A stretch of 64,000 nucleotides of DNA from contig NZ_ATVA01000011.1 in assembly GCF_000420485.1 (NCBI RefSeq), positions 535,855 through 599,854 on the forward strand, in the 5' to 3' direction. The notes below the pieces were generated by a model. It had not been told where the DNA came from. It ran no database searches and saw only the letters and a program-made list of their open reading frames with translations. The position numbers were made by a program, and so were the translations under genes. Origin of the DNA: Paucidesulfovibrio longus DSM 6739. Lineage in GTDB: Bacteria > Desulfobacterota > Desulfovibrionia > Desulfovibrionales > Desulfovibrionaceae. Positions 1-64,000 of the stretch are shown one piece after another (the stretch's first letter is position 1; each line of letters opens with the position of its first letter).

Positions 1-1
1 C

Positions 2-214
2 AAGCTGAAGACCCTCTTCCCCTATCCCCGCGCGGCCACGGAAAAAGTCATGGGCCACGCCCGGGCGATCATCGTGCCTGAAATGAACATGGGCCAGATG
101 TCGCGCGAGGTGAAGCGGGTGAACAACGGCAAGACCATGGTGCGGGCGCTGAACCGCGTGGACGGCCAGATCATCACCCCCTCGGAAATCCTCAAGGCGA
201 TCATGCAGGTGTAG
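2..214 (+). CDS. korA: 2-oxoacid:ferredoxin oxidoreductase alpha subunit, C-terminal end (partial)
   Basis: The left edge cuts this gene; only the last 70 codons are present, ending at the TAG at 212-214. The visible peptide includes the stretch AIIVPEMNMGQMSREV, typical of the C-terminal domain of 2-oxoglutarate-type ferredoxin oxidoreductase alpha subunits. The beta and gamma subunits follow at once, with the beta ATG only 2 bases after this stop. The complex decarboxylates a 2-oxoacid with CoA and reduces ferredoxin in the cytoplasm. The substrate, probably 2-oxoglutarate, is inferred from the KorABC-like arrangement and cannot be fixed from this fragment. Confidence 0.8.
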   Translation, partial: KLKTLFPYPRAATEKVMGHARAIIVPEMNMGQMSREVKRVNNGKTMVRALNRVDGQIITPSEILKAIMQV

Positions 215-216
215 CC

Positions 217-1056
217 ATGTCAGAAGTTATCGGGAACCATATCATTCACAAGTATCTGCGGCACAACAAGAAATTCCCGCACGTGCTTTGCCCCGGCTGC
301 GGCCACGGCATCGCTCTGGGCGCGCTCATCCGCGGGGTCCACTGCCTCGGCCTGGAAAAGGACGACGTGGTCATCGTGGCGGGAATCGGTTGTTCCGGAC
401 GCCTGGCGGTCTACGTGGACTTCAATACGGTCCACACCACCCACGGCCGTGCGCTGACCTTCGCCACGGGCATCAAGATGGCCAAGCCGAATCTGAACGT
501 GATCTGCATCATGGGCGACGGCGATGCGCTCTCCATCGGCGGCAACCATCTGATCCACGCAGCGCGCCGCAACATCGGCATCACCGCGCTGGTGCTGAAC
601 AACAACATCTACGGCATGACCGGCGGCCAGTGCTCGCCGACCACGCCCCACGGCTCCTTTTCCATGACCTCGCCCTACGGCCAGCTGGAAAAAGGCTTCG
701 ACGTGGTGGATCTGGTCCGGGCGGCCGGGGCCAACTTCGTGGCCCGGGGCACCTCGTTCCACGCCCAGCAGCTCGACAAGCTGATCATCCAGGCGCTCCA
801 GCATCCGGGCTTCAGCATGGTGGAGGTCGTTTCCCCCTGCCATACCCAGTTCGGGCGCAAGAACAAGTACAAGGGACCGGTGGACATGTACAAATGGCTC
901 AAGAAGAGCGCCACCCCCCTGGAGCGGTACGAGGAGCTGGAACCGGACAAGCGCGAGGGACGTTTCCCCACGGGCGTGTTCGTGGACAACGACTTGCCCG
1001 GCCTGGAGGAGCAGTATCAGGCGCTGAAGCAGAAAATGCGGGGGCAGGCGAAATGA
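217..1056 (+). CDS. korB: 2-oxoacid:ferredoxin oxidoreductase beta subunit
   Basis: Thiamine-diphosphate-binding subunit of a ferredoxin-reducing 2-oxoacid oxidoreductase, 279 residues, a normal length for the KorB type. Visible signatures are CPGCGHG at residues 25-31, a further Cys in GIGCSGR near 59, the ThDP/Mg motif GDGDALSIGGNH at 100-111 and VLNNNIYGMTGGQ near 126-138. The Cys residues at 25 and 28, with a third further on, are the expected ligands of the internal [4Fe-4S] cluster. It lies between korA and korC and its stop overlaps the korC start (ATGA), so the subunits are translationally coupled. 2-Oxoglutarate is the likeliest substrate, by family resemblance only. Confidence 0.9.
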   Translation: MSEVIGNHIIHKYLRHNKKFPHVLCPGCGHGIALGALIRGVHCLGLEKDDVVIVAGIGCSGRLAVYVDFNTVHTTHGRALTFATGIKMAKPNLNVICIMGDGDALSIGGNHLIHAARRNIGITALVLNNNIYGMTGGQCSPTTPHGSFSMTSPYGQLEKGFDVVDLVRAAGANFVARGTSFHAQQLDKLIIQALQHPGFSMVEVVSPCHTQFGRKNKYKGPVDMYKWLKKSATPLERYEELEPDKREGRFPTGVFVDNDLPGLEEQYQALKQKMRGQAK

Positions 1057-1664
1057 ATCAGGATGTGACGCTGGAACGTTTTGAGGTTCGGCTTTCCGGC
1101 CTGGGCGGCCAAGGCATCATCACCCTGGGGCGCGTGCTCGGCACGGGCCTGGCCCTCGGCCACGGCTACCAGGTCACCCAGACCCAGAGCTACGGCCCGG
1201 AAGCGCGCGGCGGCTCCAGCCGCTGCGACCTCGTGGTCAGCTCCGGTCCGATCAGCTATCCGAAGGCGGAAAGCCTCGACCTGCTGGTGGCCCTTTCCCA
1301 GGAAGCCTGCAACTCGTACTACCGCTTTCTCAAGCCGGGCGGCATCCTGGTGCTGGAGACGGATCTGGTCAAGCAGCCGCCGACCAACATCTACCTCGGC
1401 CTGCCGTTTACGGAAATGGCCTCCAAGAAGGTCGGCATCGTCCAGGCCATGAACACCATCGTGCTGGGAGCGATCAGCTACCTGCTGCCGTTCGTGGACC
1501 AGAAGACCATGCGCAAGTCCCTTCAGGACGCGCTTCCCGCCAAGATCCGCGACGTGAACACCAAAGCCTTCAACCTCGGCTATCGCGAAGCCAAGAGGGA
1601 ATTCGGCGATCAGCCCGAAATGTGGAAGGGCAAGCCCGAGGAACGGAAGGAATACGACATCTGA
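1053..1664 (+). CDS. korC: 2-oxoacid:ferredoxin oxidoreductase gamma subunit
   Basis: Gamma subunit of the oxidoreductase, 203 residues. The family signature LSGLGGQGIITLGRVLG is near residues 14-30, followed by TQSYGPEARGGSSRCD, which is characteristic of the POR/KOR gamma domain. The ATG at 1053 is chosen because it overlaps the korB stop (ATGA) and gives the normal N-terminus. The same frame stays open upstream, but that part has no family similarity. The gene closes the operon and is followed by an intrinsic terminator at 1689-1719. Confidence 0.9.
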   Translation: MNQDVTLERFEVRLSGLGGQGIITLGRVLGTGLALGHGYQVTQTQSYGPEARGGSSRCDLVVSSGPISYPKAESLDLLVALSQEACNSYYRFLKPGGILVLETDLVKQPPTNIYLGLPFTEMASKKVGIVQAMNTIVLGAISYLLPFVDQKTMRKSLQDALPAKIRDVNTKAFNLGYREAKREFGDQPEMWKGKPEERKEYDI

Positions 1665-1688
1665 CCTTTCCCGGCAGCACATTGCGTA

Positions 1689-1719
1689 CAAAAAACCGCC
1701 CCCGTTGGGGCGGTTTTTT
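1689..1719. terminator. Bidirectional intrinsic terminator
   Basis: A GC-rich inverted repeat (about AAACCGCCCC, loop gttg, GGGGCGGTTT) is flanked by A and T runs. It sits between the convergent korC and FlgO-family genes and can work for both. Confidence 0.85.
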
Positions 1720-1741
1720 CGTGCGGGCCGTCCCGGCGCGG

Positions 1742-2398
1742 CTAAAACTGCCGCTGCACCGTGGGCGTCAGCCCGCCTTGCTGGTTGCGCAGCTGCGGCA
1801 GGAGCGTCATGGTGTTCTGGTTCACGGGCAGGGTCCATTGCCAGCCCGAAAAGACCTCGCCCGTAACGCTGTCCGCCACCTGTGCGGAAAGATAGATGAC
1901 GTCCGCGCCGATAAGGTAGCTGCCCGTCATGTCCGCCTCGGTGGTGGGGTATGCGGACTTGGTCAGCAGGGCGAGCCCGCCCGGTTCCGTGGCGTTGGCG
2001 TCGGCGGGCAGGGGCGGAGCCGGAGCGGCCTTGCGCGTCTGCGCCTCGGCCATGACCACGTTCAGGTCGCGCTGAGCGAGCCTCGAGGCCACCTGCTCGG
2101 CGACGACGCGGCCGAAAGGCGACGGGTCCGCCTGCCTGGAAACGTTCACGAACGGGTGGACCCGGATCGGGGACTGCTTGTCGATGTCGTTGCCGAGGTC
2201 CGAGGCCAGTTCGTCGGCGGCTTCGTAATTCAGGTCGATGATCGGCGTCTCGTCTTCCGCGTTCAAGGGCGCGGCCGTGGGGCCGATGTCGAAGACGAAG
2301 TCGGCGGTCTTGTCGTAATTGCGCTTGACCTTGCTCCAGGAGCAGCCCGGCAGGCTTGCCAGGGCCAGGACCAGCAGCAGGTATGCACAGTTCCTCAT
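1742..2398 (-). CDS. FlgO-family outer-membrane lipoprotein
   Basis: A 218-residue predicted lipoprotein. The ATG at 2398 gives a lipoprotein signal peptide, MRNCAYLLLVLALASLPGCSW, with lipobox LPGC; longer in-frame starts lack this. The body resembles the FlgO domain: a segment like RVVAEQVASRLAQRDLNVV, then a later GSYLIGADVIYLSAQVADSVTG stretch followed by an aromatic strand. FlgO proteins in Vibrio are outer-membrane lipoproteins linked to the flagellum. Here the gene is about 1 kb from motAB but divergent from it, so a flagellar role is inference only. It is downstream of the nucleoside phosphorylase gene on the same strand. Confidence 0.7.
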   Translation of the reverse strand: MRNCAYLLLVLALASLPGCSWSKVKRNYDKTADFVFDIGPTAAPLNAEDETPIIDLNYEAADELASDLGNDIDKQSPIRVHPFVNVSRQADPSPFGRVVAEQVASRLAQRDLNVVMAEAQTRKAAPAPPLPADANATEPGGLALLTKSAYPTTEADMTGSYLIGADVIYLSAQVADSVTGEVFSGWQWTLPVNQNTMTLLPQLRNQQGGLTPTVQRQF

Positions 2399-2474
2399 GG
2401 TTGGATCTCGTGGTTGCGGGTTGCGGCGTTGACGTCTTATCGGCCGTTTCGCCTGTTGGTTTAGCGGCGAGGGG

Positions 2475-3320
2475 TCATCTCGCGGCGGAGCCGGATTCAT
2501 TCGCGCGCAGCAGCTCCGCAAGCAGCCGGGCCAGTCGGCCGGCGGCCTTGCCCGCCACTTCGATGACCTCTTCGTGGCTGGTGCCGGCCATGCAGTCCGG
2601 GAGATTCTTGTTCGTCAGGCAGGAGATCGCCAGAACGCGCATGCCCATGTGCCTCGCGCAGACCGCTTCCAGCGCCGTGGACATGCCCACCGCGTCCGCG
2701 CCGAGAATGCGCAGCATGCGCGTTTCCGCCGGGGTTTCCAGCTGGGGACCGGGAACCTGGGCGTAGACTCCGCGTTCCAGGCGGATTCCCAGCCTTCGGG
2801 CCGTTTCCAGGGCGCGGGCCCGCCACTGCGCATCGTAGACCCGGCTCATGTCCGGAAAGCGCAGCCCCCAGGGATCGTGGTTCGGCCCGGTGAGCGGGCT
2901 GCGGCCCGTCAGATTGATATGGTCGCTGACGAGCATCAGCTCGCCCGTGTCGAATTGGGGATTGAGCGCCCCGGCGGCGTTGGTCAGGATCAGATCGCGC
3001 ACGCCCAGTTCGCCGAGGGTGCGCACGCCGAAGCAGGTTTCCGTGGGGTCGAAGCCCTCATAGAGGTGGAAGCGGCCGGAGAGGGCCAGCACCTGGCGGG
3101 AGCCGCAGCGCCCCTTGAAGAGCCGGGAGGCGTGGCCTGCCACGCTGGAGCGCGGGAAGCCCGGAATTTCGGCATAATCCAGCTCCTCGGCGTCTTCCAG
3201 CAGGTCTTTGGCCTCGCCCAGCCCGGAGCCGAGAACCAGGGCCGCTGTTCCGGGTTGTGCAGTTCCCCATTTTTCCTGTATAAACTGTGCAGCGTGTTTT
3301 ACTCTTTCAAAAAATAGCAT
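2475..3320 (-). CDS. punA: Purine nucleoside phosphorylase
   Basis: Cleaves purine nucleosides (inosine, guanosine) with phosphate to base and ribose-1-phosphate in the cytoplasm; purine salvage. The 281-residue length fits the trimeric PNP class. Seen: phosphate-binding GSGLG at 31-35, catalytic-type His in GRFHLYEG at 83-90, TNAAGALNP, GVYAQVPGPQLETPAE, GMSTALEA, and CLTNKN, whose Asn contacts the base. The presence of Asn in TNKN fits the 6-oxopurine-specific trimeric class. The start gives a typical helix N-terminus (MLFFERVKHAAQFIQ). It is transcribed away from motA and towards the FlgO-family gene, about 76 bp apart. Confidence 0.92.
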   Translation of the reverse strand: MLFFERVKHAAQFIQEKWGTAQPGTAALVLGSGLGEAKDLLEDAEELDYAEIPGFPRSSVAGHASRLFKGRCGSRQVLALSGRFHLYEGFDPTETCFGVRTLGELGVRDLILTNAAGALNPQFDTGELMLVSDHINLTGRSPLTGPNHDPWGLRFPDMSRVYDAQWRARALETARRLGIRLERGVYAQVPGPQLETPAETRMLRILGADAVGMSTALEAVCARHMGMRVLAISCLTNKNLPDCMAGTSHEEVIEVAGKAAGRLARLLAELLRANESGSAAR

Positions 3321-3422
3321 ATGGATACCTTGAGGTTGCTTGAAAAATGGCCGATATCCAATGTGCGGCCCCGTCGCAACCTTTCATAGCATGGCAACGG
3401 AAACAAGGATAGGCTTCGGTTT

Positions 3423-4172
3423 ATGGACATCGCGACACTCCTCGGCCTGATCGTCGGCCTCTCCCTCGTGGTGGGCGCCATTTTCATCGGCGGCGCAGTC
3501 GATGTGTTCATCAACCTGCCGGGCATGATGATCGTCATCGGAGGAACGCTGGCCTCCATCACCGTGGCGTTTCCGCTTGAGGAGATCGTGCAGGCCTTCT
3601 ATGCGGGCTTCAAGGTCTTCGGCGTGCGCAAGGTCAAGGCCAGGGACGTGATCAACATCATGGTCAAGGTCGCCGAGATCAGCCGCCGCGAGGGGCTCAT
3701 GGCTCTTGAGAACGTCCAGACCGAGAACGTGGTGCTCAAGAAATCCTGCCAGCTCATCGCGGACAACGCGGACCCGCAACTGATCCACGACACGCTGCGC
3801 ATCGAGATCAACGCCATGCGCCGCCGCCACCAGGTGGCCCAGGACGTGTTCAAGCGCCTGGGCGGGCTGGCGCCGTCCTTCGGCATGATGGGAACCCTCA
3901 TCGGCCTCATCCAGATGCTCTCGCGGCTGGACGATCCCACTTCCATCGGCCCGGCCATGGCCGTGGCCATCCTCACGACCTTCTACGGCTCGCTCCTGGC
4001 GACCATGCTCTTCATCCCCATCCAGGCCAAGCTCAAGGCGCGCACGCTTCAGGAGCAGCTCAACCTGGAAATCATCTTCGAGGGCGCCAAGTCGATCCTG
4101 GAAAACAACAACCCCATGCTCGTCTACGAGAAGCTTTCGTCCTTCCTCGGTCCGAAGGAGCGGGGAGGTTGA
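3423..4172 (+). CDS. motA: Flagellar motor stator protein MotA (PomA-like)
   Basis: Stator channel subunit of the flagellar motor, in the inner membrane. It is 249 residues with four expected membrane segments: two near the N-terminus (from about 5 and 30) and two around GLAPSFGMMGTLIGLIQML and AVAILTTFYGSLLATMLFIPI. Length and the segment LDDPTSIGPAMAVAILTT resemble the PomA class more than the longer E. coli MotA. The coupling ion (H+ or Na+) cannot be told from this. motB follows one base after the stop. Confidence 0.92.
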   Translation: MDIATLLGLIVGLSLVVGAIFIGGAVDVFINLPGMMIVIGGTLASITVAFPLEEIVQAFYAGFKVFGVRKVKARDVINIMVKVAEISRREGLMALENVQTENVVLKKSCQLIADNADPQLIHDTLRIEINAMRRRHQVAQDVFKRLGGLAPSFGMMGTLIGLIQMLSRLDDPTSIGPAMAVAILTTFYGSLLATMLFIPIQAKLKARTLQEQLNLEIIFEGAKSILENNNPMLVYEKLSSFLGPKERGG

Positions 4173-4173
4173 T

Positions 4174-4929
4174 GTGAACAAGAAGCCGCAGCGTCCGAGC
4201 TTCACCGACGATCTCGTCATCTTGGAAACCGACGACAACGAGGGCAACGAATGGTTGACCACGTTCGCGGACCTTTCCATGCTGCTCCTCGTCTTCTTCA
4301 TTCTGCTGTATTCCATGTCCACGCTGGACACGGAGAAGTTTTCGGAAACCTTCACCTCCGTGACCAAGGCGCTCCAGGGGCAGATGGATCAGATCGCCAC
4401 CAGCCGCATCACCAACGAGGAGGCCGGAGTCTTGCTCGATCAGGTGCTCATGCAGCGGCAGATCATCGAATCGCAGCGCAAGGTCTTTTCCGAGGTCAAG
4501 GCGCTCCAGACCGAAAAAGGCATCGAGGGAGTGGTTTCGGCCACCTTTGAGGACGGCGTGATTACCCTGCGGGCACCCGGCGACGTGTTTTTCGCGCCGG
4601 GACAGGTTTCGCTGACGCCGCTCGGCGAAAAGATCATCCTCACGCTCAAGGATTTTTTCACCCAGCATCCGGACCAGGTCATCAACATCCGGGGCTACAC
4701 GGACGATTCCCTTCCTTCCGGCAGCCGCTACCAGGACAACTGGGAGATTTCCGCGCTGCGTGCCGTGAATGTGCTGCGCTTTCTGCTCAACCAGGGCATA
4801 GAACCGAATCGGCTGACAGCCACGGGGCTGGCTTCGCTGAATCCTCTTGTGCCCAACACCACGACCGAGAACCGGGCCAAGAATCGCAGGGTGGAGTTCA
4901 TTCTTGAAAAACGGGTCACAGGCCAGTAG
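4174..4929 (+). CDS. motB: Flagellar motor stator protein MotB
   Basis: The 251-residue partner of MotA. It has one membrane helix near residues 31-50, FADLSMLLLVFFILLYSM, holding the essential ion-binding Asp (D33). The C-terminal OmpA-like peptidoglycan-binding domain, about 150-247, includes INIRGYTDDSLP and the ENRAKNRRVEF signature. The start is a GTG at 4174 directly after motA, since no ATG in this frame fits; GGGGAGG upstream is a fair ribosome site. It anchors the stator to the cell wall. Confidence 0.93.
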   Translation: MNKKPQRPSFTDDLVILETDDNEGNEWLTTFADLSMLLLVFFILLYSMSTLDTEKFSETFTSVTKALQGQMDQIATSRITNEEAGVLLDQVLMQRQIIESQRKVFSEVKALQTEKGIEGVVSATFEDGVITLRAPGDVFFAPGQVSLTPLGEKIILTLKDFFTQHPDQVINIRGYTDDSLPSGSRYQDNWEISALRAVNVLRFLLNQGIEPNRLTATGLASLNPLVPNTTTENRAKNRRVEFILEKRVTGQ

Positions 4930-4948
4930 ATTCCAGGCCGGGGGTAAT

Positions 4949-5326
4949 ATGGCATTCGACATTTCTTTTGGCGACAGCGAAGAGCGCGCCCGGCAGGCCT
5001 TCCGAACACGGGTTCCCGGACTGGAGGTCCGCTTCCACGATTCCGAGCGCGTCTACGAGATCAGGGATATCAGCGCTTCCGGCTTCGCCATCGAGGACAA
5101 GAGCGGCGGCTTCAAGTCCGGAGGGCGCTACGACGTTTCCCTGTATCTGAACCGCAAGCTGTTTCTGGGCCATGCCGGGGTCAGCGTTGTCCGCGCCCTG
5201 GAGAACGGCATCGTGGGGCTGGCTTTCGACGAGCTCAAGCGACAGCAGGCCCTGAAGCTGGACAAGCTCGTGCTCGAAGTCCAGAAGCGGCTCATTCAAC
5301 TCCGCAAAGCCCGCCCCGAAGGCTAG
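4949..5326 (+). CDS. PilZ-domain protein
   Basis: A 125-residue single-domain protein. The PilZ c-di-GMP signature is recognisable as an arginine cluster RTRVPGLEVRF near residues 17-27, followed by DISASGFAI. It starts at the ATG at 4949, 19 bases after motB. PilZ proteins bind c-di-GMP and often act as a brake on flagellar rotation. The place after motAB suggests such a role here (inference). The canonical RxxxR spacing is present as R-T-R-V-P; binding is likely but not certain. Confidence 0.75.
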   Translation: MAFDISFGDSEERARQAFRTRVPGLEVRFHDSERVYEIRDISASGFAIEDKSGGFKSGGRYDVSLYLNRKLFLGHAGVSVVRALENGIVGLAFDELKRQQALKLDKLVLEVQKRLIQLRKARPEG

Positions 5327-5363
5327 CCCGCCGCCTGTTCGCTGTGCCGCCTTTTCCGCGGTC

Positions 5364-5392
5364 TTGACCCGGACGAGGCGAGCCACTATGAA
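5364..5392 (+). promoter_or_regulatory. Sigma-70-type promoter
   Basis: TTGACC at 5364-5369, a 17-bp spacer, and TATGAA at 5387-5392, in a gap where transcription for the gene at 5445 must start. A short inverted repeat (CCTGCA, 5-nt loop, TGCAGG; 5394-5410) sits at the expected start site and could be an operator. Confidence 0.5.
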
Positions 5393-5444
5393 ACCTGCAC
5401 CGCATGCAGGCAAGTGATCACTCCCAACAAGGAAGAGCAGTACG

Positions 5445-6095
5445 TTGCTGAACATCAAGGAACTCCTCGAAGGGATCAAGGCATCCCCGTACAAGACCAT
5501 CGAGATAAAGGCCCCGCATACCGGCGTGGTCGCCTTTGCCGGCCTGAAGGCGGGCGACAAGGTTCTGGCCCCGCGTGGAACGTGGATGGAAAAGCCCGGA
5601 ACCCTGCTGCTCGAGCTGAGCCGCGAACGGAACAAGAAGCCCTTGCATTCGCCGGAGAACGGCGAAGTCATGGAAGTCCGCGCCGAGCTGGAAGGCCGGT
5701 TCGTGGAGGCGGGCACCACGCTGATGACCCTTCGCCATTTCTTGTCGCGCAAGGAAGTCATCGACCTGATCCTGCAAAAATCCCTGTATCTCTTTACGGC
5801 CCCGGAACGCGCGAAATATTATTTCGTGCCCGAGCTGGACCAGAAACTCAAGGTTTCGGGAAAGCGTTCGGTCAAGGTGCGCGACGGAATGGAAATGTTC
5901 ATTGTTTCGCGCATGAAACGGGAAACTCCGCTGGCCTACTCCGGTCCCGAAGGCTTGATCTACGCGGTCTACTTCCATCGCGGCGACAATGTGGACGCGG
6001 GGGAACCCCTGCTCGGCGTCTGCCGCGAGGACCAGTTGACCATGATCCAGGAAGTCGTGGCCCGCGTGCAGAGCGAGTGGGAGGAGGAAGTCTAG
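5445..6095 (+). CDS. Lipoyl/biotinyl-like domain protein without the modifiable lysine
   Basis: A 216-residue protein of unknown function. Residues about 19-100 follow the pattern of a biotinyl/lipoyl barrel: IKAPHTGVV, a GDKVLAPRGT turn, then HSPENGEVMEV and a final GRFVEAGTTLMTL strand. At the position of the usual MKM lysine the sequence reads ERN, so covalent biotin or lipoate is not expected. A second half-motif, VYFHRGDNVDAGEPLLGV, lies near 180-197. The start is TTG at 5445 with GGAAG just upstream. It forms a tight unit with the next gene, which begins on the base after its stop. No function can be assigned. Confidence 0.6.
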   Translation: MLNIKELLEGIKASPYKTIEIKAPHTGVVAFAGLKAGDKVLAPRGTWMEKPGTLLLELSRERNKKPLHSPENGEVMEVRAELEGRFVEAGTTLMTLRHFLSRKEVIDLILQKSLYLFTAPERAKYYFVPELDQKLKVSGKRSVKVRDGMEMFIVSRMKRETPLAYSGPEGLIYAVYFHRGDNVDAGEPLLGVCREDQLTMIQEVVARVQSEWEEEV

Positions 6096-6440
6096 ATGGG
6101 ACGGCTGCTGCAAATCCGTGTTTCCGCGAACACCTATGACGAGGCCGAGGTCGCCCGCACCTGGCCGCGCCTGAGCAAGCTGGCCTGGAGCGAGGACCGG
6201 GTTTCCGACGCCTCGTACGGGGTGCTTGAGCTGTGCCGCACGCTTGCGGAAAAGCAGCGCCTGGGGATGCTCCCGAAGGAGGCGGACGAGGCTCTGGGCG
6301 AGGGGGCGAAACGCCTGGACGCGCTCGTGGAGCGCCTCGAGTCCGCCCTCGGCGACTGGAAGGCCACCGAAGCCAATCGCCTCAGCGACGATTTGGAAGA
6401 CGCACTTTCGGAGCTGGAAAAAGAAGCCGAAAAGTTGTAA
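6096..6440 (+). CDS. Small coiled-coil protein of unknown function
   Basis: A 114-residue acidic protein with no recognised domain. Residues about 60-114 are rich in Glu, Leu, Ala and Lys with heptad-like spacing (DALVERLESALGDW, SDDLEDALSELEKEAEKL), so a coiled coil is likely. Its ATG follows the stop of the lipoyl-like gene with no gap. The pair is probably co-transcribed, and ssb follows 41 bases later. Confidence 0.6.
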   Translation: MGRLLQIRVSANTYDEAEVARTWPRLSKLAWSEDRVSDASYGVLELCRTLAEKQRLGMLPKEADEALGEGAKRLDALVERLESALGDWKATEANRLSDDLEDALSELEKEAEKL

Positions 6441-6481
6441 GCGTCTCCGATCAACGACAACAAATCTCAAGGAGACGATAC

Positions 6482-6994
6482 ATGGCCGGCAGCATGAACA
6501 AAGTCCTTCTCATCGGCCGACTGGGCCAGGATCCCAAGCTTTCCTACACCCAGGGCGGACAGGCCGTGGCCAACTTCACCATGGCCACGGACGAAGGCTA
6601 CCGCGACCGCACTTCGGGCCAGAAGGTGGAGCGCACCGAGTGGCATCGCATCGTGGCCTGGAGGCAGACGGCCGAATTTTGCGGCAACTATCTGTCCAAG
6701 GGGCGGCTGGTGCTCGTGGAAGGCAAGCTCCAGACCCGCAAGTGGCAGGACCAGAACGGCCAGGATCGCTACACCACGGAAATCGTGGCCAGCAACGTCC
6801 AGGGGCTGGACAGCCGTCAGGACGGCGCTCCGGCCCAGGGCGCTCCGCAGGGCCAGGGACGCCCCCAGCAGCGCCAGCAGGGCGGCTACCAGCAGCCCCC
6901 CCAGGGGCAGCAGAACGGTCCCAGCTACGAGGACGAGGATCTCGGTCCCGCTTTCCCGTCCGAGGCCAGCGGCATGGACGACGTCCCGTTCTGA
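6482..6994 (+). CDS. ssb: Single-stranded DNA-binding protein
   Basis: Binds single-stranded DNA during replication, repair and recombination. At 170 residues it has the normal bacterial layout. An OB fold occupies about 1-110 (MNKVLLIGRLGQDPKL, ANFTMATDE, TEWHRIVAW, YTTEIVASNV), then comes a Gly/Gln/Pro-rich disordered linker. The acidic tip ends in DDVPF, which recruits partner proteins. A strong AAGGAGAC site lies before the ATG at 6482. A terminator follows at 7021-7050. Confidence 0.95.
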   Translation: MAGSMNKVLLIGRLGQDPKLSYTQGGQAVANFTMATDEGYRDRTSGQKVERTEWHRIVAWRQTAEFCGNYLSKGRLVLVEGKLQTRKWQDQNGQDRYTTEIVASNVQGLDSRQDGAPAQGAPQGQGRPQQRQQGGYQQPPQGQQNGPSYEDEDLGPAFPSEASGMDDVPF

Positions 6995-7020
6995 TGCGCG
7001 GCGAACGATTCCGCGATTTG

Positions 7021-7050
7021 AAAAGACGGCCTTCGGGCCGTCTTTTTTTT
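7021..7050 (+). terminator. Intrinsic terminator after ssb
   Basis: Stem AAAGACGGCC / GGCCGTCTTT with a TTCG tetraloop and a run of eight T residues. Confidence 0.9.
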
Positions 7051-7086
7051 GTGTGGGAGAACACGCGTTCCGAAATTCTTCGCATG

Positions 7087-7134
7087 TTGACGCAGGCTCC
7101 CCATGGCGCTAGCCTTTTCGATATATAAATCGAA
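7087..7134 (+). promoter_or_regulatory. Promoter with overlapping palindromic operator
   Basis: TTGACG (7087-7092), a 17-bp spacer and TAGCCT (7110-7115) form a sigma-70-like promoter for the methyltransferase gene. A perfect inverted repeat, TTCGAT-atataa-ATCGAA (7117-7134), covers the predicted transcription start and could bind a small dimeric repressor. The regulator is not identified. Confidence 0.45.
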
Positions 7135-7176
7135 TGGCCGGATTTTTCCGGTCGTATCCAGGCAAAAGGAGCGCGG

Positions 7177-8010
7177 ATGCGGGGACCGACAACGGATTGG
7201 AACGGCATATGGCGCACGGCCCAGGCGGCGCATCGCGAAGCCGAAGACCCCAAGACATGGGACAAGCGCGCCGGAGACTTCAAGCGGGTCGCGGAGAGCA
7301 GCGACTACTCGGATCAATTTCTGGAAATCATGCGTCCGGAAGCGGACTGGAGCGTCCTGGACATGGGCTGCGCCGTGGGAACGCTCGCTCTGCCCCTGGC
7401 GCGGGTGGTCCGCCGCGTGACCGCGGCCGATCCGTCGGTACGGATGCGGGAGCTGTTGCAGGAGCGCTGCGCCGACGAGGGCGTGAGCAACGTCCGCGTG
7501 GTGGACGGCGACTGGCTTTCCTCCTGGGATACCCCGGAACTCGGCCCGCACGACGTGGTCGTGGGCTCCCGCTCGCTGATCGTCGAGGATTTGCGCTCGG
7601 CTCTGCTGAAGGCGCACCGCTATGCCCGAAAGAAAGTCTTCGTTTCCACCATGGTGGGGGACGGTCCTCATGACCGCGCCTTGATCGAGGCCGCGGGCCG
7701 AAAGCTCAACCCCAGGGCGGATTATGTCGTTGTCGTCAACCTCCTGCGCGAGCTGGGGATTTATGCCAGCGTGCGCTTCATTCTCCTGGAACGCAAGAGC
7801 CGCTACCCGGACCTGGACGCCGCCGTGAAGGACGTGCGCTGGATGCTGCGCGACATGACTCCGGACGAGGAGGCCCGGCTGCGCGCCTATTTCGCCGATA
7901 CGCTGGTGCCCTGCGACGGGGGCCTTTGCCGTCCGGTCCCGCCGCCCGTGCGCTGGGCCGTGATCTATTGGGACACGCGCACCGACTGCGACGCAGCCCT
8001 CAAGCGTTGA
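7177..8010 (+). CDS. Class I SAM-dependent methyltransferase
   Basis: A 277-residue soluble methyltransferase of unknown substrate. The SAM-binding motif I is VLDMGCAVGTLALPLA near residues 62-77, with an acidic motif II (VTAADPS) and a DVVVGSRSLIVED segment around the usual motif IV. The N-terminal WNGIWR and WDKRAGDF pattern is shared by a poorly characterised methyltransferase family. A clear AAAGGAG precedes the ATG at 7177. The gene lies 157 bp upstream of hgcA on the same strand with its own promoter. A link to mercury methylation is possible but unsupported beyond proximity. Confidence 0.75.
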   Translation: MRGPTTDWNGIWRTAQAAHREAEDPKTWDKRAGDFKRVAESSDYSDQFLEIMRPEADWSVLDMGCAVGTLALPLARVVRRVTAADPSVRMRELLQERCADEGVSNVRVVDGDWLSSWDTPELGPHDVVVGSRSLIVEDLRSALLKAHRYARKKVFVSTMVGDGPHDRALIEAAGRKLNPRADYVVVVNLLRELGIYASVRFILLERKSRYPDLDAAVKDVRWMLRDMTPDEEARLRAYFADTLVPCDGGLCRPVPPPVRWAVIYWDTRTDCDAALKR

Positions 8011-8067
8011 TCATCCGCAGCGACGTCTCCTTCCTCGGCAAAGGCCGCAAGCCCTGCCGCGCCCATC

Positions 8068-8130
8068 CGGAAATCCGAAGCACCGTTCCGGATTTCCGAT
8101 TTGACCGCTGCTCCGGGAGGAGCGTATTCC
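8068..8130 (+). promoter_or_regulatory. Hairpin and putative hgcA promoter
   Basis: A 10-bp inverted repeat (CGGAAATCCG at 8068-8077, CGGATTTCCG at 8089-8098) is followed at once by TTGACC (8101-8106), an 18-bp gap and TATTCC (8125-8130). The hairpin may be a weak terminator for the methyltransferase gene and the hexamers the hgcA promoter. Transcripts would start about 30 bases before the hgcA ATG. Confidence 0.4.
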
Positions 8131-8167
8131 AGCCTTGAAAGGTCGGAATGCATCGGCGGGAGGTAGC

Positions 8168-9403
8168 ATGAATCCAGAATACGATGCGGCGAAGGAACGC
8201 TCGGACTCGGTCGAGCAAGGCTGCGGCTGCATGACCGATATCGCCGGGACGCCGCAGGGCCTTTGCGGCCGCGATGTTCCCGCTGCCGATAATTCAGGTC
8301 GAAGCGAAGCCTGTTGAGGGCCGAAGACGGAGTCCGGGTTCGGACTCCACTCGCTGCCCGGATACGCCGTGCTTCCGTTCGTGCGGGAATTCGTCGAGAC
8401 GCCTGCCGGTCCCGTGCCGCGCGTGCGCACCCGTCCCGACTGGCGCGACAGGTTCGGCACCCTGCGGGCGCGGCTCGGTTTTCGGAACGACTACAAGATC
8501 GTTCCGGGCCTGTATTGCGTGGGCCGTCCCGGTCCAGACTCCCCCGTGCTGGTGACGTGCAACTACAAGCTGACCTTTGACGCGCTGCGCCGCGAGCTGG
8601 GCGATACCGATGCCTGGCTGCTGGCCCTGGACACCCACGGCGTCAACGTCTGGTGCGCCGCGGCCAAGGGCGTTCTGTCCACGGAGGAGGTCGCGCGCCG
8701 GGTCCGGGCCGCGAACCTGGCCGCGATCGTGTCGCACCGCGTCCTGACCCTGCCGCAGTTGGCGGCTCCGGGCGTCTCGGCGCACAAGCTCAAGGGGCTG
8801 TGCGGATTCTCCGTCCGTTTCGGGCCGATCCGTGCGGGCGATCTGCGCGCGTATCTGGAGCGGGGCGAGGCGGACGAGGCCATGCGCCGGGTGGAGTTCC
8901 CTTTGGCGGAGCGTCTGGTGCTCGCCCCGGTGGAGCTGACGCAGCGTCTGCATTGGCTGGTCCTGTTGTGCCTGCTCTGCTTCGCGCTCTCCGGCCTGGG
9001 GCCGGAAGGCTATTCCTTGTCTCTTGCGTTGCGGCGGGGCCTGCTGGCCTGCGCGGCCACGCTGACGGGGCTGCTCGCGGGCGTGCTCCTGGTGCCCGCG
9101 CTGCTGCCGCTGCTGCCGGGCCGTGCTTTTTCAGCCAAGGGAGCCGTGGCCGGCGGAGCGGCTTTCCTGCCGCTGGCCCTGGCTGCCGCGGGCTTTGCCG
9201 ATGTCTGGGAACTGGCGGCCCTGGGCTGCTGGACAGTGGGATTGGGTTCCTACCTGGGCATGAACTTCACCGGTTCCACCCCGTTCACTTCGCCGACAGG
9301 CGTGGAAAAGGAAATGCGCCGGGCCATGCCGCTTCAGGCCGCATGCCTTTTGGCGTCCTTGATCCTTTGGGTGGGAGCGCCGTTCTGGGGGAATGCGCTG
9401 TGA
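8168..9403 (+). CDS. hgcA: Mercury-methylation corrinoid protein HgcA, probable selenoprotein (in-frame TGA at codon 50)
   Basis: HgcA carries a methyl-corrinoid that transfers methyl to Hg(II). From residue 51 on, the frame is a clear HgcA: VTCNYKLTFD, the cap-helix motif NVWCAAAK with the cobalt-ligating Cys at residue 163 (canonical NVWCAAGK), SHRVLTLPQLAAPGV, and a C-terminal membrane region (about 260-410) with four or five helices. The ATG at 8168 has a GGGAGGT site, and the 49 codons after it share the HgcA frame but end in TGT TGA GGG. Reading the TGA (8315-8317) as selenocysteine gives 411 residues with Cys49-Sec50-Gly51 plus C19, C21 and C33. A SECIS-like hairpin follows (8329-8348). 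The internal GTG at 8369 has no ribosome site. hgcB overlaps the stop. A nonsense mutation is the alternative. Confidence 0.85.
8315..8348 (+). promoter_or_regulatory. In-frame UGA with putative bacterial SECIS hairpin
   Basis: The TGA at 8315-8317 is followed 11 bases later by a perfect 8-bp stem (8329-8336 pairing with 8341-8348) closed by the loop GGTT (8337-8340). Known bSECIS elements have a short stem, an apical loop with a G among its first two bases, and a UGA-to-loop distance of about 16-37 nt. Here the distance is 19 nt and both leading loop bases are G. The hairpin lies within coding sequence, as bSECIS elements do. Confidence 0.7.
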
Positions 9404-9678
9404 AGACGTTTCGTTATCTTGAGGGCGTGGTCACCTTGGCCCTGGATCCGGAGCGCTGCATCGGCTGCGGCGCGTGCGGGACGGTCTGCCCGCACGGCGT
9501 GTTGCGGCTGGAAGGCGAGCCGCGCCGGGCGCACATCGCGGATCGGGACGGCTGCATCGAATGCGGGGCCTGCGCCGTGAATTGCCCCACCTCCGCAGTG
9601 AGCGTCACGCCGGGCGTGGGCTGCGCCGCCCTCATTCTCGCTTCCTGGCTGGGGCGGCGCGCCAAGGGCTGCTGCTAG
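9400..9678 (+). CDS. hgcB: Mercury-methylation ferredoxin HgcB
   Basis: A 92-residue 2[4Fe-4S] ferredoxin that reduces the HgcA corrinoid. Seen: first cluster motif C20-x2-C23-x2-C26-x3-C30 P, second C52-I-E-C55-G-A-C58-x3-C62 P with the ECGAC sequence typical of HgcB, a lone Cys75 in GVGCA, and a terminal vicinal pair C91-C92. The lone Cys and terminal CC are hallmarks separating HgcB from ordinary ferredoxins and are thought to handle Hg(II). The GTG start at 9400 overlaps the hgcA stop (GTGA), so translation is coupled. Its stop overlaps that of the convergent MFS gene. Confidence 0.93.
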   Translation: MKTFRYLEGVVTLALDPERCIGCGACGTVCPHGVLRLEGEPRRAHIADRDGCIECGACAVNCPTSAVSVTPGVGCAALILASWLGRRAKGCC

Positions 9679-11075
9679 CCTTTGCCGTCCTCTTCCTGCG
9701 GCACGGGACGGCGATCAAGCGACCCGCGCAGCGAGAGCAGCACGCCTATGCCGCTGAAAACGGCGAATCCCGTGAGCAGGACGTGCATCACCTTGAGATA
9801 TTGGCCGAAATTCTGTGCGCTTACCGCCTCATGCCCCATGAAATGCGCCAGGGCCAGGGACACGAGCACCATGCTCGTGGTCATGCCCGTGGTGCGCATT
9901 CCCGCGGTCATGGCCGAGGCCACGCCGAAGTTGCGGCTCTCCACGCTGCCCATGATCACCGTGGCGTTGGGCGAGGCGAAAAGCGCGATGCCCAGGCCCA
10001 AAATGGCGAGCATGGCGTAGAAGGCCGTATTGCTCGTTTCCGCGTCGAATCCGGCGGCCATGATCAGCGCGACGGTGACGACGGCCATGCCTGCGGTGGC
10101 GATGAGGTGGGGCGGGTGTTTGTCCGCCAGGCGGCCGCAGAGGGGCGAGAGCGCGGCCTGGACCAGCGGCTGGACCACGAGCACCGCCCCGGCTTCGTAG
10201 GGGCTGATGCCCCTGCCGCATTGCAGGTAGAGGCTCATCAGAAAGGTGACGCTGAACGAGGCCGCGTAGTTGATGTATTGCACGATGCAGCCCAGGGCGA
10301 AGGGGCGGTTGCGGCGCAGCAGGCGCATGTCCAGCAGGGGCGCGGGATGCCGCAGCTCCCAGAATACGAATGCCGCCAGGAAGACGATTCCCGCGGCCAG
10401 GGCGGCCTTGCCCGCCGCATGGGCGAATCCTGCGCTGCCCGCAACGATCAGTCCGATGCCCAGCGCGCTGAGCAGCGCGCCCACCCGGTCGAAAGGCTCG
10501 TCCACGACGTTGCGGCCCAGCCGCTTCAGGCGCAGCACGAAGAGGAGCGCCAGCAGGAGCAGGGGCAGGCTGGCGTAGAAGACCGAACGCCACCCCAGCG
10601 CCGAGGTCAGCATTCCTCCCAGGTACGGTCCTGCGGAAAGTCCCAGATAGACGCCCGCGGTGGCGATGCCCAGGGCGCGGCCCCGTTCCTCGCGCGGGTA
10701 GGCGTTCATGAGCATGGCCAGGCCCGTGGAGAGCGTCATGGCGCCGCCGATTCCCTGGACGAAGCGCAGAAGGATGAACACTGGCATGTTCGGAGCCAGG
10801 GCGAGCAGCAGGGTGGTGACGCAGAAGATGCAGAGTCCCTTGATGAACAGGGGGGCGTGACCGCGCAGGTCGGCGTAGCGGCCCATGGGCAGCAGAAACA
10901 TGGCCGTGGTGGCGATGAAGGTCGATTCCACAAGGCTCAGGGCCACTGCTCCGGATTGGAACTCCGCCCCGATGGCGGGCAGGGCCACGGCCACGCCCGA
11001 GAGCATGAAGGGCAGGGCGAACTGGGTCGAGGTGATGGCGTAGAGGATCAGATGCCTGCGTTCGCGGTCGGTCAT
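9675..11075 (-). CDS. MFS multidrug efflux transporter (DHA2-like)
   Basis: A 466-residue inner-membrane major facilitator exporter. Seen: start MTDRERRHLILYAI, GRYADLRGHAPLFIKG (the loop 2-3 signature), RFVQGIGGAM, and a motif-C-like GIATAGVYLGLSAGPYLGG, which marks drug antiporters. Length and pattern suit the 14-helix EmrB/QacA group. The ATG at 11075 overlaps the end of the MarR gene (ATGA), so they form an operon. A longer upstream frame exists but is the marR coding region read in another frame. Substrate unknown. Its end overlaps hgcB tail to tail. Confidence 0.85.
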   Translation of the reverse strand: MTDRERRHLILYAITSTQFALPFMLSGVAVALPAIGAEFQSGAVALSLVESTFIATTAMFLLPMGRYADLRGHAPLFIKGLCIFCVTTLLLALAPNMPVFILLRFVQGIGGAMTLSTGLAMLMNAYPREERGRALGIATAGVYLGLSAGPYLGGMLTSALGWRSVFYASLPLLLLALLFVLRLKRLGRNVVDEPFDRVGALLSALGIGLIVAGSAGFAHAAGKAALAAGIVFLAAFVFWELRHPAPLLDMRLLRRNRPFALGCIVQYINYAASFSVTFLMSLYLQCGRGISPYEAGAVLVVQPLVQAALSPLCGRLADKHPPHLIATAGMAVVTVALIMAAGFDAETSNTAFYAMLAILGLGIALFASPNATVIMGSVESRNFGVASAMTAGMRTTGMTTSMVLVSLALAHFMGHEAVSAQNFGQYLKVMHVLLTGFAVFSGIGVLLSLRGSLDRRPVPQEEDGKG

Positions 11076-11530
11076 AGGGCCTCCTCCTCCAGCGCCAGCT
11101 CCACATTGCGGATGATCCGTTCGAGCAGCAGCAGGGCCGCGTCGCGCTCCTGCGCGGAAAACCCGGCGAGCAGCATCTCGTTGTGCCGGTTCAAAGCGTC
11201 CAGCAGGCGCGGAAGCAGGGCCTCGCCGGCCGCCGTGGGATGCACGCACTTGTCCCGGCGGCAATCCGGGTTCTCTTCCCGGCGGATCAGCCCCTTGTCT
11301 TCCAGAATGTGCAGCGCGCGGGCAATGGCCGCCGCATCGACGTGCAATTCCCGCGCGAGATCCTTCTGGCTTCTGCCGGGATCATGCAGAACTTCCATGA
11401 TCACCGGAAGCTGACCGCGCGTAACGCCTGTGGGCTGGAAGAGGCGGTCGCCGAGCTTGGCGTTGGCCCGGAACAATCTTCCGATCCGGTATCCTGCTGA
11501 TTGGGAACGATGTTTTGTGAGAAACTGCAT
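11072..11530 (-). CDS. MarR-family transcriptional regulator
   Basis: A 152-residue winged-helix regulator. Helix-turn-helix and wing are around residues 53-98: DLARELHVDAAAIARALHILEDKGLIRREENPDCRRDK, the usual MarR DxR-type wing. The C-terminal helices carry the dimer interface. It overlaps and probably represses the efflux gene downstream. A palindrome at 11551-11572, just upstream of its ATG, is the likely operator. Confidence 0.88.
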   Translation of the reverse strand: MQFLTKHRSQSAGYRIGRLFRANAKLGDRLFQPTGVTRGQLPVIMEVLHDPGRSQKDLARELHVDAAAIARALHILEDKGLIRREENPDCRRDKCVHPTAAGEALLPRLLDALNRHNEMLLAGFSAQERDAALLLLERIIRNVELALEEEAL

Positions 11531-11550
11531 GAAGCCCTCGTTTGGTGACT

Positions 11551-11572
11551 CGTCAATTGTTGACGCGTCAAC
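11551..11572 (-). promoter_or_regulatory. Putative MarR operator
   Basis: A perfect 14-bp palindrome GTTGACGCGTCAAC (11559-11572) overlaps a second inverted repeat CGTCAA-ttg-TTGACG (11551-11565). It sits about 20-40 bp upstream of the marR-like ATG, as expected for autoregulation. Confidence 0.6.
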
Positions 11573-11612
11573 TAACGCCGCGCAAGAAAAAGTTCAAGAG
11601 GCGGATGCCTCC

Positions 11613-12470
11613 TCAGGGTTGGTTGCGTTTGGGCGCGTAGAAGGAGTTGTAGATCAGCGTCAGGAGCAGGGCGTAGATCGCGGCGCAGACTCCGAGCACG
11701 GCATTGTAGTAGACGGGGGCCGTCAGCGCCAGCCGGATGAAGAGCGTGGCCAGGGCGAATCCGGAGTTGCGGAAAACGGCCCGGAAGTGGGGCAGGAAGC
11801 GCTGGGCGATGAGCACGAGCAGGATGTCGGAAAAGACGAGCACCGTATAGAAGGCCGGGAAGAACTCTGGGGTGGGCAGGCCCTGGAAGTACAGCACGAT
11901 GTGGTGGAGGGCGAGTCCGACGAAGATGACGAGCAGGCCCAGGGCCACGAGTTTTTTGGAAGAGACGAAGTGGAAGATGGCTTCGCCCTTTTTGAACTCC
12001 TCGTCCGGGCGCTGGAGCGTACGGTAGATGCCGAGCAGGGTGAAGATCGCCAGTGCGCCCGCGCCGTCCGCGGCGATGCGCAGCACGAGATCCTCGTTGC
12101 CCACCACCTGGATGGGTTCGGGAAAGGAGGCCAGGAGCTTGAAGGCTCCCCGGAGCAGGATCAGGGCCAGGATTTCAAACTGTTTGCCCACGGCCTTGGA
12201 GATGGAGCAGGGCAGGGTGAAGATCAGGCTGATGACCTCGATGACCAGCACGAGTCCGAAGGCGATGTGCACCGCCTCGAAGTGGCTGGTGTAGGGAAAC
12301 CAGCCCAGCCAGGTCGGGGCCAAGCCCATTCGGTTGAGTTCGATCAACAGCAGGCAGGACACGAAAACGGCCACGAGTCCGGCGGCGACGCGCTTCTGCG
12401 TGCGCTCCCTGTCCCAGAAGTGGTGCAGGGGGTCGAAGAGAAAAGTGGTCAGCGTGAAGATCCGATCCAT
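11613..12470 (-). CDS. Polytopic membrane protein of unknown function
   Basis: A 285-residue hydrophobic protein with about seven predicted membrane segments, for example VAAGLVAVFVSCLLLIEL, AVHIAFGLVLVIEVISLIF, LVALGLLVIFVGLALHHIVLYF and AFYTVLVFSDILLVLIA. Charged loops include a QRPDEEFKKGE stretch. I do not recognise the family. It is 57 bp downstream of the SNF2-type gene on the same strand and may be co-transcribed with it. Confidence 0.65.
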   Translation of the reverse strand: MDRIFTLTTFLFDPLHHFWDRERTQKRVAAGLVAVFVSCLLLIELNRMGLAPTWLGWFPYTSHFEAVHIAFGLVLVIEVISLIFTLPCSISKAVGKQFEILALILLRGAFKLLASFPEPIQVVGNEDLVLRIAADGAGALAIFTLLGIYRTLQRPDEEFKKGEAIFHFVSSKKLVALGLLVIFVGLALHHIVLYFQGLPTPEFFPAFYTVLVFSDILLVLIAQRFLPHFRAVFRNSGFALATLFIRLALTAPVYYNAVLGVCAAIYALLLTLIYNSFYAPKRNQP

Positions 12471-12527
12471 GATGTATTCCTCGTGCCCGGTTCGTCGTTC
12501 TTTGCCGCGCAGGGCCGGAGGCGGGCG

Positions 12528-15500
12528 TCAGATTTCGAAGAGCATTTCCAAGTCGTCCCGTGTCAGGGACTTGAGCGCGGACTGGCCGGGAATGATGGCC
12601 TCGGCCACATCCTTCTTCTGCTCCTGGAGCTTGAGGATCTTTTCTTCCACGGTGTTCTGGCAGATCATCTTGTAGGCGAAGACCTGCCGCTTCTGTCCGA
12701 TGCGGTGCGTGCGGTCCGTGGCCTGGTTTTCCACGGCGGGGTTCCACCACGGGTCGTAATGGATCACGTAGTCCGCGGAGGTCAGGTTCAGACCCGTGCC
12801 GCCCGCCTTGAGCGAGATCAGGAAGATCGGGATGTTCGGATCGTCGTTGAAGCGGTCCACCTGCTCGAAGCGGTCTTTGCTCGCGCCGTCGAGGTAGGTG
12901 AACGGAATCTCCTGGATTTGGAGCCAGGAGCGGATCACGTGGAGCATCTTCACGAACTGGGAGAAGACGAGCACCTTGTGTCCGCCGGCGATGATGTCCG
13001 TGACGAGATCCTTGAAGGCGTCGAACTTGCCGGAAGGCAGGTTCGTGGAGACGCCGGGCATGTCCAGCCGGAGCAGGCGCGGGTGGCAGCAGATCTGGCG
13101 CAGCTTGAGCAGGGCGTCCAGGATGGACATCTGGCTTTTGGCCATGCCCTTCTCGTCCACGTCGCGCAGCACCTGGTCCTTGAGCTTGCGCGCCAGGGCG
13201 TTGTAGAGTTCGCGCTGCTCGTCCACGAGTTCGCAGTAATGCGTGGTCTCGATCTTGGGCGGCAGATCCTTGGCCACCTCGCTCTTGGTCCGGCGCAGGA
13301 TGAAGGGCTTGACCCGCGTGCGCAGGTAGTCGAGCGTCTCCTCGTCGCCGTCCTTGATGGGCTTGACGATGCCGCGCTGGAAGGAATGCTGCGAGCCGAG
13401 GAAGCCGGGCATGAGGAATTCGAACAGGCTCCAGAGCTCGAAGAGGTTGTTTTCGATGGGCGTTCCCGAAAGGCAAAGCTTCATGTCCGAATCCAGCTTG
13501 CGCACGCTGCGCGCGGTGATGGTGTTCGGGTTCTTGATGTTCTGGGCCTCGTCGAGAATCACGCAGGAATAGCGGTACTTGAGCAGCTCGTCCAGGTCGC
13601 GCCGGAGCAGCGCGTAGGTCGTGATGATCAGGTGCGCGTCCTTGATCTGGCCGAAGAGGTCGTCGCGCTTGGCGCCGTAGATGGTCAGCCGCGTCAGTTC
13701 CGGCACGAATTTCTGCGCTTCGCGTTCCCAGTTGGGCAGCACGGACGTGGGCACGATGATCAGGTTCGGGCCGTTGGCGCCCGTGTTGACCAGATGCTGG
13801 ATGAACGAAAGGGTCTGGATGGTTTTTCCGAGGCCCATCTCGTCCGCGAGGATGCCGCCGAAGCCGTATTCGCGCAGGAAGTTCAGGTAGGAAAGGCCCT
13901 GCACCTGATACGGGCGCAGGGTGGCCGTCAGGCCGCGCGGCTGGTCGATGGCGCGGATTTCTTGAAAGTTGTTGATCTTTTCACGCAGCTTGACGAAGTG
14001 CTCGTCGGTCTGCACGCGTGGCAGGTCTTCCAGCAGCTTTTCGAGCACCGGGGCTTCGAACTGCTGAAAGGTCGTCTGGATGGGCTTGTCCGGGTCGAAG
14101 CCGAGCACCTTGAGGCGGTGGCCCAGCTTCTTGAGCCAGGATTCGGGCAGACTGGTGTAGGAACCGTCCTTGAGCTGCACGTAGCGCTTGCCCTCGGTCC
14201 AGGCCTTCCAGATCACGTCGATGGGTACCTTCTGGTCGCCGTATTCCACGGTCAGGTCCAGGTTGAACCACTTGTTCTCTTCGTCCGTCTCGATTTCGGC
14301 GGTGATTTCGGGCTTGGAGAGCCGGACCTTGTAGCGTGTCAGGTTCTTCTCGCCGAAGACGCGATAGGCCTGGACGAGCACGGGGTAGTGGTCGAGCAGG
14401 AACTTGATGGCCTCTTCCTGCTCCATGAACCAGGTGTGGTTGTTGCGCGCCTGGAAGCCCATGTCCGTAAGCTCGGCGATGAGCTGGGCCTCTTCGTTCT
14501 GTGCGCGGCGGATGAGGTAGGACTTGCCGTCCATGTGGTAGGAGCCGGTTTGCAGGTCCGGGTTCGGACCGGGCAGGGCCACCTCGCCGTCGTTGGTGTC
14601 GTAGATGTTCGTGACCTTGAGGGTCAGCAGGCTGCCTTCCTCGTCGAGGAAGAGCTTGGGGTTGTATTCGGCATCGGCGAAGATCGGCCCCATGCGTTCC
14701 AGGAAGTCTTCGTGCCCGTAGAGGTCGGAAACGGGGATGCGCGTCCAGACTCTGTCCAGGAATTCGGAAATGTCCGCGTGGGGAATGACCGGATCCTGCT
14801 CGACCATCTCCTGGACGAGTTCCGGGTCCAGTCCGGTCTGCACGGGATAGAAGGCATTCTTGCGGAAGAGCCAGAGCGGCATGCGTCCGTAGAAGAAGAC
14901 CTCTTCCTCGTCCATGATCGAGAAGGGAACCTTGCCTTCGCGGGCCAGGAGGATGTCGAAGGAGAGCCCCGATTCCGACAGCTGCGGCGAGAGCTTCAGC
15001 TGCATGGTCTTGTTCTCGATGCGCACGGGCTGGTCCGTCTCGCGCAGATAGAGATAGTATTCGTTCTTGATGGCCCTGAAGAACCAGGAATGCAGTCCGG
15101 CGGGCAGTTCGACCCGGTGGCCCATGTAGTCGAGGTAATGGCCGATCAGCTCCGCCACCACGGGCAGGGAGGGCGACATTTCGCTCCAGTCCGGATTGTC
15201 CACGATCTGCTGGAGGTCGATGGGATTCTGGACCTGGGAGATGCCGGACTTGTTCTGGCGGGCGCGGAAAAAGGCCACCTGGAGGCGGCCCGGCTCCGGA
15301 TAGAGCCGAAAAATGAGGTAATGCTTGCCCGCTTCGGGTTCCAGCTCCGTGGCGAAGAAGGAGCGGAAGCTCTGATGCCAGTCCGCCTTGGGCCGGGGAA
15401 TGTCCTCCTCGGCTTCGGAATCGAAGGAGCGGATCAGCTTGAGGGCCACGGCGCCGATGTGGCGGCAATAGCCCGCGAAGGAGTCCGGGCAGTTGCAGAA

Positions 15501-15734
15501 GGCGTTGGCCGTACGGTCGTGCAGATTGATTCCGAGCTGCGGGCCGTAGTTCTGCAAGTCCTCGCCCTGGACCTGTCCCTCGCACTCCCAGTATTGGTCG
15601 CGACGATGCAGGTCGAGTTTGTTCACCCCACCCGTATCCACGATTTCCTGGGAACCTTCCAGGATGTATTCGGGGATGGTGTTGCGAACGAAACTCTGAA
15701 GGATTTCCTTGACTACTGCTTCGTCACCGGACAT
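12528..15734 (-). CDS. SWIM zinc-finger SNF2-family ATPase
   Basis: A 1068-residue DNA-dependent ATPase of the bacterial SNF2/RapA-like group. A SWIM zinc finger is at the N-terminus (C80-x-C82-x7-C90-x-H92). A long middle region has no clear domain. The helicase core has Walker A DEMGLGKT at 631-638, Walker B DEAQ at 728-731, SGTPIENN, and a C-terminal helicase domain with DRTHRIGQKRQVF. The ATG at 15734 is preferred because the upstream in-frame extension has no family resemblance. Such proteins move along duplex DNA to remodel protein-DNA complexes; the target here is unknown. Not part of an evident restriction or defence locus. Confidence 0.88.
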   Translation of the reverse strand: MSGDEAVVKEILQSFVRNTIPEYILEGSQEIVDTGGVNKLDLHRRDQYWECEGQVQGEDLQNYGPQLGINLHDRTANAFCNCPDSFAGYCRHIGAVALKLIRSFDSEAEEDIPRPKADWHQSFRSFFATELEPEAGKHYLIFRLYPEPGRLQVAFFRARQNKSGISQVQNPIDLQQIVDNPDWSEMSPSLPVVAELIGHYLDYMGHRVELPAGLHSWFFRAIKNEYYLYLRETDQPVRIENKTMQLKLSPQLSESGLSFDILLAREGKVPFSIMDEEEVFFYGRMPLWLFRKNAFYPVQTGLDPELVQEMVEQDPVIPHADISEFLDRVWTRIPVSDLYGHEDFLERMGPIFADAEYNPKLFLDEEGSLLTLKVTNIYDTNDGEVALPGPNPDLQTGSYHMDGKSYLIRRAQNEEAQLIAELTDMGFQARNNHTWFMEQEEAIKFLLDHYPVLVQAYRVFGEKNLTRYKVRLSKPEITAEIETDEENKWFNLDLTVEYGDQKVPIDVIWKAWTEGKRYVQLKDGSYTSLPESWLKKLGHRLKVLGFDPDKPIQTTFQQFEAPVLEKLLEDLPRVQTDEHFVKLREKINNFQEIRAIDQPRGLTATLRPYQVQGLSYLNFLREYGFGGILADEMGLGKTIQTLSFIQHLVNTGANGPNLIIVPTSVLPNWEREAQKFVPELTRLTIYGAKRDDLFGQIKDAHLIITTYALLRRDLDELLKYRYSCVILDEAQNIKNPNTITARSVRKLDSDMKLCLSGTPIENNLFELWSLFEFLMPGFLGSQHSFQRGIVKPIKDGDEETLDYLRTRVKPFILRRTKSEVAKDLPPKIETTHYCELVDEQRELYNALARKLKDQVLRDVDEKGMAKSQMSILDALLKLRQICCHPRLLRLDMPGVSTNLPSGKFDAFKDLVTDIIAGGHKVLVFSQFVKMLHVIRSWLQIQEIPFTYLDGASKDRFEQVDRFNDDPNIPIFLISLKAGGTGLNLTSADYVIHYDPWWNPAVENQATDRTHRIGQKRQVFAYKMICQNTVEEKILKLQEQKKDVAEAIIPGQSALKSLTRDDLEMLFEI

Positions 15735-15901
15735 GAGAAGCGCATACTCCCTGGCTGCATTGCCTGTTCCATTCGGATTGGTTTCATTTGTCGCCTCGGC
15801 TCTTTTCCCGAAGGGGAAAAGGCAGTCGTCACCAATAGCTGATTCTTCCAGGCCGGGCAAGCTCGGCTGTGGCTTTTTCAAACCATTTGGTCCATAATGG
15901 A

Positions 15902-15956
15902 GGGCCGGTTCCGGCCGCATCCAGAATTATATGATGTATTACCCAGGGCTTTGCAA
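15902..15956. promoter_or_regulatory. Divergent control region with palindrome and TATAAT
   Basis: The gap between the SNF2-type gene (minus) and the peptide-binding gene (plus) holds the palindrome GGCCGGTTCCGGCC (15902-15915). On the minus strand it also has a perfect TATAAT (15926-15931 on the plus as attata) preceded by TTGCAA (15951-15956), a 19-bp spacing. The minus-strand promoter is plausible; the plus-strand one is not clear. Confidence 0.35.
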
Positions 15957-15963
15957 GGAAAAG

Positions 15964-17643
15964 ATGCGCACTCTGTCAAGGCTTACCCGCCGGGCGACTC
16001 CGCTCGTCCTCCTGCTGGCGTTTTTGCTGGCCGCCTGTTCGGGTCAGGGAGGCGAACAGCCCCGGAACGACGGAGAACCGCCCGTGGTGGTCCGCCCCGA
16101 TCCCGGCAAGCCCGTGCCCGGTGGCCGCATCGTTCAGGCCCTGCTCGGCGACGCCAGCAACCTGATTCCGATGCTCGCATCGGACACGGCTTCCAGCGAG
16201 ATCACGGGCCAGATTTTCGTGGCTCCCCTGCGCTACAATAAAAATCTGGAGCTGGTGCCCTGGGCCGCCGAGTCCTATGAGATTCTCGACGGGGGCCGGC
16301 TCCTGCGCTTCAAGCTGCGCGAGGACATCCGCTGGACCGACGGCGTGCCGCTGACCGCCGAGGACGTCGAGTTCACCTACAAGCTGATGATCGATCCCAA
16401 GACGCCCACGCCGTATTCCGGCGACTACGACCGGGTCAAGGAATTCAAGGTCACGGGGCCGTACAGCTTCGAGGTCCGCTACGACGAGCCCTTTGCCCGC
16501 GCCCTGGTCACCTGGGCCCACGACATTCTCCCGAAGCACGCGCTCAAGGGCGAAGACCTGCTGAACACCAGGTACAGCCGCGAACCTCTCGGTGCCGGGC
16601 CGTACAGGCTCAAGGAGTGGATTCCCGGCCGCCGCATCGTGCTCACGGCCAACGAGGACTACTTTCTCGGCAGGCCCTACATCGACGAGATCGTCTACCG
16701 CATCATCCCGGACCAGGCCACCCAGTTTCTGGAACTCAAGGCGGGCAATCTGGACTTCATGGGGCTTTCGCCCATGGACTACGTCTATCAGACCAGCGGG
16801 CCGGACTGGACCGAGCGCTTCAACAAATATCGATACCTGAGCGCCGGGTACACCTACATGGCCTACAACCTGGAACATCCGATCTTTTCGGACCGCCGCG
16901 TGCGGCGCGCCCTGGCCCATGCCATCGACAAGCGGGAAATCGTCAAGGGCGTGCTCCTGGGGCTTGGGCAGCCCGCCGTGGGACCGTTTCAGCCCGGAAC
17001 CTGGGCCTACCGCGACGACATCGAGCCGTTCCGCTACGATCCGGAACTGGCGCGCAGGATGCTGGCCGAGGCGGGCTGGGAGGACCACGACGGGGACGGC
17101 GTTCTGGACAAGGACGGCCGCGCCTTTTCCTTCACCCTGCTGACCAACCAGGGCAACGCGCAGCGCCAGCGCGCCGCCACCATCATCCAGTACCGGCTGG
17201 CGCAGATCGGCATCAAGGTGGACATCCGCGCGGTGGAGTGGGCCACCTTTCTGCATGAATTCGTGGACAAGGGCCGTTTCGACGCGCTCATTCTGGCCTG
17301 GACCACTCCTGCCGAGCCCGATCCCTACTCCGTCTGGCATTCGGACAACGCCAAGGACGGAGGGCTGAATTTCGTCCGCTACCGCAATCCCGAGCTGGAC
17401 CGGCTCGTGGACGCGGCCCGGAGAACCCTTGACCGGGAGGCCCGTCGTAAGATGTACTGGCGCGTGCAGGAAATCCTGCATGAGGACCAGCCCTACTGTT
17501 TCCTGTACGTGCCCATGTCCCTGCCCATCGTGGCCGCGCGCGTGCAGGGCATCGCCCCCGCGCCGGCGGGCATCGGCTACAATTCCGACCGCTGGTGGAT
17601 ACCCGAACCCCTGCAGGGCTCGCAGCCCCGCTTGATCCAATAG
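15964..17643 (+). CDS. ABC transporter peptide-binding lipoprotein (OppA/DppA family)
   Basis: A 559-residue extracytoplasmic solute-binding protein of family 5. The lipoprotein signal ends in the lipobox LLAAC (Cys25 counted from the ATG at 15964, which has AAGGAAAAG before it). Typical family segments are LRFKLREDIRWTDGVPLTAEDVEFTYKLM, YNLEHPIFSDRRVRRALAHAIDKREI and PFRYDPELARRMLAEAGW. It should deliver peptides or related solutes to a permease that is not in this window. rel begins 13 bases after its stop, an uncommon pairing that suggests co-transcription. Confidence 0.9.
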   Translation: MRTLSRLTRRATPLVLLLAFLLAACSGQGGEQPRNDGEPPVVVRPDPGKPVPGGRIVQALLGDASNLIPMLASDTASSEITGQIFVAPLRYNKNLELVPWAAESYEILDGGRLLRFKLREDIRWTDGVPLTAEDVEFTYKLMIDPKTPTPYSGDYDRVKEFKVTGPYSFEVRYDEPFARALVTWAHDILPKHALKGEDLLNTRYSREPLGAGPYRLKEWIPGRRIVLTANEDYFLGRPYIDEIVYRIIPDQATQFLELKAGNLDFMGLSPMDYVYQTSGPDWTERFNKYRYLSAGYTYMAYNLEHPIFSDRRVRRALAHAIDKREIVKGVLLGLGQPAVGPFQPGTWAYRDDIEPFRYDPELARRMLAEAGWEDHDGDGVLDKDGRAFSFTLLTNQGNAQRQRAATIIQYRLAQIGIKVDIRAVEWATFLHEFVDKGRFDALILAWTTPAEPDPYSVWHSDNAKDGGLNFVRYRNPELDRLVDAARRTLDREARRKMYWRVQEILHEDQPYCFLYVPMSLPIVAARVQGIAPAPAGIGYNSDRWWIPEPLQGSQPRLIQ

Positions 17644-17656
17644 AAGACGAGCCCGC

Positions 17657-19822
17657 ATGATCCGCATCAACGAGATTACCGACAAGGTCGCTTCCTACAT
17701 CGACAAGCCCGATCTGGCCTTGATCCAGAAGGCGTACGTCTTTTCCGCCCAGGCCCACGAGGGCGTGGTGCGCCGTTCGGGCGAACCCTACATTTCCCAC
17801 CCCCTGTCCGTCGCCTACATCCTGGCCGAAATGCAGATGGACGAGCCTACCGTGGCGGCCGGACTGCTTCACGACACCGTGGAGGACACCGAGACTTCGC
17901 TGGACGAGATCGACGAGCTTTTCGGCGAGGAAGTGGCCGACATCGTCAACGGCGTGACCAAAATTTCAAAGATGGAATTCGAGTCCAAGGCCATGGCCCA
18001 GGGCGAGAACATCCGCAAGATGATCCTGGCCATGGCCGAGGACATCCGCGTGCTCATGGTCAAGCTGGCGGACCGGCTGCACAACATGCGCACGCTGCAA
18101 TACATGAAGTCCATGAAGCAGCGGCTCATCGCCCAGGAAACCAAGGAAATCTACGCTCCCCTGGCCAACAGGCTCGGCCTGCACCGGCTCAAGATCGAGC
18201 TGGAGGATCTCTGCCTCCAGTATCTGCACCCCGACATCTTCGAGCAGCTCAGCGAAGGGGTGCGCCAGCACCACACCTCCGGCCAGGAGTACATCGAGAA
18301 GGTCATCGACCTGGTCAGCGAGATGCTCCGCAAGAACAAGATCCGGGGCCGGGTCTTCGGCAGGACCAAGCATCTCAACTCGACCTACAACAAGATGCTC
18401 CAGCAGAAGCTGACCCTGGACGAAGTCTACGACCTCATCGCCTTTCGCGTGGTCGTGGATTCCATCAAGGACTGCTACGCCGTGCTCGGCCTGGTCCACT
18501 CCATCTGGAAACCCGTGCCGGGGCGCTTCAAGGACTATATCTCCACGCCCAAGGCGAACATGTACCAGTCCCTGCACACCACCGTGGTGGGGCCGGACGG
18601 CGAGCGCATCGAGATCCAGATCCGTACGGAAGAGATGCACCGCGTGGCCGAATACGGCGTGGCCGCGCACTGGCAATACAAGGAAGGCGTCAAGGGGCAG
18701 CGCAAGCGCGGCCCGTCCGAGCGCGACGCCGAGCGCTTCACCTGGCTGCGGCAGATCATGGACTGGCAGCGCGAGCTGTCCGACCCGCGCGAGTTCATGG
18801 CCTCGCTGCGTTTCGACCTCTTTCAGGACGAGGTCTACGTGTTCACTCCGGCGGGCGACATCAAGGAGCTTCCCGAAGGGGCCACTCCCGTGGACTTCGC
18901 CTACGCCATCCATACCGAGGTCGGCGACCATTGCACCGGCGGCAAGGTCAACGGCAGAATCGTGCCGCTCTCCACCCCCCTGAAGAACGGCGACCAGGTC
19001 GAGGTGCTCACGGACAAGAAGCGCATGCCCAGCCGGGACTGGCTCAAGTTCGTCAAGACCGCCAAGGCCCGCACGCGCATCAAGCACTACATCCGTACGG
19101 AGGAGCGCGCCCGGAGCATTGCCCTGGCCAAGGAACTGCTGGAAAAGGAAGGCCGCAAGCACGGCATCAACGTGGTCAAGGCCATGAAGGACGGCTGGTT
19201 CGCCAAGCTGGCCGACGCCATGTCCGTGCCGTCCACGGACGAACTGCTTTCCCAGATCGGCTACGCGCACATCACGCCGAACAAGGCGCTCAAGCGGCTC
19301 TACGCGCTCATGGAAGGCAAGCCGGAGGCCAAGGAGCTGCCGGAAGCCCCGGAAGAGGCGGGCGGCCGCAAGCCCAAGTCCAAGAGCGAGGGCATCAAGA
19401 TCAGCGGCGTGGACAACGTGCTGGTGCGCTTCGCCTCCTGCTGCAACCCGCTGCCCGGCGAGCCCATCATCGGCTACATCACGCGCGGCCGCGGCGTCAC
19501 CGTGCATCGCAACGACTGTCCGCATCTGAAGAACTTCGAGCCGGAACGCCTGCTCACGGTGACCTGGGAGGGCCAGGAGGATCATCCCTATCCCGCGCGC
19601 ATCCGCATCCGCTGCACCAACCAGAAGGGCATGCTCGCGCGGATCACCAAGATCTTCTTCGACGAGGACATCAATATCGATTCCGGAACGTTCGAGTCCA
19701 ACGTGGACGGCAACTCCGTACTGGAGATGACCGTGGAGGTCCGCAGCCTGGACCAGCTCTACGGAGCGCTGTCCAAGGTCAAGTCGGCAGGATCGGTCAA
19801 GGAGGCGCTGCGCATTTCCTGA
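17657..19822 (+). CDS. rel: Bifunctional (p)ppGpp synthetase/hydrolase Rel
   Basis: Makes and degrades the stringent-response alarmone (p)ppGpp. At 721 residues it has the full long-RSH order. The HD hydrolase domain (about 25-175) includes the His in SHPL and the catalytic HDTVED at 72-77. The synthetase domain (about 235-350) has RVFGRTKHLNSTYNKM and HTTVVGPDGERIEIQIRT. A TGS domain (about 385-445) holds VFTPAGDIKELPEGATPVDFAY, then a zinc-finger/helical linker with SCCNPLPGEPI, and a C-terminal ACT domain (about 645-721). The hydrolase HDxxED is intact, so both activities are expected. It is probably co-transcribed with the peptide-binding gene. Confidence 0.95.
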   Translation: MIRINEITDKVASYIDKPDLALIQKAYVFSAQAHEGVVRRSGEPYISHPLSVAYILAEMQMDEPTVAAGLLHDTVEDTETSLDEIDELFGEEVADIVNGVTKISKMEFESKAMAQGENIRKMILAMAEDIRVLMVKLADRLHNMRTLQYMKSMKQRLIAQETKEIYAPLANRLGLHRLKIELEDLCLQYLHPDIFEQLSEGVRQHHTSGQEYIEKVIDLVSEMLRKNKIRGRVFGRTKHLNSTYNKMLQQKLTLDEVYDLIAFRVVVDSIKDCYAVLGLVHSIWKPVPGRFKDYISTPKANMYQSLHTTVVGPDGERIEIQIRTEEMHRVAEYGVAAHWQYKEGVKGQRKRGPSERDAERFTWLRQIMDWQRELSDPREFMASLRFDLFQDEVYVFTPAGDIKELPEGATPVDFAYAIHTEVGDHCTGGKVNGRIVPLSTPLKNGDQVEVLTDKKRMPSRDWLKFVKTAKARTRIKHYIRTEERARSIALAKELLEKEGRKHGINVVKAMKDGWFAKLADAMSVPSTDELLSQIGYAHITPNKALKRLYALMEGKPEAKELPEAPEEAGGRKPKSKSEGIKISGVDNVLVRFASCCNPLPGEPIIGYITRGRGVTVHRNDCPHLKNFEPERLLTVTWEGQEDHPYPARIRIRCTNQKGMLARITKIFFDEDINIDSGTFESNVDGNSVLEMTVEVRSLDQLYGALSKVKSAGSVKEALRIS

Positions 19823-19885
19823 TGCGCGCCGCGCCGAAAGGGCATGAGGGGCGAAGCCCCCAAATTCATGGTCAGGCGGAAGAGC

Positions 19886-19925
19886 AGGCCGGAGGTCGCA
19901 GCTGGGCGGCTTTCCGGCCTGTTTT
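19886..19925 (+). terminator. Possible terminator after rel
   Basis: Stem AGGCCGGA / TCCGGCCT (19886-19893, 19913-19920) with a 19-nt loop, then GTTTT. The loop is long and the T run short. Confidence 0.45.
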
Positions 19926-19945
19926 CGTGGGTGGCGCGGGCAGGG

Positions 19946-20743
19946 TCAGCGGGCGTCGGGAGCTTCGGGCGCGACCTCGATGAGCAGCACGTGTCCGTCC
20001 GTGCCCGGCCACTTGGCCTGCTGGGCGAGGAAGCGCGCTATGCCTCCGGGCGCGGCAAGGTCCATGCGCTGCACGCCGCCCTTGCGGAGCGCCTGTTCGA
20101 ACCAGGCGCGGCCTTCGGCGTCCGCCAGCAGCAGGCCGACGTGGTGGTGCAGGAGCCTGCCCTTGCGCAGGCGGCTGAAGCTGAGCAGGCAGGGGCGGTC
20201 CGGCCGCAGCTGGGCCAGGATTTTTACCCAGGCGGCCGCGTCGTCCAGGGGGAACCCGCGCAGATTCCTGCCGTTGGCGTCTTCCGGCAGGTCCATGCGC
20301 CCTTCGGGCAGAAGCACCTTCCGTTCAAGCCCTTCGCTGACGTTGAGCACGAGATCGAACCCGAAATCCCAGTCCTCGCCTCCGGGCGCCCCCGGGCCGC
20401 TGTCGTGGTTGCGGTCGCGCAGCATGGCGGCCAGAGGCAGAGGCCGTTGCAGCGCCTTGCGCGCCGCCGCGACAACGAGTCCGCTGCAATTCAGGCCCGG
20501 CGAGTCCAGGACGATTTTTGGCCGGGCGAAATACGTCCAGCGCCCCTGTTCGTCCAGCGCGCCGTCGGTTCGGTAGGGCAGGCCGAGAAACGCGGCGGCC
20601 GCATCCGCGGGGGAGACTTCGTCCGCGGTGCCATTCCGGGCGGCTTGCGCCTGGGCCTGAACCGGGGACGCGGGCAGAACGGAAAGAGCCGCAGCGCAGA
20701 TGCAGACCGCGCACAGCAAAAGGCTGGGGGGCGCATGTCTCAT
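19946..20743 (-). CDS. Secreted NlpC/P60-like cysteine-peptidase-type protein
   Basis: A 265-residue exported protein. The ATG at 20743 overlaps the stop of the gene before it and gives a signal peptide, MRHAPPSLLLCAVCICAAALSVLP, with a likely cleavage near VQAQA. The pattern of a short helix (AAAAFLGLPYRTDGALDE), then GLNCSGLVVAAARKAL with a candidate nucleophile Cys, and later LLHHHVGLLLADAEG with a candidate His, follows the NlpC/P60 papain-like fold. Members usually cut peptidoglycan peptides. The match is distant, so activity is inference. It is coupled to a small lipoprotein gene. Confidence 0.6.
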   Translation of the reverse strand: MRHAPPSLLLCAVCICAAALSVLPASPVQAQAQAARNGTADEVSPADAAAAFLGLPYRTDGALDEQGRWTYFARPKIVLDSPGLNCSGLVVAAARKALQRPLPLAAMLRDRNHDSGPGAPGGEDWDFGFDLVLNVSEGLERKVLLPEGRMDLPEDANGRNLRGFPLDDAAAWVKILAQLRPDRPCLLSFSRLRKGRLLHHHVGLLLADAEGRAWFEQALRKGGVQRMDLAAPGGIARFLAQQAKWPGTDGHVLLIEVAPEAPDAR

Positions 20744-21099
20744 GGGTGGATGTTCAGCTTGATGGTGGTGATGGGTTGCGGATTGGTCTGGCGGTAAAAG
20801 CCCCAGACCTCGACGGTGCAGGGACCGGGCCGCAGCGCCCGGAACACGGCGGTCCGTCCCCTTGCGTCCTCCGGCTCGAAACGTCCGGCGTCCCTCGGCG
20901 TCACCAGCCAATATTCGTCGTGGATGCCGTCCAGCTCCTCCGGAACCTTCAGGGAAAGCCGCACGGTCTGCCCCGCAGCCAGGAAAGGGCCGTGGGCGGG
21001 GACGATCTCGCCGCGCAGGACCGTATGGTCGCAGGATCCGGCGAAGGTTGCCAGAAACAGGGCGATCGCGCCGAGGAAGGGGCGGTAGCTTCGCAGCAT
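20740..21099 (-). CDS. Small lipoprotein, possibly Ig-like
   Basis: A 119-residue predicted lipoprotein. The ATG at 21099 follows AGGAG by 7 bases and gives the signal MLRSYRPFLGAIALFLATFAGSC with lipobox FAGSC. The mature part alternates polar and hydrophobic residues (GQTVRLSLKVPEELDG, GPCTVEVWGFYR), which suggests a beta-sandwich of the kind found in bacterial Ig-like or chagasin-like proteins. The chagasin loop signatures are not visible. Its stop overlaps the start of the NlpC/P60-like gene (ATGA), so the two are made together and may act together in the envelope. Confidence 0.6.
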   Translation of the reverse strand: MLRSYRPFLGAIALFLATFAGSCDHTVLRGEIVPAHGPFLAAGQTVRLSLKVPEELDGIHDEYWLVTPRDAGRFEPEDARGRTAVFRALRPGPCTVEVWGFYRQTNPQPITTIKLNIHP

Positions 21100-21172
21100 G
21101 CATTGTCTCCTGGGTCTTGATGCTACCACGAACCCAGGCGGGCCGCCATCCCGAGGGGGGCGTAATTTGAGT

Positions 21173-21200
21173 TTGAATTTTTGCGGCAGTGGGGTATATT
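21173..21200 (+). promoter_or_regulatory. Promoter of the ferredoxin gene
   Basis: TTGAAT (21173-21178), 16-bp spacer, TATATT (21195-21200), in an AT-rich patch, 58 bp before the ferredoxin ATG. Confidence 0.6.
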
Positions 21201-21258
21201 GAAAACGATGATCCCTGAAAGCAACGCGCCAAGGCGTATCGCAAGCAAGGAGGAATGA

Positions 21259-21441
<183 letters not shown>

Positions 21442-21494
21442 ACCGGCGGAAGCCCGGAGCGACGTTCGGCTGGTGCCGCCGGAAAGGAGGAATC

Positions 21495-21641
21495 ATGAGA
21501 GAAAGACGATCGGGACTGGAGAGGCGTTCCCGCAGCGGGAGACGGTCCGGAAAGGATCGCCGCACCTGCATGAGGACCAATCCGGACCGCCGGGAGCGGG
21601 AAGACCGCCGGGCCGGCGAGGATCGCCGCATGACCTATTGA
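21495..21641 (+). CDS. Arginine-rich 48-residue microprotein
   Basis: A short frame of 48 residues, preceded by a near-ideal AAAGGAGG ribosome site ending 4 bases before the ATG at 21495. The product is very basic and repetitive, with recurring DRR/ERR units (MRERRSGLERRS, DRREREDRR, EDRRMTY). No family is recognised. It lies between the ferredoxin and hydrolase genes, 53 bases after the ferredoxin stop, so it may share the ferredoxin transcript. The ribosome site is the main reason to accept it. It could bind nucleic acid, but this is a guess from charge alone. Confidence 0.5.
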   Translation: MRERRSGLERRSRSGRRSGKDRRTCMRTNPDRREREDRRAGEDRRMTY

Positions 21642-21735
21642 CGGCGACAAAAGCGCGAACACAATCGAGGCGTACGCAAGTGCGCCTTTTTTCTTGCTGC
21701 CGCCAAGCTGAGCCCAAGACGCAAGGAGACCGTTC

Positions 21736-22602
21736 ATGATTCGTAACGTCGCGGCCCTTCTGATTCTTCTTTTGCTGCTTCCCGCTGCGGGGTGGGCTCT
21801 CTCCCCTCGCAGCGACGGCGTCGCGGACCTGGAGGGGACTCGGCTGGCCTACCGGATTTACGGCCAGGGCAAGCCCCTGCTGTTGATCACCGGCTACGGG
21901 GCGAGCATGGAAACCTGGCCGGAACTCTTGCTGAAGGCGCTGGCCAGGGAGCGGCGGGTCGTTCTCTTCGACAATCGGGGCATCGCCCGTTCCACGGCGG
22001 ACGATTCGCCCCTCAGCATCGCGCTTATGGCCGAGGACGCCGCCAGCCTGCTGCGCGCTCTGGACGTGGAGTCCGCCGAAGTCCTGGGCTGGTCCATGGG
22101 CGGCAGCATCGCCCAGGAACTGGCCCTGGCCCATCCGCAGATGGTCGAAAAACTGGTGCTCTATGCCACGGATTTCGAGAATGCCGGCGTCCTGGCCGCT
22201 CTGGCGCGCATCGAGGCCCGGAGAAAGGCTCCGGGAGCCCGGCCCGCCGACCATCTTTTCCCTGCGGCCTGGATGGACGCCCATCCGGACTATCTTTCGG
22301 TTTTCCCCGCCGTGACCGTCCCCCCGGATCCGGCGGCGGTGGCCCGCCAGAAGCAGGCCCTGGTCCGATGGCCGGGAACCCTGGCGCGGCTTGGGGAGAT
22401 TCGCTCGCCCGTGCTTTTCGTGGTGGGGGAAGAGGATGAAGTGACGCCTGCGGACCGCAGCCGCATGGCTGTATCGCGCATGGGCGGCCCCGCGTGGCTG
22501 GCGGTGTTCGAAAACGCGGGGCATGGCCTGATGTTTCAGGCCCCGGAAGATTTCGCCCGGCTGGTGCTGGATTTTCTCGACCTGCGGCAAAGGGTGGAGT
22601 GA
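21736..22602 (+). CDS. Exported alpha/beta hydrolase
   Basis: A 288-residue alpha/beta hydrolase with an N-terminal signal sequence (MIRNVAALLILLLLLPAAGWA). The nucleophile elbow is GWSMGGS near residues 120-126, the oxyanion region is ITGYGASMETW, the acid is likely in GEEDEVTP, and the His in NAGHGLMF near the end. AAGGAG precedes the ATG at 21736. Substrate unknown; the periplasm is the predicted site of action. Confidence 0.82.
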   Translation: MIRNVAALLILLLLLPAAGWALSPRSDGVADLEGTRLAYRIYGQGKPLLLITGYGASMETWPELLLKALARERRVVLFDNRGIARSTADDSPLSIALMAEDAASLLRALDVESAEVLGWSMGGSIAQELALAHPQMVEKLVLYATDFENAGVLAALARIEARRKAPGARPADHLFPAAWMDAHPDYLSVFPAVTVPPDPAAVARQKQALVRWPGTLARLGEIRSPVLFVVGEEDEVTPADRSRMAVSRMGGPAWLAVFENAGHGLMFQAPEDFARLVLDFLDLRQRVE

Positions 22603-22681
22603 GCCTCCTTGCGGAGGCTTGGGAACGATACCCTTGCCATGCCTTGCAAGGAAGCTTTCTTCTTCCTTCGCCGGGGCAATG

Positions 22682-22716
22682 AAAAAGGGCTTGCGAATCG
22701 CTTCGCAAGCCCTTTG
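22682..22716 (-). terminator. Intrinsic terminator of the tRNA-Pro gene
   Basis: Read on the minus strand: AAAGGGCTTGCGAA, short loop, TTCGCAAGCCCTTT followed by T residues, a few bases past the tRNA 3' end. Confidence 0.8.
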
Positions 22717-22722
22717 ACATTC

Positions 22723-22799
22723 TGGTCGGGATGGCGCGATTTGAACGCGCGATCTCTGCGTCCCGAACGCAGCGCTCTACCAGGCTGAGCCACATCCCG
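22723..22799 (-). tRNA. tRNA-Pro (anticodon CGG)
   Basis: A 77-nt cloverleaf on the minus strand including an encoded CCA. Acceptor stem CGGGATG / CATCCCG, D arm with GGCTCAGCCTGGTAGAGC, anticodon stem CTGCG / CGCAG around the loop TTCGGGA (anticodon CGG), and a T arm with GTTCAAATC. Confidence 0.95.
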
Positions 22800-22812
22800 T
22801 GTGAAGAACAGC

Positions 22813-22841
22813 CTTCTAGCCAAACCGTGGGGAAAAGGCAA
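22813..22841 (-). promoter_or_regulatory. Promoter of tRNA-Pro
   Basis: On the minus strand TTGCCT, exactly 17 bp, TAGAAG, placed 14 bp before the mature tRNA 5' end. Confidence 0.6.
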
Positions 22842-22961
22842 GCGCGAATCGCGGAAAATATGGAATTGTCCGGGACGGATTCGCTATTGTCCCGAAATAA
22901 GCAGGAAAAAAACATTTCGCCGGAGCGGTCGGAAAAGATGACGAGGAAGCATTTTGATTTC

Positions 22962-22991
22962 TTGCCGAAATCAAATAAGGTGGGGTATCAT
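22962..22991 (+). promoter_or_regulatory. Putative promoter of the chemotaxis operon
   Basis: TTGCCG (22962-22967), 18-bp spacer, TATCAT (22986-22991), 72 bp before the cheB start. Confidence 0.45.
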
Positions 22992-23063
22992 GCGACCATG
23001 CAGGGGATTCGGCATTTTGGCCGCATGAACGCAACGCAATGATTACGAACTGAGGAGCGAGAG

Positions 23064-24119
23064 TTGATCAAGGTTCTCGTGGTTGACGACTCCGCCTTTA
23101 TGCGCAAGGCCATCAGCACCATGCTGGAAAAAGACTCGGAAATCCGGGTTGTTGGCACAGCGCGCGATGGCGAGGAGGGGCTTGAGCAGGTTCGCAGGCT
23201 CGAACCCGACGTGATTACCATGGACATTGAGATGCCGCGCATGGACGGGCTCACCGCCCTGCGGCACATCATGATGGAGATGCCGCGTCCGGTGCTGATG
23301 GTCAGCTCGCTGACCACCGAGGGGGCGCAGGACACCCTCAAGGCCATGGAACTCGGTGCGGTGGACTATATTCCGAAGCAGCTTTCCAAGGTCTCCCTGG
23401 ACATCATCAAGATCGAGGACGATCTGATCGCCAAGGTCAAGAGCGTGGCGCGGCGCAAGGTCTTCCGGCCCGCGGCGAGGCCCAGGACCGCTCCGGCCCC
23501 GCGCCCGGCGGCCGCGCCCCTGGCTGCGGGCTCGCGTCTTGCGGTCCGGCGCGACGTGGTCGCCATCGGGGTCTCCACGGGCGGACCTCCGGCCGTTCAA
23601 TCCATCCTCACCGCGCTTCCAGCGGACTTTCCTGCGGGGATTCTCATCGCGCAGCACATGCCCAAGGCGTTTACGGGCCCCTTTGCCCAGCGTCTGGACG
23701 GCGTTTGCAAGATCCGCGTGAAGGAAGCCGAGGACGGAGAAGTGTTCAGCCCCGGAACCGCCTACGTGGCGCCCGGCGGCAGACACATGATCCTGGAGCA
23801 GCGCATCTCGCGCATCGACGTGCGCATCGTGGACGAGCCAGCCGACGCGCTCTACAAGCCGTCGGCCAACGTGCTCATGAACTCCGTTGCCAAGGCGGTC
23901 GGACGTCGCGGACTGGGCATCATCCTCACGGGCATGGGCAACGACGGCAAGGAGGGAATTGCCGAGCTCAAGACCAAGGGGGGCCGGGCTCTGGCCCAGA
24001 GCGACGAGACCTGCGTGGTCTACGGAATGCCCAAGGCCATCGTGGACGCGGGGCTATCGGACGAGATCATCGACCTCGACGACATGCCGCGGGCAATCAT
24101 GGAGAATATTTACAGATAG
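23064..24119 (+). CDS. cheB: Chemotaxis protein-glutamate methylesterase CheB
   Basis: Removes methyl groups from chemoreceptors when phosphorylated by CheA. At 351 residues it has an N-terminal receiver domain with phospho-acceptor D54 (ITMDIEMPRMDG), an Ala/Pro-rich linker (about 135-157), and a methylesterase domain with the triad S171 (GVSTGG), H198 (AQHMP) and D294 (GMGNDG). The start is TTG at 23064 with GAGGAG upstream; no ATG in frame is closer to the normal N-terminus MIKVLVVDDS. First gene of the cluster. Confidence 0.94.
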   Translation: MIKVLVVDDSAFMRKAISTMLEKDSEIRVVGTARDGEEGLEQVRRLEPDVITMDIEMPRMDGLTALRHIMMEMPRPVLMVSSLTTEGAQDTLKAMELGAVDYIPKQLSKVSLDIIKIEDDLIAKVKSVARRKVFRPAARPRTAPAPRPAAAPLAAGSRLAVRRDVVAIGVSTGGPPAVQSILTALPADFPAGILIAQHMPKAFTGPFAQRLDGVCKIRVKEAEDGEVFSPGTAYVAPGGRHMILEQRISRIDVRIVDEPADALYKPSANVLMNSVAKAVGRRGLGIILTGMGNDGKEGIAELKTKGGRALAQSDETCVVYGMPKAIVDAGLSDEIIDLDDMPRAIMENIYR

Positions 24120-24156
24120 GCGCGGAGGCGGCGCTCGACGAGGGGGGCGACGATTG

Positions 24157-26082
24157 ATGAGCGAATGCGGCAGTCTTCTTGAACAATTGAAAAGCTCGGA
24201 CACGGTGGACGTGCGCGAGGCGGCCTTTCTCGCCGGAGAGGGGCGCTGCGTCGAAGCCGTGGCGGCTCTGGCCGCGCTGCTCGAGGACGAGAACATAGGC
24301 GTGCAGGAGGCCGCGGACGTGGCCCTGCGCAAGATCGGCGGTCCGGCCACGGTGGAGGCCCTCGTGCCCCTGCTGCGCTCGGAGCGGGCCCCCGTGCGCA
24401 ACCTGGCCATGGACATCCTCCGTCAGATCGGGGTCCAGCATCTCGGCGTGCTCGTGGAGCTCGTGCCCGACGCGGATGCCGATGTGCGCATCTTCGCGGC
24501 GGACATTCTCGGCGCCACGGGAAGCGTCCGGGCGGTGGAGCCGCTGGTGCGGGCTCTGCTCCACGATCCCGAAGTGAATGTCCGCTACCAGGCTGCGGTC
24601 AGTCTCGGCGAGCTCGGCAGCGTGGACGCGGCCGCGGCCCTTGGCCGGGCCATGAAGGACGAGGAGTGGGTGCAGTACGCCGCGGTGGAGGCCCTGGCCA
24701 AGATCGGGCACAGCCCGGCGGTGGACGCGTTGCTGGCGGCCATGAATGATTGTTCGGATCTGGTGCTTTCCATGGTCGTGGACGCCCTCGGCAGCATCGG
24801 CACCCCCAAGGCGGCCTCGCTGCTCCTGAAGCGCCTGCCCGTATTTCCGGCCGTGCTGGCGCATAAGGCGGCCAAAGCCATCGTCGGCATTCTCGGCGCG
24901 CGATCCTTGAGCCTGCTTTCCGCCCAGGAGCGCGAAACGCTCCGAAGCAGCCTGCTCGGCGCCTTGGACGACGAAGACCCGGACGTGCAGGACGCGGCCA
25001 TGCTCGGACTGACCTCGCTGGGCGGCGAGGAGGCCTCCTGGGCCGTTCTGAACATCGCCGCGGGGCTCGACCCGGACGTGCACTCCGAACGACTGGCCAC
25101 GGCCATTCGCGCCCTGGCCGGGATCGGCCTCACGGAGGCGCTCCGCAAGGGGCTGGAAAGCAACGACCTGAACGTGGCCACCACCGCCGTCGCCGCCCTG
25201 GCCAAGTGCCGGGGCGAGGGCGTTTCCACGCCGCTCATGGAGCAGTTCTGGGACAAGCCCCTGAATCTTCAGCGGACAATGATCGCCGCCCTGCTCGAAG
25301 TGGGAGGGCCGGAGGCCCGTCAGTTTTGTCTGGATATCCTCTCCCGGCATTACGACGGCAAGGTTTTTCGCGGCGCGCTGCGCTTTCTGGGCGAGAAGCT
25401 GCATGACCGCGACGCGGGCGATGTGCTCTTCTCCTTCCTGGAACACAAATACAACGACGTGAAGGAAGCGGCGCTGGACGCCTGCATCGCCGTGGGCGGC
25501 GAGCGCATGACCCGGCGTTTTCTGGAGCTTGTGGAAAGCCCGGACGACCTGCACCGGCTCATGGGCGTCTACGCCCTGGGACGGATGGATGGCGGCGGCC
25601 ATATCGACGTGCTCGAAAGAGCGCTTTCCGACCCTTCGCCCGACGTGCGCAAGGTCGCCTTGGAAGCGGTGGCCGAACAATGCGACGACGTGAACCACGC
25701 GCTGCCCCTGGTGGCGGAGCGTCTCAGGGACGAAAACGCCGAGGTTCGGCTGACCGCGGTCAAGCTCATGGGGCTGTGCGGCCATCCCGAAGTGGTGCCC
25801 CATTTGCTCGACGCGCTGCACGACCCGGACGACTGGGTCTGCATCCGGGCCATGGAGTCGCTTGGTTCCATGCGCGTGGCCGAGGCGGTTCCTGCGCTTC
25901 AGGAACTTGTGACCTCCCCCAACCGCCTGCTGGGCATCAAGGCTGTCGAAGCCATGGGCGCTGTGGGCGACGGAGCGGCGTTCCAGGCTCTGCTGGTCAT
26001 TGCGGGCGGAGACGACCCCGAACTGGCCGACGCGGCCCAGGACGTGATCGAGGCCATGCAGAACGCCGACGGAGGGGCATAG
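24157..26082 (+). CDS. HEAT-repeat protein within the chemotaxis cluster
   Basis: A 641-residue protein built almost wholly of HEAT-like repeats of about 31 residues, roughly twenty in number. Examples are DADVRIFAADILGATGSVRA, EVNVRYQAAVSLGELGS, EWVQYAAVEALAKIG and DDWVCIRAMESLGSM. It would form a long right-handed solenoid used as a binding surface. No catalytic domain. It starts 37 bases after cheB and its stop abuts the cheR ATG, so it is part of the operon. A scaffold or receptor-array adaptor role is inferred from context. Confidence 0.85.
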   Translation: MSECGSLLEQLKSSDTVDVREAAFLAGEGRCVEAVAALAALLEDENIGVQEAADVALRKIGGPATVEALVPLLRSERAPVRNLAMDILRQIGVQHLGVLVELVPDADADVRIFAADILGATGSVRAVEPLVRALLHDPEVNVRYQAAVSLGELGSVDAAAALGRAMKDEEWVQYAAVEALAKIGHSPAVDALLAAMNDCSDLVLSMVVDALGSIGTPKAASLLLKRLPVFPAVLAHKAAKAIVGILGARSLSLLSAQERETLRSSLLGALDDEDPDVQDAAMLGLTSLGGEEASWAVLNIAAGLDPDVHSERLATAIRALAGIGLTEALRKGLESNDLNVATTAVAALAKCRGEGVSTPLMEQFWDKPLNLQRTMIAALLEVGGPEARQFCLDILSRHYDGKVFRGALRFLGEKLHDRDAGDVLFSFLEHKYNDVKEAALDACIAVGGERMTRRFLELVESPDDLHRLMGVYALGRMDGGGHIDVLERALSDPSPDVRKVALEAVAEQCDDVNHALPLVAERLRDENAEVRLTAVKLMGLCGHPEVVPHLLDALHDPDDWVCIRAMESLGSMRVAEAVPALQELVTSPNRLLGIKAVEAMGAVGDGAAFQALLVIAGGDDPELADAAQDVIEAMQNADGGA

Positions 26083-26961
26083 ATGTCCTCGATTTTTTCC
26101 AAGACCATTTCCGGGGACAAGGATCTCAAGATCACGGAGCAGGAATTTCGGCAACTCAGGGATTTCGTCTACGGGCAATGCGGCATCTTTATTCCTGATA
26201 ATCGTCAGTATTTAATGGAAAACAGGCTTTCCAACCGGATCAAGGCGCTGAACCTGAAGAGTTTCGGCGAGTATTTCTATTTTTTGCAGTACGACTCCGA
26301 CCGGCGTCAGGAAATGGGCAAGCTCTTTGAGGTCATCACCACCAACGAGACCAGCTTTTTCCGCAATCCTCCGCAAATCCAGGTTTTCCAGGACACGATT
26401 TTGCCGGGATTGCTCGCGGAGCTGCGCAAGAAGGGCCGCAGGCGGCTGCGCATCTGGTCGGCGGGCTGTTCCACCGGGGAGGAACCCTACACCCTGGCCA
26501 TCTGCATCCATCGGGCGCTCGGCAACGAGCTGCCGCTTTGGGACGTGCGCATCACGGCCAACGACCTTTCCGCGCGCGTCGTGGACGCGGCGAAGAACGG
26601 CGTCTATTCGAGCTACGCCCTGCGCACCACGCCCAAGGACGTCATCGACCAGTATTTCATCCAGGAGGAACGGCTGTTCCGCATCCGGCCGGACGTTCAG
26701 CGCCTCGTCTCCTTCGGGCAGATCAATCTCAACGAACGGGCCCAGCTCAAGCTCGTGGAACGTTCCGAGGTCGTCTTCTGCCGAAATGTGATCATCTACT
26801 TCGACGAGGACATGAAGCGGCGGGTGATCAACGCCTTCTACGACAACCTCGTGCCGGACGGCTATCTTTTCATCGGCCACTCCGAATCCCTGCATAACAT
26901 CACCCGCGCCTTCAAGCCCGAGCACCATCCCGGCGCGATCATCTATAAAAAGCTCGGTTGA
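26083..26961 (+). CDS. cheR: Chemoreceptor methyltransferase CheR
   Basis: Methylates receptor glutamates using SAM. A 292-residue protein with the N-terminal CheR helical domain (about 15-75, EFRQLRDFVYGQCGIFI) and the methyltransferase domain with TNETSFFRNP, the SAM motif WSAGCSTGEEPYTLA near 127-141, and FCRNVIIYFD. The ATG abuts the previous stop. The C-terminus ends after the methyltransferase domain, with no added TPR. Confidence 0.94.
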   Translation: MSSIFSKTISGDKDLKITEQEFRQLRDFVYGQCGIFIPDNRQYLMENRLSNRIKALNLKSFGEYFYFLQYDSDRRQEMGKLFEVITTNETSFFRNPPQIQVFQDTILPGLLAELRKKGRRRLRIWSAGCSTGEEPYTLAICIHRALGNELPLWDVRITANDLSARVVDAAKNGVYSSYALRTTPKDVIDQYFIQEERLFRIRPDVQRLVSFGQINLNERAQLKLVERSEVVFCRNVIIYFDEDMKRRVINAFYDNLVPDGYLFIGHSESLHNITRAFKPEHHPGAIIYKKLG

Positions 26962-26975
26962 ACAGGGAAAAGGAC

Positions 26976-27578
26976 ATGGCGCATTGCAAGGACGGCGAAC
27001 GAAGGACAGCGGAGGGCGGCGCGGCGCGGGCTTTTGCCGCCTGCTACGGGCTCGACCCCGGCGCTCCGGCCGCAGGCGGGCTGGACGCGGCGGACGACCG
27101 GGCGCTGCTGGATCGGCTGATTGCGGAAAACGACGTGGAACTGATCACCTTCCGCCTGGGCGGCAAAATGTTCGCCCTGCCCATCGTGGTCGTGCAGGAG
27201 GTCGTGCGCAGCGAGGAACTGACTCGGCTGCCCTCCGCGCCGTTCTACGTGCCCGGCGTGCTCAACCTGCGCGGGCGGGTGACGCCCGTGATCCGGTTGC
27301 GTTCGCTGCTGGGGCTGACCGCGACGCCCCAGGAACCGGACCGCTTCATCGTGGTCTGCCGTCACCAGGGGCTTCAGGTCGGCCTGTTGATCAACGCTGT
27401 CGCGGCCATGCGCCGCGTGCCCGGCAAAGATTTCGATCTCAACGTGACGGCCCAGCTCGGGGACAATGCGAAATATCTCTTGGCCCTGGTTCGGGCGGAA
27501 GGCGGGCTGGTCAGCCTGCTGTCCATCGACAGGTTGACAAGGGGCGTGCTGAAGAAGGAAGGAGAGGCGGATGTCTAA
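26976..27578 (+). CDS. cheW: Chemotaxis coupling protein CheW
   Basis: Links CheA to receptors. 200 residues: about 45 poorly conserved N-terminal residues, then the CheW fold with ELITFRLGGKMFALPIVVVQEVV, VLNLRGRVTPVIRLRSLLGL and QVGLLINAVAAM. The ATG at 26976 is chosen for the GGGAAAAGG just before it; a TTG at 26958 would add six residues and overlap cheR. The N-terminal extension is longer than in E. coli CheW. It overlaps cheY by 8 bases. Confidence 0.88.
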   Translation: MAHCKDGERRTAEGGAARAFAACYGLDPGAPAAGGLDAADDRALLDRLIAENDVELITFRLGGKMFALPIVVVQEVVRSEELTRLPSAPFYVPGVLNLRGRVTPVIRLRSLLGLTATPQEPDRFIVVCRHQGLQVGLLINAVAAMRRVPGKDFDLNVTAQLGDNAKYLLALVRAEGGLVSLLSIDRLTRGVLKKEGEADV

Positions 27579-27939
27579 ACATATTCTGATCGTGGACGAT
27601 TCAAAGACCGTGCGCAATCTGGTCGCCTTCATCATGAAGAAGGAGGGCTTCCGGGTGACCACGGCCGAGGACGGGCTGGACGGGCTGGAAAAGCTCTACG
27701 GCGCGGGCCAGGTGGATCTCGTCGTGTCGGACATCAACATGCCGCGCATGGACGGACTCACGTTCATCAAGGCGCTCCGGGAGCAGGACGCCTACCGCGA
27801 TCTGCCCATCGTCGTGCTTTCCACCGAGGGCGAGGAGCACGACATCGATTCGGCCATCACCATCGGGGCGAACATCTACATGGTCAAGCCTGCCCAGCCG
27901 GAAAAGCTGATGCGAAACGTCAAAATGCTTTTGGGATAG
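27571..27939 (+). CDS. cheY: CheY-like response regulator
   Basis: A stand-alone receiver domain, 122 residues. Acidic pocket DD at 9-10, phospho-acceptor D54 (VSDINMPRMDG), Thr/Ser switch in VLSTEG and a conserved Lys in VKPAQP. Probably phosphorylated by CheA and acting on the flagellar switch. The short overlap with cheW implies coupled translation. Confidence 0.92.
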   Translation: MSKHILIVDDSKTVRNLVAFIMKKEGFRVTTAEDGLDGLEKLYGAGQVDLVVSDINMPRMDGLTFIKALREQDAYRDLPIVVLSTEGEEHDIDSAITIGANIYMVKPAQPEKLMRNVKMLLG

Positions 27940-28026
27940 CCCCTCGGCGTATGGAGAGAATGTCTTGACTTGCACTGAAAAGCCCGGAAACATGAACGTT
28001 CAACGCCACGCCACAGGGAGCGGTTC

Positions 28027-30969
28027 ATGAGCCAGGAATACATGGATCCGGAACTTCTTTCCGATTTCTTCAATGAGGCCAAGGAGCATCTCGAAACCAT
28101 CGAGCCCAACCTCTTGCAGCTTGAGGCCAATCCCGAGGATCTCGGGCTGCTCAACGACATCTTTCGGCCCATGCATTCGCTCAAGGGCGCTTCCGGCTTT
28201 CTGGGGCTGAACAAGATCAACCGGCTGGCGCACAAGGCGGAGAACATTCTCGACGACCTGCGCCAGGGACTGCGACCGGTCACCTCCGCAGTCATGGATG
28301 TCATTCTCTCCGCCACGGACGCCCTGCGGACCATGGTGGATAATCTCGAAGCCTCGGGCGCGGAGGGCGATGTCGAAGTGCAGGAGATCATCAGTCGCAT
28401 CGAAGTGTTGCAGCACAGCAAGCCCGAAGCGGACACCGCTGCCGCCGCTCCGGCCCCGCAGGGGAATCCGGCGAAAGAGCCCGCGCCTGCCCAGCCCGCA
28501 CCCGCCCAGCCCGCGCCTGCCCCCAAGGCTAACGGCGTGCGTATCCAGATCGCAACGGACCCCGACTTCGACGACACCCCCTATGCCCTGACCACGGTGG
28601 GCGAGGGACACCTCACCGACTTCCTTGAGGAAGCCCAGGACATCATCGAAGACCTCAATCGCTCTCTGGTGACGCTGGAGGGCGGCGCGGATGATTCCGG
28701 CGGGCTCATCAACGACATTTTCCGCTATTTCCACAATCTCAAGGGCAACAGCGGCATTATCGGGTTCAAGGAGCTCAACGCCCTGACGCACGAGGCCGAA
28801 ACCTTGCTCAATCGCGTGCGCAAGGGGGAAATGCAGCCCTCGCAGCCGCTTTTCGACCTGCTGCTCGCGGTCGTCGACCTCATCGAAGCCATGATCGCCC
28901 ATGTGGAGCCTTCCACCGGCGAGGTCACGCCCATGGACAGCTCCGGCATGGTCGAGCTGCTCCAGCGCTCCTATGAAGAAGGGGTGATCCCGGAAATCGC
29001 CATGCACGGCGACGTCCAGGAAGAGCAGCCCGCGCCGCAGGCTGCCGAACCGGAACCGCCGCAGCCTCCCATGGCTCCCGCGCCGCAGGAAATGACTACG
29101 GGCGCGGACGACGAGGTGCTGGAGGCGGGCGGGTTCGATCCTGAGGACGTGGCCATTTTCGAGAACGCCGTGGGGCAGCAGATCGACAATCTCAATCTCG
29201 CCCTCGGCGAGCTGGCGCGCGACGCAAGCCAGGAAAAATACGTCGACGGCATCTACCGGGCCTTGCTGACCATCCAGAATTCCTGCGGTTACATGGGCCT
29301 GGACGAGATCCGCGACTACGCCGCCCAGACCGCGGGCCTGGTGGACCAGGGCCGCAAGAGCGGCGATTTCGGCGTCCTGCTCGACATCCTCGGCCAGGAG
29401 GTCGGCATCATCAGCGACCGTCTGCTGGGCGCGGTGGACAAGCTCAAGAGCGGCATGGACGCTCCCGAGGAGATTCTTCCGGTCGAGACGCCCGCGTCCC
29501 GGCCTGCCAAGCCTGCCCCGGCTCCGGCCGCTCCGGCTGCCAAGGCGGCTCCCCCGGCGGCTGCCTCTCCGGTTTCCCGCCCCTCGGCCCCTGCGCCGGC
29601 TCCCCCGGCTTCCCCCGCTCCGGCGGCTCCGGTTCCGGCCATGAGCGCGAAGTCCGCGAACGCTTCGGCAAAGCAGAAGACCGCCAGCACCATTCGTGTG
29701 GACCACCAGAAGCTGGACCATCTGATGAACCTCATCGGCGAGCTGATCATCAACCGCAACCGCTACGCGCTGCTTGCACGCGCCCTGGAGGAGGGGCAGG
29801 AGGAAGTGCATGTGGTGGCGCAGCAGCTCACCGAGACCACCTATGCCATGGCGCGCATTTCCGACGATCTTCAGGACACGATCATGAACGTGCGCATGGT
29901 GCCCGTGCAGACCGTGTTTTCGCGCTTCCCGCGCCTTGTGCGCGACCTCTCCCGCAAGAGCGGAAAGCAGATCGAGCTGATTACCGAAGGCGAGGAGACG
30001 GAGCTGGACAAGAGCGTGGTCGAGGAGATCGGCGATCCCCTGGTCCACCTCGTGCGCAACGCCGTGGACCACGGCCTGGAAAGCGAAGAGGACCGGGTGG
30101 CCGCAGGGAAAAGTCCCACGGGCCACGTCTGGCTGCGGGCCTACCACAAGGGCAATTCCGTGGCCATCGAGGTCGAGGACGACGGGCGCGGAATCGATCC
30201 CGAGAAGATGCGCAACGTGGCCGTGAAAAAGGGCGTGCTTACCGTGGAGGAGGCCGCCAATCTCGACGACCGCGAGGCCATTGACCTGATCTTCCACCCC
30301 GGATTTTCCTCCGCCGAGAAGGTCACGGACATTTCCGGGCGCGGCGTGGGCATGGACGTGGTCAAGACCAACATCAAGAATCTCAAGGGCAGCGTGCACA
30401 CGCAGTCCGAGGTTGGCAAGGGCACCAAGCTGACCCTGACCCTGCCGCTGACCCTGGCGATCATCGACGCGCTCATGGTCGAGGTGGCCGGAGACATCTT
30501 CGCCATTCCGCTGGACGCGGTGTCCGAGACGACGAAGATCAAGGCGGAGAAGCTGTCCGACGTGAACAGCCGCAAGGCCGTGACGCTGCGCGGCGAAGTC
30601 CTCGGCATCGTGGAGCTTTCCGAACTCCTCGACCTGCCCACGAACACCGAGTCCCGTACGATCCTGCCCATCGTCATCGTGCACGACAACGACCGCCGGG
30701 TGGGGCTTGTGGTCGATCGTCTCCTGGAGCGGCAGGAAATCGTCATCAAGCCGCTCGGCCAGTATCTCAGCGATTTCGACCTGGACGGCATCTCCGGGGC
30801 CACGATCATGGGGGACGGCTCCGTCGTCCTGATTCTGGATCCGCACGAGATATACGCCCTGGCGACCTCTCTTGGCCGGCCCCAGGCGCGCGGACTGGAC
30901 AGGCCCAAGGCTCCCGCCCTGGGCGCGGCCAGGGGCGCCGCGGCCCAGGCCCTGGAGGCCGGACGCTGA
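28027..30969 (+). CDS. cheA: Chemotaxis histidine kinase CheA with two active and one degenerate HPt domain
   Basis: A 980-residue sensor kinase. HPt1 has phospho-His H50 (RPMHSLKG); HPt2 has H236 (RYFHNLKG). A third HPt-like region (about 373-475) aligns (RALLTIQNSCGYMG) but has Leu at 414 in place of His. Ala/Pro-rich linkers separate these. Then come the dimerisation domain (about 555-620, DHQKLDHLMNLIGELIINRNRY) and the ATPase domain with the N box HLVRNAVDHG (674-683), DDGRGID (718-724) and GRGVGMDVV (771-779). A C-terminal CheW-like domain follows (from about 808). No P2 domain is evident. It ends the operon before a terminator at 30989-31030. Confidence 0.94.
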   Translation: MSQEYMDPELLSDFFNEAKEHLETIEPNLLQLEANPEDLGLLNDIFRPMHSLKGASGFLGLNKINRLAHKAENILDDLRQGLRPVTSAVMDVILSATDALRTMVDNLEASGAEGDVEVQEIISRIEVLQHSKPEADTAAAAPAPQGNPAKEPAPAQPAPAQPAPAPKANGVRIQIATDPDFDDTPYALTTVGEGHLTDFLEEAQDIIEDLNRSLVTLEGGADDSGGLINDIFRYFHNLKGNSGIIGFKELNALTHEAETLLNRVRKGEMQPSQPLFDLLLAVVDLIEAMIAHVEPSTGEVTPMDSSGMVELLQRSYEEGVIPEIAMHGDVQEEQPAPQAAEPEPPQPPMAPAPQEMTTGADDEVLEAGGFDPEDVAIFENAVGQQIDNLNLALGELARDASQEKYVDGIYRALLTIQNSCGYMGLDEIRDYAAQTAGLVDQGRKSGDFGVLLDILGQEVGIISDRLLGAVDKLKSGMDAPEEILPVETPASRPAKPAPAPAAPAAKAAPPAAASPVSRPSAPAPAPPASPAPAAPVPAMSAKSANASAKQKTASTIRVDHQKLDHLMNLIGELIINRNRYALLARALEEGQEEVHVVAQQLTETTYAMARISDDLQDTIMNVRMVPVQTVFSRFPRLVRDLSRKSGKQIELITEGEETELDKSVVEEIGDPLVHLVRNAVDHGLESEEDRVAAGKSPTGHVWLRAYHKGNSVAIEVEDDGRGIDPEKMRNVAVKKGVLTVEEAANLDDREAIDLIFHPGFSSAEKVTDISGRGVGMDVVKTNIKNLKGSVHTQSEVGKGTKLTLTLPLTLAIIDALMVEVAGDIFAIPLDAVSETTKIKAEKLSDVNSRKAVTLRGEVLGIVELSELLDLPTNTESRTILPIVIVHDNDRRVGLVVDRLLERQEIVIKPLGQYLSDFDLDGISGATIMGDGSVVLILDPHEIYALATSLGRPQARGLDRPKAPALGAARGAAAQALEAGR

Positions 30970-30988
30970 TCCCGCTCGGCTCGCAATG

Positions 30989-31030
30989 AAAAAAAAACGC
31001 CGGGGGACGACAAGTCCCCCGGCGTTTTTT
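30989..31030. terminator. Bidirectional terminator
   Basis: Stem AAAACGCCGGGGGAC / GTCCCCCGGCGTTTT with a short GACAA loop, flanked by A9 and T6 runs; serves cheA and the convergent membrane protein gene. Confidence 0.92.
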
Positions 31031-31048
31031 GGTCGGGTCCGTTCGCGT

Positions 31049-31990
31049 CTAGGCTGCGGGCAGGAGCACGAAGGCGAAGGTCGCGGCGCTCAGGTGCGCC
31101 CCCCAGGCCAGGACCGCACCGATGAGGATCAGGCCCTTGAGGCGCATGGGAGTGCGGCTGCGCAGGACGAGGCTCCAGAGGACGCAGCAGGCCAGGGCCA
31201 GGCCCGCGCCCGCAAAGAGCACGGGAGCCAGCGAGGACTGGAGCAGCAGCGCCCGATCGTCCGGGCTGAGCATCAGCAGCAGCCAGGCCATGCCTCCCAG
31301 TTGAAGGAACATGAAGGGCGCTCCCCAGCGGGCGGCCGCGGGCAGCGCGTAATTGTAGTAGTCGCGGCCGAAGTCGTCCCGGTTGCGGCGGTAGACGAGG
31401 TAGGCCATGCCCAGGCCGCCCGCCAGGGCCAGGGCCAGCAGCGTGAACTGAAGGGCAAAGGGCCAGAGCAGGGAGTCCGAACCGGGCAAGGTCAGGGGCT
31501 GCATGGCCGGAGTCTGCCCCACGGCGAAAGCGTCGAGCAGGGCCGGTGCCGCCATCAGCGTGAGGGGAATGGTGGCCAGGGAGGCCAGTGCGCCGAGCAG
31601 GCCGAGCAGCAGGTGCGCGACCTTGCTGGAGCGCAGGTGCCTGAAGGTGAAGCGGTACACGCCGCCGAAAAAGAGGGCGGATCCCCAGGCGGCCAGGGCG
31701 GGCATGGCCGGGGATTGCGGCGAGGTCAGCCATTCCTGGAGCCAGGGAAGCGAACGCGCCAGGATGACCGCGCCGCCCAGGAAGGCGACGGCGGCAAGGG
31801 ACATGAAAGTGGTGAACATGGCGGCCATCTGTTGGGCGAACTTGTCGGCGAATGCTTTTCCGGAAGCCATTCCAGCGGCTTCGGACAGCAGCGCGGGCAG
31901 AAGCGCGCCGAGCCCCGCCACGGCCAGCATGTCGAAGAACGCGGGCGCGGCGAGTTGGGAAAGAAGGTTGATCATTTCGGCGGAAATCAT
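31049..31990 (-). CDS. Polytopic membrane protein of unknown function
   Basis: A 313-residue protein with about eight hydrophobic segments (for example FFDMLAVAGLGALLPALL, FTTFMSLAAVAFLGGAVILA, LAPVLFAGAGLALACCVLWSLVL). Conserved-looking charged loops include RDDFGRDYYNYALP. The ATG at 31990 has CGGAGAA upstream. I do not recognise the family; it is not a canonical transporter. It is monocistronic as far as can be seen. Confidence 0.65.
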   Translation of the reverse strand: MISAEMINLLSQLAAPAFFDMLAVAGLGALLPALLSEAAGMASGKAFADKFAQQMAAMFTTFMSLAAVAFLGGAVILARSLPWLQEWLTSPQSPAMPALAAWGSALFFGGVYRFTFRHLRSSKVAHLLLGLLGALASLATIPLTLMAAPALLDAFAVGQTPAMQPLTLPGSDSLLWPFALQFTLLALALAGGLGMAYLVYRRNRDDFGRDYYNYALPAAARWGAPFMFLQLGGMAWLLLMLSPDDRALLLQSSLAPVLFAGAGLALACCVLWSLVLRSRTPMRLKGLILIGAVLAWGAHLSAATFAFVLLPAA

Positions 31991-32155
31991 GGGCGGTTCT
32001 CCGAATGTTCTGCGGCATTTCCCGGCGCGCGGCAGGGCGGGAGACCGCATCGTTGCTTTACTATCGGTTTTGTGATTGCGTCGGCCCGGGCCGGGGCGAC
32101 GCCGAGGGAGAATGTCATTTCACCCGTGGAAAAGCAAGTCCGCACCGATGCTTCC

Positions 32156-32184
32156 TTGCCAAAAGCGATGCTTTGGCCTAATGA
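32156..32184 (+). promoter_or_regulatory. Putative promoter of the YbgF/CpoB gene
   Basis: TTGCCA (32156-32161), 17-bp spacer, TAATGA (32179-32184), 37 bp before the ATG. Confidence 0.5.
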
Positions 32185-32221
32185 AATTCGAAGTGAATAC
32201 AAAGAGTCGCCGGAGATGCGC

Positions 32222-33193
32222 ATGAAATGGATTTCCCTTCCGCTGCTGCTCGGAGTGTTGATGCTGGCCTCAGGGTGCGCCGCCACCAGTGGAACCACGC
32301 AGGCAGCCAGCCAGGAATGGCGGCTGCAGAGCCTCGAAGAAAGCTTTCTCGACTTCCAGGAGGCCCAGCGCCAGGAAGCGGAGCGCTCGCGCGCGGCCGA
32401 CGCGGAACTCGCCAAGCGTCTCGCCCGGTTGGAAGAGCGCGTCACGGCCATTCTCGGCACCGGAGCAGATCTGCCTCCCGAGCAGGGCGACCCCGGCGGC
32501 ATGCGCATGGACGGCGACGACATGCGGCCGGGCGGCGCAACCATGGCGGAGCCGGGTGCGGACGGCATGCAGCCTGCCGAACCCAGGACGCCCGCGGTAC
32601 TTTCCGAGTCCATGAGGGAGCCTGCTCCCGGAGGCGATACGGGCATGACAGGGGCCTTGCCCGCACCGATCAAGGCCGGTCCGGAGAGCAACGAGGAAAA
32701 GCCCTGGGACGACGTGCCCGGCCCGGCCCTGGAGGCCAAGACGCGTCAGCCCGCCTCTTCCATGTCCCCTCCTGCGGCTCTCGCCTCCAGGCAGAGCTCC
32801 TCCGCCGCTTCCGGGACTTCCGCCCAGACGCTCTACGAGCAGGGGCTCAACCTCGTCCGCTCCGGCCGCGCCGAGCAGGGACGAGCGACCCTGGAACGCT
32901 TCCTCAAGGATTATCCCGCCAACAAGCTCGCGCCCAACGCCATCTACTGGATCGGGGAGAGCTGGTACGGCCAGAAGAATTACCCCCAGGCGATTCTCTC
33001 CTTCAAGGACGTGGTCACCAAGTATCCCAAGCATCCCAAGTCGCAGGCCGCTTTGCTCAAGATCGGCATGTCCTACCGGAACGTCGGCGACAAGGACAAC
33101 GCGGTCTTCTATCTGCGCACGCTCGTGGACGACCATCCCGGTTCCGAGCCCGCGAAGATGGCGGAACAGCTGCTGCGCGAAATTCCCAACTAG
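32222..33193 (+). CDS. cpoB: Tol-Pal system protein YbgF/CpoB, lipoprotein form
   Basis: A 323-residue envelope protein. Lipoprotein signal MKWISLPLLLGVLMLASGC; the ATG at 32222 is preferred over 32216 because CGGAG then sits at normal distance. A short coiled coil (about 35-75: SLEESFLDFQEAQRQEAERSR) is followed by a long low-complexity Pro/Gly/Ala linker. C-terminal TPR repeats follow from about 205 (LYEQGLNLVRSGRAEQGRATLERFLKDYP, AIYWIGESWYGQKNYPQAILSFKDVV). This is the CpoB layout. It probably links cell-wall synthesis to outer-membrane constriction; other tol genes are absent here. The lipid anchor differs from the soluble E. coli protein. Confidence 0.82.
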   Translation: MKWISLPLLLGVLMLASGCAATSGTTQAASQEWRLQSLEESFLDFQEAQRQEAERSRAADAELAKRLARLEERVTAILGTGADLPPEQGDPGGMRMDGDDMRPGGATMAEPGADGMQPAEPRTPAVLSESMREPAPGGDTGMTGALPAPIKAGPESNEEKPWDDVPGPALEAKTRQPASSMSPPAALASRQSSSAASGTSAQTLYEQGLNLVRSGRAEQGRATLERFLKDYPANKLAPNAIYWIGESWYGQKNYPQAILSFKDVVTKYPKHPKSQAALLKIGMSYRNVGDKDNAVFYLRTLVDDHPGSEPAKMAEQLLREIPN

Positions 33194-33277
33194 AAGGCTG
33201 CTCCGCGTGTACGACTGCGCATGGACAGCGGAGCGCGCGGATTTGCGCCGCGCGCGTGACCGAGCAGGGGCGGGCCT

Positions 33278-34507
33278 GTGGACTTGAACAAGGAATTTTT
33301 CGCCTGCCTCGCCCTGCGCCATACTCCCGGCCTGGGCCCCCGCACCTGGAAAAAAATCCTGTCCGCCTACGACAGCGCCTATGAAGCCGTGCGCGACGTG
33401 CGCGGCTGGGCTGCTCTGCGCCTTGCCCGCCGCGACCAGATCGAGGCTGCCGAGCGCGAGGTTTGGCGTGCCGATGCCGAGGCCGAGTACCGCGCTGCCC
33501 GCTCGCGCGGCATGGACCCGGTCACCTGGAACGATCCCCGTTTTCCGCAGCGCCTGCGGGAAATCGCCGACCCCCCTCTCCTGCTTTACGCCGCAGGCGA
33601 CGCGGGCCTGCTTGCCGGACCCTGCGTGGCCGTGGTCGGGGCGCGCAAGTGCACGCGGCACGGCCTGGACGCGGCGGCCCGCATCAGCACGGAGCTGTCG
33701 CGCATGGGTTTGACGGTCGTTTCCGGACTGGCCCTGGGCGTGGACCGCGAAGCGCACCTGGGCGGCCTCTCCGGGGTGGGGTCTTCCGTGGCCGTGCTCG
33801 GCTGCGGGCTGGACGTGCGCTACCCCAAAGGCAACGGCGACCTGCGCGCGGCCCTGGAAGAGCGGGGCTGCGTGGTCTCGGAGTTCGCGCCGGGCACGCC
33901 GCCGGACGGCAATAACTTTCCCCATCGCAACCGGATCATCAGCGGCCTTTCCATGGGGGTGGTCGTGGCCGAGGCGGCCAAGCGCAGCGGCAGCCTGATC
34001 ACGGCCCGGCTGGCGGGCGAGCAGGGGCGGGATGTTTTCGCGTTGCCCGGACCTGCCGGACAGGCGGCGTTTACGGGATGCCACAGCCTGATTCGCGAGG
34101 GAGCTGTCCTGGCCGATTCCGGCGAGGACGTATTGCGTGAGCTTCGCTATCAGTTCGGCCCGGAGTTGAACGGATTGCCGCGTTCGGAACCGAAAGGCGG
34201 GGAGAGGCGGATCGAGCGGATCCAGGCGGCGTCGCTGCCCCCGGAGCGCGCCGCCGCGTTCGGCGACGAACGGCCGCAGGGGCCGGCTCCCCTGCCTTCC
34301 GAGCGTTTATCCGCGCCTGCTCCCGACCCTGACTCCGATCCCGACGGAAGGGCGGTCTGGGATCGGCTCGGCAGGGACCGCGTGCACATCGACGAATTGA
34401 CTCGCGGACTCGGATGGGAAAGCGCCCGCGTCAGTCAGACCCTGCTTTTGCTGGAAATGTCCGGCGCCGTGCGCCAATGGCCTGGGATGCGTTATTCGCG
34501 GTCCTGA
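33278..34507 (+). CDS. dprA: DNA-processing protein DprA
   Basis: Loads RecA on incoming single-stranded DNA during natural transformation and is widespread even where competence is unknown. 409 residues: an N-terminal helical/HhH part (about 1-75, LALRHTPGLGPRTWKKIL), a Rossmann fold (about 80-300: VAVVGARKCTRHG, VVSGLALGVDREAH, FPHRNRIISGLS, AKRSGSLITARLA), and a C-terminal winged helix (about 350-405). The start is GTG at 33278 and the ribosome site is weak. A low-complexity Pro/Asp linker sits before the winged helix. Confidence 0.92.
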   Translation: MDLNKEFFACLALRHTPGLGPRTWKKILSAYDSAYEAVRDVRGWAALRLARRDQIEAAEREVWRADAEAEYRAARSRGMDPVTWNDPRFPQRLREIADPPLLLYAAGDAGLLAGPCVAVVGARKCTRHGLDAAARISTELSRMGLTVVSGLALGVDREAHLGGLSGVGSSVAVLGCGLDVRYPKGNGDLRAALEERGCVVSEFAPGTPPDGNNFPHRNRIISGLSMGVVVAEAAKRSGSLITARLAGEQGRDVFALPGPAGQAAFTGCHSLIREGAVLADSGEDVLRELRYQFGPELNGLPRSEPKGGERRIERIQAASLPPERAAAFGDERPQGPAPLPSERLSAPAPDPDSDPDGRAVWDRLGRDRVHIDELTRGLGWESARVSQTLLLLEMSGAVRQWPGMRYSRS

Positions 34508-34529
34508 AGATGGCGGCCTAGGGCGGGAA

Positions 34530-34563
34530 AAAGGGCTCCGAATTCGGTTTCGGAGCCCTTTCG
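34530..34563. terminator. Bidirectional terminator
   Basis: Stem AAGGGCTCCGAA / TTCGGAGCCCTT (34531-34560), convergent between dprA and the dehydrogenase gene. Confidence 0.85.
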
Positions 34564-34567
34564 CGTT

Positions 34568-35557
34568 TCAGGATAAGCCCAGAACTTTGGGATTCAGGCA
34601 GGTGGGCGGCTTCTGGCCGGAAAGCATGGCCAGCAGGTTGCGCGCGGCCAGATCGGCCATGGCCTCGCGCGAGGAGCGCGTTGCCGAGCCCACATGGGGC
34701 AGCAGCACGGCGTTGGACAGGGCGGCAAGGCCTTCGGCCATGCGCGGCTCGTTTTCATACACGTCGAGTCCTGCGGCGGCGATCTCGCCGCTGCGCAGCG
34801 CCCGCACCAGATCGTCTTCCTTGATCACCGGACCGCGCGCCGTATTCACGAGCACGGCGGAGTTCTTCATTTTGCGGAAGGCGTCCATGTCGAACAGGTG
34901 CCGCGTGTCCGGCGTGAGCGGGCAGTGGACGCTCACGAAGTCCGACTCCGCGAGCAGCCTGTCGAAGGGGACGCACTCCGCGCCGAGCGTGTCGTCCAGG
35001 GCGGGATTTCGGCGGCCCGAAGGGGATTCGAGGTAGAGCACGCGCATGTCGAACCCGCGCGACATCATGGCCGTGGCCGTGCCGATGCGGCCCGCGCCCA
35101 CGATGCCCAGGGTCTTGCCGGAGACGTCCGCGCCGATGAATTGCAGCGGTCCCCAGCCCGGCCAGAGTCCGGAACGCATCACGCCGTCGGTTTCCACCAC
35201 GCGCCGCGCCGCCGCGAAGATCAGCGCCCAGGCCAGCTCCGCCGTGGCCTTGGTCAGCACGTCCGGGGTGTTGGAGACGGGAATGCCGCGCCGGGTGGCT
35301 TCGGCCACGTCGATGTTGTCGTAGCCCACGGCGTAGTTGGCGTAGCCCCGCAGCCGGGAGGCCGCGTCGAAGAATTCCGCGTCGATGCGGTCGCTGAGCA
35401 GGCCGATGACGCCGTCCGCTTCCCGCACCGCCAGAAGCAGCTCCTGGCGGGTCAGGGGGCGGTCCTGGTCGCTGACGCGGACCTTGGCCCGGCTCCGCAG
35501 CAGTTCCAGGCCGTTTTCAGGGATCTTTCTCGTGACGAAGACGTTCGGCAGGGTCAT
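34568..35557 (-). CDS. D-isomer-specific 2-hydroxyacid dehydrogenase (glyoxylate/hydroxypyruvate reductase-like)
   Basis: NAD(P)H-dependent reductase of a 2-oxoacid, 329 residues. Nucleotide-binding motif GAGRIGTA near 155-162 with a following hydrophobic strand. The catalytic set is visible: Arg in NTARGPV, Glu in YENEP and His in LLPHVGSA. Substrate choice among glyoxylate, hydroxypyruvate and others cannot be decided. A 152-residue exported protein gene lies 12 bp upstream on the same strand. Confidence 0.9.
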   Translation of the reverse strand: MTLPNVFVTRKIPENGLELLRSRAKVRVSDQDRPLTRQELLLAVREADGVIGLLSDRIDAEFFDAASRLRGYANYAVGYDNIDVAEATRRGIPVSNTPDVLTKATAELAWALIFAAARRVVETDGVMRSGLWPGWGPLQFIGADVSGKTLGIVGAGRIGTATAMMSRGFDMRVLYLESPSGRRNPALDDTLGAECVPFDRLLAESDFVSVHCPLTPDTRHLFDMDAFRKMKNSAVLVNTARGPVIKEDDLVRALRSGEIAAAGLDVYENEPRMAEGLAALSNAVLLPHVGSATRSSREAMADLAARNLLAMLSGQKPPTCLNPKVLGLS

Positions 35558-35569
35558 CTTTGCTCCAGT

Positions 35570-36028
35570 TTATTCCGGTTCGACCAAAAAAATCTTTTCC
35601 AGCAGCACGCGCCCTCCCTGGGAGATGCGCAGGAGCCACTGTCCGGGCACGGCGGCCTGTTCCTTCGTGAGCCTGTGCCAGAGGGCCTCTTCGGCCCCGA
35701 TGCGCGTGTGGTGCGTCTTGGCGATGCGCGGGCGCGGCGAGCCGTCCTCGGCTCCGCGCGCAGGACGGAAGCTGATGACGGTCTGGTAGGCGACGTCCGC
35801 CCCGTCCTTGCTACCGGTCAGGCGGAAGGTCACGCCGAAGGCCAGGCCTTCGCGGCCGGGGATCCGCTCTGTGCGCTGGGCTATGCGGACTTCTTTTCCG
35901 GCCAGCCCGTCTCCGCTGGCCAGGATGCCGTGATCGATGAGATCCAATTGGACCAGCGAAGCCGCCCCGGCCGCCGCAGCGCCGGAAAGTGCGGCGAGCA
36001 GCAGCAGAGTGGAAAGCATTGCGCGCAT
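35570..36028 (-). CDS. Small exported protein (DUF3859-like)
   Basis: A 152-residue exported protein. The ATG at 36028 follows GGAGGACGTC and gives a signal peptide MRAMLSTLLLLAALSGAAAAGA. The mature part begins VQLDLIDHGIL and ends WLLRISQGGRVLLEKIFLVEP, a pattern like the DUF3859 family, whose function is unknown. Probably co-transcribed with the dehydrogenase gene. Confidence 0.55.
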   Translation of the reverse strand: MRAMLSTLLLLAALSGAAAAGAASLVQLDLIDHGILASGDGLAGKEVRIAQRTERIPGREGLAFGVTFRLTGSKDGADVAYQTVISFRPARGAEDGSPRPRIAKTHHTRIGAEEALWHRLTKEQAAVPGQWLLRISQGGRVLLEKIFLVEPE

Positions 36029-36159
36029 GACGTCCTCCTTTTTGGGTGAGGGCATCGTAGGACGCCGGGGCCGCGAGATCAAGACTCTTTGCCATTCGGA
36101 GCCGAACGTGGCATGTTCGCGCGTCCGTCCTGGACGGAGAAAACACCCGTGAGGTAGAC

Positions 36160-36432
36160 ATGGACTGGAAACTTTTTTTGTCCGCGTTCGGCACGCTTTT
36201 TCTGGCCGAGCTGGGAGACAAGACGCAGCTCGCCTGCGTGCTCATGGCCGCGCGTACGGAAAAGCCCTGGGCCGTATTTTTCGGGGCCTCTCTGGCCTTG
36301 GTTTTGGTCAGTTTCCTTGGGGTCATGTTCGCCCAGCTGATCTGCAACTATGTGCCCCAGAACCTGATCAAGAAGGTCGCTGCCGTCGGCTTCGTGGTCA
36401 TGGGCGGCCTGATCTGGTTCGATAAGCTTTAG
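36160..36432 (+). CDS. Half-size GDT1/TMEM165 (UPF0016) family transporter
   Basis: A 90-residue inner-membrane protein with the family signature ELGDKTQ at about 16-22 in the first helix and two further helices. Standard members carry two such repeats (about 190-250 residues); this has one, so it must pair with itself or with another half. The family exports Mn2+ or moves Ca2+/H+. GAGGT lies before the ATG. No second copy is seen nearby. Confidence 0.85.
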   Translation: MDWKLFLSAFGTLFLAELGDKTQLACVLMAARTEKPWAVFFGASLALVLVSFLGVMFAQLICNYVPQNLIKKVAAVGFVVMGGLIWFDKL

Positions 36433-36509
36433 CCATCCGAAGAAAAAAGGGATTGCCCTGAACCCGCAGATTCCCTATTCTCGGCTTCACTACCCAAAGG
36501 CCCAGAACG

Positions 36510-36893
36510 ATGCAGAAGATCCCGCTCAAGCTCGCCAAACCAGGCATGATCCTGGCCCGATCGGTCACCCGTGAGAACGGCATCACCGTCGTGGCCGAGG
36601 GATTCGAATTGACCGAATCGCTGATCCGGCGTCTGGAGGGCATGAAGATCGAGCGCGTCGTGGTCAAGGGGAACCCCGTGCGCATGGATGGCGGCGGCAC
36701 CACCGCCTTCGACGAGCGCCTCGCCCGGCTGGACCATCTTTTCCGGGCCTATGAGAAGGATCAGTGGATGCGCAAGGTCAAGGCGTTCCTGGCCAATTAT
36801 TTCCGTCTCAAGGCGGCTGCCCAGGCCGCGGCCGAGGCTGCCGAGCGGGAAGCGCTCGACGCTGCCGATGCCGAGTCCGGAGAGGAGCAGTAA
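36510..36893 (+). CDS. Small protein paired with the HDOD protein
   Basis: A 127-residue cytoplasmic protein. The first 55 residues (LKLAKPGMILARSV, GITVVAEGFELTESLIRRLEGMKIERVVV) look like the short beta-rich N-terminal segment found at the start of many HD-GYP and related proteins. The rest is a basic then Ala/Glu-rich helical tail. It lies 3 bases before the HDOD gene, so the pair may be one function split over two chains. No activity can be assigned. Confidence 0.6.
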   Translation: MQKIPLKLAKPGMILARSVTRENGITVVAEGFELTESLIRRLEGMKIERVVVKGNPVRMDGGGTTAFDERLARLDHLFRAYEKDQWMRKVKAFLANYFRLKAAAQAAAEAAEREALDAADAESGEEQ

Positions 36894-36896
36894 GCC

Positions 36897-37733
36897 ATGC
36901 AGGAAGACCTTCAGACGCTCGTCAAGGGACAGGTGCTCGCCGTCAAGGATCTCCCGACCCTGCCCGGCGTGCTCGACGAGGTGACCAAGCTCGTGCAGGA
37001 TCCGGATTCCTCCACGGAGCAGATTTCCAAGGCCATCTCGCGCGACCAGGTGCTCTCCGCGAAAGTGCTGAAGATGGTCAACTCCCCGGTCTACGGATTT
37101 CCCGGCCGGATCAGCTCCATCCAGCACGCCCTGGTGCTGCTCGGCTTCAACGTCATTCGCGGCATCATCATATCCACTTCGGTCTTCGACATCATGCAGG
37201 CGGCCATGAAGGGACTCTGGCAGCACAGCCTCGGCTGCGCCACGGCCTGCGGCATCGTGGCCCGCCGGGCGGGATACGAGGAGCCGGAGGAATTCGCCGT
37301 GGCCGGACTGCTGCACGACCTGGGCAAGGTCGTGGCCGCCGTGCAGCTGCCGGAAATGCTCGAACGCATCTCCGAAACCGTGCGCACCCGGGACATTTCC
37401 TTCTACCAGGCCGAGAAGGAAATCATGGGCTTCGGGCACGACCGCATCAATTCCTGGCTGGGGCGGCACTGGCGGCTGCCCGCCAACCTGCGCGAGGCCA
37501 TGGCCTGGCACCACAAGCCGGAATCGGCGCAGAACTATCCGGAAATCACCGCCGCCGTGCATGTCAGCGATTTTCTGGTCCGGGCCTTCGAGTTCGGCAA
37601 CGCGGGCGACGACCACATCTCCTACCTTTCGCCCAAGGCCGTGAACACCCTGGGCCTGCGCATGGCCGACCTGGAACGGATCATGGACGAGCTGGCCGAG
37701 AGTTTCCTGGACATCTCGGAATTGACTTTTTGA
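36897..37733 (+). CDS. HDOD-domain protein
   Basis: A 278-residue protein with an HDOD domain (about 12-210: LPTLPGVLDEVTKLVQDPDSS, VLKMVNSPVYGF, IQHALVLLGFNVIRG). A partial HD motif, AVAGLLHDLGKVV, is near 140. HDOD proteins are regulators related to HD phosphohydrolases but mostly lack activity. Context with a small partner protein and a REC-GGDEF protein downstream suggests a signalling role. Confidence 0.85.
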   Translation: MQEDLQTLVKGQVLAVKDLPTLPGVLDEVTKLVQDPDSSTEQISKAISRDQVLSAKVLKMVNSPVYGFPGRISSIQHALVLLGFNVIRGIIISTSVFDIMQAAMKGLWQHSLGCATACGIVARRAGYEEPEEFAVAGLLHDLGKVVAAVQLPEMLERISETVRTRDISFYQAEKEIMGFGHDRINSWLGRHWRLPANLREAMAWHHKPESAQNYPEITAAVHVSDFLVRAFEFGNAGDDHISYLSPKAVNTLGLRMADLERIMDELAESFLDISELTF

Positions 37734-37789
37734 CCCCGGCGCAGCCGTTCTTTTTGACCGCACCCCGGACACGGTGCTAGTAATCACTT

Positions 37790-38761
37790 ATGGATGCGCG
37801 CGTCTCCCCCTGTTATTTCAATCATCCCCAACGAATCTTCCTCGTCACGGTCGATTCGGAGCTGCTGCGTCTGCTGGAGCAGCTCTGGTGGCCCGGCTGC
37901 ATGGAGTTCGTGCATTTCAGCCGCGCCACGGACGCCCTGGAGATGCTCTTTGAAAACCCGCCGGACCTGCTGCTCGCGGACCAGCGTCTGCCGGACATGA
38001 CCGGGGCGCAGCTCGCCAACCTGGTCAAGGCCGAGAACGTCTATCGCCAATTGCCCGTGATCCTCTGCCTCGACCACGAGGACATGGAATATCCCTGGGA
38101 CTGGAACGAAGTGGAGGTGGACGATTTTCTTTTTCGCCCCTTCATGGCCGCCGAGGCGCGCGACCGCATCAATCTGACGCTCTTGCGCGCCCTGCGCGCC
38201 CTGGATGCCAACCCCCTTTCCAAGCTGCCCGGCAACACGAGCATCATCCAGCGCACCCAGGATCTCGTGGAGCGCAAGGAGGCCTTCGCCCTGGGATACG
38301 TGGACCTGGACCACTTCAAGTCCTTCAACGACAAGTACGGCTTTTCGCGCGGGGACGAAGTCCTGATGATGACCGCGCGGCTGATCGTGAACACCGTGCG
38401 GGACGTGGTGCGGGACAAGCGCGAACTCTCCTTCGTGGGGCACGTCGGCGGCGACGACTTCGTGTTCATCGTGGCCGAAAAGCGTGCCGAGGAGGTCTGC
38501 CGCCGGATCATCGCGGCCTTCGACGGCATCGTTCGCGGGTTTTATGACCAGGCCGACCGCAAGGAGGGCGGCATCCGCTCCACGGACCGCAAGGGCAATG
38601 CCTGCTATTTCCCGTTCATGGCCGTTTCCATTGCCGTGGTCCTGAACCACGGCGGCAAGCTCAAGCATGCGGGCGAAGCCGCCACCATCGCCGCCGGGCT
38701 GAAGAAGAAGGCCAAGGAAAATCCAGGGAGCAGCTATGTCATCGACCAGCGCAGGGCCTGA
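37790..38761 (+). CDS. Response regulator with degenerate GGDEF domain
   Basis: 323 residues. The N-terminal receiver-like domain has a likely phospho-acceptor D64 (LLADQRLPDMTG). A C-terminal GGDEF-like domain (about 155-318) contains YVDLDHFKSFNDKYGFSRGDEV and HVGGDDFVFIV. The signature is GGDDF rather than GGDEF, and the RxxD inhibitory site is not in place, so cyclase activity is uncertain. Its last 26 bases overlap the xerC start. It may make or sense c-di-GMP. Confidence 0.8.
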   Translation: MDARVSPCYFNHPQRIFLVTVDSELLRLLEQLWWPGCMEFVHFSRATDALEMLFENPPDLLLADQRLPDMTGAQLANLVKAENVYRQLPVILCLDHEDMEYPWDWNEVEVDDFLFRPFMAAEARDRINLTLLRALRALDANPLSKLPGNTSIIQRTQDLVERKEAFALGYVDLDHFKSFNDKYGFSRGDEVLMMTARLIVNTVRDVVRDKRELSFVGHVGGDDFVFIVAEKRAEEVCRRIIAAFDGIVRGFYDQADRKEGGIRSTDRKGNACYFPFMAVSIAVVLNHGGKLKHAGEAATIAAGLKKKAKENPGSSYVIDQRRA

Positions 38762-39770
38762 GCGCGGCACGGGCGGCCTTTCCGAAGTCGCGCGCGGCTT
38801 CATCGCCTGGCTCGGCGTGGAGAAGGGCTATTCTCCGGCCACCTTGCGCAGCTATCGCACCGATCTCGTCCAGTTCGAAGAGTACCTCCGCAGCGTCGGG
38901 CTCGACCTGGACCGCTTCGACGAAGTGCGTAAGGACCATGTCCGCGGCCTGCTGGCCCGGCTCCACCGGCAAGGCGTGAAAAAGAGTTCCGTCAGCCGCA
39001 AGCTTTCCTCCCTGCGCGCCTTTTTCCGCTACCTCGACGGCCAGGGCGTGCTCGCGGCCGATCCCACGCAGGGAGTCCGCAACCCCAAGCAGGAGCGCCA
39101 CCATCCCCGCGCCCTGAACGTGGATCAGGCCGTGTCCGTGGTCGACGCTCCCGTGCCGGAAGACGCCGAGGGCCTGCGCGACCTGGCTCTGGCGGAACTG
39201 CTCTACGGATCCGGCCTGCGCATCAGCGAGGCGCTGGGCCTGGACGTGGACGACGTGGACCCCGGTTCGGGCATGATCCGGGTCATGGGCAAGGGCTCCA
39301 AGGAACGGCTCAGCCCGCTTGGCGACGCCAGCGCCGAAAGGTTGCGCGCCTGGCTGCGCCGTCGGCATGAGCTTGTCGCCGACCCGGCGGAACGGGCTCT
39401 TTTTCTCGGCGCGCGCGGCGGGCGCCTGAACCGCAGGCAGGCGGCGCGCATCGTGGCCTCCCTGGCCAAGGCCGCGGGATTGCCCCAAAGCGTGCACCCG
39501 CACATGCTGCGCGGCAGCTTCGCCAGCCATATGCTTCAGGCCGGAGCCGACCTGCGGGACGTGCAGGAGCTGCTCGGCCATGAGCGCATCTCCACGACCC
39601 AGCGGTACACGAGTCTGGACTTGCAGCACGTCATGAGGGTATACGACCGGGCGCACCCGTTGTCCGGGAGCGAAACGGACCGGCCCGGCGACCCTGACGG
39701 TCAGGGCGGCGGCTCCGTTGACGAACGTCCCGGAAAGGGCGGCAAGACCCCTGAGAAAAAAGGAGAATAA
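38736..39770 (+). CDS. xerC: Tyrosine recombinase XerC
   Basis: Site-specific recombinase that resolves chromosome dimers with a partner at dif. 344 residues: a SAM-like N-terminal core-binding domain (about 15-105) and a catalytic domain. The active set is complete: R162 (YGSGLRISE), K186, H256 and R259 ([12 protein letters not shown]), H282 (LLGHERI) and Y291 (TTQRYTSL). Residue 260 is Gly where His is usual. The C-terminal 40 residues are a disordered Gly/Pro/Lys tail. No mobile element borders it, so a housekeeping role is likely. It overlaps the GGDEF gene. Confidence 0.88.
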
Positions 39771-39771
39771 G

Positions 39772-40281
39772 ATGTCCAACCCCATGGTTTTGATGGAAAC
39801 GTCCCACGGCGATATCCTCATCGAGCTTTTTGAGGACAAGGCCCCCAAGACGGTGGCCAACTTTCTGCGCTATGTGGACGAGGAATTTTACGACGGCCTG
39901 ATCTTTCACCGCGTCATCAACGGATTCATGATCCAGGGCGGCGGCATGAACGTGATGATGAAGGAGAAGGAAACCCATGAACCCATCGAGAACGAGGCCA
40001 ATAACGGCCTGAAGAACGAGCTGGGCACCCTGGCCATGGCCCGGACCCAGGCTCCGCACTCCGCCTCCAGCCAGTTCTTCATCAACGTCAAGGACAACGC
40101 CTTCCTGGACTTCAAGAGCGAGACCCCCGAAGGCTGGGGATATTGCGTCTTCGGCAAGGTCGCCGAGGGCATGGAGACCGTGGACAAGATCAAGAAGGTC
40201 CGCACCAAGACCGTGGGCTACCACGCCGACGTTCCCGTGGACCTGGTGACCATCAATTCGGCGCGTCGCTTCGAGGTCTAG
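39772..40281 (+). CDS. ppiB: Cyclophilin-type peptidyl-prolyl isomerase
   Basis: Catalyses proline isomerisation in protein folding, cytoplasmic as no signal peptide is seen. The ATG at 39772 has AAAAGGAG before it and gives a normal 169-residue chain. Family motifs: [13 protein letters not shown], with the catalytic Arg, [16 protein letters not shown], and [11 protein letters not shown] terminator follows at 40311-40340. Confidence 0.94.
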
Positions 40282-40310
40282 CCTCGGAAAACGCTTTCCG
40301 ATCGAGGGAG

Positions 40311-40340
40311 AGGCCCGGCGCTCAGGCGGCGGGCCTTTTT
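40311..40340 (+). terminator. Terminator of ppiB
   Basis: Stem AGGCCCG / CGGGCCT with a 12-nt loop, then a T run (40336-40340). Confidence 0.75.
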
Positions 40341-40347
40341 CTTTCGC

Positions 40348-40380
40348 GCAAAAAAAGCCCCCTGCGGACAGGGGGCTTTG
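40348..40380 (-). terminator. Terminator of the nitronate monooxygenase gene
   Basis: On the minus strand AAAGCCCCCTG, loop, CAGGGGGCTTT followed by TTTT, just past the gene end. Confidence 0.85.
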
Positions 40381-40404
40381 CGTACGGGAGCTTGGAGCGC
40401 CGTG

Positions 40405-41823
40405 TTATTCGGTGTCGGACTGGAGCCGGTCCGGCATGCAGTCCTGCAAGGTGTTGCTGACCTTTTCCTGGACCTGCGTCAGGTACTGGCGGGCGTTTTC
40501 CTTGCGTCGGACAGCCCCTTCCTGGACCTGCGTCAGGTACAGCTTCGCGCCTTCCTTGCAGCGGGCGGCGTTGCCGTGCATCTGCTCCAGGTACTGCCTG
40601 GCGCTCTGGGTGCGGCGGGCCGCCTCTTCCTGGGCCTGCTCCAGATATTTGCGCGCGCTGAGCTTGCAGCGGGCCGCATTGCCCTGCAACTGCTCCAGGC
40701 AGTGCCTGGCGTTTTCCACATAGCGGGCGGTCCGGCTGGCGCTGTAGCGGCAGGCTTCTTCCGAAAGCGAGGCGAAGAGTTCCTTGACCGTGACGATCTT
40801 GTCCACGAGGTAGGCGTTGGCCCCGGCAAAGGCGAAGCCGTGCTTGAGAATGCCGCGCTTGGCGTTCATCAGCGCCTTGGCGATGCAGTAGGGGCCTTCT
40901 TCCTGCGGGCAGGAGGCCAGGCACTTGTAGGGGCATTTGTGCGGCTTGAGCTGGCCGCTTTGGACCTTGTCCAGGAATGCGTTGCCCACGGCGCGTCCGG
41001 GCAGGCCAACCGGGCTCTGGATGACGCGGATGTCTTCCTTCTTGGCGTTGACGAAGGCCATCTTGAACTCGATGTCCGCGTCGCATTCCTCGGTGGCCAC
41101 GAAGCGGGTGCCCATCTGCACGCCCGCGGCGCCCATCTCCAGGAAGCGTACGATGTCCGCTCCGGAATAGACGCCACCGGCCGCGATGACCGGGATGGGA
41201 CGTTTGGCGATGGTCTCGAACTCGCGCACCGCCTCGATGGTCTGGGGCACGATCTTTTCAAGGGCGTATTCGGGATCGTCCAGCTGCTCGCGCTTGAAGC
41301 CGAGGTGGCCGCCGGCCTTGGGGCCTTCGACGACGAAGGCGTCCGGCAGGCGGTTGAAGCGCTTGAGCCACTTCTTGCAGATCAAGGTGGCGGCGCGGCC
41401 GGAGGAGACGATGGGCACGAGTTTGGTGTGGATTTTGCCCTTGAGTTCTTCGGGCAGGTGCGCGGGCATGTCCAGGGGCAGCCCGGCCCCGGCGATGATC
41501 ACGTCGATGCCCTCGCGCACGGACGTGCGCACGAGCTCGGCGAAGTTGGTCAATGCGCACATGATGTTCACGCCGAGGACGCCGTTGGTCATTTCGCGCG
41601 CCTTGCGGATTTCCTTTTTCAGGGCGCGCAGGTCGGCTTCTTCGGGGTTGGTGGCGCGGTCGGGCTCGTACATGCCGATCATGGGGGTGGCGATGACGCC
41701 GACTCCGCCCTGGTTGGCGACAGCGGACGCCAACCCGGAAAGGGAGATGCCGACGCCCATGCCGCCCTGAATGATGGGCAGCCGGGCTACGAGATCGCCG
41801 ATGTGCAGGCTGGGAAGGCTCAT
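40405..41823 (-). CDS. Nitronate monooxygenase-family FMN protein with an 18-residue repeat tail
   Basis: 472 residues. The first about 345 form a TIM-barrel FMN enzyme of the nitronate monooxygenase/FabK-like family: PIIQGGMGVGIS, the AGAGLP and IVSSGRAA strands, EGPKAGGHLG with the usual catalytic-type His, VIAAGGVYSGADI and GAAGVQMGTRF. A Cys-rich stretch, KCPYKCLASCPQEEGPYC (297-313), follows. Residues 366-455 are five tandem 18-residue repeats, not part of the family. The enzyme oxidises nitronates or related compounds. LhgO lies upstream on the same strand, 78 bases away. Confidence 0.85.
   Translation of the reverse strand: MSLPSLHIGDLVARLPIIQGGMGVGISLSGLASAVANQGGVGVIATPMIGMYEPDRATNPEEADLRALKKEIRKAREMTNGVLGVNIMCALTNFAELVRTSVREGIDVIIAGAGLPLDMPAHLPEELKGKIHTKLVPIVSSGRAATLICKKWLKRFNRLPDAFVVEGPKAGGHLGFKREQLDDPEYALEKIVPQTIEAVREFETIAKRPIPVIAAGGVYSGADIVRFLEMGAAGVQMGTRFVATEECDADIEFKMAFVNAKKEDIRVIQSPVGLPGRAVGNAFLDKVQSGQLKPHKCPYKCLASCPQEEGPYCIAKALMNAKRGILKHGFAFAGANAYLVDKIVTVKELFASLSEEACRYSASRTARYVENARHCLEQLQGNAARCKLSARKYLEQAQEEAARRTQSARQYLEQMHGNAARCKEGAKLYLTQVQEGAVRRKENARQYLTQVQEKVSNTLQDCMPDRLQSDTE
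40459..40728 (-). repeat. Five tandem 54-bp coding repeats (18 residues each)
   Basis: Residues 366-383, 384-401, 402-419, 420-437 and 438-455 of the nitronate monooxygenase-family protein. Units read like ARCKLSARKYLEQAQEEA and ARRTQSARQYLEQMHGNA, with conserved (A/V)R at 1-2, A-(R/K) at 7-8, L at 11 and Q at 13 and 15. Eighteen residues equal five helix turns, so the hydrophobic side keeps its register. Confidence 0.85.
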
Positions 41824-41901
41824 GAATCAATTCTCCGTGTAAGGTTGCTCGAAACGCCTTTCAGGCTGTTTGCGGGTGAGTGAATACCCGCTTGTCCTGA
41901 T

Positions 41902-43116
41902 TCAGGCAAGAAATTTTTCCGCGACCATCTCGGCAAAGGCCAGCGAGCTGGTGAAGGCCGGGGAGATGGCGTTGAGAACGTGCACGCCCGAACCTTTCTT
42001 CTCCACGACGAAATCCATGACCATCTCGTTGGTCCTGGTGTCCACCAGCTGGGGCCGGATGCCCACTTTGGGCGAATTCTCGAGCCATTCCGGCTCCAGT
42101 TGTCGCACCAGCTTGCGGGCGTCGTTGAAAAAGGCCTGAAAGAAATATTTGCGCGGCTCGGTCAAGGCTACGGATCGGAACTTCGGATTGCGGAAGAAGA
42201 GCACCGCGTCTCTCCAGGCTATGGGCAGGGCTTCGGCGTCGATGCCTTTCAGTACACCGTAGTTTTCCCTGCCGAAAGCCGGAATGGCCGTGGGGCCGAT
42301 GTAGGCGTCGCCGTGTACCGAGCGGGTGAAGTGGACGCCGAGGAACGGGTTGCGGATGTCCGGCACGGGATAAATGTTACCCTGCACCAAATGAGCGTGT
42401 TCCGCTTTTAGTTTTTTGTAAAGTCCTTTGAACGGGACGAGCTGATATCCTTGACCGGCTCCGTAGTACCGGGCGACCTTGTCGCTGTGGGCGCCCGCCG
42501 CGTTGACGAGCGTATCGTAGGCCACCCGGCCCCGTGTGGTGCGCATGGCGCGCGGACCAAGGGCGGAGAGAAAGGCCGCCCCGAAGAGGAAGCGCACCTT
42601 GCCGCTTTGGCCGAGTTCGCGGGTCAGGCTGCGCAAGACTTCCTTGGGGTCCACCTGGGCGGTCTGGGGCGAATAGAGCGCCTGTCCCGCCGTGCGGGCG
42701 TTGGGTTCCAGGACGGCGAGCTGCCTCGCGTCGATGAGTTCCACCGCGGCTCCGTTGGCCAGGGCGCGCTTGTGCAGTTCCAGCAGGGCGGGAATTTCCG
42801 AATCGGAGCGGGCCACGATGACCTTGCCCCGCTTGAGGATAGCCAGGCCCCGCTCCTCGCAGTAGTCGCGCATGGCCAGGTTGCCCTTGAGGCAAAGGCG
42901 GGCGCGGGTGCTGCCCGGCGCGTAGTAGATTCCCGCGTGGAGCACGCCGGAGTTGCGCCCGGAGGCGTGCAGGCCCTGCTCGCCCTCCTTGTCCACCACG
43001 AGAATGTCCTTCGCGCCGCGCCGCACCAGTTCGCGGGCCAGGGTCAGCCCGACGATGCCCGCTCCGAGAATGACGATTTCAGCGGCGTGGTCGTGCGCCG
43101 TCATGTTGTTCTTCAT
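41902..43116 (-). CDS. lhgO: L-2-hydroxyglutarate oxidase-family FAD enzyme
   Basis: A 404-residue flavoprotein of the DAO superfamily. FAD-binding VILGAGIVGLTLAREL near 15-30, then SGRNSGVLHAGIYYAPGS, typical of LhgO, and GIRPQLVDTRTN near the end. LhgO oxidises L-2-hydroxyglutarate to 2-oxoglutarate and feeds electrons to a quinone pool. The start is ATG at 43116 with AGAAGGAAG close by; another ATG 4 codons on is possible. It lies in a run of minus-strand genes with the PPC-domain gene just upstream. Confidence 0.85.
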   Translation of the reverse strand: MKNNMTAHDHAAEIVILGAGIVGLTLARELVRRGAKDILVVDKEGEQGLHASGRNSGVLHAGIYYAPGSTRARLCLKGNLAMRDYCEERGLAILKRGKVIVARSDSEIPALLELHKRALANGAAVELIDARQLAVLEPNARTAGQALYSPQTAQVDPKEVLRSLTRELGQSGKVRFLFGAAFLSALGPRAMRTTRGRVAYDTLVNAAGAHSDKVARYYGAGQGYQLVPFKGLYKKLKAEHAHLVQGNIYPVPDIRNPFLGVHFTRSVHGDAYIGPTAIPAFGRENYGVLKGIDAEALPIAWRDAVLFFRNPKFRSVALTEPRKYFFQAFFNDARKLVRQLEPEWLENSPKVGIRPQLVDTRTNEMVMDFVVEKKGSGVHVLNAISPAFTSSLAFAEMVAEKFLA

Positions 43117-43144
43117 CTTCCTTCTATTTTTTTTCCGCGCTTGT

Positions 43145-43600
43145 TCAGGGAATATGGAGCATCTCCAGGCCGGTAGCCGGGTCGATCCTGCGGCGCATGT
43201 TCAGGTCGAGCAGTTCCAGGATGACCACTTCGGCCACGCCCCAGACGTCGATGCCGGGGCGGATGCAGCCGGTGCGGGCCACGCCGCCGCGACCGAGGGA
43301 GGTGTGCATGTGCAGGCGGGGGGAGCCTTCCGCGTTGGGGAAGAGCGTGCCCACGGCGGCGGCTTCGTGCACGCCCTGGATTTCGTGGAGCATGGGCACC
43401 GGGGGCAGCTGGTCGCCGCTCTCCGCGGTGTCTTCCGGTCCCACCACGAGATTGCCGCAGCCGATGCCGCCGAGCAGCCAGCAGGCAGCGCTGGCGATGT
43501 CGTGCTCTTGGGCGAATTTTTCCACGGTGTCCGGCATGCGGTCCCCGCTTTCAAGACGGAGCACGAAGACCCGGCCCGTGCGTCCCTCGGCGTATTTCAT
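43145..43600 (-). CDS. PPC-domain (DUF296) protein
   Basis: A 151-residue single-domain protein. The PPC/DUF296 pattern is visible: RVFVLRLESGDRMPDTVEKFAQEH at the start, GIGCGNLVVG, and LHMHTSLGRGG with three His that bind metal in solved bacterial members. Function of bacterial forms is unknown; a DNA-binding role is known only for plant proteins with AT-hooks, absent here. Confidence 0.8.
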   Translation of the reverse strand: MKYAEGRTGRVFVLRLESGDRMPDTVEKFAQEHDIASAACWLLGGIGCGNLVVGPEDTAESGDQLPPVPMLHEIQGVHEAAAVGTLFPNAEGSPRLHMHTSLGRGGVARTGCIRPGIDVWGVAEVVILELLDLNMRRRIDPATGLEMLHIP

Positions 43601-43651
43601 ATCCTTTCTCCTAACAAGTCGCCTGATTTCATGATGTTGGGGCTTGTGCGG

Positions 43652-46615
43652 CTATTTGCCGCAGGGCCCGCGATAATCGCAAAAATCACAGTGGCGTCCT
43701 TCCACCGGGAAGAAGCTCGGACATCCGACCAGATGGGCGGCCACGGCCCGAAGCAGGAGGGAGCACTGTTCCCGCACCGCTTCCAGACGTTCTTCCGGCG
43801 TCCATTTCTCGGGGAAGAGACAGCATTCCCTGCCGTCCTTGGCGAGCTGCACCCAGGCGGCATCATACGGGGACTCGCCCCGGTCGTCCAGGTACATCCG
43901 CAGGTAGGCGGGGAGCTGAATGCCGCGCGCGGAGCGTTGCAGGTCCGGGAGCAGCGCGCGGTCCGCCGGGTCGGCCAGGTCGATTCGCCGCCAGAGCTCG
44001 TCGTCGTCCCAGAACCCCCGGCGCGGGCGTTTCACCCCGCCGGTCTTGTAGTCGAGAATGACGACCCCTTCGGCTCGGCGGTCCACGCGGTCCAGCTGGC
44101 CTTTCAGGCGGATGGTCCTTCCGTCCAGGTCGATGCGGCCCTGGGCCGGGCGTTCCAGTTCGAGAATCCTGGTCTTGCCCTGGCTGGCGAGAAATTGGCG
44201 CAGGCGCAGGGTGCCCGCTTCCAGCAGCGCTCGGCGCGAATCCAGGGGCATGCGCGGGAAAAACGCGCTCTGCGACAGGCCCGTTTCAAAGAGACGCGCC
44301 AGCTCGGCGGCGTCCAGGCTCGAAACGTCCACCTCGCCGACCTGCGCGTCCAGATGGGGCAGAAGGAAATCCCGCAGGGCCTCGTGGACCACGGTTCCGA
44401 ACTCGGCGCGGTCGCCGTCCTCGTCCATTTCCTCCAGAGGCCGCAGCGGCGTCATGTACTGATAGAAGAAGAGCTTGGGACAGAGCAGATACCGCTCCAG
44501 CTGCGACGGACTGAGACCCTTCTCGTCCAGCCGGGTTTCCAGCAGGGCCTGGAGCGCGGGCGTGCGGCGGATCTCCGCCAGCCCGTGGCGCACGGGATCG
44601 GAACGGAAGCGGATCGCCGTCAGGGGCGGTCCGTCTCCCGGCTCCACGAGCTTGCCCAGCTCCTTTTCCTTTTCCCAAAGCAGCTGCTCCACGTAGCGGG
44701 AGCGGACGCTCTTGCCTTCCAGCGCGCCGGGCTGCACGCCGCTTTGATAGAGCAGGACCGCCTGGCTCGATCCCATGATCAGCCGATGGAAGTTGTACGC
44801 GGAGACGTTGTCCCGCTCGCGAGCGTCCGGCAGGCCGAGCAGGTGGCGCAGCGGATCGGGCAGGAGCGGATCCACCGGACTGGAGCCGGGCAGACGTTCC
44901 TCCACCGCGTCGAGCACGAACAGGCGGCGGAAGCGCAGGAGCCGCGTTTCCAAAACGCCCATGACCTGAAGCCCGGTCAGGGGTTCGGCCTCGAAGGAGA
45001 CGCGCTCCGCGCGGCAGATCTGGCGAAAGAGGGCGAAGAGCGTTCCGCTGCCCAGGGGCTCGCGGCTCAGGGCCGTGTCCAGCAGTTGCGGAATCACGCT
45101 CGTGAGCAGGCGGGCCAGGTATTCCGCGTCCGTGACGTAGGATTTCCAGAGATGTTTTCCGGCGCGCAGGAGCAGGCCTGCCAGCCGTTGCAGGGCCTCG
45201 GCCAGGTCGGCGAGCGTTTCGACCCGGCCGAAGCCGGTGAGGCAGGCGTCCAGAAGCTCGCGGCGCAGGGCTTCCACCGCTGCGGCCTCCGCTCCCTGAA
45301 GGCGGTCGAGGGGGGCTTCCCCGTACGGCGGAATCCATTGCGTCGGATCCTGCATGGGTTCGTCCGAGCGGATGGCGTTCTCCAGCCAGAAAAGCACCTG
45401 CCGCAGGCCGGGGCCTTTTGTCTCTCCTGCGCCGCCTTCCGCGCGGAGCATCTTCAGATAGGGATGCCGCACCAGCTCCACGAGATCTCGCCAGTAGTAG
45501 CGTCCCTGGGCATCGCGGTTTTCCCGGCAGCGCAGCACGGTTTCCACGAGCTGGTAGAGAGCGGTTCGTTCCAGGGGGTAGCCCATGGAGACGTTGACTT
45601 CCTTGTGCTCCGGAAGGTGGTGCAGCACGGGCAGAAGCGCGCCCTCGTCCGGGAGGACGATGGAGGTGTCCGCCGCGTCCGGGTCGCGGAGCAGTTCGGC
45701 GCGCAGCGCCGAGAGCTGGGAATGGAGGTCGAAGCCTTCCACGAAGGATATTTCCGGCGCGCGCTCGCGGGGGGGCTGCTCGCCGTGGAGTTCGGCGCGG
45801 GCGCTCCAATCCCGCAGCCAGGCGCGGTGTTCCGCCGTGCAGGGATGGGCCGGGCCGCCCAGGGCCAGCGCCGGATCGGAGTGCCAGAAGACATGCAGGC
45901 GGTCGCGCTCCCAGAGGGTGCGGAAAATGGCGTCTTCTGCGCCGGAAAGAGCGTAGAATCCCGCGCAGACCACTTCCCTCCGGTCACGCCCCCGGCGGTC
46001 GGTCAGGATTTCTTCCAGCGCCGCGTCCGCATTCCCGGCCAGGCGTTCCATGACCCGGCGGCAATCCAGTCCCGGAGTGGACCAGCCGCGTTCCTCCAGG
46101 CCGTGGAGATATTCGCGGTGGAAGGCGTCCAGATGTTCGAGCAGGGCGGCGGCCCAGTCGATGACCTCGCCTTCGAGGTGGCGCAGGTCGCCGGGCTCGA
46201 TGCCCTGGCGCAGGAGTTCTTCGAGCAGGGAGGCCAGCCGCAGCCCCCAGGGCAGAAACCGTTCGCGCTCCAGGGGCAGCTCGGCCAGCAGGCCGCCTTG
46301 GTCCGAGCGAAGACGCACGGCGATGTCGTAGAGCAGGGCGGCCTGGTCCAGCTTGCGGGCGGGCTTGAGCGGTTTGGCTTCCAGCCCCCGGCGCAGCTTG
46401 GCGACGAGTTCTTCGAAGGAAAGCATCTCCGGCAGCATGCGCGGGCGGTCAAGGCCCGGCTCCGTGGCGAAGAAGCGCTTGAGATAGAGAGCTGGCCGTC
46501 GATGCGGGAAGACCACGCTGACGTTGCGGGGGTCGCGGTCCGCGAGGAACAGCCCGATCTCGCGGATGAAGTCTCCTCGCCAGTCCACGAGATGAAAGGT
46601 GCGGTTATTCTGCAT
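43652..46615 (-). CDS. addB: AddB-type nuclease/helicase subunit
   Basis: A 987-residue subunit of an AddAB-type double-strand-break processing complex. A C-terminal PD-(D/E)XK nuclease domain shows ILDYKTG near residue 861, preceded by GTVVHEALRDF. An iron-sulfur cluster is expected from C712 (LLCPKLFF) and C976-x2-C979-x5-C985 near the C-terminus. The helicase-like N-terminal half has no Walker A. The start overlaps the end of addA by 11 bases, as expected for a coupled complex. AddB is assigned by this layout rather than by close sequence recognition. Confidence 0.82.
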   Translation of the reverse strand: MQNNRTFHLVDWRGDFIREIGLFLADRDPRNVSVVFPHRRPALYLKRFFATEPGLDRPRMLPEMLSFEELVAKLRRGLEAKPLKPARKLDQAALLYDIAVRLRSDQGGLLAELPLERERFLPWGLRLASLLEELLRQGIEPGDLRHLEGEVIDWAAALLEHLDAFHREYLHGLEERGWSTPGLDCRRVMERLAGNADAALEEILTDRRGRDRREVVCAGFYALSGAEDAIFRTLWERDRLHVFWHSDPALALGGPAHPCTAEHRAWLRDWSARAELHGEQPPRERAPEISFVEGFDLHSQLSALRAELLRDPDAADTSIVLPDEGALLPVLHHLPEHKEVNVSMGYPLERTALYQLVETVLRCRENRDAQGRYYWRDLVELVRHPYLKMLRAEGGAGETKGPGLRQVLFWLENAIRSDEPMQDPTQWIPPYGEAPLDRLQGAEAAAVEALRRELLDACLTGFGRVETLADLAEALQRLAGLLLRAGKHLWKSYVTDAEYLARLLTSVIPQLLDTALSREPLGSGTLFALFRQICRAERVSFEAEPLTGLQVMGVLETRLLRFRRLFVLDAVEERLPGSSPVDPLLPDPLRHLLGLPDARERDNVSAYNFHRLIMGSSQAVLLYQSGVQPGALEGKSVRSRYVEQLLWEKEKELGKLVEPGDGPPLTAIRFRSDPVRHGLAEIRRTPALQALLETRLDEKGLSPSQLERYLLCPKLFFYQYMTPLRPLEEMDEDGDRAEFGTVVHEALRDFLLPHLDAQVGEVDVSSLDAAELARLFETGLSQSAFFPRMPLDSRRALLEAGTLRLRQFLASQGKTRILELERPAQGRIDLDGRTIRLKGQLDRVDRRAEGVVILDYKTGGVKRPRRGFWDDDELWRRIDLADPADRALLPDLQRSARGIQLPAYLRMYLDDRGESPYDAAWVQLAKDGRECCLFPEKWTPEERLEAVREQCSLLLRAVAAHLVGCPSFFPVEGRHCDFCDYRGPCGK

Positions 46616-49600
46616 GCTGGTGCCCCCCTCGCGGTGCGGATCGGGTCACCGCTTCGGTCTCGCGCAGGTCGAGGTAGACCAGCAGCCCGCGCACCGGAAC
46701 CTGGGGTTCCCAGGCCGCGAGCATTTCCAGATAGGCCGCGAGCTGGATCGCATGGGCCGGGTCGCGCTGTCCGGTCTTGAATTCGAGAACCACTGTTTCG
46801 GCGGCCCCGAAGTGCACGAGATCGGGCCGCTTGATCCGAGTGGCGTCCTCGCCGTCTCCCGCGGCCACCATGTCCGGTTCGCGCAGCCCCTCGGCCAGGG
46901 CCGTGCGCAGCTCCGGCCTGGAGAGCGCCCAAAGCGCCATTTCGCGCACGTCCTTGAGCAGGGCTTCGCGCTCTTCCGGCGGGACGGCCGCCAGGATGGG
47001 GAACTGGAACTGCGCCTCTTCCGCCGCATGCCGGGCGGCGAGGGCGAGGGTCGTTTCGTCATCCCGGTCGTGAAGCCGCAGCAGCTCCATGGTCTTGTGG
47101 GCCACGTCGCCGCGCAGCCGGGCCGAAAGATCGGCCACTTCGCGCTCCATGTGGCGGTAGACGCGCAGCCGGGCCTGCCAGGAGGGCGGGCGCTCGTCCG
47201 CATCGCCCCCGACAGCGCCGTTGTCGGGATTGTCGGCGGGAGGAATGTCCTTGCCGGGCGCGGCCTCCGGCGACGCGCTCCCGCCGGGTTCCGCAACGTC
47301 TTGGCCTTCGGCGTCGGGCGGTCGTTGCGTGGGCTCGGCTCGCTCCGCAGCCGCGTCCGGTTCCGTGCCGTACTCGAAGATGTCCGTGTCTTCGGGGAGG
47401 GCCACGGCCAGCTCGATGGCGTCCGTGGCCGGGCTCTTCTGGCGGGGGCGCTCCTGCGGAAAATAGGCGTAGAGCTCTTCGCGCGCGCGGGTCCAGGTCA
47501 CGTAGAGCAGGTGCAGGTCTTCCAGGGTCCGCCGCCGGAGTTCGGCCTGGTATTCCGGACCGAGGGCGGCGATCATGCGCGTGAGCATCCGCCGGCCGTA
47601 GAGGTCCACCTCGGCCAGGTCCGGGGACGCGGGCCAGGGCCAGTACAGGAACGGGGCGAAGACGACCGGATATTCAAGGCCTTTGGATTTGTGGATGGTC
47701 ATGATCCGCACCGCGTCCACGTTTTCGGGCAGGGGGACTTTTTCCTCGCCGCTGCTCTGCTTCCAGAAATCGAGAAATGCGGAAAGAGAACCCATGCCGC
47801 GTTCGCCCGCCCTGTGGACCACCTCCTGGAAGCGGCGCACGTAGAGCTCCGCTCCGGGCGCGCGCTCCAAGACGCGGAAGAAAGACAGCATTTCGGCTAC
47901 GAGGTCATAAGGCGTGAGCAGGCCGGATTTGCGGGCGAAGGGTTGAATCTGATCCTGCCAAAAATCCGGGAAGGCCCTGCGCAGGGCCTTCCAGAGCGGG
48001 AGCCGCACGGCCTCGCCGCTCAACCCGGCCAGCCATTCCTGCATGGCTTCCGGGCTGGGACCGATCCCTTCCGGGCGAAGCTCCGCGCCGAGCAGAAATT
48101 CGGCCAGGGAGAGCGCGTCGTCCGGCCTTTCCAGAAAATTGAGCAGGGCCACGAGCTGGCGCACCACGGGATGGCGGTCCAGTTGCAGGCTGTTCTCCGT
48201 GATGACGGGCACTCCGGCGGCCACGAGACGATCGCAGACCAGGGCGGCGTGGGCATGGGAGCGTACCAGCACGGCCACGTCCCCCCAGGGACGGCGCGGG
48301 CGCACGTTTTTCAGCAGCCGCTGGGTCATGGCTTCAAGAGCCTGCTGCTCCAGCTCCTCGCGGTCGTCCGCGCCGGGCAGGCGCTCCACGCGCACGTAGC
48401 CGCCGCGTTTCCTCGCTTCCATCTCGCCCGTGTCCGCGTTTACGGGCATGGACTGGTGCGCGTCGCGGAATTCGCCGGAAAGGGCGCGGGCCAGCGCGGC
48501 CACGTTCTCGGCCTCGGCATCGCGGCCCAGGCAGCGCGCAGCCAGCATGGCGTTGAGGTCTTCATCCGCCAGCCGCGTGAAGAAAAAATTGTTGAAGGCC
48601 ACCACGCGGTCCAGGCTGCGCCAGTTGTGCGGCAGGAGGTCCGCTTCGTTGATCTCGGCCACTTCGGCAAGTCCCGGCTGGACGCGGATTTCGTCGAAGA
48701 GGCTCGCGTCGCCGCCTCTCCAGCCGTAGATGGCCTGCTTGATGTCGCCCACGTAGAAAAGGCTGCCGCCCTTGGCCAGACATTCCTCGGCCAGCGGAGT
48801 GACTGCGGCCCACTGGTCGCGGCTGGTGTCCTGAAATTCGTCCACGAGCAGGTGGTGCAGCCGCCCGCCCAGGCGGCAGAAAGCGTCTGGAGCGCCGCCG
48901 CCTTCCTCAAGCTGCCTGCGGACCATGCGCGGCAGGCCTAGTCCGAGGATTTGGCCCCGGTCGCGTTCGATGCGTTCCAGCTCTCCGGCGAGGCGCTCGG
49001 CCAGCAGCACGCAGGGCGCGAGTTTGTATGCCCCGCCGATGATGGCGTTTTCGCGCTGATAGCGGGCCAAGGTTTCCTTGAGCCGGAAGTAGAGAATGTC
49101 GTCCTCTTCGGCGACCAGAGGCTTGGAGGCTTTGAGCATCCCGTCCGCGAGGCTTTCCTTGCTTGCGTAGGCGCTGGAGGGCGGCTCGTGAAAAAGCTGC
49201 GTCGAACGGCATTTTCCCAGAAAATTCTGAAAGTTCTTGCTGCATTGGAGCTTTTTGGACTCGACACGTCTCTCCACGGCCTCGGCCGCGCGCTGGAACG
49301 AGCCGTGGGATTTGGTCAGCAGCTCGGCCAGCTCGTTCTGGTCCGTGCAGAATCCGCCTTCCGAAGCGCGCAGGTGGCGCATGATCTTGCGCAGTCGTTC
49401 GCGGATCTTGTCCGCCACCCAGAATCCCTCGGACTGTTCCTGGCGGAGCAGGGTTTCCAGGGCCTTTTCGAGCAGTTCCCGTTCCTGCGAGCCTTCTTCC
49501 AGGCAGGCCGCCTGGAAGCGCTCCAGCACCGCGTCGAAGAGTTCCTCGTCTTCGAAGACCAGTTCGAAGTCCGGGGGCACGCCCGCGTCCAGGGCGAACA

Positions 49601-49967
49601 TGCGCAGCAGCAGGTTGAGCAGGCTGTCGATGGTCCGGATGTTCAGTTGCTGGTAGCGGCGCAGAATGCGCTCCAGCATTTCCTGGGCGCGCCTTGGGGA
49701 CCAGTCCGCGCGCTGGCCGTCCTGGAGGTCCAGGGCCGTGCGCTTGAGCGAGCCCACGACGCGTTCCTTCATCTCTGCGGCGGCCTTGTTCGTGAAGGTC
49801 ACGGCCAGGATTTCCGGCCAGGAATGCCCGGCGGGAGCCGCCCGGCGGCAGACGTAGCCCGGCTCTGTCTCGTTGGCTCCGCCCAGCAGGTCGAGAAAAC
49901 GCCGGGTCAGGCTGAAGGTCTTGCCGGAGCCTGCCGAGGCCTTGAGCTGCTTCAGTTCGGAGCTCAC
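46605..49967 (-). CDS. addA: AddA-type UvrD helicase/nuclease subunit
   Basis: A 1120-residue helicase-nuclease that unwinds and degrades DNA ends. UvrD-family motifs: Walker A ASAGSGKT (10-17), AVTFTNKAAAEM, Walker B LLVDEFQDTSRDQW, GDIKQAIYGWRGGD, TIHKSKGLEYPVVF, and YVTWTRAREELYAYF. The C-terminal nuclease domain has PDLVHFG and VVLEFKTG. The start is GTG at 49967, overlapping the transporter stop (GTGA) and preceded by GGGGAGAAGAG. The upstream open frame is not part of the protein. Works with AddB. Confidence 0.9.
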   Translation of the reverse strand: MSSELKQLKASAGSGKTFSLTRRFLDLLGGANETEPGYVCRRAAPAGHSWPEILAVTFTNKAAAEMKERVVGSLKRTALDLQDGQRADWSPRRAQEMLERILRRYQQLNIRTIDSLLNLLLRMFALDAGVPPDFELVFEDEELFDAVLERFQAACLEEGSQERELLEKALETLLRQEQSEGFWVADKIRERLRKIMRHLRASEGGFCTDQNELAELLTKSHGSFQRAAEAVERRVESKKLQCSKNFQNFLGKCRSTQLFHEPPSSAYASKESLADGMLKASKPLVAEEDDILYFRLKETLARYQRENAIIGGAYKLAPCVLLAERLAGELERIERDRGQILGLGLPRMVRRQLEEGGGAPDAFCRLGGRLHHLLVDEFQDTSRDQWAAVTPLAEECLAKGGSLFYVGDIKQAIYGWRGGDASLFDEIRVQPGLAEVAEINEADLLPHNWRSLDRVVAFNNFFFTRLADEDLNAMLAARCLGRDAEAENVAALARALSGEFRDAHQSMPVNADTGEMEARKRGGYVRVERLPGADDREELEQQALEAMTQRLLKNVRPRRPWGDVAVLVRSHAHAALVCDRLVAAGVPVITENSLQLDRHPVVRQLVALLNFLERPDDALSLAEFLLGAELRPEGIGPSPEAMQEWLAGLSGEAVRLPLWKALRRAFPDFWQDQIQPFARKSGLLTPYDLVAEMLSFFRVLERAPGAELYVRRFQEVVHRAGERGMGSLSAFLDFWKQSSGEEKVPLPENVDAVRIMTIHKSKGLEYPVVFAPFLYWPWPASPDLAEVDLYGRRMLTRMIAALGPEYQAELRRRTLEDLHLLYVTWTRAREELYAYFPQERPRQKSPATDAIELAVALPEDTDIFEYGTEPDAAAERAEPTQRPPDAEGQDVAEPGGSASPEAAPGKDIPPADNPDNGAVGGDADERPPSWQARLRVYRHMEREVADLSARLRGDVAHKTMELLRLHDRDDETTLALAARHAAEEAQFQFPILAAVPPEEREALLKDVREMALWALSRPELRTALAEGLREPDMVAAGDGEDATRIKRPDLVHFGAAETVVLEFKTGQRDPAHAIQLAAYLEMLAAWEPQVPVRGLLVYLDLRETEAVTRSAPRGGHQHAE

Positions 49968-50890
49968 GTCTCTTCTCCCCCGATCTGATCGGTCACGGTC
50001 CGGTCCGGGGACTGGGTCGAGCCGCCGCGCAGGCCGCCGCCCACCACCAGGAACACGGCGCCGATGATCAGCGCGCTGCCCGCATAGCCCCAGACGCCGA
50101 AACGTTCGGCAAAGAAAATATAGGCCAGCACCGCCGCCACCAGGGGCTCGAAGGTTGCCAGCACCGCCGCCCGCGTGGCTTCCAGGCGCTTCAGCCCAGC
50201 ATAGTAGGCCGAGAAGGCGCCGTAGGACGTCACAGCGGCCAGGACGACCAGGAGCAGCCAGGCCGTGGGCGTCTTGTGGCTGAACTGCACGAAGGGCAGC
50301 AGCGTGAGCGCGCCCACGGGCATGGCATAGACGAAGATCGTGGGCGTGGCGTAGCGCGAAAGGTATTTCTTCCCGAAGATGTAATAGAGGGCGTAGGTGA
50401 ATCCGGAAACGAGGCCGGCAGCCAGTCCGAAGGCGTCGAGCCGGATTCCGCCGCCGTCGCCGAAAAGCTGCGGCCCGAGGCTGATCAGGCTCACCCCCGC
50501 GATGGTCATGAACACGCAGGCCAGCTTGAGCGGGGTCAGCTGCTCGCGGAGCACCAGCCAGGAGAGCAGCGCGACCCAAGCCGGGGCCGTGTAGAGCAGC
50601 ACCGCGGCCAGGGCCACGCCCGCCTCGCTGATGGCGACCTGATACGCGCCGTAGAACACGGAGATGCAGACCAGCCCGAAGAGCAGGAGAGGCATCGCGT
50701 CGCGCGGCGAAACCCGGACCTGCCGTTTGCGCGCGGCGTGGGCCAGGAAGAAGACCCAGCCGAACACGGCGCGCCAGAACGCCGTTTCCAGCGGGCCGAC
50801 GCCCTCGGCGAAGATGAACGTGGAGATGAGTCCGATCAGCCCCCACATGAAGGCCGCCGCGAGGACGTACAGGCAACCGCGCAGGTTCAC
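49964..50890 (-). CDS. EamA-family DMT transporter
   Basis: A 308-residue inner-membrane exporter of the drug/metabolite superfamily with ten expected helices in two EamA repeats (for example LAAAFMWGLIGLISTF, then AGLVSGFTYALYYIFGK). The start is GTG at 50890 with GGAGC nearby. It overlaps addA by four bases (GTGA), so it is the first gene of an operon with addAB, though no functional link is known. Substrate unknown. Confidence 0.85.
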   Translation of the reverse strand: MNLRGCLYVLAAAFMWGLIGLISTFIFAEGVGPLETAFWRAVFGWVFFLAHAARKRQVRVSPRDAMPLLLFGLVCISVFYGAYQVAISEAGVALAAVLLYTAPAWVALLSWLVLREQLTPLKLACVFMTIAGVSLISLGPQLFGDGGGIRLDAFGLAAGLVSGFTYALYYIFGKKYLSRYATPTIFVYAMPVGALTLLPFVQFSHKTPTAWLLLVVLAAVTSYGAFSAYYAGLKRLEATRAAVLATFEPLVAAVLAYIFFAERFGVWGYAGSALIIGAVFLVVGGGLRGGSTQSPDRTVTDQIGGEET

Positions 50891-50899
50891 GAATGCTCC

Positions 50900-51883
50900 C
50901 TAGAGTTCCAGCTTGATGCCGAGGTTCTGTCGTACGGCCTTTTCGTGGATCAGGGCGGCGGTCATGATGTCGTGGCTGGCGATGCCCATGAGCACCGCGC
51001 CGCGCAGCCCCTCGCGGACGCCCTCGCGCAGGCCGGAGCAGATCTCGCCCATGTCCGCGTAGATGCCGCCGGCGTCGGGGTAGCCGTTCTGGAAGTAGCC
51101 GCCCTGGTTCTGGGTCCAGAGATACTGGTTGCGGTTGTCCACGGTGAAGTTTTCGGCAAAGACGTCCGCCTGGAACGCGGAGTCGTAGTCAACGGAAATG
51201 GCCAGGACGCTCTCCTTGAGCCAGTTGCGGGGAATGAAGCGTTCCGGGGCTTCCACGATGGGCGTGCAGGTCACGACCACGTCGGCTCCGGTGACGCAGG
51301 GCAGCACGTCCTTGCAGGGCACGAACTCCACGTCGGGCAGCTTGGCCTGCATCTCGGCGATGAAGCGCTCGGCCTGGGCCGGGAAAACGTCGAAGACCTG
51401 GGCGCGGTTCAGCTTGGGAAAGACCTCGGCCATGGCCAGGAGGTTGACCCGGCCCTGCACGCCGAGGCCGACCACGGATACGGTTTCCGAGTCCGGATCG
51501 CCGAAGTGGCGGGCATAGACTCCGGAGGCCGCTCCGGTGCGCCAGGCCGTGATCCAGGCCGCGTCCATGAGCGCCTTGACGATGCCGGTTTCGGGGTCGA
51601 GCAGGCAGAAGATGCCCGTGATGTAGGGCAGGCCTTTTTTCTGGTTGCGCGGGTATCCGGACACGCATTTCACGCCGCAGGCGTCGATGTCGCCGCCCAC
51701 GTGGCAGGGCATGGCGTGGACGAAGCAGTCTTCGCGCGGGTGCACGCCGATCTTGGCGGGCATCTCGACCTCGTCCCGGCCCAGAGCCGCGAAACCGTTT
51801 TCCACCGCATCCATGACTTCGGGCATGGTGATGCCCAACGAGTCGATTTCTTTCATCGAAAGCCAGAGAACCTCGAAGCTCAT
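50900..51883 (-). CDS. Ornithine cyclodeaminase/mu-crystallin-family protein
   Basis: A 327-residue NAD(P)-binding protein. The family pattern is clear: VLWLSMKEIDSLGITMPEVMDAVENGFAALG, AMPCHVGGDIDACGVKCVSGYPRN, and the nucleotide loop SVVGLGVQGRVNLLA. Members make proline from ornithine or act as imine reductases, and some are annotated tyramine oxidase subunit B. The reaction here is unknown. It lies 9 bases before the DMT transporter gene, which may be co-transcribed. Confidence 0.82.
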   Translation of the reverse strand: MSFEVLWLSMKEIDSLGITMPEVMDAVENGFAALGRDEVEMPAKIGVHPREDCFVHAMPCHVGGDIDACGVKCVSGYPRNQKKGLPYITGIFCLLDPETGIVKALMDAAWITAWRTGAASGVYARHFGDPDSETVSVVGLGVQGRVNLLAMAEVFPKLNRAQVFDVFPAQAERFIAEMQAKLPDVEFVPCKDVLPCVTGADVVVTCTPIVEAPERFIPRNWLKESVLAISVDYDSAFQADVFAENFTVDNRNQYLWTQNQGGYFQNGYPDAGGIYADMGEICSGLREGVREGLRGAVLMGIASHDIMTAALIHEKAVRQNLGIKLEL

Positions 51884-52044
51884 GCGTCACCTCCGTTTGG
51901 CGTTTCGGTCGGAACCCCGGCAAGGCGCGGCCCGTCCTTGGCACGATGCGGAAAACGTCCGTTAAAGGGTTTCAGTAATAGGCCTTTTGCCGCAGCGCGT
52001 AAAGCCTTCTTGCATGCGCGGGCCAGGGGCGTTACCAAAACGGG

Positions 52045-52908
52045 ATGAAGAAAAGCACCCTGATATCCGGCGCACGAGCCGGGCAACGGCTGGATCGCGC
52101 CCTGGAGGAACTGCTGCCAGAATCGGGATTGCGGGCGCGGCGTCGGATGATCGAATCCGGCCGGGTCTTGCTGGATGGAACGGCGTTCGGCCCGGCCTGC
52201 AAGGTGCGGCTGGGGCAACGCCTCGAAGTGCTTGAGATCGGCCCGGATCGCGGCGACGCGCCGCAAGAGAAACGCATTGTCCTGGTGGCGCGGCAGGGAG
52301 ATTTCGCCGCCGTGCGCAAGCCCGCGGGGCTGCATTCCGCCGCCCTGGCAGGGGGAGGGGGAGCCAGCGCCGAGGAGCAGCTTCCGGGAATTTTTGCGGG
52401 AGAGGCGCCCCTGCTGCTGAACCGTCTGGACCAGGGCACGTCGGGACTGCTGCTGGTGGGACTCGCGCCGGACGCCGAGGCGCGCTTTCGGGCGCTGGAG
52501 GCCGAAGGCCGTGTGGAAAAGGAATACCGGGCCGTGGCCCTGGGAGAGGTCGAAGGCGCGGTGCTGAAAAACCGGCTGGACACGGCGGACCGCAAGCGCA
52601 CTCGCGTGCTGCGGGAAACGGACCCGGACCCGGCCCGGTGGACCAGGGTGGAGCCGCTGGGCGGTTTCGGACGTGCGCCGAAAACAGGGGAGGCGGCTGC
52701 GGGGGCGGAACTCACGCTGCTGCGGGTCGTGATCCGCAGGGGCGCGCGGCACCAGATCCGCGCACATCTCGCTGGGATCGGGCATCCTCTGCTGGGCGAC
52801 GCGCTCTACGGCGGTCCTGCGGCGGGCAGACTGCATCTGCACCACCGGCGCATGCGCTTCGAGGACGGGCAGGGCGTGTTCGAGGCGGTTTTCGAGCCGG
52901 ACTGGTAA
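52045..52908 (+). CDS. RluA-family pseudouridine synthase
   Basis: Isomerises uridine in RNA. 287 residues: an N-terminal S4-like segment (AGQRLDRALEELLPESGLRARRRMIESGRVLLDG), then the catalytic domain with the active Asp in LLNRLDQGTSGLLL and RGARHQIRAHLAGIGHPLLGDALYG at the end. The target (23S rRNA or tRNA site) cannot be told. Monocistronic, with a terminator at 52914-52937. Confidence 0.88.
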   Translation: MKKSTLISGARAGQRLDRALEELLPESGLRARRRMIESGRVLLDGTAFGPACKVRLGQRLEVLEIGPDRGDAPQEKRIVLVARQGDFAAVRKPAGLHSAALAGGGGASAEEQLPGIFAGEAPLLLNRLDQGTSGLLLVGLAPDAEARFRALEAEGRVEKEYRAVALGEVEGAVLKNRLDTADRKRTRVLRETDPDPARWTRVEPLGGFGRAPKTGEAAAGAELTLLRVVIRRGARHQIRAHLAGIGHPLLGDALYGGPAAGRLHLHHRRMRFEDGQGVFEAVFEPDW

Positions 52909-52913
52909 AGCGA

Positions 52914-52937
52914 AAAGCGGGCCGAGGCCCGCTTTTT
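52914..52937 (+). terminator. Intrinsic terminator
   Basis: Stem AGCGGGC / GCCCGCT with loop CGAG, then TTTT. Confidence 0.8.
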
Positions 52938-52982
52938 CATTTGCCTGCCCGCAAGGGGCCGAAAGAGCGCGAATGCTTCGGA

Positions 52983-54701
52983 TCAGGTGTCCACGAGTCC
53001 GTTTTCCTTGGGATCCACATACAGATAGCGTTTGATCTTCTGGGTCGGAGTCTTCTCGAACGGTTCGGGATGCTCGATGATCTTGATGATCCTGGCGAAG
53101 GAGGAAACCATGCCGTTGACCTCCTGACGCAGGGCCTCCAGCCGTTCCTGGAGCTTGTCGCGGACTTCGGACTCGATCATCTTCTGGAAGCCGTGGAGCT
53201 TGTCGAGCAGCTCGTAGTCGAGGTGCACGCGGGCCGTGAGCTTGCCCTCGTGGCTGTAGACGAGTGATTCCAGGACGTATTCCTTCTCGTTCAGCAGCGC
53301 CTCGATTTCCTCGGGGTAGATGTTTTCCCCGCTGGCGCCGATGACCACGTTCTTGCAGCGGCCCTTGATGTAGAGGAAGCCGTCCTTGTCCTGGATGCCG
53401 AGGTCGCCGGTCTTGAGCCAGCCGTCCCGAAAGACTTCCCTGGTCAGGTGCGGAGCCTTGAAGTAGCCCTGCATGACGACGGGGCCGCGGACCAGGATTT
53501 CTCCCTCCCCGGTTTCCGGGTGGGGGTTGATGATTTTGATCTCCACGCCGGGGATGGGATAGCCGCAGGCGCGGAAGCGCACTTCCCTGGGGTCCGCGCC
53601 TGTGACCATGGGGGCCGTCTCGGTCATGCCGTAGCCCACGGAATAGGGAAAGCCGCCGTTGAAGAGAAAGCGCTCCACTTCGGGCGAAAGAGGCGCGCCG
53701 CCGATGCACATGCACCGGATGGCTCCGCCGAAGCTGTTGATCAGCTTTTTGCAGGCCATGCGGTGCAGGGCCTTTTCCGTGGTTTTGAATTTGGTCAGCC
53801 CGCGCATGAGGCTGCTGGAGCGCAGTTTGGGCTGGATCTTGTTCTTGAAGATCTTTTCGATGATCAGCGGCACCACGAGCAGGAACGTGGGCTTGACCTT
53901 TTCCAGCGCGGGCAGGAGCGTGCGCGGGGTCGGCGGCTTTTGCAGGTAGTGCACGCTCGCGCCGTAGAAGAGGGGAATGACCAGTCCGAGGGTGCACTCG
54001 TAGGTGTGGGCCAGGGGCAGCACGGAAACCATGCGCTCTTCCGGGGTGAACTCCACGAGGTCCGCCGTGGTCTGGGCGTCGTAGACGATGTTCTTGTGCG
54101 AGAGCATCACGCCCTTGGAGTGGCCCGTGGTGCCCGACGTATAAATGATGGAAGCGAGGTCGTCCTCGTCGATGTCGGGCTGCCTGCGGTCGAGCCGTTC
54201 CATGGCGTACTGGCGCAGGCGGTCGAGCTGGGCCCGGCCCGCGCGCACCTTCTCGCGGATGCGTTCGCGCACGTCCGTGCCCTGAAAGACATGCAGATCC
54301 TCCATCCGAATGACCGATTCGAGATCCGGGAATTCCACGTCTTCGAGCTTGCCCATGAGCTTCTCGGACACGAAGATGGCCTTGGCCTCGCTGTGCAGGA
54401 GAATGTGCTGCACGGCGCTGTCGTGGAAGTCCGGCAGGATGGGCACGACCACCGCGCCCATGGTGGTCACCGCGAAATAGGCCACGCCCCAGTTGGGCAT
54501 GTTCGTGCTCAGGATGGCCACGCGGTCGCCGGGGCGGACGCCGCGCTGGTGGAGCAGTCCGGAAAGCGCCCGGACCTGCTCGGCGAACTCGCCGTAGGTC
54601 ATGGGCTCGCCGTCCACGAACGACAAGGCGGGACGGTCGGTGAACAAGCGCTCACTCCGGTCCAGAACCGCCTTCAAGGTCAGCTTGTCGAGTGCTTCCA
54701 T
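52983..54701 (-). CDS. AMP-forming acyl-CoA synthetase (long-chain type)
   Basis: Activates a carboxylic acid to its CoA thioester with ATP. The P-loop-like signature IIYTSGTTGHSKGVMLSHKN is seen, with GYGMTETAPMVTG and GDLGIQDKDGFLYIKGRCKNVVIGASGENIYPEEIE further on. Length about 572 residues and the C-terminal ending suit fatty acyl-CoA synthetases. The ATG at 54701 is favoured because GAGGACC lies 9 bases before it; an ATG five codons upstream (54716) is possible but has no ribosome site. ftsY lies just upstream. Confidence 0.88.
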   Translation of the reverse strand: MEALDKLTLKAVLDRSERLFTDRPALSFVDGEPMTYGEFAEQVRALSGLLHQRGVRPGDRVAILSTNMPNWGVAYFAVTTMGAVVVPILPDFHDSAVQHILLHSEAKAIFVSEKLMGKLEDVEFPDLESVIRMEDLHVFQGTDVRERIREKVRAGRAQLDRLRQYAMERLDRRQPDIDEDDLASIIYTSGTTGHSKGVMLSHKNIVYDAQTTADLVEFTPEERMVSVLPLAHTYECTLGLVIPLFYGASVHYLQKPPTPRTLLPALEKVKPTFLLVVPLIIEKIFKNKIQPKLRSSSLMRGLTKFKTTEKALHRMACKKLINSFGGAIRCMCIGGAPLSPEVERFLFNGGFPYSVGYGMTETAPMVTGADPREVRFRACGYPIPGVEIKIINPHPETGEGEILVRGPVVMQGYFKAPHLTREVFRDGWLKTGDLGIQDKDGFLYIKGRCKNVVIGASGENIYPEEIEALLNEKEYVLESLVYSHEGKLTARVHLDYELLDKLHGFQKMIESEVRDKLQERLEALRQEVNGMVSSFARIIKIIEHPEPFEKTPTQKIKRYLYVDPKENGLVDT

Positions 54702-54720
54702 CTGGTCGGTCCTCATGGGG

Positions 54721-56016
54721 TCAGGAGAGCAGGGCCTTTGCGAAGTCGCGTCCGTCAAAGGGACGAAGATCTTCCATCTTTTCGCCCAGTCCCACATAGG
54801 TGATCGGAACGTTGAACTGGAGCGCCACAGCCACGACGACGCCGCCCTTGGCCGTGCCGTCCAGTTTCGTCAGGATCAATTCGTCCACGCCCACGGCCTC
54901 GTGAAAGAGCTTGGTCTGGGAGAGGGCGTTCTGGCCCGTGGTCGCGTCGATGACGAGCACGCTGCGGTGCGGCGCGCCGGGGTGCTTCTTGCCGACCACC
55001 CGTTTGATCTTTTCCAGCTCTTCCATGAGGTTCGCCTTGGTATGCAGGCGGCCCGCAGTGTCCAGCAAGAGCAGATCATACCCGCCGGCCAGGGCCATGT
55101 CCATGGCCTCGAAGGCCACGGCGGCCGGGTCGGAATTGGCGGCCTTGGCGAAAAATCCGGCGCCCACGCGATTCGCCCAGACTTCCAGCTGCTCGATGGC
55201 CGCGGCCCGGAAGGTGTCTCCCGCGGCGATGAGCACCTTCTTGCCCTGCATCTGGGCGCGGTGGGCCAGTTTGGCGATGGTCGTGGTCTTGCCCACGCCG
55301 TTCACGCCGATCATCATGACCACTTCGGGCGGGTTCACGGCCTGGATGCGCTTGGGAGCCTTGAAGATCGACTCCAGTTCGGCCTTGAGCAGGTCGCGGA
55401 ACCTGTCCGTTTCCTTGACGCCTTCCTTGCGGGCGCGGCTCTTGAGATTTTCCATGAGCATCTGGGCGGCCTCGAAGCCCACGTCCGCCATGATCAGGAT
55501 TTCCTCAAGCTCTTCCCAGAAGGCTTCGTCCATCTCGCCGTGCCCGGCGATCAGGGAGTCGATGCGCTTGGTGATCTGTTCCTTGGTCTTGGAGATGCCT
55601 TCGGAGAGCTTCAGGAAGAGACGGTCGCGCTCGTCTTCCTCGTCTTCCAGATCCAGGGCCAGGGCCAGGCGGTATTGCAGCTCGGAGCGGAAGTCCCGGA
55701 GCTTGACGTAGCCCATGCCCTCAAGCCAGGCGTTGAAGCGGGAGACGAATTCCTCCGCTTCCTGCGTCGGCGCGTCCAGGGCCTCGAAGAGAAAGAGCAG
55801 GCGTTCGTCAAGAACCGGACCTCTTTCCTCCACTCCCTGGACAATGGCGTCGAGCCATTGCGAGAGCCGGGGCTCTGCCTGGCGCAGGGCCAGGGTCAGC
55901 TCTTCGCGCCATTTGCCGTCGTCCTCGGGGCGAGGGGGCTCGGCGGCCGGCTGCCGTTGTCCGGCCGGGGCGCCGTCTCCCTGCCAGATTTGCTTCAGTT
56001 TCGAAAAAAAGCCCAT
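54721..56016 (-). CDS. ftsY: Signal recognition particle receptor FtsY
   Basis: Membrane-targeting GTPase that docks SRP-ribosome complexes. 431 residues: an N-terminal acidic A region (about 1-130), the NG domain with GVNGVGKTTTIAKLA (G1), AAGDTFRAAAIEQL, LLDTAGRLHTKANLM and LTKLDGTAKGG. It starts at the ATG at 56016 with AAGGAGAGCGC before it. The first residues, MGFFSKLKQIW, form the usual lipid-contact helix. The neighbour asnS is divergent. Confidence 0.95.
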   Translation of the reverse strand: MGFFSKLKQIWQGDGAPAGQRQPAAEPPRPEDDGKWREELTLALRQAEPRLSQWLDAIVQGVEERGPVLDERLLFLFEALDAPTQEAEEFVSRFNAWLEGMGYVKLRDFRSELQYRLALALDLEDEEDERDRLFLKLSEGISKTKEQITKRIDSLIAGHGEMDEAFWEELEEILIMADVGFEAAQMLMENLKSRARKEGVKETDRFRDLLKAELESIFKAPKRIQAVNPPEVVMMIGVNGVGKTTTIAKLAHRAQMQGKKVLIAAGDTFRAAAIEQLEVWANRVGAGFFAKAANSDPAAVAFEAMDMALAGGYDLLLLDTAGRLHTKANLMEELEKIKRVVGKKHPGAPHRSVLVIDATTGQNALSQTKLFHEAVGVDELILTKLDGTAKGGVVVAVALQFNVPITYVGLGEKMEDLRPFDGRDFAKALLS

Positions 56017-56132
56017 GCGCTCTCCTTGCGTCGGACCGAAGTCCTGTAAATGAGTCGGGGTGGTTGTAGCCCAGGTGCGTCCGCTGCGCAAGATTGTTGC
56101 CATTTCGATTCAGCGGCGATACAACCCCGCGC

Positions 56133-57497
56133 ATGAAGCGAGTTAAAATTGTTGACGTCCTGGCTGCGGACGCGGTCCTGGGCGAAATCGTCGTCAAAGG
56201 CTGGGTCCGCACGAAGCGCGACTCCAAGGGCTTCTCCTTTCTCGAAATCAATGACGGATCCTGCCTGAACAACGTGCAGGCCGTCATCGACCATACCCCC
56301 GAGATCGTGGCGGAGCTGGAAAAAATCAATACCGGGGCTGCGGTCGCCGTTTCTGGAGAAATGGTTGAAAGTCCCGGCAAGGGCCAGAAATGGGAAGTCC
56401 GGGCCAAAACCGTCCGGATGGTCGGCTTTGCCGACGCCGAGGCCTTTCCGCTCCAGAAGAAACGGCATTCCGACGAGTTCCTGCGTTCCATCGCCCACCT
56501 GCGGCCGCGCACGAACAAGTTCGGCGCTATGTTCCGCATTCGTTCGGAGGCGGCGCAGGCGATCCACGAGTTCTACCGCGAGCGGGGCTTCCGGTACGTG
56601 CACACCCCGATCCTGACCGGATCGGACTGCGAGGGCGCGGGCGAGATGTTCCGCGTGACCACGCTGGAGCCGGGCGCGAAAAGCATCGAAGAGGATTTCT
56701 TCGGCAAGCAGGCCGCCCTGACCGTCTCCGGGCAGCTCGAGGCCGAGCTGATGGCCCTGGCCCTGGGCGACGTGTACACCTTCGGCCCCACCTTCCGCGC
56801 CGAGAATTCGAACACCCCGCGCCACGTGGCCGAGTTCTGGATGATCGAGCCTGAAATGGCCTTTGCCGATCTTGAGGACGACATGGAACTGGCCGAGGCC
56901 ATGACCAAGGGCGTGATCCGCAAGGTGCTGGAAAAATGCGCGGACGACGTGGACCTCTTCGCCAAGTGGGTGGACAAGGAGCTCATGTCCACGCTGACCA
57001 CCATTCTGGACCACGATTTCGTGCGCCTGCCGTATAAGGAAGCGGTCGCGATTCTCCAGAAATGCGGCAAGGATTTCGAGTATCCCGTCACCTTCGGCAC
57101 GGACCTCCAGACCGAGCACGAGCGCTACCTCTCCGAGGAGAAATTCAAGCGCCCCGTCATCGTCTACAATTATCCGCGCTCCATCAAGCCGTTCTACATG
57201 CGCTGCAACGACGACAACGAAACCGTGGCCGCCATGGACGTGCTCGTGCCGCGCATCGGCGAGCTGATCGGCGGCTCCCAGCGCGAGGAGCGCCTGGACG
57301 TGCTCGAGGCGCGCATGGACGAGATGGACCTGAACAAGGAAGACTACTGGTGGTATCTGGATACCCGCCGTTTCGGCTCCGCGCCGCACGCGGGCTTCGG
57401 CATGGGCTTCGAGCGGCTGCTCATGCTCATCACCGGCATCACCAACATCCGTGACGTGATTCCCTTCCCGCGCACGCCGAGACATCTCGAATTTTAG
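56133..57497 (+). CDS. asnS: Asparaginyl-tRNA synthetase
   Basis: Charges tRNA-Asn with asparagine. 454 residues, class II: an N-terminal OB anticodon domain (about 1-110: [23 protein letters not shown]), then motif 1-2 ([46 protein letters not shown]) and motif 3 [12 protein letters not shown] near the end. The ATG at 56133 gives the typical N-terminus. AsnRS rather than AspRS is inferred from [12 protein letters not shown] terminator follows. Confidence 0.93.
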
Positions 57498-57521
57498 GCG
57501 CTTTTCCCGATGAAATAACGC

Positions 57522-57547
57522 AAGGCCCGGTCATCCGGGCCTTTTTC
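57522..57547 (+). terminator. Terminator of asnS
   Basis: Stem AAGGCCCGG / CCGGGCCTT with loop TCAT and a T run. Confidence 0.9.
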
Positions 57548-57635
57548 GTTTCCGCGTTCTGCGCCTTTCGCGGGGAGGGGGCGCGGGGTTTCCGCGTTGG
57601 GGAGCGGGATGTCCGCCCGCCGGAGCGGTCCTTTT

Positions 57636-58529
57636 TCATTTCAGGGCGATGAACACGTCCGTGATCAGTTCTTCCGGCGGCGTGTCGCCGGGGGTGTTCC
57701 GATAGACCTCGATGGATGCCGATTCGCGCAGCTCGCGGCCCGACTGCGGCAGCCAGCCGCCCACGAAGCGGTTGTAGAGATCCTGAAGCCCCTCATAGGG
57801 ACCGACGAGGCGGCTGACCGCCCAATCGCCGCCGAAGACCTCCTGGATGCCCACCGGACCTTCGGCCTCCACGTGGTCCGGCACCGTCAGGCAGGCGTCG
57901 TAGCGGATTTTTTCCGGGGCGGTGATCTGCGGATCGTCGTGGCAGACGCCCAGGAAGAGGGTGTCCGGCCCGAAGAGGCCTTTGGCTCCGGCCCAGCCGC
58001 AAAGCGCCTCCCAGACTTTTTCCACTCCGAAGTACGGCCCCACGCGGCGCATATAGGCTACGCGCCGGGGCGGCATGGTCACGATTTCCACGTTCATCGG
58101 CAAACTCCTTGTTCGGATGTTCAGGCCGGGACGATCGCCGTCCGGCAGGTAGTGCACGCCCGAAGGGGATTCCGGGTAGAGCCGCTTGCGGGAGTCCCGG
58201 CGATATTCGGACGGAGGCGCGCCGAACATGCGCCGGAAGCTGCGCGAATATGCTTCCGGCGTTTCGTAGCCCGCGTCCAGGGCGATGCGCGTCACGCTTT
58301 GTTCCGAAACGAGCAGCATCAGGGCCGAGCGTTCCAGCCGCAGCCGCCGGACATGCTCGCCCAGGGATTCGCCGAGCATTCCCTTGAAGAAACGGTGAAA
58401 GTGCGCCGATGAAAAACAGGCCAGCCGGGCCAGTTCTTCCACATTGATCTCCCGGTCCAGGTTGTCCTGGATGTGTCGGAGCACTTTCAGAATCCGTTCC
58501 TGGTAGCTGCTTTCCGTGCTTTCGCGCAT
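57636..58529 (-). CDS. AraC-family regulator with GyrI-like effector domain
   Basis: A 297-residue transcription factor. Two helix-turn-helix motifs are at the N-terminus (about 10-110: NVEELARLACFSSAHFHRFFK, VTRIALDAGYETPEAYSRSFRRMFG). A GyrI/Rob-type ligand domain fills about 145-297 (MPPRRVAYMRRVGPYFGV, then DYDACL-like strands and PPEELITDVFIALK). Such proteins sense small toxic molecules or drugs. No operator or target can be assigned. Confidence 0.88.
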   Translation of the reverse strand: MRESTESSYQERILKVLRHIQDNLDREINVEELARLACFSSAHFHRFFKGMLGESLGEHVRRLRLERSALMLLVSEQSVTRIALDAGYETPEAYSRSFRRMFGAPPSEYRRDSRKRLYPESPSGVHYLPDGDRPGLNIRTRSLPMNVEIVTMPPRRVAYMRRVGPYFGVEKVWEALCGWAGAKGLFGPDTLFLGVCHDDPQITAPEKIRYDACLTVPDHVEAEGPVGIQEVFGGDWAVSRLVGPYEGLQDLYNRFVGGWLPQSGRELRESASIEVYRNTPGDTPPEELITDVFIALK

Positions 58530-58629
58530 GCGTCTTCCTCCTTGCGTGCCGAACTTCTAGAACATCTTCGCTGAGGTCGCCTGACCGTTTTTAGCATTTT
58601 CGCCTCCGCCGCGGCCAGTGGCGGGTCGG

Positions 58630-58677
58630 TTGACAATTGCGGCGGGATGAGCCTAACAATCAAACTGTCTGACAATT
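58630..58677 (+). promoter_or_regulatory. Promoter and putative operator of the GntR operon
   Basis: TTGACA (58630-58635), 18-bp spacer and TAACAA (58654-58659). TGACAATT occurs twice (58631-58638, 58670-58677) and TGTCTGACA (58666-58674) is an inverted repeat with a one-base centre. These flank the -35 and the start site, as expected for autorepression. Confidence 0.5.
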
Positions 58678-58718
58678 AAACATGTGGTCCGCGCCGGTGC
58701 GGGCAGCAAGGAGAGCGC

Positions 58719-59462
58719 ATGGCGCTGAACGTCGTGAAATTGAAGAACAACCGCATGTATCAGCATGTGGTCTCCCAGGTCGAGGAGGCCTTGGTCCGGG
58801 GCGAACTGCGTCCCGGCGACGCGCTGCCTTCCGAAATGAAGCTGGCAGAGATGTTCGAGACGAGCCGGGGCACGGTGCGTGAGGCGCTGCGCGTTCTGGA
58901 GGAGAAGGGGCTGGTGGACATCCGCGTGGGCGTGGGCGGCGGAGCCGTTGTCCGCGAGCCGGACATGGACAAGATCGGCGAGCGCCTGGACCTGCTCGTG
59001 CGGCTCGGCCGGGTCGGCTACGACCATATGGGCGAGTTCCGCGAGTCCGTGGAAGGAATCGTCGCGGCGCTGGCCGCCGAGCGTGTCGACGCGGGCAAGG
59101 CCGCTTTGCTTCGCGCCAAGGTTGCCGAGGCCCGCGCCGCTCTCGACGGCGGCGACGCCGAGGGATTTCTGCGCGGCGATGTTGCCGTTCACCTGGCCAT
59201 CGCCGAAACGGCCGAAAACCCGCTTTTTCTGGCCGTGCTGCGCATGGTCCACGAAAACATTCTCGGCGCTTTCGAGCAGTTCAGCCTCAGCGGGAGCGAG
59301 ACTCTGGAAGAAAACTGTCGCGACCTGGAGGGCCTCGTGGAGGCCGTTGTCCAGGGCCGGGGGGAGGACGCCGCCCGCAAGGCGCGCGAGCACGTCCGCA
59401 AATACAACACGACCATGAAGGCGCAGCACGAGCAGCGCGAGGAAAGGAGGAATCAGAAATGA
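58719..59462 (+). CDS. FadR/GntR-family transcriptional regulator (FCD domain)
   Basis: 247 residues. N-terminal winged helix (about 12-80: [39 protein letters not shown]) and a C-terminal FCD effector domain (about 95-235) with the metal-binding His pattern in [18 protein letters not shown]. Its stop overlaps the ornithine aminotransferase start (ATGA), so it probably controls its own operon in answer to an amino acid or organic acid. Confidence 0.9.
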
Positions 59463-60658
59463 AGCCGCAGGATTACATCGCTCTGGAAAACGAGTACGGA
59501 GCGCACAACTACAAGCCGCTGGACGTGGTCCTGAACCGGGGCGAGGGCGTCTGGGTCTGGGACGTGGACGGCAATCGCTACATGGACTGCCTTTCCGCAT
59601 ATTCCGCGGTGAACCAGGGGCACTGCCATCCGCGCATTCTGGAGGCCATGCGCGAGCAGGCCGGAAAGTTGACCCTGACTTCGCGGGCCTTCCGCAACGA
59701 CCAGCTCGGCCCCTTCTACAACGAGCTGTGCGCCCTGACCAATTCGCACAAGGTGCTGCCCATGAACTCCGGGGCCGAGGCCGTGGAGACCGCCATCAAG
59801 GCCGTGCGCAAATGGGGCTACCTGGAGAAGGGCGTGCCCGAAGACAAGGCCGAGATCATCGTCTGCCGCGACAATTTCCACGGCAGGACCATCTCCATCA
59901 TCAGCTTCAGCACGGACCCGACCTCCACGTCGGGATTCGGGCCGTTCACGCCGGGCTTCAAGGTCGTGCCTTTCGGCGATGCCGATGCCTTCGAGGCGGC
60001 CATCACCGAAAATACCGTGGCTCTCCTGGTGGAACCCATCCAGGGCGAAGCCGGGGTCATCATCCCGCCGGGCGGATACCTGCGCCGGGTGCGCGAGATC
60101 TGCGACGAGCGCGGCATCCAGCTGATCCTGGATGAGATCCAGACCGGGCTGGGCCGCACGGGCAAGCTCCTGGCCGAGGAGCACGAGGGCATCGAGGCGG
60201 ACATCACGCTCATCGGCAAGGCCCTTTCCGGCGGCTTCTATCCCGTGTCCGCAGTGCTTTCCAATACCGAGGTGCTCGGCGTGCTGCGTCCGGGCGAGCA
60301 CGGTTCCACCTTCGGCGGCAATCCCCTGGCCTGCGCCGTGGCCCGCACGGCGTTGAAGGTGCTCGTGGAGGAAAAGCTGGTGGAGAACGCCGAGAAGATG
60401 GGCGAACGCTTCATGGCCGGGCTTCGGTCCATGGAGAATCCGCTCATCCGCGAGGTGCGCGGGCGCGGCCTGCTCATCGGCGTGGAGTTCAAGCCCGAGG
60501 CGGGCGGCGCGCGTCAATATTGCCTGAAGCTCAAGGACGCGGGCCTGCTCTGCAAGGAGACGCACGACAACATCATCCGCTTCGCCCCTCCGCTGGTGAT
60601 TACGCCGGAACAGGTGGACTGGGCCTTGGAGCGCATCGTCCCCATTCTCAGCAAATAG
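59459..60658 (+). CDS. rocD: Ornithine--oxo-acid transaminase
   Basis: PLP enzyme moving the delta-amino group of ornithine to a 2-oxoacid to form glutamate semialdehyde. 399 residues, class III aminotransferase. N-terminus [20 protein letters not shown] is typical of ornithine transaminases; [24 protein letters not shown]225 in [12 protein letters not shown] and the PLP Lys K254 in LIGKALSGG are seen. An AAAGGAGG site precedes the ATG, which overlaps the regulator stop. Confidence 0.92.
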
Positions 60659-60722
60659 AAACCAGGGGCGGCCCGGAAGGATCCGAGGCCGCCCGTTTCG
60701 GAACGCAAGGGAGAAGAAGGCA

Positions 60723-62039
60723 ATGGTCGAGAACGTCATCGTCATGGGCGCCGCCGGGCGCGATTTCCATAATTTCAACGTCTATTTCCGTGGCAACGAG
60801 CGCTACAACGTGGTTTGCTTCACCGCCACCCAGATACCCAACATCGACGGGCGCAAATATCCCGCGCAACTCGCCGGACCGAAATATCCGGACGGAATAC
60901 CCATTTATCCGGATGCCCGTCTGGCGGATCTCATCCGGGAGCACAAGGTCGATCTGGTGGTTTTCTCCTATTCGGACATCCCCCACGTGGAGGTCATGCA
61001 CAAGGCGTCCATCGCCACGGCCTGCGGCGCGGACTTCATGATCGCGGGCGCGCCCTACACCATGCTGGAGTCCAGCAAGCCCGTGGTCTCCGTCTGCGCG
61101 GTGCGCACCGGCTGCGGCAAGTCCCAGACCAGCCGCGAGGTCATGCGCGTGCTCCAGGGCATGGACAAGCGCGTTGTGGCCGTGCGCCATCCCATGCCCT
61201 ACGGCGATCTCGTCAAGCAGGAGGTCCAGCGTTTCGCCGAGCTGAAGGACATGGACCTGCACGAATGCACCATCGAGGAGCGCGAAGAATACGAACCCGT
61301 GGTGCGCATGGGCGCCGTGATCTATGCGGGAGTGGACTACGAAAAGATCCTGCGCCGCGCCGAAGCCGAGGCGGACGTCGTTGTCTGGGACGGCGGCAAC
61401 AACGACACGCCGTTCTACAAGCCGGACGTGAACATCGTGGTCTTCGACCCCCACCGGGCCGGGCACGAGCTGACCTACCATCCGGGCGAGACGAACATGC
61501 GCCTGTGCGACGTGGCCGTGATCAACAAGGTGGACAGCGCGGACCCGGCCAAGGTCGAGCAGGTCCGCCGGACCATCGCCGAATGCAACCCCGAAGCCGA
61601 GATCATTCTGGCCGAGTCCGAAGTGCTTGTGGACGATGCCGCGCTGATCAAGGGCAAGCGCGTGCTCGTGGTCGAAGACGGACCGACCCTGACCCACGGC
61701 GAAATGAAGTACGGGGCGGGCGTCATCGCCGCGCAGCGGGGCAATGCCGCGGAGATCGTGGACCCGCGCCCGTTCCTCAAGGGCTCTCTCGCGGAAACCT
61801 TCAAGAAGTATCCGGACATCGGCAAGGTGCTCCCGGCCATGGGGTATTCTCCGGCGCAGGTTCGCGACCTGGAGGCGACCATCAACGCTTGCGAATGCGA
61901 CGCCGTGGTTTCGGCCACGCCCATCGACATTACGGAGCTGCTAACCGTCAACAAGCCCCTGGCGCGCGTTTCCTACGAATATAAGGATCACGGCGAACCG
62001 ACTCTGGCCCAGGCGCTGAAGCGCCGGCTCGGAAGCTGA
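60723..62039 (+). CDS. Cyclic 2,3-diphosphoglycerate synthase-like nucleotide-binding protein
   Basis: 438 residues. The N-terminal region (VIVMGAAGRDFHNFN, VVCFTATQIPNIDGRKYP) and a P-loop-like RTGCGKSQTSREV near residues 128-140 match bacterial proteins annotated as cyclic 2,3-diphosphoglycerate synthetase; VVWDGGNNDTPFYKPD is another family segment. The true activity in bacteria is uncertain, since cDPG is an archaeal solute. Lying between rocD and a carbamate kinase suggests a role in ornithine, arginine or carbamoyl-phosphate metabolism (inference). GGGAGAAG lies before the ATG. Confidence 0.75.
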   Translation: MVENVIVMGAAGRDFHNFNVYFRGNERYNVVCFTATQIPNIDGRKYPAQLAGPKYPDGIPIYPDARLADLIREHKVDLVVFSYSDIPHVEVMHKASIATACGADFMIAGAPYTMLESSKPVVSVCAVRTGCGKSQTSREVMRVLQGMDKRVVAVRHPMPYGDLVKQEVQRFAELKDMDLHECTIEEREEYEPVVRMGAVIYAGVDYEKILRRAEAEADVVVWDGGNNDTPFYKPDVNIVVFDPHRAGHELTYHPGETNMRLCDVAVINKVDSADPAKVEQVRRTIAECNPEAEIILAESEVLVDDAALIKGKRVLVVEDGPTLTHGEMKYGAGVIAAQRGNAAEIVDPRPFLKGSLAETFKKYPDIGKVLPAMGYSPAQVRDLEATINACECDAVVSATPIDITELLTVNKPLARVSYEYKDHGEPTLAQALKRRLGS

Positions 62040-62047
62040 GCAGGCCC

Positions 62048-62989
62048 ATGACACCCCGGAACAAGCCCATTCTCCTCGTCGCCCTGGGCGGCAACGCGCT
62101 GATCAGAAAGGGCCAGGAAGGCTCCATTCGCCAGCAGTTCGAGAACCTTCGCCTGCCCATGCGGCAGATCGCCGGTCTGTCCCTGGACTGGCGGGTGATC
62201 ATCACCCACGGCAACGGTCCGCAGGTGGGCGATCTGCTGCTGCAGCAGGAGTGCTGCGACAAGGTTCCCAAGCTGCCGCTGGAGATATTGGTCGCGCAGA
62301 CCGAAGGGCAGATCGGCTACATGATCGAATCCACCCTGGACCAGGCGCTCTCGGAATTGAACGTCGCGTATCGCCCCTTGGTGAGCATGCTCACGTATGT
62401 TGTGGTTGACCGCGATGATCCGGCCCTGCGGGAGCCGACCAAGCCCATCGGCCCCGTGCTGGCTCCTCCGGAGGCGGCCGAGCCTGTGGCGGGCTATCCC
62501 GTGCGGAACACGGCCAAAGGCTGGCGGCGCGTGGTGGGCTCTCCGGAACCCGTGACCATTGTGGAGCGGCGTGAGATCGGCCAGCTCGTGGACCTGGATT
62601 TCATCGTGATCTGTTGCGGAGGCGGGGGAATACCCGTGATCCGCGAGGGACGCGGGTTCAACGGCGTGGACGCGGTCATCGACAAGGATCTGGCCAGCTC
62701 GCTGCTCGCCCGCGAGGTGGGCGCGGACCTGCTGGTCATGGCCACGGACGTAGAAGGAGCCATGATCCATTACGGCAAGCCGGAACAGCAAGTGCTTGGC
62801 GAAATCACGATCCACGAGCTGTCGAAGCGCATGGAGGAGGGGCATTTCCCTGCGGGAAGCATGCTGCCCAAGGTTCGCGCCGGGCGGCGTTTCGCCTTGG
62901 CCACGGGCAAGACCGCGGTGATCTGTTCCATAGAGAACATCGAGGAGGCGGTTTCCGGGCGAGCCGGAACGCGCATCGTCACGGGCTAG
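62048..62989 (+). CDS. arcC: Carbamate kinase
   Basis: Transfers phosphate between carbamoyl phosphate and ADP, giving ATP, CO2 and ammonia. 313 residues: ILLVALGGNALIRKGQEG at the start, ITHGNGPQVGDLLLQQE, FIVICCGGGGIPVI and DKDLASSLLAREVGADLLV, all carbamate-kinase signatures. It begins 8 bases after the preceding stop. arcA and arcB (arginine deiminase, ornithine carbamoyltransferase) are not in this operon. Confidence 0.93.
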   Translation: MTPRNKPILLVALGGNALIRKGQEGSIRQQFENLRLPMRQIAGLSLDWRVIITHGNGPQVGDLLLQQECCDKVPKLPLEILVAQTEGQIGYMIESTLDQALSELNVAYRPLVSMLTYVVVDRDDPALREPTKPIGPVLAPPEAAEPVAGYPVRNTAKGWRRVVGSPEPVTIVERREIGQLVDLDFIVICCGGGGIPVIREGRGFNGVDAVIDKDLASSLLAREVGADLLVMATDVEGAMIHYGKPEQQVLGEITIHELSKRMEEGHFPAGSMLPKVRAGRRFALATGKTAVICSIENIEEAVSGRAGTRIVTG

Positions 62990-63015
62990 GCGGCGTGCCG
63001 CCCCGTGCTCTGCGC

Positions 63016-63486
63016 TCAAGGCAGCTTCAGGGCCATGGGCGTGAAGCGGATGCCGTTATGGAGCTGCTCCTGATCCGTGGGCAGAAATCCGAAGCGGAGA
63101 TAGGCGCCCACGGCATTGGGCGAAGCGTTCACCGTGATCTGGGCCAGGCTGGGATTCACCTGCCGGCAGAGGTCGGCGCAGGTCCGGACCAGCAGCCTGC
63201 CGATGCCGGAGCAGCGGCGATCGTCGCGTACGAAGAGCATGCAGATATGGTTGTGGTCGCGGACTTCGGCGACCCCGGCCAAGTCGTCGCCAATCCGGGC
63301 CGCCAGAAAGACGTGGCCCTGGTTGCGGCGTTCCTGCGCGCTTTCATCGGTGGTAAAGGAGCTGAATTCCTGTATTCCGGCAGGGGAGAATTCCGGGGCC
63401 ACATGCCGCTGAAAGACCTCCCGGACGAGACGCATGGCCTGGGGCAGGTCTTCCGGGGGGAGCGGTCGGATCATGGGTTCGTTCAT
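63016..63486 (-). CDS. GNAT-family N-acetyltransferase
   Basis: A 156-residue acetyltransferase. The acetyl-CoA loop is DDRRCSGIGRLLVRT (motif A, R/Q-x-x-G-x-G/A type) near 87-101, with VNASPNAVGAYLRFGF before the C-terminus. Substrate unknown. Convergent with arcC. Confidence 0.82.
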   Translation of the reverse strand: MNEPMIRPLPPEDLPQAMRLVREVFQRHVAPEFSPAGIQEFSSFTTDESAQERRNQGHVFLAARIGDDLAGVAEVRDHNHICMLFVRDDRRCSGIGRLLVRTCADLCRQVNPSLAQITVNASPNAVGAYLRFGFLPTDQEQLHNGIRFTPMALKLP

Positions 63487-63717
63487 GCGCTACTCCTTGG
63501 GTGTGAGCCTGGATACGGTAGAAGCCGTCCGGCTCGAATGCAAGAGGTGTAGATAGGCAGGCGATTCGGAGATAGGCGGGCGAGCGGAGCGGTACGGAAT
63601 GGATTTGCAGCTCGCAGGGGCGGAGAGTGACGCCGAGGGATGAAAAAAAAGTTTTCAGTATTATCCTGCGATTTCAGTGTGTTGTGCAAAAATTGTGTTT
63701 GAGCAGTAAAAAACCGC

Positions 63718-63746
63718 TTGACCGGCGGGAGCGGATTGCATAGACA
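63718..63746 (+). promoter_or_regulatory. Tandem promoter P1
   Basis: TTGACC (63718-63723), 17-bp spacer, TAGACA (63741-63746), followed by the GC-rich CACCCC; an A6 tract lies at 63708-63713 just upstream. Confidence 0.7.
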
Positions 63747-63821
63747 CACCCCTCGCCGCTGATGCGGAGCGAAACGGAGTCCTTGGAGCGAAAGCTCCGA
63801 GAAAAAAGATGCAGAAAGCGC

Positions 63822-63850
63822 TTGACTCCGGACGGACGGAAGCCTAAACA
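63822..63850 (+). promoter_or_regulatory. Tandem promoter P2
   Basis: TTGACT (63822-63827), 17-bp spacer, TAAACA (63845-63850), then GCTCGTCC. An A6 tract at 63802-63807 lies at UP-element distance. The -35 begins exactly 104 bp after that of P1. Confidence 0.8.
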
Positions 63851-63925
63851 GCTCGTCCGCCGCAAAAGTGGGGGAGTTTGGGAGTCTTCGGAGCGGATGC
63901 TTCGAAAAAAAAGTGCAGAAAGCGC

Positions 63926-63954
63926 TTGACTCCGAAAAGGCGAAAGCCTAGAAA
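63926..63954 (+). promoter_or_regulatory. Tandem promoter P3
   Basis: TTGACT (63926-63931), 17-bp spacer, TAGAAA (63949-63954), then GCTCCTCC. An A8 tract lies at 63905-63912. The -35 begins exactly 104 bp after that of P2. Confidence 0.8.
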
Positions 63955-64000
63955 GCTCCTCCGCTGCACGCGAAAGGGTTTTCGGAGTCTCGGAGCAAAC

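Follow-up and report, generated by a model that had tools for sequence, protein, structure and literature searches.

Is the UGA codon inside the hgcA frame of Paucidesulfovibrio longus DSM 6739 a stop, or is it read as an amino acid, and if so, which one? The pair hgcAB is the known gene pair for microbial methylmercury production, and a sequence-only reading of this locus had proposed selenocysteine (Sec) at the codon. We consider the question in a window of 64,000 nucleotides (the whole stretch of DNA analyzed), on whose forward strand the hgcA and hgcB features described below lie, and in related genomes.

Results

The hgcA gene (8168..9403, 411 residues) begins with an ATG at 8168, behind the ribosome-binding site GGGAGGT (8158..8164). 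Its frame runs through a leader of 49 codons (8168..8314) ending in a TGT Cys codon, meets a TGA at 8315..8317, and then stays open until the TGA stop at 9401-9403; the coordinates and open frame described in the sequence-only reading were thus reproduced. With the in-frame TGA read through as the predicted Sec codon (residue 50), the protein scored 395.4 bits against the NCBIfam HgcA profile NF040863 (cut-off 275). It bears the marks of HgcA: NVWCAA at residues 160-165, five long predicted C-terminal helices, and hgcB adjoining. The first four of these residues (Asn-Val-Trp-Cys, 160-163; 8645..8656) form the cap-helix motif, whose Cys is the cobalt ligand in HgcA (PMC7305189), and the helices make up a C-terminal membrane domain in the AlphaFold2 model (residues 253-411; 8924..9400). 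The GTG start of hgcB (9400..9678, 92 residues) overlaps the hgcA stop; its product matches NF040864 at 111 bits (cut-off 99), has Cys, not Sec, in its GVGC motif, and ends in CC. A PDB sequence search with HgcA returned corrinoid iron-sulfur proteins only and no HgcA structure. Just 5' of hgcA, on the same strand, is a methyltransferase-domain gene (PF13649; 7177-8007); HgcAB has been reported to use SAM (PMC11588087).

Around the UGA the predicted protein reads Ala-Cys-Sec-Gly-Pro (A-C-U-G-P, residues 48-52) and so would carry a Cys-Sec pair. AlphaFold2 gave pLDDT values below 50 at residues 1-6, 8-42, and 44-46, and in its model the folded domain opens with a strand at residue 72. The leader is therefore predicted to be a disordered arm, which would tether Cys49-Sec50 flexibly, some 20 residues away from the corrinoid domain. 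Third-position GC is 0.63 in the leader and 0.84 in the body, so codon bias backs the leader weakly. A GTG at 8369..8371, which is residue 68, opens the 344-residue form held in databases (P0002); as had been observed from the sequence, it lacks a ribosome-binding site, whereas a strong one precedes 8168. The calculated mass of the window HgcA is 43.7 kDa for the full form and 36.8 kDa for the short form.

Homologues are informative as to what belongs at this slot. Among 64 homologues picked from 239 listed and aligned with the window HgcA, 14 start after the slot and 50 reach it; Cys occupies residue 50 in 48 of these 50, and residue 49 in 49 of them. Proteins of the CCGP kind (e.g., P0005 and P0014) have the same arm and slot as the window protein, but with Cys where Sec is predicted here. 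At the level of genes, 83 (the window's included, duplicates removed) carry UGA at one slot, 105 to 120 codons before the cap helix, and 45 carry Cys. The residue before the UGA is mostly Cys (73 of 83; Gly 5, Thr 3, Leu 2), and the commonest triplets around it are C-U-G (54) and C-U-P (14). Four genes (L105, L110, L128, and L092) have a Cys directly after the UGA, as U-C, which suggests that the two residues of the pair can come in either order.

In a sample of the family of P. longus, UGA is the commoner state. Its 119 genomes included 33 with hgcA, and 24 of these have the codon, at the slot in 19 and nearer the start in 5; the remaining 9 have neither. One of the 19, L050, has C-UGA-GP at the slot and meets another in-frame UGA further on, within the membrane domain; it was taken as a decayed gene or a sequence error and excluded from the 83. 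The phylum sample outside the family comprised 103 loci (26 + 77, the higher-scoring matches), with UGA at the slot in 42 and 31 in the Cys set; two were unreadable at the slot, and the others had neither state or were assigned to neither set. Seven further UGA genes came from named records, including Desulfonatronovibrio, Desulfonatronospira, Dethiosulfatarculus, Clostridium tunisiense, and Hathewaya massiliensis. In the genus of genome G090, 22 of 36 genomes match the HgcA of strain ND132, 21 of them in full, and 20 of these 21 have UGA at the slot; in the remaining one (L189) the sequence begins inside the arm. We take this genus to be Pseudodesulfovibrio, since P0164 of Pseudodesulfovibrio cashew lies whole, after its first residue, within the frame of L031 from G090.

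Several loci were set aside before counting. L100, L158, L160, and L166 have an ordinary upstream stop (a UGA just 5' of an ATG), and L010, the Pseudodesulfovibrio loci L181, L182, L185, and L186, and the Cys loci L011, L016, L018, and L020 are duplicates. Framing gave no usable frame for L027, L050, and L057, the last of which has no UGA at the slot. For L068, L079, L108, L134, L149, L159, and L163 the frame had been anchored to a wrong motif, and these loci are in neither set; when reread, none had a slot UGA.

The 154 HgcA domains placed on a quick tree comprised 83 with UGA, 42 with Cys, 5 with the early UGA, and 24 with neither. The UGA label requires 15 changes on it, and 4 of these changes are forced by well-supported branches, as judged by one support test on a tree with many open forks. 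The label is clustered, yet it has been swapped with Cys more than once. The sequence-only reading had proposed to look in homologues for a Cys or another UGA at this place: this is what 48 of the 50 covering homologues and the 83 genes have, but not the 24 rows of the tree with neither.

Could the codon be read as Cys or Trp instead, or simply reflect a pseudogene or a sequencing error? Cys is, after all, the common residue at the slot. However, the window hgcA itself ends in UGA, and so do 36 of the 82 UGA genes for which the sequence extended to the end. The frame is otherwise unbroken, and the HgcA and HgcB profiles are matched. Nor would an error turn up at the same slot in 83 genes, across many families and with a covarying hairpin (see below), and we regard all of these explanations as extremely improbable. 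Other stop codons are scarce in this region: of 165 framed loci, only 4 have UAA or UAG in the 120 codons that precede the cap helix, and each of the three readable ones has a Met codon between the stop and the folded domain.

In-frame UGAs also occur elsewhere. In one genus, five genomes (L052-L056) carry a UGA that lies 142-171 codons ahead of the cap helix and 12 codons after an ATG, in the context C-UGA-PP(K/R), and in each a SECIS-type hairpin with a G-led loop follows (-9.2 to -11.2 kcal/mol). A sixth member of this clade, L049, lacks a UGA at that place but has several CC pairs. This second place suggests that Sec can occupy different pairs of the arm; it was not found in the literature searched, where Haft and Gwadz 2023 was known through citing papers. 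HgcB is a partner with soft-metal ligands of its own, a GVG(C/U) motif and a Cys-pair tail. While the window protein has GVGC, C. tunisiense (L022) and H. massiliensis (L023) have in-frame UGAs in both HgcA (CU) and HgcB (GVGU). In a single lineage (L021 and L147, the same sequence), the HgcB tail has an in-frame UGA near the Cys of its relatives (APPDUSDGCG...SSCC), with a modest hairpin of -6.6 kcal/mol.

Decoding of UGA as Sec in bacteria calls for a SECIS element, for which the published rules give a loop of 3-9 nt, a stem of 4-16 bp, a G in the first two loop bases, and a distance of 16-37 nt from the UGA (PMC13188914). The window hairpin, GGAGTCCG-GGTT-CGGACTCC (8329..8348), fits these rules with a loop of 4 nt that opens with GG, a stem of 8 bp, and 19 nt between the UGA and the first loop G; it is the same perfect stem, loop, and spacing that the sequence-only reading had picked out. 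Its energy, -14.0 kcal/mol, was reached by 2 of 200 dinucleotide shuffles. Hairpins were then scored across the genes by the printed rules, with no bulges allowed and -6 kcal/mol or better counted as good. A good hairpin follows the UGA in 74 of the 83 genes (median best -10.2 kcal/mol), and 9 have none under this simple no-bulge rule. At the same position in Cys homologues the figure is 10 of 45 (median -2.5 kcal/mol), and in 1206 windows shifted further along the same genes it is 18% (median -2.1 kcal/mol). The sharpest control is the terminal UGAs of the UGA genes, where good hairpins number 2 of 36 (median 0.0), and the window's own terminal UGA gives -2.5 kcal/mol. The best unconstrained hairpin has a loop G in 65 of the first 67 UGA genes versus 18 of 45 Cys genes. 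Tested against their own shuffles, 44 of those 67 UGA genes reach 0.05 versus 2 of the 45 Cys genes.

The stem also covaries. In one register, 73% of pairs are standard in UGA genes and 31% in Cys genes, while other registers tried gave at most 52% in UGA genes. The covariation score was 10769, and the highest of 300 shuffles scored 5029. The shuffles leave relatedness in, so this score is not a probability; the register control retains relatedness. Pairs flip at individual positions (G-C in 31 and C-G in 28 genes at one; C-G in 47 and T-A in 19 at another). Within Pseudodesulfovibrio, paired swaps of whole codons keep the stem (GAC..GTC, GTC..GAC, GCC..GGC, GAT..ATC), and the encoded residues change from Asp..Val to Val..Asp, Ala..Gly, or Asp..Ile.

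The machinery for Sec, which the sequence-only reading had proposed to look for, is present. Profile scores in the P. longus genome are 368 bits for SelB, 596 for SelA, and 324 for SelD, each above its curated cut-off, and tRNA-Sec scores 86 (gathering score 47). Another hit for tRNA-Sec, scoring 47.1, probably represents an ordinary tRNA. The selD gene of this genome (G000:C18:686-1612) is interrupted by one in-frame TGA, and SelD is probably itself a selenoprotein. The family and phylum samples contain 66 UGA genomes (24 and 42), of which 64 have SelA (tables scanned by eye); the two without it are 67% and 84% complete. As SelA is above its cut-off in 355 of 395 phylum genomes, its presence is a necessary but weak test of Sec decoding.

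If the UGA were instead the true stop of a short leader peptide, HgcA would be made only from a later start, such as the GTG at 8369 or 8381. Databases do annotate forms that begin after the slot (P0002, P0003, P0006, P0164, P0171, and P0196), and a short form could fold, given that the first folded strand is at residue 72. The placing of ribosome-binding sites in the window argues against such a start, however. Among the 83 UGA genes, 82 have an in-frame start before the UGA, in 66 with an SD-like tetramer (17 lack an SD-like start there), and 16 have no start codon within 30 codons after it. Furthermore, in Cys homologues the same arm is part of a single uninterrupted frame, with residues CCG at the slot, and the hairpin that follows the slot UGA rarely follows terminal ones. 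We consider a leader peptide very unlikely. Instead, with the UGA recurring in dozens of relatives, mostly with the hairpin, the short database forms likely lack a natural selenium-bearing arm.

The best-studied example bears on the same point. P0196, the HgcA of Pseudodesulfovibrio mercurii ND132 (338 residues, 437 bits against NF040863), is the same enzyme as the window protein, with the cap-helix Cys, but is annotated without the arm. Several relatives have a GTG 22 codons past the UGA, and counted from it the cap-helix Cys is number 93; this Cys is residue 93 in P0196, and Cys93 is the published ND132 number (PMC11588087, PMC7305189). From this match in numbering we infer that the laboratory protein starts at the later codon, 22 codons past the slot, and is probably armless. 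A 37-kDa band has been reported for it (PMC11588087), to be compared with the 36.8 kDa calculated for the short form of the window HgcA and 43.7 kDa for the full one. The upstream DNA of ND132 itself was sought in 36 genomes of its genus and was not among them (best identity 69%). The ND132 HgcAB methylates mercury in E. coli lysates (PMC11588087), which lends the leader-peptide explanation some support, its HgcA being the presumed short form. It also suggests that the arm is dispensable for the chemistry itself, making a role in delivery, release, or affinity likelier than a catalytic one.

Both products might also be made, the UGA acting as a selenium-dependent switch that gives full HgcA when selenium is plentiful and a truncated protein or none when it is not. 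Sec decoding competes with termination in general, and 67 of the 83 genes have a start codon within 30 codons past the UGA. In the window, though, the short form has no ribosome-binding site, and an Rfam scan of the 64 kb at gathering thresholds found one tRNA only (22726-22799) and no known regulatory RNA. A switch therefore seems unlikely, if somewhat less so than a leader peptide.

Discussion

Sec is by far the best reading of the hgcA UGA, to judge from gene and genome sequences. The proposal that residue 50 is Sec is supported by the recurrent UGA, the covarying hairpin, the Cys homologues, and the machinery. It was not as novel as the sequence-only reading supposed in knowing of no report of Sec in HgcA: the selenoprotein table of a 2026 review, citing Haft and Gwadz 2023, lists HgcA (NF040863, CU) and HgcB (GVGU, NF040864) (PMC13188914), and a 2024 paper suggests that some HgcA homologues may be selenoproteins (PMC11588087). 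The window gene thus joins a known family as a new member, with the same Cys-Sec motif as the proteins of Haft and Gwadz 2023 and nothing essential different (PMC13188914). The HgcA row of that table cites references 61 and 63; we take PMC2398784 (PLoS Genet 2008) to be reference 61, and its main text, as available, does not contain “CO dehydrogenase”, “acetyl-CoA synthase”, or “gamma subunit”. Set against the 2023 paper through those citing it, possible additions from our analysis are the prevalence of UGA in a sample of this bacterial family, the early UGA place in five genomes, and the probably armless start of the ND132 protein.

What would the pair be for? Mercury is bound more tightly by selenolates than by thiolates. 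Our overall interpretation, which we hold to be very probable, is that SelB and tRNA-Sec read the codon-50 UGA as Sec, giving HgcA an N-terminal arm, predicted to be flexible, with a Cys-Sec pair that likely binds mercury. In such a mechanism, SelB and tRNA-Sec would decode the UGA with the help of the hairpin downstream, and the arm would offer a high-affinity thiolate-selenolate site for Hg(II). It might then hand Hg(II) to methyl-cobalamin beside the cap-helix Cys, or remove CH3Hg+. By analogy, capture of Hg(II) or removal of CH3Hg+ would be the most likely task of the pair; HgcB, with its paired Cys at the end and the task proposed for it, offers a likeness to this mercury role.

Alternatively, Cys and Sec could form a redox pair (a selenylsulfide) that maintains the cobalt, or the clusters of HgcB, in a reduced state and is not a mercury ligand. 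The vicinal Cys-Sec-Gly is like the tail of mammalian thioredoxin reductase, but the likeness of its GCUG to the window's ACUG is a resemblance of four letters only. An NCBIfam scan of HgcA found no flavin or thiol reductase family, and 10 of the 83 genes have a residue other than Cys before the UGA, though Cys follows it in four genes. HgcB, moreover, has been proposed as the electron supplier (PMC11588087). A redox role is doubtful on this evidence, but it is the least improbable of the alternatives considered here.

A mercury-binding Cys-Sec arm may have wider consequences. It is possible, although we put this forward tentatively and would not yet call it probable, that most HgcA proteins of the P. 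longus family natively contain Sec, in a mobile Cys-Sec arm that catches Hg(II) or releases methylmercury and along which the Sec can move, as the early UGA of one genus suggests. Laboratory HgcA would then have been defined without its arm, and the measured rates and selenium effects would be those of a shortened enzyme. If so, gene catalogues and laboratory constructs built from the short annotated form omit part of HgcA. And should most HgcA proteins of this family indeed have a metal-binding arm that contains selenium, mercury methylation could be influenced directly by the supply of selenium.
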